DNA of 48,821 bases, from contig VUYT01000059.1 of NCBI GenBank assembly GCA_008802785.1, positions 1 through 48,821 on the forward strand. Reading direction: 5' to 3'. Positions 1-48,821 of the stretch are shown here, one piece after another. Every line of letters begins with the position of its first letter. Within the stretch, counting starts at the first letter, position 1. The position numbers and the translations under genes are program-made. The DNA is from Symmetrospora coprosmae (taxonomy: Eukaryota; Basidiomycota; Cystobasidiomycetes; Symmetrosporaceae). The notes under the pieces are model-generated. The model was not told where the DNA came from and ran no database searches. It worked only from the letters and a program-made list of their open reading frames with translations.

Positions 1-412
1 GGTGGATGAGCCAGCGGATGGAGAGAAAAAACTCGAGATAATTTCGGGGGAAGTGGGGCCACGACGCAGGTAATTGGGGGTTTTTTGTTTTTTTTTTTGT
101 TTTTTTTGTTTTTTTGGGGGGGGGGGGGGGGGGGGGGGGGATGGGGTAGAGAACGAGCCTTAACGGCTGCTCTACTCTCGTGTCACCCCGAGGCACTGCA
201 ATACTTCGAACTGCACTAGCCTTGTGCGAGTGTGCGCTCGGGGTGATTGCGGGCGGACCGGGAGATGTGCTGATGTGATCTGCCTTACTGCGCTCGCTGG
301 TCTGCTCTGCTCTACTGTACGCAGGAGCAGGCGACGGGCGAGGAAACGCTGAAGGCAACAAGAGATGGAGGGAGAGGGGGAGCAGAGATGGAAGGAGCGC
401 AGAGCTACGGAC
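1..412. other. Left window edge, low-complexity, no gene seen
   Basis: This stretch should hold the rest of the phosphodiesterase gene that begins at 940, but no further exon with the expected family sequence is visible on either strand. It contains a T-rich tract at about 81-115 directly followed by 25 consecutive G residues at 116-140. Such a tract next to a gene that stops abruptly looks like a scaffold end or assembly artefact. No telomere-type repeat is visible. Confidence 0.6.
116..140. repeat. Poly-G homopolymer, 25 nt
   Basis: Twenty-five consecutive G follow a T-rich run (81-115). Poly-G tracts of comparable length occur at the right window edge, which suggests both are end-of-scaffold artefacts rather than a functional element. 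Confidence 0.9.
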
Positions 413-940
413 CACTTTCAATGCCCTCTGCCCCGTCGAGGATGGCCTGCTTGAAGGATGCGAGGGTGTTTCTGTAGGGATGATTGTGCAAGCGCCATCA
501 GCATGCGGACTGACTAGCCTTCTACTGTATCGCGACGCTGTGCTCCACTCACTCTGGGTACGCCGCAGAAGCCTGCGCAGAGAGCGCGATAAGGGGAACA
601 CGTGCCCCGTCAGTGGCGCAGCAGCAGGCAGGGAGAGCGGAGTCCGGGACGATGTTCAGCCCAAGACAACGACAGCAAGAGGCCAGATTGTACAGATGCG
701 CAGACGCACCCCTCGATGTCCCCAGCACTGCGGAAGCCTGTCCAGCCGAGCCGTGGCCGTGTTTGTCGCGTCATCATCCGAGTCGCTCCCGCTGCCGCTG
801 CTGCTGTCGGACCCGCTCGACGCGCCATTCACCCCACCACCAACGCCTTTAAAGCTGTTGCGCAGCTTGTTGAGGACGGTAGGGCGGAAGGGGCGCTGCT
901 GGTTCAGCTGCTGAGCCGTGGCTGACGGGGTGGTCGACAT
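413..940 (-). CDS. Glycerophosphodiester phosphodiesterase (GDPD family), 5' part only
   Basis: The family hydrolyses glycerophosphodiesters to glycerol-3-phosphate and an alcohol. Three exons are visible: 940-710 (ATG at 940; Ser/Asp-rich leader ending LPQCWGHRG), a 20-nt micro-exon at 572-553, and 471-413. Joined in frame they give the GDPD start: GHRG, then ASAAYPEN, then TLASFKQAILDGAEGIES. HRG and PENT are hallmark GDPD motifs, the His of HRG being catalytic. Donors are GTGCGT and GTGAGT; acceptors are CGCAG and ACAG. The next expected segment (DVH...HDP) is missing from the remaining 412 bases, so the gene is truncated by the window edge or a misjoin. The roughly 65-residue acidic/serine-rich leader lacks an obvious signal peptide. 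Family is confident; substrate is unknown. Confidence 0.8.
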
Positions 941-1645
941 GGTGGCGATCCTCGAGGACAGTTACGGTGCGATGCTGACTGGCTGATAACGGATGCGAGA
1001 GGGAGTGGAGCTGGAGCGGAGGAGAGAGGAGAGTATTATGCGACGTGCGACGTGGATGCAGTCCCTCGCTGCTGGCTGTTACTCGCTCGAGCTGACTTTG
1101 GTAGGCGGGTCGGTGGAACGTGTGTACTGTACCTCGAACGTGTCGACCAACGGACAGACTGCCACTACACTGGGACTGGCTGGTCGCGATGAATGAGCGG
1201 ATGGAGGTGAGTTCTGCGATAATACCAATGTGATGCGGTGGATGTGCTCTCGTCGTCGCTGTTGGCTGGTGTTGTCCAGAGCCGACCTGGCCAGTGAACA
1301 CGTCGCAAAGTCGTCAGTCGTCACCGGGGGAAGGCGCAGAGTGGCAAAACAGTAGTGTATTGCAGGAACAGCCGGCTAGTATGGCAGGCAGCTGCAGGGC
1401 ACAAACACAGCAACAAGCGACATGTACGCGTGACCTCGCTTATGATGCCGTGCGTCTCGGCAACCCCTTATTGACCCCTCGCAGGTGCGAATGGACCCTC
1501 CTGCTCAGGTGACACAGCGGCGCAGCAGCCGGGCAGCCCGTGTGAACCGCGCCAAAGTCGCCTCAGCTTGTCCGGTGAGAAAGAGTCGAGTCGTGATGGT
1601 CTGGCTCGGTTTGCCATCGTCTATCATGTCATCGCTACACGCCCG
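941..1645. other. Intergenic: phosphodiesterase promoter and RVB1 3' flank
   Basis: About 700 bases between the phosphodiesterase start (940) and the RVB1 stop (1646), both on the minus strand. Short open frames exist on both strands but none shows family resemblance or credible splice structure. I see nothing else in it. Confidence 0.6.
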
Positions 1646-3735
<2,090 letters not shown>

Positions 3736-4095
3736 TGGGGTGTGTGGTTGGAAATGGGGCAAAAAGCAAGTGCGAGACTCGGAGCTGGAGCGTGTGCTCG
3801 TCACCGAAAGCGTGCGCGAGTGGAGCCGGTGCGATGCGTTGCGTTGCGCAAAGGCAGGTCGATCGTCTAAAGGCGACATAGCTAGACATCTACCGTCTGC
3901 GGTGTGCGAATCAAGGAGGCTAGGAGCATTCGAAGCATCAAGAGCGAACGGCTTTGCAGGACGGGCATGGAGCGACAACGAGACCGCAAAAAAGTGCAGC
4001 CAATAGCTATCCTGCTGCGTGACCTGTCCTGCCATACACTGATGCTCGATGTTGGGTGAAGCAACCTGAGAGCCGCCGTCGTGGAGCGAGGCGAA
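3736..4095. other. Intergenic: RVB1 promoter and RPS12 3' flank
   Basis: 360 bases between the RVB1 start and the RPS12 stop. No conserved open frame or clear promoter motif is recognised. Confidence 0.6.
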
Positions 4096-4692
4096 TTACC
4101 TGCTGGCGAAGTGGTCGAGGAGGACGTTGAGAGCCTCTGCGAAGGAGCAAGCCGGGCCGAGTCAGCCTAGGCACGTCGATTCAGACAGCACGAAGCGTTT
4201 CCACCACGCACCAGACTCCTGTCCGTAGTCCTTGACGACGACGCACGAGCAGCCGACAACCTTGCGGGCGGTGCCGTCACGGTCAATCTTGCAGAGACCG
4301 ACCCACTCGCCGAGCGCCTTTGGGTCGCCGACCTTGATGAGGTTGATCTTGTGCTCGGTGCAGAGCGCCTCGATGAGCTTGGTGTACTCTGCCTCGGTGC
4401 AGGCCTCGTTCAGGACACACAGGTGCGCCTCGCGCTTGTCGAGCGCCTTGGCGCACTCGCGCAGGCCTCGGGCCAGACCGTCGTGGATCTGTGCAGTCAT
4501 CGGATGGACAGCATGCTCAGCTATGAGCTATGAAGCTCCCTGCAGTGCCCCGTGATGACGAGCGCCGCGCACCATGGCGTTCTTGAGGACCTGCTTGAGG
4601 GCATCCTCGACAGAGAGCTTGCCTCCAGTTGCGGGTGCGTCAGTGACCTCGACGGCGGCCTCGGGTGCGGTTTGGTCCTCTACGTCCGACAT
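4096..4692 (-). CDS. RPS12: 40S ribosomal protein S12 (eS12)
   Basis: Structural protein of the small ribosomal subunit. Three exons, 4692-4573, 4488-4212 and 4136-4096, give 145 residues, the usual size. Exon 1 holds a variable acidic N-terminus and ends LKQVLKNAM. Exon 2 continues [20 protein letters not shown] and carries the family signature [20 protein letters not shown] followed by [16 protein letters not shown]. Exon 3 adds [13 protein letters not shown] and the stop. Donors are GTGCGC and GTGCGT. An AG just upstream of the ATG (TCTTAG) would permit an intron in the 5' untranslated region, common in ribosomal protein genes, but this is not proven. Confidence 0.96.
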
Positions 4693-5231
4693 TGTGGGTT
4701 CTAAGAGACGGACAGGCGTCAGTATATATCGCTCGCCGTGATGTAGCAGTCCCGTCAGCAGCTCACATCGTACGTCCTCAAGGATTTCGGGTGGGAAGAA
4801 GGGAAGGGTGGAGCGACTGGCGGCGGAGGCAGGAACAGCATAAGCACGGCGACAACCACACACGAGCGTAATGCACCTCAATGCTCACCTGTGTCTCCTT
4901 TTTGATGCGATATGCTTGGAATGCGGAACAAGGGCTCGGCCGCCAGCTCCCCTCGGCCATCCTGCAATTTTCGGATGGTGATCGAGAGGGAGCGCTCGAG
5001 CTGGGCCAGGCCCCGATGAGGTCGCCCGCATACAGGCAACAGCGAGAGAAATCGACACACAGCGAACAGCGAACAGCGAACAGGGTAGAATTGCAAATTG
5101 CTCCTGCGTTCGGCCTACCGTGCCTCTGGCGACAACGCCGGCTTATCCGAGACCATCTGAGATTACGATGTCGTGCGGGACATCGGGGTATCTACATGCT
5201 CGAAATCTGTTCAGTCTATTTCATAATATCC
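4693..5231. other. Intergenic: RPS12 promoter and permease 3' flank
   Basis: 539 bases with no recognisable coding sequence. It must hold the promoter of the ribosomal protein gene and the permease terminator. A short direct repeat of AGCGAACAGCGAACAGCGAA type lies at about 5060-5082. Confidence 0.6.
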
Positions 5232-8061
5232 TCACCTGAACAGAATCATGATGATGCGCTGCGGCCATGGCAGTGCGCTGCGCTTAGCCCTCTCCTCGTT
5301 CAGCGCCTCTGCGCTCATCCAGCATTTCCTTCCAGACACAAGGTCGATCTCGACAAGCGGCTTGGGCTTCTTGCGGAATAGGGCGTAGCCAATGATGTAG
5401 AAGAGGATGACGACTGGTGCTGCCAGATAGCTCTGGAAGAAGCCTGTGACACGCTCGGAGGCCGAGCTGGTTCCTCCGACTGTGAGCGAAAGGGAAGCAC
5501 ATTCAGCGGACAGTTGCACAACCTTGCTCGCAGTTCGTCGCGCTGCACTCACGAGGAAAGAGGGCGACGTAGAACTGAGCGACTAGAACAAGCACGAGAA
5601 TGACTGCGCTGAGCGCGGACCCCCAGATGCCGCCAAAGGCCCTGAAAGGCAGCTCGTCGATATGGTGACCCTGGCGTTTCCAGGCCATGCGGAAGCGGAT
5701 GTGCGTGATGTTGATGGCCAGCTAGGACAGAGAGGTCAAAGTAAGCGTACGTTCGGTTGAGCGTAGATCTCCAGACGTACCCAAGTGAAGATGGTGGCGA
5801 GACCAGATACGGCGAGGAGCCAATCAAAGACCTGATCTCCAACGTCCTCAACGAGCTGGATGTATGCAAGAGGGAAGAAGACCAGCACGCTCGCCACCGC
5901 CAAGAGGGGCCGTCCCGCCTTGTCGACGTAGGCGAAGCATTTGGGAGCATAGCCCATCTCGCCCATCGCCTGGAGAGTTCGTGATCCGCCATAGACCGAA
6001 GACATGCCGATGGAGAGAACACTGACGAGAATAACGACGTTGATGAAGTCGGGCATGCCACTGACGTTTGCTTGGCGGTACATAATGACGAGGGCTGCCG
6101 TTTGCGAACAGGTCGTCAGTTTCCCAGTACAGATATGCGTCACACAGTAGAATATACTGACGACTGTTGTTGGCGTCAGAATTGCCGCCAACGAGATCGG
6201 GGTTGTCGTACGGCACGACCAGGCTAATGAAGAAGATGGTGGCGATAAAGACGAAGATGATTCGGTAAGCCGTCATCTTGATGGCCTTGGGCAGAGCTTT
6301 GCGAGGGTTCTATAGATAGCCAGGTAACAGAAGAGCTGGACGTTAGCGTCCCAATGACGTTCAGGGTCTGCCGTCGTGCGAGCTTTTGAGCCCACCGGGT
6401 GCTCGACAGCAGCCAGACCGACAAGCTCGGTACCTGCGGATACCCCATTCTCTGTCAGACAGTAGGACGGATCTTCTCTCGACATGTGACGCACCGGCAA
6501 AGCTAAACGCGGCTGTGACGAAGACAGAGCACACTCCCTTGAAACCATTCGCGAAAGCTCCTGGGTTGTACCAAAGCCGGGCACCCCAGTATGAGTCGAA
6601 GTCGCCGGAGGCTGGGCCACCACCCAGCACAAAGATAAGTGCCGAGAAGAGGAAGATGCCAATTGTAATGAGTTTGAGCCAGGAACTCCAGTACTCTGCG
6701 ATCAGAAAGAGAGCAGGAATGTCAGTCGGGCACGAACGTCAGCTCACTAGGGCTGGCCGAACGCACCTTCTTCAGCAAAGCCCCATGTGCCGAAGCTGAT
6801 AGACGATAAAGAGCGTGAGTGATGATCAATACCTTGCTTGTCCCTCAGCGCCAAGACACCCACATGTTGAGTATAAAGATGATTGCGGCAAAAACGGTAA
6901 TCCAGACGGCGAGGTTGACGCCCGTATTCCAGAACTCGACCGTAAATCCACAGACAACGAGCTCGAGGGGCAGTGTGACGGCTGCAGGACGGCAGGAACA
7001 GTCTGGGATCAGACCCCTGCGGACCGCGTCGGCGGACCTGTGCAAGTCGCTCACCCCATTGGAACCTGAGAAGGTCGTACGACACAGTGTCAATCTATGC
7101 GGTATCCATCGCAGAAAGGTGAATGGGGTTGCTCACCAATAATTCCAGCCTGGCCATTAGCGGAAACTGCGTCAGTAGGCAGAGAAACAAGGGAAAGAAG
7201 GAAGACGCACCCATGGCAAACCCGAACCCGCCATCGATAAATCGTGTCATCAAGCTTAGAGCAAACATATCAGTGTGGGCCACTCGTGTCGGGGTCCGAG
7301 GAGGCGTGGACACTCACGTGTAGAAACCGCCAGTGACGGGATACATGATTGCCATCTCTGCGATCCCTTGAGTAGTGAAGAACAGCATGACGCCCATAAT
7401 GCACCACGCTAGGCAGATGCCTGCCGGACCGCCATCTGCAAGAGCTGATCCAGACCCGACGAAGAGACCGGTGCCAATGCTTCCGCCGACAGCAATCTGC
7501 GATTAAAAATGGTATCAGCTGGAGATTTAGAAGCCCGCGTATGCAATGATGACTTTCCATGCTCAAGTGACGCGTCTTCATTTGGGTCTGCAGTGCCGCA
7601 TCTGCGCGTATGAGTAGCTTTAGCCTTCCGGGCTACTGGCCGTAATTCATAGGATCCGTTTCGCAACATACTCTGCAGGGGCACAGGGGCCTCAAGGTCT
7701 GTAACGCCATCAACTGCGAGAACAGCACGTTAGCCACGGTTGGCTGTAGAGCTATCGCGTAATGGAGATGCCCAGACCTACCGACATGTGTCATCGTCAA
7801 ACCCGGCGCCCGCTTGAACGACTCCGCCGTCAGACCAAGCCTGGTCATCCTGGACTCCTTGGTAGGGTCATAGATCCCACTATTCTCGTTGACGGTAGAG
7901 ACCTGTACGGCGCCGTCTTCTGCGTCCTTGAGCGCCGATTCTTTGGCAAAGACCGGGCCATCGCCCGACGGGCTCTTCTTGGCTGCCTTCTCGTCCTGCA
8001 TGATGCCGGAGCCGCTTCCAGCGGGTGAGACGGCCGTATCTGCAGAGTGTCGCTGGCTCAT
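5232..8061 (-). CDS. Amino-acid permease, yeast amino acid transporter (YAT/APC) family, 15 exons
   Basis: Plasma-membrane proton-coupled amino-acid uptake is the family role. Fifteen exons give 624 residues: 8061-7782, 7713-7672, 7601-7558, 7496-7318, 7254-7211, 7149-7137, 7065-7055, 6981-6864, 6795-6767, 6695-6495, 6433-6396, 6309-6165, 6094-5781, 5721-5553, 5479-5232. Motifs in order: cytosolic N-terminus, KTRHLSM, IAVGGSIGTGLFVGSG (TM1), YPVTGGFYTLMTRF, GFAMGWNYWFQWAVTLPLEL, ILNIFGTWGFAEE, FAGTELVGLAAVEHPNPRKA, GMSSVYGGSRTLQAM, HIRFRMAWKRQG, and a C-terminal cytosolic tail. Exons 6 and 7 are only 13 and 11 nt. Every intron is GT-AG except the third (7557-7497), whose only frame-preserving boundaries are GA-AG; see findings. 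If that intron is not removed accurately the protein is truncated early. Specificity cannot be read from sequence. Confidence 0.9.
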
Positions 8062-8560
8062 GCCGTCCGTTTCTTGATGGAGTCTGCTGTCGATGCAGGA
8101 GCTATCTCTGTGGCACGTGAAGCGTGACTGGGGGAGATGAGCAATGCGGAATGGACGGAGATGGGCGACAGGCGGGAGGAGAGGGAGAGGAGGGAAGAGC
8201 GTTAAGGTGCCCACTCCCTATCGTATCACTGATATGCTTGCACACGAGGCAGAAAGCAAGAGATGGCCGCTGCTGAGTGACTCGTTGGGGGCTCTGTCTG
8301 AAAAAAGATTTGGCCGACCTCAGGGCGGGCGGGAATTGCCGCCGGCACGGCTGAGCTTGAAGCTTCAGGCACAAGATAAGGAGAATGACGTGTTGGCCCG
8401 GGCAGCACAGCGCGGCCTAGGACATAGATGCAGGTTGGAGACAGCATCGCTATCATTGCTCTATACTGCTTGTGCCAGAGCCCGAATGCAAGCACCTCAC
8501 TTTCAGGTACATGTACCGCTCGAGAACCCCGCCGCACAGCGTGTGGAGAACCAAGCTTGC
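8062..8560. other. Intergenic: permease promoter and ERJ5 3' flank
   Basis: 499 bases. Open frames here are short and unlike known proteins. The frame of the permease start stays open upstream to about 8214, but nothing there resembles the family, so I keep the start at 8061. Confidence 0.6.
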
Positions 8561-10021
8561 CTACTTTCTCTTTTTCAGCTGCTTGGCCTCCTCTCGCCTC
8601 ATCTTGCGGTTCACCGCTCCTCCCTCTACCGGCGTGCCCGGTCTGCTCTCGCCAGAGTCCTCGCGGACCGCAGCGGCATCCACCGTCGTTGCTGCCGCGC
8701 TGGACGGCACTGCCTCGGCAGCTGCTGGCGGCTGCCCTGAGACTCGCCGGATGGTAGAACGGACCAGCTTGGGCAGCCACGTCGACGAGAATGAAGGCTG
8801 GACAGCCGCCGATTCGTCAAGCGCGTGGGCTGCAGCTAAATGCATCAGCTTGGTGCCAGTAGGGAAGAATGACGGGCAAACGCACCGATGCCATCTTCCG
8901 CGATGATGCTGACCCGCCCATCCGGCTCGACAGTCATGGTCACGGCATTGTTTGGGTTGTCCCCCGGTCCAAGCGCGACGCGGACTCGCTTCCTGACTCT
9001 GCTACTTGCTGAAGGGTTGTCAAGCGAGCCCCACGCTACCTCGCGAGCGCGATCCTGGAAGCTACGAGAGGGGCTCTGCCTCGTCAGCTTGCTCGCACAA
9101 CACAGCAACGAGGAAAGGCTGGACCTACGTCCTGATGCGCTGGACCTCGCTAAACCGGGATAGGTGCTGCACCGCATACTGGACCAGAACAGAGAGCAAA
9201 GTGAGGAAGACGAGGACGGATCCGATTCCTGGCCTGTACCGCGAGTAGTAGTCTGCGAGGGTGACATGGGCGTCAGCCTTGGAGCTTATGCTCGCTGATC
9301 GCCGGCAGCCACTCACAGCCGGTTCCTGTGTCAGGGATACATTGTGGCAGTCAGCAACCAGTATTACGAAATCAACGCAATACGGAATACTGCGCACCTC
9401 GCCATCGCGGGACCCCATTCTCGTAGAAGTGGTGGTAGTGCTTCCTCTTTTCCGCGTCTCGGAGAATGCCAGCGATGATGCCGAGCCGAGCAAAGCGCTC
9501 CTGGTCTCCTCCGCGGTCTGGGTGCAATTCCTATAGAAGATAGCGTGGATGCGTCAGGATCGTTGTAGAAGTCCATGCAAATGCGTGCACGAGCGGACCG
9601 CGCACCATGCTGCGCTTCCGGTATGATTTGGCAATCTCTGCGGTCGTGGCGGTGGACGATACGTTCAGGAATGAGTAGAAGTTGGTCTTTGGTCCTTCAG
9701 CAGCCTCGAGCGACGATACGAGGTCGAAGATCTCGCTGCAACGGAGGAAGGCGGAACGGGCCGAGAAGAGGTCGCGTCAGTCTCAGCGCGTTCGCGGGCT
9801 CGTTCGGCGTGCAGCAGTTTGCCGGTGTAGGAGCGCCATATTGCGCAACACCCACTGATCCTCAGCGGTCCAAGCGAGCGAGCTGTGTGTATGCAGAAGC
9901 GGTGGATGCGATTGTCAGCGTGGAGCCCTGGACGCGTTTCCATTCCACGCTGTCGGTGAACTCACCCCGCCAGCAGGCTGAACAGGGCACACAGCGTGAA
10001 CCATAGCTTGATGGTGTGCAT
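8561..10021 (-). CDS. ERJ5: ER membrane J-domain protein, ERJ5-like
   Basis: Type I ER membrane J-protein thought to stimulate the lumenal Hsp70 Kar2 and support folding capacity. Eight exons total 309 residues (yeast Erj5 is 295): 10021-9966, 9882-9856, 9735-9606, 9530-9398, 9325-9317, 9252-9129, 9061-8886, 8835-8561. A signal peptide (MHTIKLWFTLCALFSLLAG) is followed by EDHEIFDLVSSLE, the J-domain (FYSFLNVSS, SYRKRSMELHPDRGG with the HPD triad, LRDAEKRKHYHHFYENG), a membrane segment IGSVLVFLTLLSVLVQYAV, then a cytosolic tail with VTMTVEPDG and a basic KRK end. Exons of 27 and 9 nt are needed; the 9-nt exon GAACCGGCT restores RWRGTGYYYSRYRPG. It shares a 149-bp intergenic region with COA1, transcribed divergently. 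Confidence 0.88.
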
Positions 10022-10170
10022 GCTCCTCGATCGACTGCTATGCCGTTGTGTATATCCTGCAGCTCGACGTTGCGGTCAAGAGGCAAGCGAGGTCCTCCGC
10101 CGTCTGTCCGTCGCCGCTTCGTCTCTGCACAACCGCATCCCTTTGCCATATCGAAGCAGCGCACCAGCAT
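10022..10170. promoter_or_regulatory. Bidirectional promoter, ERJ5 / COA1
   Basis: Only 149 bases separate the start codons of the divergent genes ERJ5 (10021, minus) and COA1 (10171, plus), so both promoters and 5' untranslated regions must fit or overlap here. No TATA box was recognised. Confidence 0.55.
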
Positions 10171-11275
10171 ATGGCAACCATCCCTGCAACGTCCTCTGCT
10201 GCATCCATCGCAGCGTCAATGATGCGCCGCGCAGCCATACTCGCTCCATCCACAAAGGCGTCAACGCCCTCATTCAGATCTCCGCTCGCCGCCTGTACAT
10301 GTCCAGAAGCGCCTGCACGTCGACACATCCCATCAATGGCCCACAGCCCGTCTGGAACGATGCAGACAGCAGCCACGAGCTATGCTCAGAGCATAGCCGT
10401 GCGGCCGCGGCAGCCGCACTGGGCTCAGGCGACGAGACGCCAGTCGACGTCCACCGCGTCAGACATCGCCAGAGGCAGCTTCTCGCGCTCGAATGCACGG
10501 CCAGCCACACTGCCAAAGATAAAGGTGCGTATGCGCCTCACATGTGTCCCGCGTCAGTCAGAGGCCCTCTGTCTGACCCTTTGCCTCTTCCCTGGATGAC
10601 GTCTGCAGGACCAGCGATTCATCTTTCTCGGAGCCGCCGTCTTTGCCATCACCGCGTGGAGCTTCTTTGTAGCATGGGCAATGAGCGCAGAGAAAGCCGC
10701 TAGTTCCGGTGTGTTGTGTTGCCGGTAGCTCAGCCCGTCTGATTCCGCTTTGCGCGCTGACACCTCACCTCGCTCTGACAGTCGTCCGGACAATCGCCTT
10801 CAACCTGCGGAGCTCCCCTCTCGTCAGAGAAGCCCTAGGCGACGGTGTCAAGCTCAAGCCATTCCTGCTGGGTACCGAGCCCTGGATACACGGGACGGTG
10901 GGCATCCCGTCTCGCGACGACTGTTCCTTGCCACCTAGCTAATGCTAATGCGCTCGTCTGCCTCTGAACAGGTAAACACGATTCAAGGGATCGTCGACAT
11001 CAACTTCCGCATCGAGTCTGCGAATGGCCGTAAGCGTCCCTTACTTGCACCACGCAACAGGGCCAGGCCAGACCCGCATCCATTGCAGAGCTGACGAGTC
11101 CGTCACACATCCCCCGACTTGTACCTTCTCACCAGGGCAAGGCACCGTGTACTTCAAGTCGCAGCGCAAGCACAAGGCCGGCCGCTTCGAGACGGCCAAC
11201 TTCACTCTGTTCGTAGACGGCAACCCGACCCCGATAGATCTGATGCACACGGATCTCTTGCAGCTCGGCAACTAA
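10171..11275 (+). CDS. COA1: Cytochrome c oxidase assembly factor COA1
   Basis: Inner-membrane mitochondrial factor that acts on newly made Cox1 during complex IV assembly. Five exons, 10171-10524, 10609-10708, 10782-10897, 10972-11029 and 11136-11275, give 255 residues. The N-terminus (MATIPATSSAASIAASMMRR) is rich in Ala, Ser and Arg without acidic residues, as in a mitochondrial presequence. A single hydrophobic segment (FIFLGAAVFAITAWSFFVAW) follows. The C-terminal domain carries the Coa1/Tim21-like pattern LRSSPLVREALGDGV, PWIHGT, VNTIQGIVDINFRI and GTVYFKSQRK, FTLFVDG. The frame stays open upstream of 10171 without an ATG, so this is the first usable start. Together with the neighbouring PPR gene it hints at a local concentration of respiratory-assembly genes, though they are not an operon. 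Confidence 0.88.
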
Positions 11276-11507
11276 CACCTGTAGCACGAGCGAGCAGAGC
11301 ATGCGAGGGAGAGGGGTTGTATTTCGCTGCTCCTGTCGTACAATGTGTATCAACTTCTGCGAGCTACAGCCAGTGCAGAGAAGAACGAAAAACATGTTTG
11401 ACCTTGCTAGTTCATTGGTGGTACACTGCTTTGCTTCTGCGGCAACGATGCGCTCATCTATACTCATACCCGTACATGCGCCTGCTCCAGTTCTTACCGC
11501 CATTCCA
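11276..11507. terminator. Convergent 3' region, COA1 / PPR gene
   Basis: 232 bases between the stop codons of two converging genes (COA1 plus, PPR protein minus). Both transcripts must end here or overlap. No other feature is visible. Confidence 0.5.
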
Positions 11508-14500
11508 TCAAGGGCTCAAAGGCGACGCACTCTCTGCGGCCTGCGACGCGCTCTCATCCCCCATGGCTAGCTTCTCGAGCTTTGCCAGCACAGCCGCGGG
11601 GAAAGCGCGCTGCACAGCCCTTGCAAGGAGCGCCTCTGCGCGTCCCTGCTCACCCAGACGCAGCTCGCACCGGATCATCGTCTCGAACGTCGACGGCTCG
11701 CGGTGCACAGGCGCGTGTTCCGATGCAGCGCCCTCGAGCGCATGGTTGCCCGTCGCCGCTACGCCGCTCTGCGGGTCAGAGAGCGACTCGAAGACCTCGC
11801 GCGCTCGGCTGATGTCCCCCATTGCAGCATGTGCGCGAATGAGCGAGTTGTAGATGTCTGCAACCGCACAGCTGTCAGTCAGCAACTGAGCGGCCTGGAG
11901 ATGGAGATCTAGCACTCACAGGCTGTCGGACGGACATGCTCGCTCTGCATGCGGTGCAGATACTGCTCAACCAGGTCTGGTCGCTCGTTAGCCAGCAGAA
12001 CGTTGATCATCGTCTCGTAGCAGATGGCATCCGGCATGGCGGTGCCGTTCTTCCTGGCGGCAGCGCTCGACGGGTGTGCAGCAATGGAGTCAAAGATCTG
12101 CATGGCCCGCTCGAGGTTCCGCCCAGCGACGCCGTGCGCGTTGAGCAGGCTCGACCAGTGCACGCCCGTCACAGGGACCTTGCTGTCATTAACGAGTCGA
12201 CCGAAGACATCCTCCACCGATGACATGTCCACTGCGGCAGAAGCAGTATCAGCATGTGGCTGTACGCCTGCGCGCGAAAGCCATTGCACTCACCTGGCTC
12301 CAGAGATCCGTACGCGTCAAGCAGAAGCTTGTACGTGTGCGCAGTTGGGGCAACGCGGGCACGGAGCATGGCGTCAAAGTACGAGAGAGCCTTCTCGCGA
12401 TCCGGCTGACTGCTGATGTAGAACTGCATCATCGTGTTGTAAGGCGGGACGCGCGGCCTGTAGCCTGGGCTTCGGACCATCTCGTTGAAGAGGAACGTGG
12501 CAGCTTTCTCGTCACCAGTGCGACAGCAGGCTGTGGATGCGGTCAAGTAGCAGAAAGTCAGCGGATCCACTCAGTCGAGCCGATCATGCGAGAGCTGCAA
12601 TCGGACGCACCGGCAATAACGGATCCGTACGTGACGGCACTGGGACGGATGCCGACCGCCTTCATCTGCTCAAAGTAGCTGAGGGCGAGGTGTGTCCTAC
12701 GTGCCTTTGAGAGCTTGGAGATGAGGATGTTGAACAGGTACAGGTTGGGCACGACGCCGAACCGGCGCGCCTCCTCAAACAGCTCGAGCGCGACGGTCGC
12801 GTCGTCCGTCGTGTCCTTCGCACTCGTGATCATGGCGGCGTACGAGTCGGCCGACGGCGCGGCGCCCGCCTGCAGGAGGCGGTCGCGGTGGATTGCAGCC
12901 TTGCCGAGGTCGCCTGCGTTTGCCATGGCGATGAGCATCCGGTCCTCGAGATACGCCCAGGCTGCCGTCTGCTCGGATGCGGCGGGGAGCGAGGCGAGCG
13001 TATTGTATGCGATGAGGTACGTATCCTCGAGCTCCTTGCTTGCTTGGACAGTAGCGAGCCGCTGGACGAGCCGGGCCAGTGCCTCCGGGTGAGCATGAAC
13101 GTCATCCCTCCGCGCAGACTTGACAATCCCGTAGATTGCCAGCGGGCTCATCCCGCTCTTGACCATGTCGTCGACCTTGGCAGAGAGAACCAGGTCGATT
13201 TTAACGGCTTTCGATCCGGGCGCAATGGACGAGAGCGTCGGAGGTGGCGTGATGGACATGGTCCGTGACCGGATCTGCGGGTCGGAGAAGACGGAGCTGA
13301 GGTCGTACGAGGATCCGCCAGAGGATGCTGGCGAAGTGGGCGCTTCAACGTGCTCATCGACGATGCCAGCGAGGCGGCGGACATGCTTGCCAAGCTGCTC
13401 AAGGAGAGGCGTGGAGCTAACGGCTTCCTGCACCTTGCCTTCCAGGCTACCACCCTCTGCGCGCGTCGCCGAGAGAGCCGCGATGATGGTGTTGAATGTC
13501 TCTTCCAATCTCGGGGAGGGTGTAGGCAAGTCGGCCGGCGTGGGGACAGTGTGAATTTTGTCCGCCCATCGGAGGGCTGATGCGAGGTCTCCCGTCTCGG
13601 CGAACGCCTGGACGAGCCCAAGGAGGGTAGCTGCCGTCGGCGCCGGGGTAACGGCCGCATCTTTCGATGCCATCATCTTCTCCAGGAGATCAAGACCAGC
13701 GGGGGCGTCCGACCCTGCGACCTGCGCGTAGACCATAGCGTCCCAGACGAGGACATCCTCCTCCTTCGCCTTGCCCTGCAGCGCCCGCGCCGGAACAGCC
13801 GCCACGATTTCTTGTGCCGCGCGGCGCGCGTCCGCATCGGTGCTTTCGCTTTCCAGCAGGTCGAGCGCCTTGACCCTCTCTTCAGCCTGCTTCCTCTCCC
13901 TCTGCAGCCGCTTCCCGATGCCCTTGAGGAACCCGTCAAACACCGTCGCTACGCCCGCAGGCTCGCCGGCTTTGGCGTACGTCAGCAGGAGGTGCTTGAA
14001 GCTCGCGGCGCTCGCGCGGGACGGATCGTGCCTGCTGCCCTCGAGGAAGCCGAATGCGCGCAGAGCCGTGTCGACATCGCCACGCGCGGCTGCGGCGGCC
14101 AGCACGGCGTCGAGCGAGGGCGCAGGGATCTCCTGCCCCTCCCGACCCAGCGTGTGCAGGATGCTTCGCGCAGACTGGTAGTCCGCGTCCGACTGCTGCC
14201 GGAGCGCAGCCAGACTCGCCTCATGATGCATTTCGCTCGCTGCTTCTCCTTCCGCTGATCCAGCAGACGTGTGCTTTTCTCCCCGCGACCAAGCCTGCGC
14301 GGCTGGTGCCAGACGAGCCGCATTGTTCTGCAGCTGCTGTCCGCGCAGGATCCGGTCCGTGTCGAGCGAGCGCAGCGCGAGCGTGTTGATGATAATGCTG
14401 TACGAGCTGAGGCGGGGGACCATGTCGTGGTCAAAGTGGTCGTCCCACAGCTCGAGCAGTTCCTTCGAGACATCGCTGAAGATACGCAGCTCGTTCAGGA

Positions 14501-15943
14501 CGTGAATGAGCTTGGTGTGGCGCTTGACAGAGTATGCAAAGGGGCTCGCGCGGTACGCCCGCACGATGGAGCGTATCTCGGACACCTCTTGTCGGTAGCG
14601 CAGCTGGTCGAGCGTGTTCAAGAGGGGATCGCGCGCATCGTCGACTGGTGCCGCCGTGTCGAAAGTGGGCCATTCTAATGCATGGCTGCGGTCGACCGCC
14701 GTGGCCTTGTCGGATGTCTCCTCCGTAGCAGATGCGATCTCCTGGGTTGCCTGCTCTGACCCTATTGGTGCAGGCTGCTCCTGCTCCCCGGCTAGGTCGG
14801 GCTTCGCCACAAGGTTGTCGAGAGGCGGGATGTCGGCGGAGGAGCTGGCGATGGCAGATGTGGAGTTGCGGCGATATTGGAGACGGGTCGCTGCCACACG
14901 AGGGGAGGAGGGAGCCGATGCGGGATATGTAGACGGCTGTCGCCGCGGTATGCTCCTTGCAGACTCCGTGGAAGTCGGTGCTGTCGGTGCAGGTGAAGCT
15001 GGCTTGCCAGAGAAGGATGTGGTAGAAAAGGGCGATATCTGCTGCTGCGGGCTGAGGGTGAGCAGGCGAGGCTGTGTCTGGCCGTGCGCCTGCTCCTGCT
15101 GGGATGGTTGCGCTTCCTGGGCTGATGATGGCTGGAGCTGGGTCGAGAGGTGCGGGCGCCTCGCCTGCGAGAAGGCGTGACGATACCGGGCCTGCAGCTG
15201 AGTCTGGGTGAACGAGTACGGCGACGAGCGAGGCAGGGCGGCGGAAGATGTTGAAGGTGATGCGACCACGGGAGTACCCGTTGTCAAGCCGGGATTTGAG
15301 ACGCTCGAGCTGCGCTGTCGCCCGGCAAATTTGCGCCCGCTCCTCCACTGCAGGGCGCGCTCGACATTGCGCAACCGCATGAGTTCATCCTCGTCATCTA
15401 GTAGCTTGCTGGGTGTTGAGCCGTCGGTTGACGAGGTCGCGTTGGGCGCTGGCGTCTGCGTTCTGCCATGGGACTGCGTGATACGGACGTGGAAGCAGTA
15501 AGGGGATCAGACAATCAGCTCTGATAGAGTCGTCAAGTAGCGGCTATGCGCCAGTCCTAGCGCTCCCGCTCCCCATGCAGGCGTCTCGCCCGAGACGCCC
15601 AGGGAATTTTCGAGAGACGCCTGGCCGAGCGACGACGAGCACGACAGCCGGATACCGAGGAGCGAGCACGCACATATTGATAGTAGTGTGAGCGACCAGC
15701 GTGCCATTTCGCAGACCCCGATCCGCCAGCCTGTCCTGCTGCACTGCCTAAGCTGCCGCCGGCTCCTGCAGATGAGGATGTCGAGGGTCCTGCGCTTGCA
15801 GCAGAGGATCCGCCATTCGAGGCTGCCTGCTGCCAGTTGGAGGATGCATTGCTGCCGAGGTTGAGGTTGAGGGCGGATCTGATGTGGTGGTGGAGGTGCT
15901 GGAGCTTGAACGGCGAGAAGCTCGTGGCCGCCTTGTGCAGCAT
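11508..15943 (-). CDS. Large mitochondrial pentatricopeptide-repeat protein, PET309/cya-5-like candidate
   Basis: PPR proteins bind organellar RNA; large fungal ones such as Pet309/CYA-5 control COX1 mRNA stability and translation. Five exons keep frame throughout: 15943-15674, 15473-12611, 12530-12294, 12231-11920, 11857-11508, for 1343 residues. The first exon (MLHKAATSFSPFKLQHLHHH) is basic and looks like a mitochondrial presequence. It is followed by roughly 250 residues of low-complexity Ser/Gln/Pro sequence. PPR-like helices appear in the second half: VPNLYLFNILISKLSKARRT, IRPSAVTYGSVIAGA, YRPRVPPYNTMMQFYI, APTAHTYKLLLDAYGSL, YIYNSLIRAHAAMGDISRAR. The PPR family is firm; the PET309 assignment is inference from size, N-terminus and repeat spacing. 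Confidence 0.82.
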
Positions 15944-16234
15944 CTCTGTCGGGCAGATCACACGAGTCAGAGGGGCGTACCACGATGATCCGTTGGATGC
16001 GGACGCACCTGCGAGAGACTGCGCTCAGTCTGCGATGGTCAAGGTAGTGGTGCTGCTATGTATGTCGAGATGTGCGCAAGAGGCAGACGCCAGCCGTGCT
16101 CGAGATCCGTAGAGTCAGGGAGGTCCAACGCCACCGGCGCCGGCGGTTCTCGGGATGGGCCACAATTTCAAGCCGAAGGCCTGCGTAATGCAGGTACAAC
16201 AACAGAGATACTGCATCACCGTCCCCCTTCCCCT
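15944..16234. other. Intergenic: PPR-gene promoter, GT61 3' flank
   Basis: 291 bases between the PPR start codon and the glycosyltransferase stop, both minus strand. Nothing distinctive is seen. Confidence 0.5.
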
Positions 16235-17753
16235 CTACTCGAGTTGCAGACGCCCCTTTATCAATGCCAGAACGGCCACCGCGTCCAGCTCAATGTCCTT
16301 GCCGTGGAAGCCGTCCACGAAGGTCTGCTGCTTTGGCGCATCCGCAAAGTCAAAGCTCTGTCCACCCCACATCGAGACGTGCTTGAATCCGAGCATGCTC
16401 GCAGCAAGCCCATAGTCCCTCGCAAATCCTCCCTCCTTGAACGCCTCGAGCACCATGGCCTTCGGGTCGGGTGGCATCCAGAGTGCATGAGCAAGGCCAG
16501 AACCATGCGCTCCGAGCATGACTGTCGTCCGGCTCGCAATGGCAATCTGCGTCTGCCGGCTCATCGTCTCCCATGCGACGACGTTCACCTCTACTCTTCC
16601 CGTAGCAGCGAGCGCCTCCAGCCCGTGGATGAGGCCAACGTGGTCGGCAGCGCGGAACCGCCGCTTGCTCGAGTGTTGCCGAGAGACGTAGGTGATGACC
16701 GGGATATCCGGAGCGGACATGGCCAGGTGCCCTTTGCCCCCGATCGATGCTGCGACCACGCTTGCTCGGATCGGCTCCCACCAATGATCGGGGCATGGGA
16801 GCGCCGCGATGTTCTCGATGACTTTGCCGCTTCTCTGGTTTTCCACTGTGCTGCGTGCTGCTGCGCGATCATAAAGAATGACTCGTTCCAGCAGGAGCGT
16901 GTTGCCGAATTCTGGGATAGCGCATCAAATCAGCTGCGCATTTTTATCTGCATTTATAGACATACCACCCACGAGCAATGTCATCCCAGTCCTCCTTGTA
17001 CAGCATGCCCAGCCCTGGAAAGGCAGATCGCAGGATATACGGGTTGAGCAGCACTCCTGCGTCTCTCCATGCCTTCTCGTCGAGTTTGGGTAGCCACAGT
17101 CGGTCGGGCATGTCGATGTGGATGCCCTTCTTCCCGTAACCAACCAGCGAGCTGTACACCCTCCAGCTGCCGAACAGCGCCTCCTCCACAAAGTGCGGCA
17201 TGCGATGCAGCGTCGACTTGGCGGCGTCGTTGTTGAAGAGCATGGTCGTGCCTTGCATCCTGCTCGCGTAGCCGCCTAGCGCCTTGCGCGATGCTGCGTC
17301 CGAGGTGAGCAAGGTCGTAGCGAGCTCCTCGATGCCCGTCCGTTCGTCCTGCAGCACGTCGTGCATGATGTTTTGCAGATTGTGCGGGATGTCGCCCGTG
17401 CTGTTGTCCGAGACGAGGTACAAGCGCCCTTCGCGCACGTAGAGATTGTCGAGCACCGTGAACCCCGCGACGTGCGCTAGAACTCGCGTACGCGGGATGG
17501 GCTGCCCGTCATGCGCAAAGTCGACGTGCGCGTGCCGCACAGCATCGTACGGTAGCCCGAGTGTCTCGCTCTCCGAGCTGGGGTGAAAGAGGTACGCGGC
17601 GAGTCCGGGGGCGCGGTGCGTCACGCCGAGGGAGAAGGTGTGGGCTGCGCGGTGGGCGACACGCAGGCCTGTAGAGGTGAAGGAGATGGTCCCGAGGAAG
17701 AGGAGCAGGGCGCAGAAGAGCGCCGTGGCTAAACGGAGTGCCGAGGTGGACAT
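16235..17753 (-). CDS. Glycosyltransferase family 61 (DUF563), type II membrane protein
   Basis: GT61 enzymes add xylose, arabinose or GlcNAc to glycans in the Golgi or ER. Two exons, 17753-16973 and 16911-16235, give 485 residues. The donor is GTGGGT at 16972; the nearby GTATGT cannot be used because it creates a stop at the junction. A short cytosolic N-terminus precedes one hydrophobic anchor (LATALFCALLLFLGTISF). The C-terminal half carries the family pattern: VITYVSRQ...RRF, then IASRTTVMLGAHGSGLAHAL, and the final FADAPKQQTFVDGFHGKDIE region. GAHGSGL is the most diagnostic segment of DUF563. Donor sugar and acceptor cannot be inferred. An isolated gene, upstream of the unknown tandem array. 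Confidence 0.87.
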
Positions 17754-18673
17754 GGCTGCGGGGGTCTTGACGAAGGTCAGAGGGAGAGCAGAGCATCAGC
17801 AAGCAGAGGGTCAGTCGCTTCAGCAGGAGCGCGTTGAGCCGTTCATTGAGCATTAGTGCAGCCATGCAGTCTAGCCCAGGCTATAAGCCTGTTCGAGGTG
17901 TCATTCGGTCCATTCAGACGGGTCTTTGTCCGTACAGCTGCAGCCGACTGCCATATTCGGCGAGGCGCGGCGGCGGCTTGCCTCCTGCCATTCAATCCGT
18001 ATTCAACAGCCACAGCGACGACGGCAGCGCAGCGATCTTGCAATCGCCGCCATCCAATCCAGTTCTGTCCTCCTCGAAGCGCTCGCGAAGTCGGTCGCTG
18101 CTGTTATGGTGCGAGGAAGAAGGACATGGGTCGCTGCCCGCTCGTCTGGCGCACGCCGCGGATATCGCCAGCTCAGACCAAGGCATCCGCAGTCGGATGA
18201 ATGCGTGCTGGATGCTGGACTCATTGTGCCGCCCCCCTCTGACGCGGCTCTGACTTCTTTCGCCCGCTCAGGTCTGCTGACTGGCAACGACTAACGAGTG
18301 CAATCAATCAGTGCGTCAACAGCTGCTTCATGTCTGACGCGCGAGCTTGCGTCAGGGAGTGCCCTACATGGATCAGCTGATCGGACCGTCATGTCGACGT
18401 CGCTCACCAGGAGGCGCTGCTGATCCAATCCTGGCTTTCCCACGGCATCGTTGGTCAGAGGCATCCTGAGTACAGTTGCGCTTCAGCCGCTGCTGCTGCT
18501 CTTGGCTCCTGAACGGCTCGACTCGCAGAGCGGATTAGGGAACAGTTAGTCACGCAGTCCGCCTCTTGAACGCATCGCCCAGTCGTCCCTCGGTCTCCTC
18601 CATCTCTTCCGACGCAGGATAGCCTTCAGCGCCCTTCGACTACGCTCAAAGCCCGGGTGACTCTGTCGGCACC
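17754..18673. other. Intergenic: GT61 promoter and upstream region of array unit 1
   Basis: 920 bases. The left part must hold the GT61 promoter. The right part belongs to the first tandem unit and starts with the conserved box at 18320. Several open frames of 60-140 codons cross 17830-18290 on both strands, but none resembles a known protein or splices sensibly. Confidence 0.5.
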
Positions 18674-19624
18674 ATGCCCTGGCTCGGTGAAGTACCTGAG
18701 GACCGCGTGCCAACTCTCCCTCCAGTAGGACTCGGAAATTGCATCACGGTCCAGGGCTCCGAATGCCAACGTGGGACTGTCAACCCTGCCGTCAGTTCGC
18801 TTGCGCCACTGAGAGCACTCTACCATGGCTACTGGTACACTGTTAAAGACGCAAGCGGCGCCCTTGAATACTTCCCGACGACGCGTGCGTGGGAGCGGGT
18901 TTACACGCTCTACATGCGGCCAGACGTCGCTTGCTTAGCATTCTCATCGCGTTACTTGACCAAAGTTCAGCAGGACGGGTCCAGCAACGCTAGCGACGGG
19001 GCCAGTCCCGCCGGTAGATTCAATGGCGGGGGCGCCGGCAGCAATGGCAACAACAACCAGGATGGCGGCAATTGCGATGATTCTCAAGCCAACCGGAGCA
19101 GTGGGGGTACACGTCACGGCAACAGCAGCATATCTGGAGGCGGAAACAACTTCAACTACAACGACTACGGCAATGCTCTGGGAAAGACCATGCCGCGCAA
19201 GCGGCACTCAAGTCCTGCCACTACAATGTCTGAAGCCTATTGAACCACCTGTGCCTGCAACTGGCGCTGAGATTAGGCGCGCTACCACGGGAAACATTGG
19301 CAACGCTTCCGCAGCCGCTGGCAGCCTCGTCGCCTTGTCGGCAACGAAAAGGCTCCTCCTAGGGCCGCACGTATGTCGCCTGTTGTGCCAAAGCCCCGCC
19401 CGGTGCTTGCGGGCGCTCGCAATGCAGTGCGCTCTGGACCTGCCACCTCTCATAATGCTCGGAGAAACACGAACATACCCCGACAACCTCCAAAGATGGC
19501 CTCCACTGCGAAGGCTGCCATCCCGGTCTTGCTTCGCGCTGGAGTCCATGCAACCCGTATCAGCAAGCCCAAGGCTTTAGCTCGCAACGATAGATTCAGT
19601 CAGAGGCCTGTCATTGCCATTTAG
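18674..19624 (+). pseudogene. Array unit 1, unknown family, frame interrupted
   Basis: An ATG at 18674 (MPWLGEVPEDRVPTL) opens a 189-codon frame ending at 19243. It contains ITVQGSECQRG, aligning with VHGVDCQRG in unit 3 and VSGNQCQMG in unit 4. The module follows (WYTVKDASGALEYFP, then YTLYMRPD), and then a Gly/Asn/Ser-rich linker. After the stop, homology to the other units continues in other frames: a segment with HATRISKPKA before the stop at 19624 matches NGIRVTKPSK of unit 4. So either the gene has decayed by frame changes or an unrecognised intron joins the parts. No signal peptide or membrane segment is visible. Function unknown. Confidence 0.5.
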
Positions 19625-20182
19625 TCAGTCCCGCTCGTTGACATCTGTCCTCCATGCAAGAAAGACCGCCCGTGACAGGATCTGACCAATAGCGACAGGG
19701 CTAGGACGTGAATGCTGCTTGGCTGAGACGATCAGCACGACAGCATCTTATATTTTGGCAGAGCTAGTGCCCGTGGGGAGATCCGAATAAACACACGGCG
19801 GCACCGCCCAGCTATTCGACCGGTGATTTCCTCGTCACGGCCGGTCTGTGCCGCGACAGCTGCGTTCTGTACAACATGAACTAGCTAAACACAACCTCGA
19901 AACAGCGTCTGGCCGGTGCATTTCGCCCGACTCACCAAGTCAGCTGCTTCGTGTCTGACGACCTTGAAGCGATTCCCGCGACATCGCGTCTGATAGAGCG
20001 GAAACCTGGTCTTAACTGATGTCGTGGCGGTGTCCAGTCAAGGCCAGATGCGCTTATAACGAAAGACTGTCTGCTCTCTTTGCACGTCTCTCGCCTGCTC
20101 ATTGATCTCCTGTCATCTCACCCTCGATCGTGCCGCAGCCCTCTTCCCCTACGCCAGCTCCACACCCACTTCACCGCAGGTC
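19625..20182. other. Spacer and upstream region of array unit 2
   Basis: 558 bases between unit 1 and the unit 2 start. It contains the conserved box at 19941, a GTGGCGGTGTCC box at about 20033 shared with units 3 and 4, and a TATA-like TTATAA at about 20053. No separate gene is seen. Confidence 0.5.
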
Positions 20183-21361
20183 ATGCCTGGACGAATCGTG
20201 CGTCAGCCGCCTCAGCGACCTCAATCGTCTCAACCCCTCGAGCAATCTCACTTCCGAAGCGGCCGATACCTTCGCACCAGATGGCGCTCTACAAGCTATC
20301 GCACCTAGTGGTGGGCTCTGGCTCGATGTGTACGACGAACGCGGCCGGTCCATCCAGTACCCCAAAGATCCGAATAGCGTAGGATACCGGATGAGGACAG
20401 CCTGGAGGAATGCGGCGGGTGAACATTGCTGGGTGGTCATGGGGACAGTCACTCTCGACAATGCCGGGAGGGCCAGCTCGAGCAGCGACCAAGGCGTGAT
20501 CCTCTTGCCAGCCGGTGATCGATGCTATTGGCGTACCGGGGAAGACCTTGCTGCCGGATTAGCATCTGTGCTGTACGCGCGCGTCAGTGGAGACGGTTGG
20601 CTACCTGTCTTGCATGACAGCGGGCAGGCCGTCAGCTTTCCGGACGTGCCCAATCAGACGGGCTACTGGCTATGGATGGACACACGCAATGGACAGCAAT
20701 GCTGGCGAGAGTGAGCCACAATTAGGCTAGCTGCCGACGGGACCAACGGAACTCGCCGCGCGGGCGCTGACAGCCGTAATGGATCCAATGGTGCGGTGGC
20801 AGTGGCGGCAACGGCCAGAATTATGCCGTACAGCAAACAAACGGGAGCAGCAGCAATGGCTATAGCAACAGCAACGGCACTAACGGCGGCGGTCACGGTG
20901 GCTACTATTCAGCAAACTTTCTTACGGCTGGCGCCGCCCAGAAGTCCACGCCTGCGTCGAAGCCACCCGGGACTATGCCCGCTCGCTCTGTCAACGAGTC
21001 TCGCTCAAGGCCTGTCGCTGACATCAAGACGGCTGTCACGCCGGCGCAGCCCGCTCCGACCAGGCACAAGCCCTTCCAGCCCGTCACTCCTGCCTATGAA
21101 GGTACTGGTGCCGCTCCAGGACGACCTGCTAAACTCACGGTCAGAAACATAACAGGCCCTCTGGCGGCTTTCGTGAAGCCCCCACCGGGTCTTTCTACTG
21201 CCGGACCGAGTGCTAGAGGACTTGCCGCTTCAACAAGCGCGATGGCAGGGCAGTCGCCCGTGAATCGCATCCTGCAGGGTGCAGCCACCAAGCCGACAAC
21301 AGCTACTAAGCGAAGCCAGTCGCACATGCCACCTGTGAGGCGTGCTACGCCTATTTCCTGA
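20183..21361 (+). pseudogene. Array unit 2, unknown family, duplicated module, frame interrupted
   Basis: The expected start (MPG..., 20183) lies in a different frame from the body. The body frame is open to 20714 and holds two copies of the family module: LWLDVYDERGRSIQYPKDP followed by YRMRTAWRN, and GWLPVLHDSGQAVSFPDVP followed by YWLWMDTRNG. A second body frame runs to 21361 with an Asn/Gly/Ser linker and the C-terminal motif RPAKLTVRNITGPLAAF. At least two frame changes separate start, modules and tail; I found no intron that fixes them. The GAGAGTGAGC at the first stop resembles a donor but its joins give the wrong frame. Probably decayed, possibly a gene with unusual splicing. Confidence 0.5.
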
Positions 21362-21991
21362 TCACGTTATCCCACTTTCGCGGCTCAGACATATGAGACA
21401 TTGTCAGACATCTGTACGACGCTCTCGCGCCGCCTGTGGCTCTGAACTGTTATCGCTTCGTTAGCTCGATAGGTGCATGCACCGGACTGGTTTCCGTCGA
21501 GATTGGCATCCTGACCGCTAACAGAACTATGCCTCTGAACAAACGGTACTGACAAGTTAGTCCCTCTTCCACTGCCACCTCCCCCAATTGCGCCTCTGTC
21601 CGCTCAATACGCTGTCAGACACTGAATAGAGCAGCTTAAACAGCTGCTTCATGTCAAACACGCAATTGCGTCTGACACTCTTAAGTGCACTTCTGATGGC
21701 CGAGCTGGCAGCGTGGTATCGCAGGCGGACGCTGTTTCCCACGGTGACGTACACAAGGGGGCCGGCGAGCTTGCTTTCGAGCAGTGTCATGGCGGTGTCC
21801 TTAGGGTATAAAATGAGCTCGCCTCGCTCCCGCTCTGACCTCTCCTCTACTTTCCTCGCCGAAGCCAGACCGGACCGCCAAGCTCACTGAATTTGCGATT
21901 CTCACACCGTCTCGCTCGCCCTTTACTGCCGGAACTCCTTATCAAATCCGCTTGTACAGCTTCCGTTCGCTAAGGAGCTCATACGCTCGAC
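21362..21991. other. Spacer and upstream region of array unit 3
   Basis: 630 bases. It holds the conserved box at 21641, GGCGGTGTCC at 21791-21800 and a canonical TATAAA at 21807-21812, about 180 bases before the unit 3 start. This is the clearest core promoter in the array. Confidence 0.55.
21807..21812 (+). promoter_or_regulatory. TATA box of array unit 3
   Basis: TATAAA, seven bases after the conserved GGCGGTGTCC box. Units 2 (TTATAA at about 20053) and 4 (TTTTAGAA at about 23412) have weaker versions at the same relative place. Confidence 0.5.
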
Positions 21992-22888
21992 ATGCCACAT
22001 GCCGTACAGTCCGCTCCCGTCCCGCTACCCGACGTCGAGTTCACAGTCCATGGTGTGGACTGCCAGCGGGGTGCTTTCCTCAATCCCTTCCATCCACCAG
22101 GGTAGTGTTTGAAGGCACCGTTTGGAGGCCAATACCTCGAGGTCAAGCGGACCCCCAATGGTACCAATGTAATGTACCCGGTCAACCCGCAAAGGTATTC
22201 GTATCGCCTCAAAAAACAAGACGGGCTTGACCATCTCTTGCTGGTGAGGCGTGAGCTTAGACCTGTACAAGGTGGCAGTACAGGCGGAGCAGGTGCTGGC
22301 GCAGGCGGCGGTGATGGCAGCGATGGCGCGATCCCCAATGACTACGGGGTACCCGCGCCGCCTCAAGATGGCAACAGGAGTAGCTCGAGCTCTGTCTACA
22401 GCTACAATGGGGGCTACGGTCACAATCAGTACCCCCTTGGACCCCCCTCTAAGGCTCCGAAGAAGCTGTACAAGCACGTTGGAACTATGCCTCGCAGCGC
22501 ACCTCATCTTGCTGTAAAGCCGAAAAGCCCTGTCATGATGGCCGACAACATCCTTCGAGCTCCTGGCAGTATTCTGGGCCCTTCCTCTTACAACAATTCT
22601 GGTCCTATCGCCAACAGCACGAAGGTAGTGGCAAAGCGCGCCTCGACAACAAACAGCCCGCCTATAGCCAAGCCCGTCAACTCCGCCTCTAGAGGTACTG
22701 GTGCCGCTGCAGCACGACCTGCTAAGCTTACAGTCAGGGACGTTACTAGGCCCCTGGCCGCCTTTGTGAAGCCAACGGGATCGGCTGCCGCCCAGCCAGG
22801 TTTTAGGCGCGATCCAAACGTGCTTGGTATGCGAACGAACGGGAACCGGGTCACCAAGCCATCCAAGCACGTTGCTGCTACCGCCTGA
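21992..22888 (+). pseudogene. Array unit 3, unknown family, one in-frame stop
   Basis: Reading from ATG 21992 (MPHAVQSAPVPLPDVEF) the frame reaches TAG at 22103-22105, codon 38, then continues open to 22888. Homology to unit 4 runs straight through the stop: VHGVDCQRG before it, the module with VMYPVNPQRYSYRLKK after it. Without the stop the protein would be 298 residues, similar to unit 4. The rest contains a Gly/Ala/Ser linker with YNGGYGHNQYP, GTMPR, the motif RPAKLTVRDVTRPLAAF and the tail FRRDPNVLG...NGNRVTKPSK. No intron of plausible size removes the stop. It may be a recent nonsense mutation, a readthrough codon or a sequence error. Confidence 0.6.
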
Positions 22889-23593
22889 TTACCGCCTTCT
22901 CTTCCTCGTCACGCTCCTCCTGTCTTGACACTTTTTGTACTAGTCTCCCGCATCACCATCATCCTCATGGAAGTGCGTCCAATGCAATCCTATCAGCTTT
23001 CGTCCGCTTGATCTTGCACAGGGAAGCAGATCAAATGCCTTCTAGACTGTCACTCCGTGTACAGCCGGCTGCCGCACATCCAATCTGCCCACAATTTGAT
23101 ATGCTGGAGACTGACGAAGCCGGTGAGATCCGAATAGTAAGACGGAATTGTCTTGCCTCCACTGCGACCGTCAATCGAACATATATCCGCTTGATCGCAC
23201 AGCGCCGCCCAGCTGCTTTACGTCAACCGTAGTCTCGTCCGACAAGTCCTTACGCAGAACCTATGGCCGCTCTGGTTGTCCGGTGCCTCTCGGCAGCTGA
23301 CGGTGTCAAACCGTCCGACGGCGTGCTGCCATCGCCACCAAGTGCATGCCAGTTCACACGGACAAGGGACCTGTGGCTTGCTGGGAAGAGCGTGATGGCG
23401 GTGTCGACATGCTTTTAGAATGTCCAGGCACGCTTGGCCTCTGCTCTCTCCTCTGCTAGACCGCCAAAAGGAACTACTCAATCTCGACAACCTAACAACT
23501 GCCCACCACCTTTCGTCGCGAATCTCTGCCTGCTTACACATCACAATCCATTCTTCTGTATCTTGCGTCAGCCAACGATCCCCTTCGCCGACA
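22889..23593. other. Spacer and upstream region of array unit 4
   Basis: 705 bases. GAGATCCGAATA at about 23125 is repeated in the unit 1-2 spacer at about 19778, showing that spacers are homologous as well. The conserved box (here CAGCTGCTTTACGTC) starts at 23210 and a GATGGCGGTGTC box lies at about 23394. No gene is seen. Confidence 0.5.
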
Positions 23594-24469
23594 ATGCCCG
23601 GTCTACTGCCGGGCTCCGGACAGGCTGCACCTGCTCCGAACTCGACAATAGTAGAGGTCTCGGGAAACCAGTGTCAAATGGGGGAGGAGGACACCTCCTT
23701 TACCCCGACAAGGTATACTCTCATGGCTCCTTTCGACAACTTGATGTGGCCCGTCCAGGATGGCAATGGCAACACCGTCTACTTTCCGCCCAATCCAGAA
23801 AGGACACACTACCGGCTTCGGTATCAGCAAGGCAGCACTCACCTCGTCTTGGTGCTTCGCCGAACGGTTCCCAACCCAAGTCCGGGCCAGGGTAGCAGCG
23901 CGGGTGCCAATAGCGAGGGCAACGGGTCTCGGGCGAACACTGGAAATCGCCACATGAATGGCAATGGCTACAGTAACAACGGCAATGGCCACAGTAACGG
24001 TAATGGCTACGGCAACCATGGTTATCATGGCGCTCAGGCAGGATATCGCTTCACTTCAAGTTCTGCCTTAATGGTGCCGGCGAAGCTATCCAAGGCTGCA
24101 ACGCCTCCTGCGCGCAAGGCTACCCCATTTGCAGCAGCTGCAGTCAACGCTCGCGTCAAAAAGGCTACTTCCAGTTCTCGAACTTCCGATACTGCAGCAT
24201 CTCGACCAATGAAATTCACAGTGGCGGACGTTACTGGTCCACTGGCTGCTGTTGGCTTTCACGGAAACAAGAAATCACCTACACCATCGTCTGCTGCTCA
24301 GAACATCCAGCTACCTGCCGATACGAGCACGTCAAGGGCGACTCCAGCTTCCGGCCGCGACCCCAACGTCCTCGGCGTGCAGTCAAACGGTATTCGTGTC
24401 ACCAAGCCATCCAAGCCGTCTCGCACAGCAAAGCCTTTGGCCAGCCGTGCCGTTCCTGCTACCGCCTGA
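23594..24469 (+). CDS. Array unit 4, intact protein of unknown family (291 aa)
   Basis: The only uninterrupted member: ATG 23594 (MPGLLPGSGQAAPAPN) to the stop at 24469, no intron needed. Visible parts: VEVSGNQCQMG at residues 20-30, the module at about 42-95 (YTLMAPFDNLMWPVQDGNGN, then VYFPPNPERTHYRLRY, then LVLVLRR), and an Asn/Gly-rich linker at about 105-150 with NGNGYSNNGNGHSNGNGYG. A basic low-complexity region, RPMKFTVADVTGPLAA, RDPNVLG and NGIRVTKPSK complete it. No signal peptide or membrane segment, so probably intracellular. The basic tail could bind nucleic acid and the linker is of the type that condenses, but both are speculation. The start is supported by the same MP start context in the other units. 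Confidence 0.7.
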   Translation: MPGLLPGSGQAAPAPNSTIVEVSGNQCQMGEEDTSFTPTRYTLMAPFDNLMWPVQDGNGNTVYFPPNPERTHYRLRYQQGSTHLVLVLRRTVPNPSPGQGSSAGANSEGNGSRANTGNRHMNGNGYSNNGNGHSNGNGYGNHGYHGAQAGYRFTSSSALMVPAKLSKAATPPARKATPFAAAAVNARVKKATSSSRTSDTAASRPMKFTVADVTGPLAAVGFHGNKKSPTPSSAAQNIQLPADTSTSRATPASGRDPNVLGVQSNGIRVTKPSKPSRTAKPLASRAVPATA

Positions 24470-24823
24470 TTACCACTCTTCCTCATTGCCACGCCCCTGC
24501 TTCATCTGAGCACTTGTACCAGTCCCCACATCCCTGTCATCCTCCCAGACGTGCGTCCGCTGCGATCCCATCGTCTCTCATCCGCTATCAGTTGTGCGCA
24601 CTCGCGCAGAACGGATGTCTCATAAGGTTCGCATATGCCCGTACCACTGCAAGCCGTGCACGGAGGCGGTGAGAAGGAACCCTTAATCTGATTGCACGGT
24701 CTATCGATACACTCGATTTCTTGACAAAGGCGAACGGAGCGCACAGCGGCTTGTAGGGTATATCGTATCCCTTTCACGCGCAGAAATTGTCATGTCATCT
24801 TGTATTTGCATGCCGGAGAAAGA
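24470..24823. other. Convergent flank of array unit 4 and PTC1
   Basis: 354 bases. The first 100 match the 3' flank of unit 3. The remainder is PTC1 3' flank with no recognisable feature. Confidence 0.5.
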
Positions 24824-26601
24824 CTACAGCGCAACGACGAGGACGCTGAGGTTGTCGGTCGAAAAGTTCTTGTGAACGTGGAGGCTGGTCAGCATTGCCT
24901 TCTGGGGTAATGTGAGTTAGACAAGCTCACCTTCAGCGCGTGGTCGAGGAGGATCTTGCTGGCCTCCTGGGCGTCCTTGGTGCCTCTAATGAGGTCGACT
25001 GCCGTCTGGTCTTCGCACACGTCCCAGAGCTGCATTCCGCAAACGCCCATCAGCCCAATCCCATCGCACCACACCCAACCCGGAACGAGCGGGAGGAAAA
25101 GGCAACGCACCCCGTCGCACGCAATGATGAGGAACTGATCATCCTCCCCGAGTGTCGTCTCGGTCGTGTACGGCGAGCCGACGACAAACTCCTTCATGCT
25201 CGAATCGCCCAGGCTGCGCGTGACGGCAAGGACGCCATTGACGCGGTTGTTCATGACGAACCCGCCCGCGTCCGTGATGCGCTTGACCTCCTGCACGTCC
25301 GAGCCCTTGTGGTCGTACGTCAATCGCACAGCTTTCCCGCCGCGGCTGTCGTGCGTGCGTCAGTCACATCGGTACGAAGGTCAGCATGTGCGGTGAGGAG
25401 AGGTGAGGGACGGAGAAGCGATCGACTCACCTGAGGACTGCCCGGGCATCGCCGACGTTGGCCGTGTACAGCGTCCGCTTCGCCAGATTCTTTGGTGCCG
25501 CAGGCGGCCTCGCGCCCTCTGCTGGCGGTTCCGCGGCTGTCGAGGACGACGCTGCCGTACTGGTGGTAGTGGTGGTTGTAGACGTGGGCGAGGCGCTGTC
25601 CTTGCTGCCGCCAAAGAGGCTCTTCATGCGCTCGCGGTGGCTCCCGTCCCCGAATTTCCGCTTCTTCTCCTCCTCCTCGGGCGCCTCCGCTGCATCATGG
25701 GCACCGGCGCTGCCATCCGCGGCCGCCCCGCCGACGCCGACCTCGCTTCCAACGACGGCGGCGGAAGAGGGAGAAGGGTCGTGCTCGAGCTCGACGGCGT
25801 TTCCGTGCTCGTCCTCGAGCCGCAGAAACGCAGTCACGGCCGTGCAGCCAGAGTGCGTCCCGCCCTGCGCGGCGAGCTTTGACAGCTCGCCGTCGACAAC
25901 GTGGAAGGTCGCGTTGAGCAGGTCTGGGATGGGCTGTGTGGCCTCGCCCTCGTTGAGCTGCTTGAGGAGGTACTGTGATACGGGACCAGCGCGAATGGTG
26001 GAGTGTGCGTGAGTAATCACGCACCCCTCCGCATGGAAACCCCCCGGACCCACCTTGTGGAAGTGAGCGCCGCACCACTCTGCAGCGTGCTTGCCTGCAT
26101 GGCCATCAAAGACGGAAAAGTAGCCCTGACCCTGTTATTGCGCGACCGCGAACGCGAATAAGTGACGTCCGGACATCGGTGTCAGCTTGCCTGCCTTGCA
26201 CTGCCCCGCTCCGAGGATTTGGATTGGAGTCGGTGCGTCGCTCGCACCTTCACGCCGCCAAAGTCGTAGATGAAGGCATGGCTGTCCTCCATTGTCCTCC
26301 TGCACTTTTTGTTCCTGTCCTCGCTGACGCCGACCCTGAAGGAGCCCCCAGTGTGGGCCGGGTGCTGGTTGATCGTGCCGTGCGTGTATGACCCTTTGGC
26401 CTGGGTGATTGGGGCGGACGAGGCGTTGGGCGACGACGGCCTGCGCACAGGCTGCTGTCGGACGTGTGCAGGCGTCGCAGAAGCTGGGTGCTGCTGTTCA
26501 TGACTGGGCGGTGTCTGCATCTGCTCGGGCGACTGCGTGTGCCCGTGGGCGTCTGCTGCGGCGCCATCGTGCCCGATCTGGAGGTGCTGCTCGGAGGCCA
26601 T
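24824..26601 (-). CDS. PTC1: Protein phosphatase 2C, PTC1-like
   Basis: Metal-dependent Ser/Thr phosphatase; Ptc1 dampens stress MAP kinase signalling in yeasts. Six exons, 26601-26248, 26131-26054, 25972-25431, 25345-25111, 25029-24931 and 24901-24824, give 461 residues. PP2C motifs in order: [30 protein letters not shown] (metal-binding Asp and Gly), [51 protein letters not shown], and [14 protein letters not shown] at the end. Compared with the yeast protein (281 residues) it has a long Gln/Pro/His-rich N-terminus of about 80 residues and a charged, Ser/Thr-rich insertion of about 110 residues between the GCTA and VGDARA motifs. The frame is open upstream to 26847 but that part translates a CGT/GAC repeat as poly-Arg, so I start at 26601. 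Confidence 0.92.
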
Positions 26602-26754
26602 GTCTGCGTCTATGCTATGCCCCTGCTTGCTATGTAGGTGTCTGTCTGGTATGCGCGTTCGCCGACCCGAGTGCGAGCGGAGAAGAGGGCCAACAGTCAC
26701 CAGCAGCAGCAGCAGCAGTTCCAGAAGGGGGCCAATCCAGCACCGACAACGGCA

Positions 26755-26788
<34 letters not shown>

Positions 26789-26992
26789 GACCCCAACGAC
26801 GGGTATGTAGTAGGAGGAGGCTCTCCACTGAGCCACGCATCGTCCATTCACTGTACTCGGTCCACAGGCCTCACCGCAGAGCCGATGTCGTCATTGCCGT
26901 CCCCATACACCCTTCTCCGAGAAAGCTATAGCTTGCAGCAACAACAACAGCCACATTCGTCGTCTAGCAGCGCCAGTCATCGCCCTTGAGAG
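26602..26992. other. PTC1 promoter and RSC9 3' flank with trinucleotide repeats
   Basis: 391 bases between two minus-strand genes. Contains (CAG)6 at 26701-26718 and (ACG)11 at about 26755-26787. No gene is supported. Confidence 0.6.
26755..26787. repeat. (ACG)11 microsatellite
   Basis: Eleven uninterrupted ACG repeats in the PTC1 leader or promoter, about 155 bases upstream of its start, with (CAG)6 at 26701-26718 nearby. Related CG-containing triplet repeats recur at about 46960-46985 and 47052-47071. Confidence 0.85.
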
Positions 26993-29622
26993 CTAGAGAA
27001 GCCCATGCGCCGCCCGCTTGGCCCCGTCGATGCACTCGAGCGTCTCGCCCAGATACGCAGCAAGCGCCCCGTTCGACGCAGCATACGCGAGCACCTGCTG
27101 CTCCGTGCCCACGAGCGCATTCAGTGCCGAGGCGAGCTGCTCCTTGCTCACGTCCGCTTCCTCCCTGGCGGGAGCACCGCTCTCACCGCCAGCGACAGCG
27201 TCGCCGTCCGCGTTCCCGCCGCCGCTGCCGCCGCGCCCAGAGAGGAACCCAAACATCCTGCTGCTCTCCTGCTCCTCGTCGTGGTGGTACTGGTGGAATC
27301 GGCCTCTGTTGCCGCTCTGTCCGGCGCCTCCTTCCTCCGTCTGCCTCGCGTCCCCTTCCTCGCCGCTGGCATGCAGCTTGCGGTACCGCAGCACAGCAGC
27401 GAGCACCGCGCGCGCCAGATTGCGCAGCACGAGGCTCGCGACAAAGCCAATGCCCGTCGCATACCCATTCCCAGTCCCGCCGCCGCCGCCCCCGGCAGTG
27501 ATTTGCGCGACCGTGCGGTGCTGCTCGAACGCCGAGCGGTGCTTGTCCTGCGCGTCGGCCGCGTGCACCATGTTGGTAGGGCCAATGCTGTTGAGCGGGG
27601 CCGTGGGGAGGACGTGGATCCGGATGTGCAGCGCCAGTGCTGCAGCGGTGCCTGTCTGCTGCCCGCAGCCGCCGAATCGGCACACTTTCGAGTCGTCCGT
27701 CTCTATCTCCATGTTCGTGTCCTGTCCCTCCCCCTCCTGCGCGTGCCCTTCGAGGTGTTGGTGCAATTCCCGCGGCGAGCTAAAATTCGGCTGCCCAGCT
27801 CCACACCCATTCCAGCGGCACTTCCACCGCTCGTCGAGCTTGCGCTCGCCCTCGGACCGCACCTCGGGTGGCGGCTTTGGCCGGATCCCAGCGACAATAT
27901 AACTTCTGGTACCGTCGGCGCCCTCGACGCACTTGGGCGAGGCCGAGGGGAACGCTTCGCTGATGTGCTTGATGACGTCTGATGCATTCAGCATGGACGC
28001 AATCGTGCCGGCCTTCATGGCTGCATCGAACGGCTCAAACTGCTTCTGATACGACTGCCACAGCCCGACTTGGGTCATCTCGCCCGAGGGGTCGAGGTCA
28101 AACACGCCGTGCATCCTATTGGGGTAGCGGCGACGTCAGCTTGCTTGCTAGACCTCGGAAACCGGGAAAGATGGGGGGCGTACGCACCAAGCAAGGGCCC
28201 TGACGGGCTCTGCGAGATTGATGATCTTCTCGAGTTCGGCGCTCTCCATCTTTGCCAGGCCCTGCTGCTCGCGCTCGCGCTTTGCCAGCGCGGCGCGCTT
28301 CGGGGCGTCGGCGTCGTGGTGCTGCGCGGCGAGGACGGGGTACGTGCTGATGAGGTCGCTGCGGAGGTGGTGCCCGCGCCTCGACACGCCGCCGTCGCTG
28401 TACGCGTGCAGGACCTCGTATTCCCAGCTCTCGCGCACGCTGCCTTCCCGCACGCGTGCGCACAGCACGGGAAGCAGGTCGCGCACGTCCCGCCGGCGCA
28501 GCAGGGCCGCGGCGTTGTGCGGGATCTGCGTGTGCTGGTACAGGAACTCGAAGAGCGGGAGGAGCAGCGCGCGGTCGTTGACGGCCGTGAGGAGGAGCGC
28601 GCGCTCGACGAGCACCGTCGTAGGGCACGCCTGCGCGCGTGCTCGGTCCGAGGCGCTTCGGACGCGCATGTCCTCTTGGGCTGATGGTGTGGACGCCCGC
28701 CGGAACGCAAAGACGGGTTCGTTGAGCTCGTTCACGGCCAGCGCGCTGAGCAGAGTGTATGTGCCAATGATGAGGGCGCGGTCGTTTGACAGCACGGCCT
28801 GCGCGAGGAGCGGGTACAGCTGCTGGGCTGGTGTCTCGGCGGGCGACGAGGAGGAGGAGGAGGAGGAAGATAAGGAGGGTCGGCCTGGGAGCGCGAGCTG
28901 GAAGCGCGCTGCGTAGACCTCTGCCGCGTCCAGGAGGTACAGCGCGAGCTCTGTAAGTGGGTGAGTGGCTGCCGCATGCTCGCGCTGCTCGTCGCTCTGC
29001 ACGGCAAGGACGTGGACCAGGGCTGCGAAGATCCTGTGCTGCACGGGGCGGATGGCCTCTACGGCTTTTGCGCCGCCTTCGAGCAGTAGGTTGCGCAGGA
29101 CGAGGGCGGCCTCGAGGCGTCTCCTGCTGCTCTCCGCGTCGAGACTCGCCGTGCGCTTCCTGGGCGTGCCTGCTGCAGCTCCAGCCTCGACTGCCGAGTC
29201 GGGCTCTGGCATGATGAGGTCCAGCAGGGCTCCCGGCAGTCCTGGCAGAGTGTCGAGCGGGATGGACGCGCCATCGCTGTGCGAGGTCGTGACGAGCGCC
29301 TCGAGGGCATAGTCGACCTCGTGTGGGATCCCAGAGCGTATCGATAGGACCAGGCGGTTGGCCGTCCCTCCTTGGTACATCTGGTCTGCGAGAGAGACAG
29401 GGGTCAGGTGTCAGCCCAGTCGATAGAGATGGCCAGCCAGCGTCAACGCTCACAGAGGTGAGTCCGGCGACTCGGCTGTTGCTGCAATTGCTGCTGCTGC
29501 TGCTGCCCTGGGCGGGTCGATGCATTGAGAGCTCGTTGCGATGGCTGCTGTGGTTGCTGCTGCTGCTGCTGCTGCTGGTACGCCATCCCACCCGCAGACG
29601 GCACGCCCGCAGGACGGTACAT
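26993..29622 (-). CDS. RSC9: RSC chromatin-remodelling complex subunit RSC9-like
   Basis: Rsc9/ARID2-type subunits help target the SWI/SNF-class RSC complex. Three exons, 29622-29454, 29385-28188 and 28115-26993, give 829 residues. After a poly-Gln N-terminus comes NRLVLSIRSGIPHEVDYALE, the start of the armadillo-like region typical of Rsc9. Exon 3 carries the RFX-like winged helix (MTQVGLWQSYQKQF, LNASDVIKHISEAFP, RSYIVAGIRPKPP). Two zinc-finger-like segments follow: CRWNGCG...FSSPRELHQHLEGH and CRFGGCG...ALALHIRIH. The splice RALAW|MHGVFDLDPSGE is phase-exact. No ARID domain precedes the armadillo part in this model. The gene diverges from HAPX across 684 bases. Confidence 0.82.
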
Positions 29623-30306
29623 GGGCTGCGTATCTATGCGGAGACGTGTGTACTCTGCCTGTGTGTATGCGAGACTGCTATGATATGCTTTGCAATGGCA
29701 GAAAGGCAGAGTCGCCGCCTTTCCGCAGCCGGGCGCGGGCTTTGGCTTGGGAGCATCCATCCGGCAGCCCATCGTGACGAAGAGATACACACGCCAGATC
29801 ATTGCAAGCGCACACAGATGACAGAATTGCGTATTGTATTGCAGCGGCTGTAGATGTGCATGTTGGCAGACGAACGTCGGTCGTCCACGCAAGCAGGCGA
29901 GCAAGCATTGCCAGAACAGCCCTGCGCGCATAGCAGCAGTGTCTGTACTCGAGCTTGGACAAGCGGCACTGACGAAACAGTATGGCAGTTGAGCACACGA
30001 TGTGCTCCTGTGTGCACTGCTGCTCAGTATATCGTATCCACTGCCACTGCGGCTGCGGCTGCGGGCGGACGACCCGAAGAAAATCGACCGAGGACTGATC
30101 ACTGATCTGATCAGATAACGGGAGGGGGGAGGAGCGGGGCGCCATCTCTCCCTCCTGCCCATCGCACAAAGCTACGGACACATGTAGTCGAGTCGGCAGT
30201 CACAGGGAAACAGCACAGTCGAGCAGCACACCCACAAGATCAGTCCTTGCCAGCCGCGACCCGGCAGACTCGCCGGAGCGCACGAACCGTAACACTCACG
30301 CACGCC
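29623..30306. promoter_or_regulatory. Shared upstream region, RSC9 / HAPX
   Basis: 684 bases between divergent start codons. The strongest feature is the GATA-type site at 30105-30118. No ARID-like coding sequence for RSC9 could be identified here, and no CCAAT box is obvious. Confidence 0.6.
30105..30118 (+). promoter_or_regulatory. GATA-type iron-repressor site upstream of HAPX
   Basis: The sequence ATCTGATCAGATAA combines a perfect 12-base palindrome (ATCTGATCAGAT, 30105-30116) with ATCAGATAA (30110-30118), an exact match to the ATCWGATAA consensus of fungal siderophore/iron GATA repressors (SreA, Urbs1). It lies 189 bases upstream of the HAPX start. In ascomycetes SreA represses hapX in high iron, so the position fits that feedback loop. 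Binding in this species is inferred. Confidence 0.6.
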
Positions 30307-32684
30307 ATGGCAGGCAGCGCCTCGGCTGTCCAAGCCACAGTCACAACGTCGGTCCGGGCGAGTAAGACGGTGCGTTGCAGGAGAACTCCCCACCACATTG
30401 TATCGCTGCTGTGCCGACACTGACCTTCCACCCGTTGGACGTTGGACGAACGATCCGCAGTGGGTCCTGCCGCCGCGAGCTAAGCCTGGCCGCAAAAGCA
30501 AGAAGGACCTTGCTGCGGCTGCAGCAGCTGCTCCTGCAGCCTCTGAGGATGCAGCGGAAGATGATGCAGATTACGACAAGGTCCGCTCAGGGCGTCTGTG
30601 GTCCAGTCCGCTCGAACGCTGCCAGAGCTGACCGGACCCGCGCATCACAGACGTCGAGCAGAACAAAGCAGAAAGCGTCGCGCGAGCGAAAGCAAGAATA
30701 CATTGCCGAACTCGAAGCCAAAGTGCGGACGTACGAGCAGGGCGATGGCGAACGCGCCTCCTTCTTCCAGGTAAGAACTGCCTGCTTGGACGACCGCGGC
30801 CCCTTCTCCGAAACCAAACATGTCTTGCACCCCATGCCCGCAGGAACTGGCAAAGCGCTACTCGGAGGAACGAGACGCCTTGAAGAAAGAGAATGAAGAG
30901 CTGCGCGCGCGCATACTGGTCCTCGAGTCGTCCATCCCGCAAAGCTCCATCCCGCCGGCTCTGCACCGGGCCAGCTCGTCCTCGGACGGGACGACAAGCC
31001 GGCCAAGCCGGCCAAAGCGCCAGAAGACGCGCGCGGACTCCATTTCGTCCGCTGCCTCCTCCTCAGCTGGCTCTTGCACCCTGTCGTTCGCGAGCACTGC
31101 CCGCCCACCTCTGCAGCGCGCCTCGATCCCAGCGTCCCGTCCCGCCGCTGCCACTGCCGCCGCTGCCGGACCGTCTCCGTCCCCTTCGCTCTCGCCCCAG
31201 CTGCGCATCATCCCCGCGCAGGATGCCAATGCATCAGGAAGCGTGCGGTACAGGTATCCCGATGCATCTTCGCTGGCCCCCTCGGCCGCTGCGTACTACA
31301 TCCCGCCCTCGCCACCTGTGTCATCCGATCTCTCCCCAGGCGTGCGCAGCGAGACGGCCCTCCCGCCAGTCCCATTCCCAGCACATGCACAAGCGTCACC
31401 CCAGCACACCCACAGGAGCGGCTGCGGCCTCTGCGATGAAACGAGCAGCTCGCAGTGCATATGCCAGGAGCTCGGCATAGCGGGCGGCCAGAGCTGCGGA
31501 ATCGGCGGTGCAGGCGCAGACTCTGCACCACCTGCTGCCCACCTCGCTGCAGCCGACAACACGTCATGCGGCATGTGTGACGAGACGGCGTCCGAGTCGT
31601 GCATCTGCAAGGAGATGGGCCTGCGCTCTGGCTCGGATGCCGCTACCTCTTCCGCTCCATCACTCGCAGCCCACACTCCCAACATTCCCGCCGGCGCAAA
31701 CCGCCAGCGAGACACATTGTCGATGTCTGCTGTCCCTCTCCGCCTCGCCAAGCGCAAGCGCTCGAACAGCCAATCCAGCGGCAACAGCAGGCCCGTCATA
31801 TGGCGCATTGACAATGCCGGCGCACATACCCCGCTCCCGGTCCCCGCGCAGCCGGTTCAGTCCTCCGGACCGCGCACATCGCCGGCTGCGGGCGTTGCAC
31901 TGCGCAGGAGACTCATCAAGGTCGGCTCGCGGTTGCCGTGCTCGGGCGACCCAAAGACGTGCTTGGCGTGTGCAGACGATCCGTGCGTTCTGGCTTCGAT
32001 CTCGGCGCGAAGGCGAAAGGAGACGGGAGCTGACTGCGGTGGTGCTCGTGGTTCTTGTATGCAGCGCTGGACAGGCGTTCTGCTCTGCATTGAGCAGTAC
32101 CGTCTGCTCAACCACCCCGTGCGCCAACTGCCCCAATCGCCCTTCACCCCTGGCGAACGAGGTCAAGATGCGGAGCAGCCCGGCTGTGTCGGACTCCACC
32201 GGGACTACTGCTATCTCCTTGCTGGCTGCATCGTCCTCGCCCTTGCTCGCGCCCGAAGCGTACCTTCTATCGTCGGCACCGGGCGAGACACAGACGGAGA
32301 CGGAGCTTAAGGTGTGTCGCATGCGGCAGGACCTGCGCCGGCGCGATTCGAGCACGCGAGACGAGGTGCCGGACGCCATGGTGCCGTGCTCGGATGCCTG
32401 TGGGTGCTCTGCTCTCTGCCCCAGCCTCTCTCCGCCGAAGAAAAGCGCCCCCTGCTGATGCCGATGCGGTTCATGCCTTTGTTCCTTTTAACGACTCGAC
32501 AGGGGCCACCTTGCGCGCACATCCCAACATCGGCTTTGCCAATCTCGACCTGCTCGCCAGTGTCGTCGCCAAGAGGACGCACTGCACTGCATCGGAGAGG
32601 AGGGACGCTGAGGGCAAGGTCATTGAGATTGGGCGCGAGGGTGTCGAGGAGGGGTTGGAGTTCCTGGACCACGTACGCGACTAG
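30307..32684 (+). CDS. HAPX: Iron-responsive bZIP regulator HapX
   Basis: HapX binds the CCAAT-binding complex and switches iron-using and iron-acquisition genes. Six exons, 30307-30369, 30461-30580, 30651-30770, 30844-31982, 32095-32399 and 32503-32684, give 642 residues. The Hap4-like CBC-binding motif WVLPPRAKPGRKS (22-34) is formed across intron 1. A bZIP follows: basic region SSRTKQKASRERK and coiled coil ELEAKV...ELAKRYSEERDALKKENEELRARI. Cysteine-rich regions are CGLCDETSSSQCIC (about 294), CGMCDETASESCIC (about 342) and CSGDPKTCLACADDP-STVCSTTPCANC (about 466-490), likely Fe-S sensing. The C-terminus VPCSDAWATLRAHPNI is restored by splicing intron 5. The basic region has Ser where bZIPs have Asn; the intron before it uses a weak GTCCGC donor, so that junction is the least certain. 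Confidence 0.88.
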
Positions 32685-33039
32685 TTTCTGGCCGGCGCTG
32701 GCGCCCGCTTGGGATTTGAGCGGGATATGGGTCACCAGGCAGCAGGCCCGTCTGTCAAGGGTTGACGTTGACTATGTAGCATCGTTTCACCTGTGCCTGT
32801 CCTCTGGGCTGTTGTGCTTCTACTCGCTTCAAGTTGTCCTGGTTTCCCGGCCCACGTGGTTCCGCCACCGAGGGACGCACGCTCGGACCCTCTCCGCCCC
32901 CTTTTCCTCCTCCATCCTCTCCTCTCCTCTCTTCTCTTTCCTACTCTTTCCTTCGCTCCAACTTCTCAGCATCGCAAGCACATCAGCACATGGCTGTATC
33001 CTCCCCTCTCCTCCTTGATCCCCCATCCCCGTCGTGCTG
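32685..33039. other. HAPX 3' flank and promoter of the 33040 gene
   Basis: 355 bases. A strongly pyrimidine-rich (C/T) tract covers about 32895-33030 directly before the next start codon, as in many fungal promoters. No TATA box is seen. Confidence 0.55.
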
Positions 33040-34763
33040 ATGGATGATGCCGAATCTCCGCCCGCAAGGACGGAGCCGACGCTCCCAACGGCATCAACGA
33101 CAACAACGTCCACTTCAACTCTGCCAGACGCCTTCTCAACGATTCGACGCCCTCGCCTGCGCAAGACGGCAGTGTACGGCAAGACGAGGACCATCAAGTC
33201 GGCTAAAGCGACCGGGAGCAGCAGTATCGGCGCGCAAGGCGGAAATGGCAGCAGCAAAGTCGACGATGGAGAGCTCGTGGTGCGTTGCTCACTTGCCTCG
33301 TCTGGAAGCAGTGTCACTGCTTCCCGGGGCTGTGAATACCCATGCTGGCTTGTGCTGATTGTCGCCTCTTCTTCTCTGCGAACCATCACCGCATGGCCCA
33401 CCCCTTCCCCTTCTTTCCGCTTTCGTAACCTCCCTCCACACCACAGCTGCAAGAGACCAAACGCGCCAAGAAGAAACGCTCGGGCTTCAAAGTCGCAACC
33501 GACAACTTCAGTTTCGACGAGGACGCATTCGCCAGGATGAAGCTCAGCGAGGTGCCAGTCGGCACCAACCCGTCCGCTCCGTCCGCGGCCGCCCGTGCCC
33601 TCAAGGACAAGAGCAACGCGCTCAATCTACCCAAGCTCGATCTATCGTACAAGCCAGCAGAGTCAGAGCAGACGGCAAAGCCGCTGCGCGAGGGCGACAA
33701 GGGCAAGAAGCCGGAGTACCTGAAGGAACCGCCCATCGCGCCACCTTCCTCGCCTGCTCTTCCTCTGGGGTCCTTCGTCTTCGGCGCTGCCGCTAGGGCC
33801 CTGCCCGCCCATCCACCTGTCCGCACGTACAGCTCCGCATCCAGCCTATCCTGCGGCATCCACACGTCCACACCTGCACGCTCGTCCTATCTTCAGTCAG
33901 CCACGCACCATCGCTTCCTCGAGATGGGACTGGCCGATCTGCCTGCCATCGAGGGCGATGCAGACATTTCTTCGTCGCCCGGCAGCGGCATTGAGCTGGG
34001 CAGCAGCAACAACGCCGGCCGAGAGCTGCCACGCTCGCCGGAGCACAGGCGAAAGCATGAGCAGAACGTTGGCTCAGCAGACCCGCCCGCATCGCCGCCT
34101 CCTCCGTACGTCACGGCAATTGATCGGCTCTCCAGCGCCATGCAGATGGCGCTCCACCTACAAGGAGACAGAGCAGCCCTCTCCCCTGCCTCTTCGTCGA
34201 CCGGGGCTCAATGCGAGGGTCGCACAAGCGGTGAAGACGAGGGAGCAGTCAGCGAGCCGATGGTACGGGGTGAGAGTGATGCCCTCACCTTCCCCATCGC
34301 AGAGGGCGCCAAGCGGGACAAGGGCAAAGGGAAAGAGAGCAAAAGCAGGCAAGCGCGATCGGGATCGAAGACCATCGACATGGCAACGGAGCTCGTCAGG
34401 CCCGGGCAATCACCCTTCCCCAGCAAGAAATCGACACTCGCCCAGAAAAAGGCCGGCACATCGGGACACGTCGCCTCATCATCGGCTGTACCGCCCAGCG
34501 GCCTCGCCAAGGTCCACAAGCAAAGGAAGAAGCAGAGGTCAGTCTTGGAGGACGTGTCTCAGATCGCGGAGAAGCAGGCCGTGCAGAGTGGAGCCATCAG
34601 GAAGAAGCTGCGCGGCAGGACCGTTATGACGGAGGAGCCGGGTGGCTCCAATATGGCGCGGACCAAAGCTAGCAAGGGGAAGGGAAAGCAAACGGAGTTC
34701 AAGATCCACGGTGCGCCCTTCGAGCCAGATCCGCAAGCGAGCTCGGACGACATTGGCATCTAG
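33040..34763 (+). CDS. Unknown disordered basic protein (518 aa)
   Basis: Two exons, 33040-33279 and 33447-34763, joined in phase 0 by a GTGCGT donor and a CACAG acceptor, give 518 residues. I do not recognise the family. The N-terminus has RRPRLRKTAVYGKTRTIKSA, a short basic patch with a YGKTR element, then KRAKKKRSGFKVATDNFSF and FDEDAFARMKLSEV. The rest is Ser/Pro/Ala-rich and probably disordered, with basic clusters DKGKGKESKSRQARSGSK, HKQRKKQRS, KKLRGR and KASKGKGK. There is no membrane segment or signal peptide. Basic clusters and low complexity suggest a nuclear, chromatin-associated or regulatory role, but this is inference only. It lies head-to-tail with HAPX, 355 bases downstream. 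Confidence 0.65.
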
Positions 34764-35251
34764 AGGATGCGTGGGCAGACGATGGAGAATGATTGCAGGT
34801 ATCACGATGCAAAGAAGAGATGCGCGCGAGCGTAGCCCGACTGGGGATGAACGCCAAACAGTCCAGAGGAACGAAGCACGCAAAGAGAGACTTGACAGGA
34901 GATAGTCGTGCCTGTTGCATCAGCGCCTTCGCACTTCCCGGAGGAAGTCCCTGTACAGCTACATTTGTGCCCGTGCGCCTCGCCCTCTCGGGGAAGGAGA
35001 ATTCGGAAAGCTGCGCTGCCTCGCTGTATCAGGAGCTAGCACTGTGCGACAGCTTTTGCTTTAACTACCCGATAGGGCGGCCGCGATACCCTCTAGCTAT
35101 CGTCCAATTCACCAGGTCGACCATGCTGTCGTTGAGCGGGGTTGATATGCCGTACTCCGACCCCAATCTGCTGACATACCCATTAAGATATTCGCTGGAG
35201 AGCGATATAGTCATCAGTTTCTGAGCAGGCAAGCAGTCCACTGCACCAAAC
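34764..35251. terminator. Convergent 3' region, unknown gene / ketopantoate reductase
   Basis: 488 bases between the stop codons of two converging genes. No open frame with family resemblance is seen; this is probably untranslated sequence of both. Confidence 0.5.
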
Positions 35252-36535
35252 TCACATCTCCGTGACCCGCCTCTGAGAATACAGGTCCTGCAGCGTGCTA
35301 GAGACGTTTCGCGCCGTCTTTCTGGCGATCTGCATGGCTCTGTCGAGCAGAATATGTGCATTGAGAGGGTGTCCCGGTGGGAACTCGCCCCGTTCTGCTA
35401 TCCAAGCGTATTCCGTGCGCAATGCTTCGAGCTCGCTCTGGCCAGCGGGATCGTCGCTGCGAGGCGCGTGTGCATCTGTCGCAGCTGGTGCGGCAATACG
35501 GCGAAGGTATTGCTGGGCGAAGACGCGGCTCGCCTCACTGCAGATGCCGTATGCGATACGCTCGAGCGAAGCGTCCTGCGCAAGACGCCCATTCTTTGTG
35601 CGCAGAATGGTTGTCAGCGGGTTGATGACGCAGTTGATGGCGACTTTTTGCAGTTGAGCCTCGAGAAGTTTCGAGTAGGGCAGCCAGGACGGATTGAGCG
35701 CCTTGCAGGCGAGCAGGGAGGACACGGTCGTATAGAGCGAGGACGTGGCTGGGGCGTAGGGTAAGTGGGACAGGCTTGGGGTGACGGAAGCCAGCGAGAG
35801 GTCCACCAGCGAATTCTTATCCGGAGCTGTGTCAGACGACGACGAGCTAGTATGGCTCTGCAGCGCCTGTCTCGCCTGTTGGTTCGGCAGGACCCCGAAG
35901 GCGATTTCGCCCATGCCTGCCCAGACAGTGTGCAGGACGCGGGCGTCGCGCCCAGGATAGTCCTTGACGAACGCTCCGTGGCTGTTGATGCCGACGATGA
36001 AGCTGGGTCGTGTGTCCTCATCGGGAAAGACGCGGTCAATGACCGAGTCGACGAGCCCGCCGCCGTTCTGCAGCAGGACGATGGTCGAGTCGCGCGAGAG
36101 GCGTGGCTGGAGCAGCTGGAGCGCTGGCACCACGGCCTGTGCTTTGGTTGTCACGAAGAGGGACGAGATCGCGCCGAGCGACTGCAGCGCGGCGTCCTTC
36201 TGCCGCTCCTGCTCGAGCCGCCGCTCCGAGATCTCTGGATGTGTCGACTGCCCAGCCGTCATGAGCCGCGGACCAGGCAGGAGCTCCACGGGCAGCGGAG
36301 GCGTCCGGGTCTTGAGGCCATCGCGCTCGACAGAGATTTCGGTGGACACAATGTCGCGGTAGAAGTCGCGATTGCGCACGATCAGGCGTACAGGATATTG
36401 TGAGGATCGCGAAAGGTGCGAGGCCAGCAAGGAGCCGATGGACCCGACTACCGAAAACCGCGCGGCGGATCAGCGCATCGCTTCCAGTCACAGATTCGAG
36501 TGCTCGTGTAACTGACCGCCCAAGACATGCTGCAT
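35252..36535 (-). CDS. 2-dehydropantoate 2-reductase (ketopantoate reductase, ApbA/PanE family)
   Basis: NADPH-dependent reduction of ketopantoate to pantoate in pantothenate and coenzyme A synthesis. A 19-nt first exon (36535-36517, MQHVLG) joins at 36447 to give MQHVLGVGSIGSLLASHL, the N-terminal Rossmann GxGxxG motif; exon 2 runs to 35252, for 404 residues. Further family features are IVLLQNGGGLVDSV, FIVGINSHGAFVKDYPGR and the C-terminal helix KVAINCVINPLTTILRTKNG. Residues 50-80 carry an extra stretch compared with bacterial PanE. The donor is GTCAGT, so exon 1 depends on conservation rather than a strong splice site; a longer N-terminus from further upstream is possible. Related fungal reductases are mitochondrial, but no presequence is present in this model. 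Confidence 0.82.
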
Positions 36536-36760
36536 CCACGCAGTTGTGCGCCAATCCTGCTCGTATGCTGTAATTGACTTTCTGAATCGGCAGGAGTCGG
36601 ACAATGTCCGAAGTGCGGCGGAGGACCTGGGCACAGTGGCACAAGGTCTGCAGCTACGTGGAGGATTTACGACTTGAGTACGCAGACTAGATACATGAAT
36701 ATATGTGAATGATTGACACTGCCAATGCTAACAACGTTGGGCTACATGCGTTCGGGGCAT
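36536..36760. other. Intergenic: reductase promoter, ABC transporter 3' flank
   Basis: 225 bases between two minus-strand genes, nothing distinctive. Confidence 0.5.
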
Positions 36761-39700
36761 TCATGGTGCGGCTACCCCTGGCCTGGACTCGTCAGCTGCC
36801 TCACCCTCTGACGTCCGCTGCTCCTCATGCTCCTGCTTTGGTTGCTGCTCGAGCGCCTCAATCTCCTGGAACGTCTCGAAGCGCGATCGCTCAATGTCCT
36901 CGAGCGAGATGCTTGATTGCTCGCACATGCCCCGGAAGATGCCGTTCGTCATCTTGAAGAGCTCGGTCGGTGGCGCAAACTCGGCAATCACACCCTTGTC
37001 CATGACGAGGACGCGGTCGTACGAGATGATGGTTCGCAGCCGATGTGCAATGGTGAGAAGTGTCTTCTCCTCGAATTCTGTCCGGATGGTCTTCTGGATC
37101 AGCGAGTCGGTCGCCAGATCGACGGATGCAGTCTGCGGACGGTGTACGATAGCATCAGCAACCATGTCATTCTCGTCGGCTGTTCCGCATAACAAGCAAA
37201 CTCACCGCTTCGTCGAGGATGACGACACGAGAGTCCTTGACCAGCGCTCTGGCGAGCGATACCAAGCTCCTCTCACCCGCAGATAGGTTGTTCCCTTCGT
37301 CCTCAATATTCATATCGAGGTTGAATCGGCTCTTTGCCATCTCTCCTGGGACGGTCGTGCTCTGACGCTCGACGAGGTACGACCGCCGCAGTGCGTCCCA
37401 GAGACGATGGTCGTCGTGCTCGCCGAAGGGATCAAGGTTGCTGCGAAGGGCTGTCAAGGGGTGCAGACGATCAGCAAGAACCTGAGCAGTCAGAGGTCAG
37501 GTAAAAGAGCAACTTACTGCCCGAGAAGAGCAACGCATCCTGCGGGATAATGGCGACGCCTCTTCGAACGTCGTTCAGACCAATCTTGGCGAGGTCGAAC
37601 CCGTCAATGGCGATGGAGCCGCTGTCGAGCTCGGTGATCCTGAAGATGGCCTGCATGAGCGAACTCTTGCCCGCTCCCGTCCGACCAACGACTCCAATCT
37701 TCTCGCCGCCCTTGACGTGCATACTCAGGCCATGCAGGACCAGCGGGAGACCTGCGCGGTATCGCAGCTTGACGTCCTTGAACTCGATATCTCCGGCGTG
37801 CGGCCACCCAGCAGGTGGCTTGTTGTCGGGCACATCAAAGGCCGCCTCCTGCTCGAGCTCGTTGCCATAGTGGAGGAGGCGCTCGACACTGTTCATGTCG
37901 TTCTCGACCTCGGCCAGCTGCCGGACAGCGAATGTGAATGCCATTTGGATGGTGAGGATGTACGAGAGGGCAAGACCAATTTGCGACGGGTTGATGTTCT
38001 CGCTCTCGGTTACGGCGATGAGAGCAACAGACAGAGTAAGGATAGCGCCCATGAAATCGAGTCTGATGCCGAGCCATCGCTGATTGACGATGGTTCTGCC
38101 GGACGGTCAAATGATAGTCAGTTTCTGTGCCGGGTCGGGGTCCTCGGGAGGCAGCCGCGACTCACAGATAGTACGCCCGGTTCTCGATGTCGGTGAAGCG
38201 CGCGTTCGTCGTCACAAACTTGGAGACTTCGCCATATGCTCGGATCGTCGCCAGACCGGATAGCGACTCGCTGAAGTGTGCATAGATGGATGAGCGGAGG
38301 ATGTTGTCCAGGCGCTTGATCTCACGAGCAGAGTAGCGATAGATGCGGAAGAAGTCGGCGTAGAGCATGAAGATGCCAGCCACTGCGATGAGAAAGTATT
38401 GTTGGACTGAGTGGGCATAAGAGGCAGGTCAGCGTCGTCCACTGCGAGCAAATCCAGATGCGGACACCGCTCACCAATGGCAATCAGGATGACGCTCCCG
38501 ACGATCTGACTCAGCGTGGACAGGGCCATTCTAAGCGAGTCGTTGAGTGTATTGTCACAAGTATCCATATCCTGCACATGCAAAGGACCCGAGAGATCAG
38601 CGCTCGCTCAAGCTCTTTTGCTTGCTCTTCGCTCTCACTTTGCTGAAACGATTCATTATGCGTCCAAGAGGCGTAGTATCGAAGAGCGACATGGGTGCGT
38701 GCAGAACCCTCATGATGGCTTTGCGGTGTAGAGCGCCAGAGACGTTGAAGCCCATGAATGCCGCCGTGAGACCCATGCCGAATGTGAAGATGGCCACAGC
38801 GACACCGGTCGCCGCATACATGCCAAGATAGACGCCTGTCGATGCATTGAATTGGCTGATGCAGGCGGATAGTAGATCAGTTTCCAGGCTTAGTATACCG
38901 CCCTCAACAGCTTCGACTCACTCTTCTTGCCACCAGACGAGAATGTACGAGTTTACGATTGTCGCAGCCTGCATCATGACCAGGGACATGCCGACCAGGA
39001 CACCCATGTAGGGCTTTGCAGCTCCAAGGTACTGTTTGTAGACCTTGAGGCCGACTGCTCCCGTGGCGCGCTCTTCCTCCTGCATGAGCTTTGCCGTCTT
39101 CTTGGGGGCAGCATCGGCCTGCTGCGGCTTTGCGTCGGCAGCACCCTCGGCGGCCTTCTTCTCCCGCTCGTCCTGGACGCGCTTGGTCTCCTCTTCGACA
39201 TTGCCGTGCTCCGCGACGAGCGCGGCAAAGGCACCGTGCTGCTCAATGAGCTCGGCGTACGTGCCCTGCTCGACAATCTTGCCCTCGCTGAGCGTAATGA
39301 TGTGGTCGACCTGGGGCAGAACGTGGAGCGCGTGGGTGACGAGGATTCGTGTCTTGCCGGCGAGCGCGCCCTGCAGCGCATGCTTGAAGAGGTGGTGGCC
39401 CACGTGCGAGTCGACAGCACTCAGCGGGTCGTCAAAGAGCGTCACTTCGCTGTTGAAGTACAGCGCTCGCGCAACGTTGACACGCTGCTTCTGCCCGCCA
39501 GATAGCGTGATGCCCTTCTCGCCAATCTCGGTCATGTCGCCGTTGGGCAGCATGTCCAGGTCTGCGTTCAAGCACGCATCGTAGATGACCTTCTGATAGC
39601 GCTTCTCGTCGAAGGGCTGGCCAAAGAGGATGTTGTCCCGGACAGTGGCGTTTTGGATCCACGCCTGCTGAGGGCAGTACCCGACCCTGCCGCCGAACGT

Positions 39701-42163
39701 GACAGTACCTTCCAAGCGCTTCATCTCGCCAATGATAGCGCTGAGCAGCGAGGACTTGCCCGCTCCGACTGGTCCGACAATGGCACACAGCTGGCCCCGC
39801 GGAATCCGCAGGTTGAGGTGTCTGATCTCCGGCTCTTTGAGCACTGCGACAGAGTTGCGGGGGCTATCCTGCTCGCTGGCGGGGTCAAGAACGGGCATGG
39901 CAGAGTCTGTGACGGCCCCACCCATGGCACCTTCGTGGTCGTGAGCCTCGTTGGCCGACTGATCGCGAACAGCCAGATCACCACTCCGCTTCCACGGCAT
40001 TCTGCTCTTCTTGTCTCCGTGAGGCGCCGCCGCCGCCGTCGCCGCTGCAGCAGCCTGCTTCTTCTCCTTGCTGGCCTGCTTCCTGTCCTCCTTTGCGTGC
40101 TTCTTCTCCTCCTTGATCTGCTTCTTGCCCATCTTCTTGGCATCCTCCTTGGGCGGGTCACCCTCCCACATGAAAGTACCGTTGACGACCTCGAGCGCGA
40201 GCTCGGCCTTTGTGTCGATCTCGTACGTGCTCGAGAGCTGTTCGGCCAAGAAGACCTCGCGCAGTCGGGTGAAGGCGTTCTTGGCGTCGACGGCGGTTGC
40301 GAGTGCGACGGGCAGCATCATGAGGGGCATGCGCAGCAGGTTGAACAGCGTCAACGACGTGAAGATGGTGGCTGGATCGCGCGAGTCATTGCCAGTGTAC
40401 GCGAACGCGCTGAAGGCGATGATGGTGGCGATTACCGGAAGCGAGGTGGCGACGGCCATGGTAAGTGCACGAATGATGAGGAGGGAGCGAATCTTTTTGA
40501 GCTCGTTGTGCCGGATATCGTTAATCTTCTTGAGGTAGGGCGTCTCCCATGCGAAGAACTTGATGATTCGCATCCCGCCCAGGAGCTCCTGAATGAGCTT
40601 CGCCCGCTTGTCGGTCCAGATCATTGCTTTTTGCCGGAGACCGAGCATCTTCTTCATTGCGAGACCCTGAGCAGGCGTGGCAACGAGGAGGAAACCGACT
40701 CCTGCGAGGGCGACTGGGCCCATTTGGACGCAGAGGATGATGACAACGACAATCAGCTGGATCGGGGCGGTCCAGGACATGTGGAAGAAGCCCGCAGCGC
40801 TGTGAAGCAGCCAGACGAGTTTCTCGAAGAATGTCAGCGGTCTTCTGCATGGGACGAGTCAGCCATGAAAGCGGACCCACAAATCTATCCGGGAGATATC
40901 GGTCGAAATGTGATTGACGAGTTTTCCGTTGGTGATGGTGACCCTCGCCTTGCCGGAGAGTGTCATTGCCCGGCGGTAGATGGCGGCGATGAGAGCGCCT
41001 CGGCTTAGGACGCCTACACCGGTGCCGGCGTAGAAGAAATAGTTCATGCACAGCGATGCGCCAATTTGCATGAAGAAGAGGAGGAAGGCCCAGCCTACAC
41101 CGTGGCCGATGGGCTGCGCCGTGTAGCCGGGGGCGCCGCGCGAGGCGAGGTAGCGCTGAGTGCCAAAGGTGATGATCTTGCGCGTGACGAGGGGCGAGGT
41201 CGTCGTGAGCACATCGGCGGCGACTTTGACGAAACCGGCGGACCACCAGCGGAAGAAGAAGGTGTCCGACACGGCCCAGTACAGGCCGGGCGTGTCCTGC
41301 CTGCCATTACTCTTGCCTAGCCCGATGCTGGCCTTTATCCGCCAGCCGGCCTTGCGGAAGATTGACGGCTTGAAGGTGCCGTTGTCGAGGCTGGCATTCC
41401 AGTCGGCGGCGTTCTTGAGGCGGCGCTCGTAGTGGTTGAGCATGGTCTCTGCGAGCCGCTCAGACTCTTCGTTCTCGGACAGCTTCCACAGGTCTTCCTT
41501 TACGAGGAAACGCTGATAGCCGAGGGTGATCATCGGCTGGATCCACTGGAACGTGAGCTTTGAGAAGAAGTTGGCGCCGTAGAGAGGAATGAGGGGCGCG
41601 TCGTCCATGCTCGCACGCGCCGGTGGCGCTGGCTGGTTTACATTGAGCAGGCCTGCGTTTTGACAGAAGTGTCGTGTCAGAGATGGGGTGTCACGCCACC
41701 AGAGTTGCTGCGGGCGAAAGAAAGAGTCGCACTCACATCGCCACAGGGCCTGCGACTTTTCGGTCCCAGCAGGCTCGTTCGGGTCTAGTACTGTCGCGGT
41801 CGTGGCAGTCGACAGTGTCCGTCCAGGCATGTGGGGTTTCTCCTGCTTCTTCTCTGCGTCTAGTTCCTGCTTCTCCTTGCTAGTGGCGGCCCGGCCGTTG
41901 TCAGACCCGGACGAGCCCTGGGCTGTCGATCCGCCGCTCGACGAGGACGAGCGCTGAGGAGAAGGCGGGAAGGTGGCATGCTTGTCCTTGTCCTCGTCTC
42001 GCTCTAGCATGTAGCCGTTCGAAGCTGGAGCCCTCAGGCCCGTCGATGATGGCGGATCCGAGCTGGAGCTGGGTGCGCCTGCAGATCCGGCAGGGACGGG
42101 ACCCGGCTGCTGCTGCACGTCGACATGAGGCACGATGGCCGGTACGCCTTCCTGGTTGTGCAT
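36761..42163 (-). CDS. ABC transporter, ABCC (MRP/YOR1-like) full transporter
   Basis: ATP-driven exporter of organic anions and drugs, at the plasma membrane or vacuole. ATG 42163 opens a Ser/Gln/Glu-rich cytosolic N-terminus of about 130 residues. Core order: PLYGANFFSKLTFQWIQPMI, TMD1 with STDISRIDFAAGFFHMSWTA, NBD1 (Walker A GPVGAGKSS, signature LSGGQKQR, FDDPLSAVDSHVG), a Lys/Ala-rich linker, TMD2 (DTTPLGRIMNRFSKDMDTCD), NBD2 (Walker A GRTGAGKSS, signature NNLSAGERS, ILDEATASVDLATD), and a short Glu/Gln-rich tail ending at 36761. There is no extra N-terminal membrane domain, which favours the short YOR1-type subgroup. At least eight introns, donors mainly GTGAGN and GTGGGT. Before NBD1 sits a very basic KKxxK-rich insert (about 40370-39990 region of the minus strand). 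Substrate unknown. Confidence 0.93.
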
Positions 42164-42684
42164 TGCCCTCCTCGTTGCAATGCGAAGCAGCGGTGCGATG
42201 GAGGAGCGAAGAGAGAGGGCAGCCTCCGATGGCCGTCTCCCTGTGTGTGCGCGTTCGCGTGTCCGCGTGCTCTCCTCTCTCGCTGACCGAGCTCTTCGGC
42301 AACGATTAAATTGGGCGGCAGGGAGGACGCGCAATCTCGCTCGCACACCAAGGGAAGGGAGAGATCAAATACTATAGCATGTACAGTATGCAGAGATTGG
42401 GACCGGGACAAGATTCCCAGATGGCATTTGCATCGCTGCAACGGGGCTGTCTGCCGTCTCTAAGCTGTGTCTTCCTCGGATGTACGGTACAAGGTCCGAT
42501 ATCTCCGACAGCGGCAAGTTGCCGTTGCTGCACGTGCTCAGTGACGCTGCACAGGGGAGCCAGCCTATCATGCCTCATCCATTGCACACTATCGAGTAGT
42601 ATCGCCTACCGCGTCTGTCCTTGTACAAGCGCAGAAGCCCACCCTCCTTGTGTTAGCCTCAGATCTCCACCTTGCGCTGGCATC
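42164..42684. other. Intergenic: ABC transporter promoter, esterase 3' flank
   Basis: 521 bases between two minus-strand genes. No coding sequence is supported. An (AC)n stretch at about 42768-42780 lies in the adjacent last esterase intron. Confidence 0.55.
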
Positions 42685-44931
42685 TCAGTAATCCGAAGCA
42701 ATGTCCGACAAGAACTGAATGCTCTCTCGACGAAAGTCGTCCGAGCTCATCTTGGCTGCAGAGGCACACACACACACACGCACACCTTCACTTAGCTGCG
42801 CGCAAATCATCAACAAAGCCAAAGGATAGCACCCACTGTCGTAGTTCCGGATGGTCAGGACCTGCTGCCCCTCCGAGTACCTGTCCCACTCTGGCCCGCC
42901 CTTCGCGGCGGGCGTCGTGTCGTGAACAAAGTTGATCCAGTACTCTTGCATGATCCGGCTCGTCTCGAGGTCCCCGGGACGCTGCGACATTGGGCTGCGC
43001 ACCGTCTGCTCCATCACGCCAAAGATGTAGGGAACCTCAAAGAAATGCGCCACCCCAGCATCGATCGTCGAGTTCTGCGGGACCTGCACAAAGTGGTACT
43101 TGTACGCCGGGGCCACGCTCGAGAACTGCTTCGAGAGGTAGCGCACGCCTGTAAATGTAGGTGCTCGACAAGTCCGTTAGCTCAAGGCACAGGTATTCCG
43201 AGCGGAGCGCCGCAAGAAGAAGGAGAAGCGCCACACACCCGCGGCGAGACCGTCCGTGTAGAGCCAGTTGACACGCTTGTCCTGCAGTCCCGTAGGGAGG
43301 ACGCCGTCGCCAGTTCCAAACGGGCACCCTCGCGAGTTGTCGTTCGGGAAGACCTCCGGGAAGAGGTCGAGCGTAGTGTTCGATGGGTTCAGGGTAGCAT
43401 AAGCTCCTGTAGCGGTGAAACGTCCTGCATCAGCTCGTCATGTCCCCAAGTATAGGCAACGCACGCCAGCGGCGGGAGGGCACCCACTCGTGTAGACCTG
43501 CTCGAACTGCGTGTCGTTATTGATACCCACAGGGGCGCCGATTCCAGATGTCGCTTCGTCGAGATTGTGGCCGAGGATGAGCGGGACGCGCGAGAACTTC
43601 TTGTCCTTGAAGAGCTTCCACGATGGCGCAGGGAGGAAGTCGTCATCCGGCACGGCAGCAGGGTTGAATGTCCCGTTAGCGGCCGCGTAGATTGTGTCAA
43701 AGGGCAGGGCGCGGAGGCAGGCGAGGTCGTCGCTGCAGCTCGTGGCATTGAGGACTGGGCGGTTGTGGACGAGCAGCTCCGCACATCAGCAGCTACACGG
43801 ACTATGCTTGAGCTTGCCATGCTCGATCGATCGACACCTACATCGCGACCAGGCAGGCGCCTGCGAGACCAGCGAGGCGTTTGACGTCGCAAAAACGCCC
43901 GAGTTGCTGATGGCAGCGCGGAAAGGTGGGTTCTCGACCCCGCCGTCTGTAAGGAGCGCACGACGCATGATCAGCTCCAGAAGTCCCACCTCTGCCGACC
44001 CAATTCTGATGCGAATCAGACTCACAAGCTGTGAGCTGGGCCACGACAGAAGCGCCGCCGGCCGACTGGCCCCAGATCGTCACCTTGTCCTTGTCGCCCC
44101 CGAACGCGCCGACATTCTCCTGGAGCCAGTCGAGCGATTTGCGCTGGTCCTTGAAGCCGAGGTTCAGGACGCCCGCTTGGGCGGCGGCCTGTCCAGCCGG
44201 GAAGCCAAACGCGGCGACACGGTAGCTGCGGGGAACGGACGCAGGTCAGCCTTCTCAATTCCAGCACCGGCGCAGCGGATGCCTTCTCGGGGAGGAGTTC
44301 TCATTGACGACGCACTTGATGGACGCGAAGATGATGGGCTTGCCAATCTCGACGGAGCGCCTGACGAGGTACGTCCCGTTGTAGCGCGGATCGTTGGCGG
44401 TGCCTTGGACGAGACCGCCGCCGAAGATCCACACGAGCACAGGGAGCCTGTCGGACTCGGTTGTCCCAGCGGGGCGAATAACATTGATGTTCAGGCAGTC
44501 CTCTGAAACGGTGTAGTCCTGCCCTGCCGTGACGTTCGGGTAGCTGCTGACGCCATATCCGGGGCACACGTTGCCATAGCTCGTGGCGTCGAACGAGCCG
44601 TCGAAGGTCGTGTTGAGCGCTGTCGGATTTCCGAATCTCTGCACCGGCACGGGAAGAAGCGAGAGAGAGAGTGGTGGCTCCGTCATCATTTGCCTGTCCT
44701 GTATGCCGTTCCGCAGGAACCCTTTGGCATACTCACGGGGGCATTGGCGTACGGAATGCCTAGGAACGCTTCTGCTTTGAGGGCCAGATTCGAGGATCCG
44801 ACAACGGTGCCATTCTTGATGTTGGCCGTGGGTGCAGAGGTCGACGATGCGAACGCGTCGACGACGGGTCTGGCGAGCGTGACGTCCGCCAGGAGGGCGC
44901 CGAGAGCCAGGAGGGCCTTGACGGGGGGCAT
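42685..44931 (-). CDS. Secreted type-B carboxylesterase/lipase
   Basis: Alpha/beta-hydrolase that cleaves carboxylic esters outside the cell. ATG 44931 starts a signal peptide (MPPVKALLALGALLADVTLA). Family segments follow across about eight exons: FLGIPYANAP, SEDCLNINVIRPAG, VLVWIFGGGLVQG (oxyanion hole), LGFKDQRKSLDWLQENV, then VTIWGQSAGGASV with the nucleophile Ser. The acidic residue lies in LILGHNLDEATSG, the His in VAHFFEVPYIFG. The last exon is reached by a GTGGGT donor and gives TKMSSDDFRRESIQFLSDI to the stop at 42685. NxT/S sites suggest N-glycosylation. GQSAGG replaces the more usual GESAGG. Substrate unknown. Confidence 0.9.
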
Positions 44932-45800
44932 GGTGGACAAGCCGAACTTGTCAGCGGAGCGGGAGGATGATGACTATGTGCACGCGGTGGCTGCAGCCCT
45001 AGGACGGAGTGGAGAGGGACGGACGCTGTCGTGGAGAAGCGGAGTAAGGTTGGGGAAAGGGAGGAGAGAGAAGTGGGAAAGAGGGAAAGAGGAAGGGAGA
45101 ATGGGGCGACAGCTTTCAATGCCCGCGATTGCATCGTCCGGGGCACCATGGCGTGCTATACGCTATCCGTAGACAGGAGTGGGAGTACAGTAGTCAGTGA
45201 TGGCATTAGCGGGATCTACTCGTACAGCTGTCGGCGCGAACGAAAGGATGATCGTTCTTTTCATCTGGAGAAAGCGGAGAAAGTGCCTTCCGAGGTGGGG
45301 CTCATCGGGGCCCCTTGTGCCGCTTGGTGCCGAATTCGAAGCAAGCGGGGGAATTCGATGGGTACGGAGCCGACGCAGAACTCGAGCATGCGTTACGTGT
45401 TGGATACCGTGCTTAGTAGTGCGCACAACCCACTCGAGCGCATGTGGGACGGCCTGGGTGAATGGTTACTTCGGTCATCGCGGTCACGTGCAACGGTCGG
45501 TGTTTGACGAACACCGATAGTCTGCCGCCTACTGTCAGCCGCCTGCTTCCCGCTCGTCATACTTGTGGAGACGTCGCAAGCAAGCGAGATGCTGACTTGC
45601 CGAAGGTGGCCGTCGCCGGATGGCAGGGGCGGGAGAAGCATGTCGGACTGATACTGTAGGATGCGTGTAACGAGTACTGCTTGCGTAACTGCCATTGGGT
45701 ATAACGAGGTGAACTGCCAGTGTACAGGGAGGAGAGCCATGCTGGGGATACTGCAAGAGGCGAGAGGTGCGTGCACGGAGGCCGGCAGCGGCAGCGCCTC
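44932..45800. other. Intergenic: esterase promoter and CNB1 3' flank
   Basis: 869 bases, the second-longest non-coding stretch after 17754-18673. Purine-rich GGAGAG/GGGAAAG sequence fills about 45010-45110 (a C/T tract upstream of the esterase on its own strand). Open frames of 100-160 codons at 45031-45520 and 45393-45776 show no family resemblance. I see no gene. Confidence 0.55.
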
Positions 45801-47010
45801 TCAGAAGAGATCTGTGCGAAGGGGGAGTGGGGGCATCGAGGGGAAGAGGGAGACCGTCATCAGTCCGTCCGGGGCTAGTGAGTCACATTGCATCGCATGG
45901 CATGGCCACGCAGGAGAGCGCGGGCGGGATCCCTCGACCCACCGTCGAGCGTCATCTGCTTTGCAATGTCTGTATTTGCCACCATCATCTTGAACTCTTC
46001 AAAGTCAATCTTGCCGTCCCCGTTCTGGTCGGCCTCCATGATTGTCTTGTCGACAATCTGCTGCAGCTGCTGGTCCTTGAGGTTGTTGCCGACCATCATC
46101 TTGAGGACGAGGAAGAGCTCGCCGTTGCTGATGTACCCGTCGCGGTCAATGTCGTACACCTTGAAGGCGACTGCGGCACGGGCAAGCAGGGGCGGATGGC
46201 GTATAGACAAGTGGAGGCGGGCCCCGCTCAGCCATGCGCCTTTCAGAGTGTAGCAGTGCGGCACGTTGCCGAATCGTCGAGCAAGCGCCACCTACACTTT
46301 AGTTTTTCTTCGCGCTCTCCCCGGTTACTGAACGCGCTCAATCCGGCAACGAACTCCTGAAAGTCGACTGTCCCGCTCCCGCTGTGAGTGGCAGGGGCCA
46401 GGCGGCAGGCGGCGAGAGCAAAGTGTCAGTTTGTGGTCCTCTCGCGTACACCTGACGCGCGTGCGTTTGATGCGTCTCGCAAGCGCATCATCCATCCCAG
46501 AGAGGAGGGACTGGGACTGGCGCTTGACAGAATCGGACGCACTCCTCGTCAAAGATGGCAATCATCCTGCTCGCCAAGGGGTTGTTTGCAATCTGGGGAA
46601 TCTGGAGGAACTCTTCCTTGTCGATGGAGCCGGACCCGTCCTTGTCGAGCTTCATGAAGCGGCGCTTGAGCCTCTGGATCTCTGGGGCCGAGACTGATCA
46701 GGTTCGGAGGGTGTAGCATAGCATGTACGCGTGTTAGGCAGCGGGCGGACACGCGCGAGGACACGACACGACACGACGTCAGCGGGAGGGGGAAGGGGAA
46801 GAAGAAGAAGAAGAAGCGTCGCGGAGCATCAGTGAATGCTGCTCCATGGTTGCTCTGAGCACAGCACCGCGCACAGTTTGAGCTCTGCTCCATCTCCTGG
46901 AGGAGTCTGTGCATGGGCATGGGATGGGGATGGGGCCGCCGTCAGTTCATCGCCTCGACGACGACAATGACGACGACGACGACGACCAACGCGGATCCTG
47001 TCTGTCCCAT
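45801..47010 (-). CDS. CNB1: Calcineurin regulatory subunit B
   Basis: Calcium-binding regulatory subunit of the calcineurin phosphatase. Six exons give 173 residues (human 170): 47010-46987 (24 nt), 46896-46875 (22 nt), 46693-46543, 46381-46296, 46170-45943 and 45811-45801 (11 nt). The start [16 protein letters not shown] has Gly2, the N-myristoylation residue. Four EF-hands are [43 protein letters not shown] and [14 protein letters not shown]. The end MTLDDLF is formed by the 11-nt last exon. The strong conservation makes each splice choice testable by eye: every junction restores the family sequence and phase. Intron 1 begins in a GTC repeat, so its donor position is slightly ambiguous. 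It diverges from VPS68 across 188 bases. Confidence 0.93.
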
Positions 47011-47198
47011 CTTGTGTGTGTGTGTGGATCTGTGTGATATGCGGTTGCAGTGACGACGACGACGACGACGAGTTGGCATCCAGTCGACCGGTGAACCCTC
47101 CCTCAGCTCTGACCAGCTCCAACTCGACCACGCCCGTCTCATCAGCACAGCACAGCATAGCATAGCATAGCAGCCTCAACCTACACCCAGGCTAGGCC
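47011..47198. promoter_or_regulatory. Bidirectional promoter, CNB1 / VPS68
   Basis: 188 bases between divergent start codons. It contains a (GT)n run just upstream of CNB1 (about 47013-47025), a (GAC)n repeat at about 47052-47071 and five-base AGCAT/AGCAC repeats at about 47142-47172. Confidence 0.55.
47142..47172. repeat. Five-base tandem repeat (AGCAC/AGCAT)
   Basis: AGCAC units pass into AGCAT units, six in a row, ending about 27 bases before the VPS68 start codon, so probably in its 5' untranslated region. Confidence 0.7.
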
Positions 47199-48132
47199 AT
47201 GTCCCTGCCCCGCGCCAACTATGACCCACGTCGGGTCTGCCTCGTCTCGCTCCCCGGACTGGATCTCGGTCAGTCTGAGCGAGCATGAACAGCAGCGATG
47301 CGGTGCTCAGATCCATCCACAGCTGACAGCTGGCAGCTCACTCGCATCCGCATCCGCATCCGCGTCCGCATCCGCAATGGATTGTGATCTCGTCTGACCC
47401 GCAGGACCACGCAAGCGCGAGATTGGCGTCTACGTCTCTGGAGCTCTGGTGCGGCCATGCGGCAGGCGACGGGCGCCTTCTCAGCCGTGGCCGCCGTCGT
47501 CACCCGACAGCTAACATAGGCATTCCCGCGCTCGCACTCGTGCTCACCTCACCGCAGTTCGCCATCGGGTGGTGGCTCTTCTTTGACGCCTGCTTCCTCT
47601 CGTCCCGGGCCGTCCCACCCCTGGACGCGCCATACGACACGGTCCCCGTCCGCGTCACATTCGCCGACTGGCTCTCGCCCCTCTTCAGCACGTTCGGCAT
47701 GATCATTGTCAACCTGATTGACAAGCAGCGCCTGCTCAGCGAGGGCGGCATGGGCGGGAGCGGGTTCGGGGCGAGCAGCGACCCAGTCGCGTGGAAGGCC
47801 CGCCTCTTCCTCTTCCTCGGGTTCGCCCTCATGGCCGGCGGGCTCGCCGGAAGCATCACCGTCCTCCTCCTCAAGTACGTCATCCCCGGATACGGCGCAG
47901 AGTGGCAGTACGTCCGCTGGTGGGGCGTAGCCAACGTCCTCCAGAGCGGAGCGACAATGCTTAGGTGCGCCCAAAGCTTCCTTGTTCAGAGATCATTGGA
48001 CACTGTCAGAGATCATCGGACACTGTCACTAACCTCCGCCCATACCTCCACTCTGCCCGTGTCTTGTGGAATAGCGCCATCATCCTCTGGATGGCCCAGA
48101 GTGCAGAATCGGACTACGAGTACAATCTGTGA
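47199..48132 (+). CDS. VPS68: Vacuolar/endosomal membrane protein VPS68 (TMEM50/UPF0220 family)
   Basis: Small four-span membrane protein acting with ESCRT factors and Vps55 in endosome-to-vacuole transport. Four exons, 47199-47268, 47405-47448, 47558-47964 and 48075-48132, give 192 residues (yeast 184). Family segments: PRKREIGVYVSGAL, FAIGWWLFFDACFLSS, VRVTFADWLSPLFSTFGMII, VNLIDKQRLLSEG, WKARLFLFLGFALMAGGLAG, GVANVLQSGATML and the end IILWMAQSAESDYEYNL. Removing the last intron is essential: read through, the frame leaves the family and stops at 48181 instead. Donors are GTCAGT, GTGCGG and GTGCGC. Confidence 0.92.
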
Positions 48133-48821
48133 GCTCGCCAGCAGGGCCCCGCCTACTGACGATGCTGCACGGCGATACTGACACCTGCCGCCTCTGCATT
48201 AAAACAGTACGCTGTGATAGTGGAGCAAGCCTATGTATCGATACGAAGCAGTGACAGTGTACATCTAATGCACGGAAGCGAGTTGGCCCGCGCTCGCACC
48301 CCGTCCTGTTAGCCATCTGAGCGACACACTAGCACCATTCAGCCGCGTATGCCCCGGAATATCGTCGTTGCACGACTGACTGCACTACAGCACATAATGC
48401 CCACAACATAGCCCATGGATGAGGCCAAGCCAAGCCAGACCAAGCTAGAATGAACAGGGGTCGGAACTCAGGGCGAAAAAGAGGCCAAGCTAGCGGACAG
48501 ACTACAACGACAGACCAATCTGCACGGGTACTGATGGACTCGGATTGCGGATGTGGGGTCCCTGATAGGGCAGCTCGACTCGGCTCGGCTCGGCAGGCCA
48601 GCGCAGAAGCTGGGACTTCGCGGGCGATGAGAAGCTCAAAGAACGGAGAGGAAGGTTCGAGGGAGAAGAGAAGATACAGTAGCTGAGAGAAAGAGGAGGC
48701 AAAGGGGGGGGGGGGGGGGGGGAACGGATATGGTATGCACAGGGGGGGGTGGCGCCCCCGTCAACGCGGGGGGGGGGGGGGGAGCCGGGGGGGGGGGAGG
48801 CGGGAGGGGAGGGCGAGGGTG
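48133..48821. other. VPS68 3' flank and right window edge
   Basis: 689 bases without recognisable coding sequence. From about 48700 the sequence becomes poly-G with interruptions. Probably untranslated region followed by an unreliable scaffold end. Confidence 0.6.
48704..48821. repeat. Poly-G-rich scaffold edge
   Basis: Runs of G at 48704-48722 (19), 48742-48749 (8), 48768-48782 (15) and 48787-48797 (11) are separated by short mixed sequence. The mirror of the 25-G run at the left edge suggests sequencing or assembly artefact at both ends. Confidence 0.8.

What the first reader, a model, noticed from the sequence alone, without database searches (positions are those of the whole stretch)
18320..24560. 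Four-copy tandem array of an undescribed protein family
Four head-to-tail units with a period of about 1.6 kb encode related proteins that match no family I know. All share V.G..CQ.G, then a Trp/Pro/Gly module, an Asn/Gly/Ser linker and a basic tail. It is the only locally expanded, fast-diverging region among conserved housekeeping genes, which suggests a lineage-specific family under birth-and-death evolution.
Basis: partly seen in the sequence, partly recalled or inferred. Interest (0 to 1): 0.85.

Follow-up and report, generated by a model that had tools for sequence, protein, structure and literature searches.

The report
Decaying four-copy orphan gene array
Four neighbouring, related genes of an unrecognised protein family sit head to tail in a eukaryotic (probably fungal) genome, but only the last still reads as one complete gene, so this looks like a fast-changing, partly decayed local gene family whose role is unknown.

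Summary
The array is real. Four units repeat every 1.57-1.70 kb (18.3-24.6 kb). A head-module profile built without a given unit finds that unit as best untrained hit in the window, 4 of 4 times (E 2.4e-4 to 1.8e-15). All four units share a 15-base upstream element found nowhere else in the window. Units 2-4 share a tail; unit 1's is not recognisable. No match reaches a Pfam or NCBIfam cut-off.

Unit 3 has an in-frame TAG in the module. Unit 2 has two modules but an out-of-frame start, then a stop and frame change (or an intron). Unit 1 stops before the tail. Codon composition sits near intergenic background (fourfold GC 0.49-0.61 against 0.69-0.83 in 8 neighbours).

Best reading: an undescribed, apparently non-secreted family (beta-rich module, Asn/Gly/Ser linker, basic tail) under birth-and-death evolution with relics. 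Nucleic-acid binding is a weak guess from one predicted fold. Host species and fungal relatives could not be examined, so 'lineage-specific' is untested. Interest moderate to low.

The parts
18320..18334 (+). shared upstream element CAGCTGCTTYRYGTC, unit 1 (354 bases before ATG)
18674..19243 (+). unit 1 ORF, 189 aa: head module (about 18734-18967), N/G/S linker, then TGA before any recognisable tail
19941..19955 (+). shared upstream element, unit 2 (242 bases before ATG)
20025..20034 (+). TGGCGGTGTC, proximal shared element, unit 2
20183..20308 (+). unit 2 start codon at the conserved place, in a frame that stops at 20306-20308 and does not lead into the modules
20226..20711 (+). unit 2 head modules a (20226-20468) and b (20493-20711), one open frame, closed by TGA 20712-20714
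20711..20802 (+). candidate 92-nt intron of unit 2 (GTGAGC donor, CTNAY branch-like site, GCAG acceptor); alternative is nonsense plus frameshift
20804..21361 (+). unit 2 linker and basic tail, in another frame than the modules
21641..21655 (+). shared upstream element, unit 3 (351 bases before ATG)
21790..21799 (+). TGGCGGTGTC, proximal shared element, unit 3
21992..22888 (+). unit 3: head 21992-22102, in-frame TAG 22103-22105 inside the module, 260 further open codons 22106-22885 with module remainder, linker and tail
23210..23224 (+). shared upstream element, unit 4 (384 bases before ATG)
23396..23405 (+). TGGCGGTGTC, proximal shared element, unit 4
23594..24469 (+). unit 4: the one intact ORF, 291 aa; module about 23636-23875, N/G/S linker about 23879-24070, basic tail 24071-24466

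Best explanation
This is a tandem gene array in a eukaryotic, probably fungal, genome, made by local duplication of a unit of about 1.6 kb that carried promoter, gene and 3' flank. It encodes an undescribed, apparently non-secreted protein family with a 75-80-residue beta-rich head module, a flexible Asn/Gly/Ser linker and a basic, low-complexity tail with short conserved motifs. The array is turning over by birth and death: unit 4 is intact, units 1-3 are truncated or interrupted. Shown here: homology, unit structure, shared upstream elements, the stops and frame changes as read, near-background codon composition, third-position excess in the tails. Inferred: that unit 4 is expressed and acts inside the cell, the head module binding a partner and the basic tail holding the protein to a polyanion such as DNA, RNA or chromatin. 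That binding step is the weakest part (about 0.2 on its own).
For: Leave-one-out profiles find each unit's module and the tails of units 2-4. Shared upstream element in 4 of 4 units and nowhere else in the window; exact TGGCGGTGTC only in units 2-4. U3 TAG, U2 out-of-frame start, U1 early stop. Third-position excess 13 of 23 and 12 of 19 differences in two DNA-defined blocks, p 0.019 and 0.007. Named frame is the best of three in 5 of 5 array pieces by codon log-odds. No signal-peptide-like N-terminus in U1, U3, U4 (maximum 10-residue hydropathy 0.59-1.26 against 3.07 in the neighbouring gene used as control). U4 tail 20 K+R against 4 D+E. One confident all-beta model of the U4 module.
Against: Lesions could be sequencing errors or introns: a plausible intron exists in U2, and looser GT..AG pairs in U1, U2 and U3. 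Stop-free frames of U1 and U2 are not beyond shuffles (24 and 15 of 300). The U3/U4 3' flank is about as alike as their tails, so purifying selection on the protein is not strong. The fold is unstable: 4 of 5 models for U4 are under pLDDT 50 and 5 of 5 for U1 are at or below 53.3; no structural match at E <= 0.001. No expression evidence; no relatives seen.
Confidence: 0.45

Rival explanations
1. All four units are working genes; the interruptions are introns or sequencing errors.
For: U2 candidate intron 20711-20802 joins modules and tail in one frame. With any GT..AG pair of 35-220 nt, 3 candidates bridge U1, 11 bridge U2's start and 37 bridge the U3 stop; the U1 set includes a 135-nt one with a CCTCCTAG acceptor. 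U3 stays open for 260 codons after its stop.
Against: With GT[AG] donors and YAG acceptors, none bridges U1 or U2's start within the ranges tried, and the one for U3 deletes the CQ.G part of the module. The looser candidates have poor donors or delete module residues. The segment the U2 intron would remove still reads N/G/S-like in the module frame. At least three separate errors would be needed.
Confidence: 0.2
2. The whole array is a relic; unit 4 is open by chance and makes nothing useful.
For: Codon composition near intergenic background in all 5 pieces, U4 included (fourfold GC 0.49, intergenic 0.557); 3 of 4 copies damaged.
Against: U4's 357-codon stop-free frame reached by 1 of 300 shuffles; amino-acid pattern kept although modules are very diverged; third-position excess.
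Confidence: 0.2
3. A non-classically secreted or host-directed family.
Against: No signal-peptide-like stretch in U1, U3 head or U4; host species unknown.
Confidence: 0.1
4. The resemblance of the units is a composition artefact.
For: Pairwise U1 matches are weak (phmmer 1.5e-4 to U4 at best); the linkers are low-complexity; the tail profile also gives E 1.8e-4 to 6819-7139, probably composition.
Against: Leave-one-out module profiles, which exclude the linkers, and the shared upstream element; DNA blocks of 78% over 103 and 74% over 73 bases.
Confidence: 0.03

Closest known systems
Tandem gene arrays with gene relics in yeasts (PMC2822764; passages seen)
   Same: Contiguous paralogues, some degenerated; that paper reports relics in 11% of arrays in nine hemiascomycete yeasts and reads them as birth-and-death evolution.
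   Different: Here 3 of 4 copies are damaged as read, the family has no recognised domain, and copies are very diverged.
Smut orphan genes (PMC5897528; passages seen)
   Same: That paper counts 201-1,186 orphan genes per smut genome, most without a conserved domain.
   Different: Whether the window comes from a smut, and whether this family is species-specific, was not testable.
OB-fold and similar small beta-barrel domains
   Same: Several weak structural matches of the one confident U4 model are proteins I know as OB-folds (RPA, Stn1-Ten1, DNA ligase; fold assignment recalled).
   Different: Best E 0.12, query TM at most 0.50 in the 50 rows shown; no sequence match; not reproduced with U1.

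Membership tests
Tandem gene array under birth-and-death evolution | contiguous paralogous copies in one orientation | tested here: met
Tandem gene array under birth-and-death evolution | some copies degenerated while another stays intact | tested here: met
   as read from the sequence: U4 intact, U1-U3 interrupted; sequencing error or splicing not excluded
Tandem gene array under birth-and-death evolution | copy number differs between related genomes | not testable with these tools
   no fungal genomes held
Any described Pfam or NCBIfam family | score above the curated cut-off | tested here: not met
   best Pfam E 0.02 (WXG100_2, 1 of 5 modules), 0.082 and 13.3 bits against a cut-off of 27; NCBIfam none at E 1
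OB-fold domain | significant structural match | tested here: not met
   no PDB match at E <= 0.001; best 0.12
OB-fold domain | nucleic-acid binding | not testable with these tools
   needs an assay
Secreted effector cluster | N-terminal signal peptide | tested here: not met
   hydropathy of the first 40 residues only (37 for U3 head), no dedicated predictor: U4 0.59, U1 1.26, U3 head 0.83 against 3.07 in the control

The most novel reading that the evidence does not exclude
A young family, perhaps born from noncoding DNA (codon composition near intergenic background), whose small beta-barrel module plus low-complexity linker and basic tail binds nucleic acid, and whose local copies expand and die fast because of genetic conflict such as allorecognition or drive.
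Probability: 0.08. Interest if true: 0.75.

Novelty: new member of a known kind. Interest (0 to 1): 0.33.

Why it matters
If related genomes bear it out, this is a compact case of an orphan gene family caught in turnover: one intact gene beside three differently damaged copies, with shared promoter elements and near-background codon composition. It would let one test how young families gain and lose function. As it stands, orphan tandem arrays with relics are a common kind of thing, so the interest lies in the unknown module rather than in the arrangement.

Tried and rejected
Family searches: Pfam, NCBIfam and PHROGs (best E 0.032, unknown function) gave nothing above a cut-off. PDB sequences: U4 gave a Tet4 variant at E 0.0034 over residues 65-200, mostly linker, and congerin II at E 2; the module profile nothing below 0.71. 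I did not follow these.

Fold searches: no match at E <= 0.001 for the U4 module in PDB or viral models (best 0.12 and 0.081); the U1 model is too poor to search with (best 2.9).

RIP-like mutation as the cause of the stops: the array leans mildly that way (TpA/ApT 0.68-0.93 by unit against 0.47 and 0.53 in the flanks; substrate index 1.20-1.33 against 1.30 and 1.31). The substrate index stays well above the usual RIP threshold (about 1.0, recalled) and GC is also lower, so I do not favour RIP but cannot exclude an old, light effect.

A further module at 9859-9978 (E 0.021 in one profile): on inspection a short CQRG coincidence. A conserved palindrome in the upstream element: the 7-bp perfect repeat is in U1 only; U3 has other short palindromes, U2 and U4 none at these settings. 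Global DNA alignments used lax gaps; their identities are not used. In one search the piece named u2_tail was in a wrong frame, and the composition row 'U3 tail' too; neither is used, one search has the right frames.

Papers: searches (listings and abstract openings) showed no description of this array among the papers listed; that is no proof that none is in print. Passages of PMC5897528 and PMC2822764 were seen, not the whole texts.
Full report
What is there. Four head-to-tail units lie between about 18.3 and 24.6 kb on the + strand, between a glycosyltransferase-61 gene on the - strand (Pfam match in 16238-16924; 16947-17753 is taken as its N-terminal part, without a Pfam match of its own) and a PP2C gene on the - strand (24892-26134). 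A 15-base element, CAGCTGCTTYRYGTC, occurs at 18320, 19941, 21641 and 23210 and nowhere else in the window on either strand at up to one mismatch; 0.07 are expected and 0 of 100 shuffles reached 4. It lies 354, 242, 351 and 384 bases before the four start codons. TGGCGGTGTC occurs exactly three times in the window, in units 2, 3 and 4, 158-202 bases before ATG; with one mismatch there are 14 matches in all against 5.15 expected, most of them outside the array. U3 and U4 are also alike across the end of the ORF and the 3' flank (73% over 153 columns, E 7e-20) and in the 5' flank (61% over 251 columns, E 3e-5). The duplicated unit thus carries its flanks.

Homology. Pairwise protein matches are strong for U3/U4 (BLASTP 9e-14) and weak for U1 and U2 (best phmmer E 1.5e-4 for U1, 6.4e-4 for U2, each with U4). 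To avoid circularity I built the head-module profile from the other units only and searched the six-frame stop-to-stop fragments (25 aa or more) of the window. The missing unit came first among untrained fragments in 4 of 4 cases, E 2.4e-4 (U1), 9.3e-8 (U2), 3.3e-7 (U3), 1.8e-15 (U4), the best non-module fragment being at 0.32, 0.021, 0.053 and 0.17. The two modules of U2 are each found when left out (6.6e-7 and 1.7e-4). The tail is shared by U2, U3 and U4 (3.8e-7, 7.8e-14, 1.8e-7 when left out in turn); no fragment from U1's tail region is among the six hits listed for the three-row profile, while an unrelated fragment at 6819-7139 reaches 1.8e-4.

Integrity, as read. U4 is a single open frame of 291 codons from ATG 23594. 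U3 has TAG at 22103-22105 within the module, followed by 260 open codons. U2's start codon, at the corresponding place, is out of frame with its modules; the module frame ends at TGA 20712-20714 and the tail lies in another frame. A 92-nt intron (20711-20802) with a GTGAGC donor and a CTNAY site 32 bases from its end could link modules and tail; by eye, the neighbouring PP2C gene has an intron with a GTGAGT donor. Yet the segment so removed still reads N/G/S-like in the module frame, so nonsense plus frameshift is the alternative. With GT[AG] donors and YAG acceptors no candidate bridges U1 or U2's start within the ranges tried, and the one for U3 deletes the CQ.G part of the module. With any GT..AG pair of 35-220 nt there are 3 candidates for U1, 11 for U2's start and 37 for U3; their donors are poor or they delete module residues, but they cannot be excluded without cDNA. 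U1 is a 189-aa ORF that stops before any recognisable tail. So 1 of 4 copies is intact, if the sequence is correct. I did not check neighbouring genes systematically for frame errors.

Coding signal and selection. The longest stop-free frame is beyond shuffles in U3 and U4 (1 of 300 each) but not clearly in U1 and U2 (24 and 15 of 300). GC at fourfold sites is 0.49-0.61 in 5 array pieces against 0.69-0.83 in 8 neighbouring ORFs, near that of array intergenic DNA (GC 0.557). Codon log-odds in frame are negative in 5 of 5 array pieces and positive in 5 of 5 held-out neighbours, although the named frame is the best of three in all 5 array pieces. In the two DNA blocks found without protein guidance, differences fall on third positions 13 of 23 times (U2/U3, p 0.019) and 12 of 19 times (U3/U4, p 0.007). 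Nei-Gojobori estimates: dN 0.37, dS 0.73 (U2/U3 tail); dN 0.63, dS 1.81 (U3/U4 first tail part); dN 0.27, dS 0.82 (U3/U4 end of tail); module dS is saturated in U3/U4 and U1/U4 and 1.9 in U2/U4. These rest on protein-guided alignments, which lean towards low dN. Selection has kept the protein to some degree, not strongly: the U3/U4 3' flank is about as alike as their tails. At the DNA level U2 and U3 are alike in one part of the tail, U3 and U4 in its end and the 3' flank, which may reflect recombination among copies (inference).

What the proteins look like. U4: residues 1-95 with pI 6.0; a 64-residue linker with 16 Gly, 12 Asn and 10 Ser; a 132-residue tail with 20 Lys/Arg against 4 Asp/Glu, pI 11.9. 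There is no signal-peptide-like or membrane stretch by hydropathy (no dedicated predictor was on hand). Structure prediction on the five-row module alignment gave one confident all-beta model in five for U4 (pLDDT 88.6; the others 44.7-49.7). With U1 as the query none of five was confident (best 53.3), though four strands fall at corresponding places. Foldseek found nothing at E <= 0.001 in PDB or viral models. Several weak PDB matches are proteins that I recall as OB-folds; that is a lead, not a test.

Limits. No genome is held for the window, and four scans of viral and prokaryote contigs found no relative, as expected for a eukaryotic gene. Neighbouring genes are eukaryotic in kind (RuvB-like 1 by PDB sequence match; TIP49, PPR, PP2C, ABC, UPF0220 by Pfam).

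Verdict. It is best described as an orphan tandem array with one intact gene and three damaged copies. That is a known kind: relics occur in 11% of arrays in nine yeasts (PMC2822764), and smut genomes hold 201-1,186 orphan genes each, most without conserved domains (PMC5897528). What would raise the interest is a function for the module.

Noticed in passing
window 18674-24466: Array genes lack the GC-rich third positions of their neighbours: fourfold GC 0.49-0.61 against 0.69-0.83, even in the intact U4.
   Followed up: partly
window 18334-18355: Perfect 7-bp inverted repeat CTGACGC/GCGTCAG beside the unit 1 upstream element; not found in units 2-4 at the same settings.
   Followed up: partly
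window 6819-7139: A + strand fragment matches the tail profile at E 1.8e-4, probably by composition; not inspected.
   Followed up: no
window 30775-32307 and 33429-34760: Two long + strand ORFs without any Pfam match at E 0.01; the second has neighbour-like codon usage.
   Followed up: no
window 80-140 and 48768-48818: Simple T-rich and G-rich repeats near both ends of the window.
   Followed up: no
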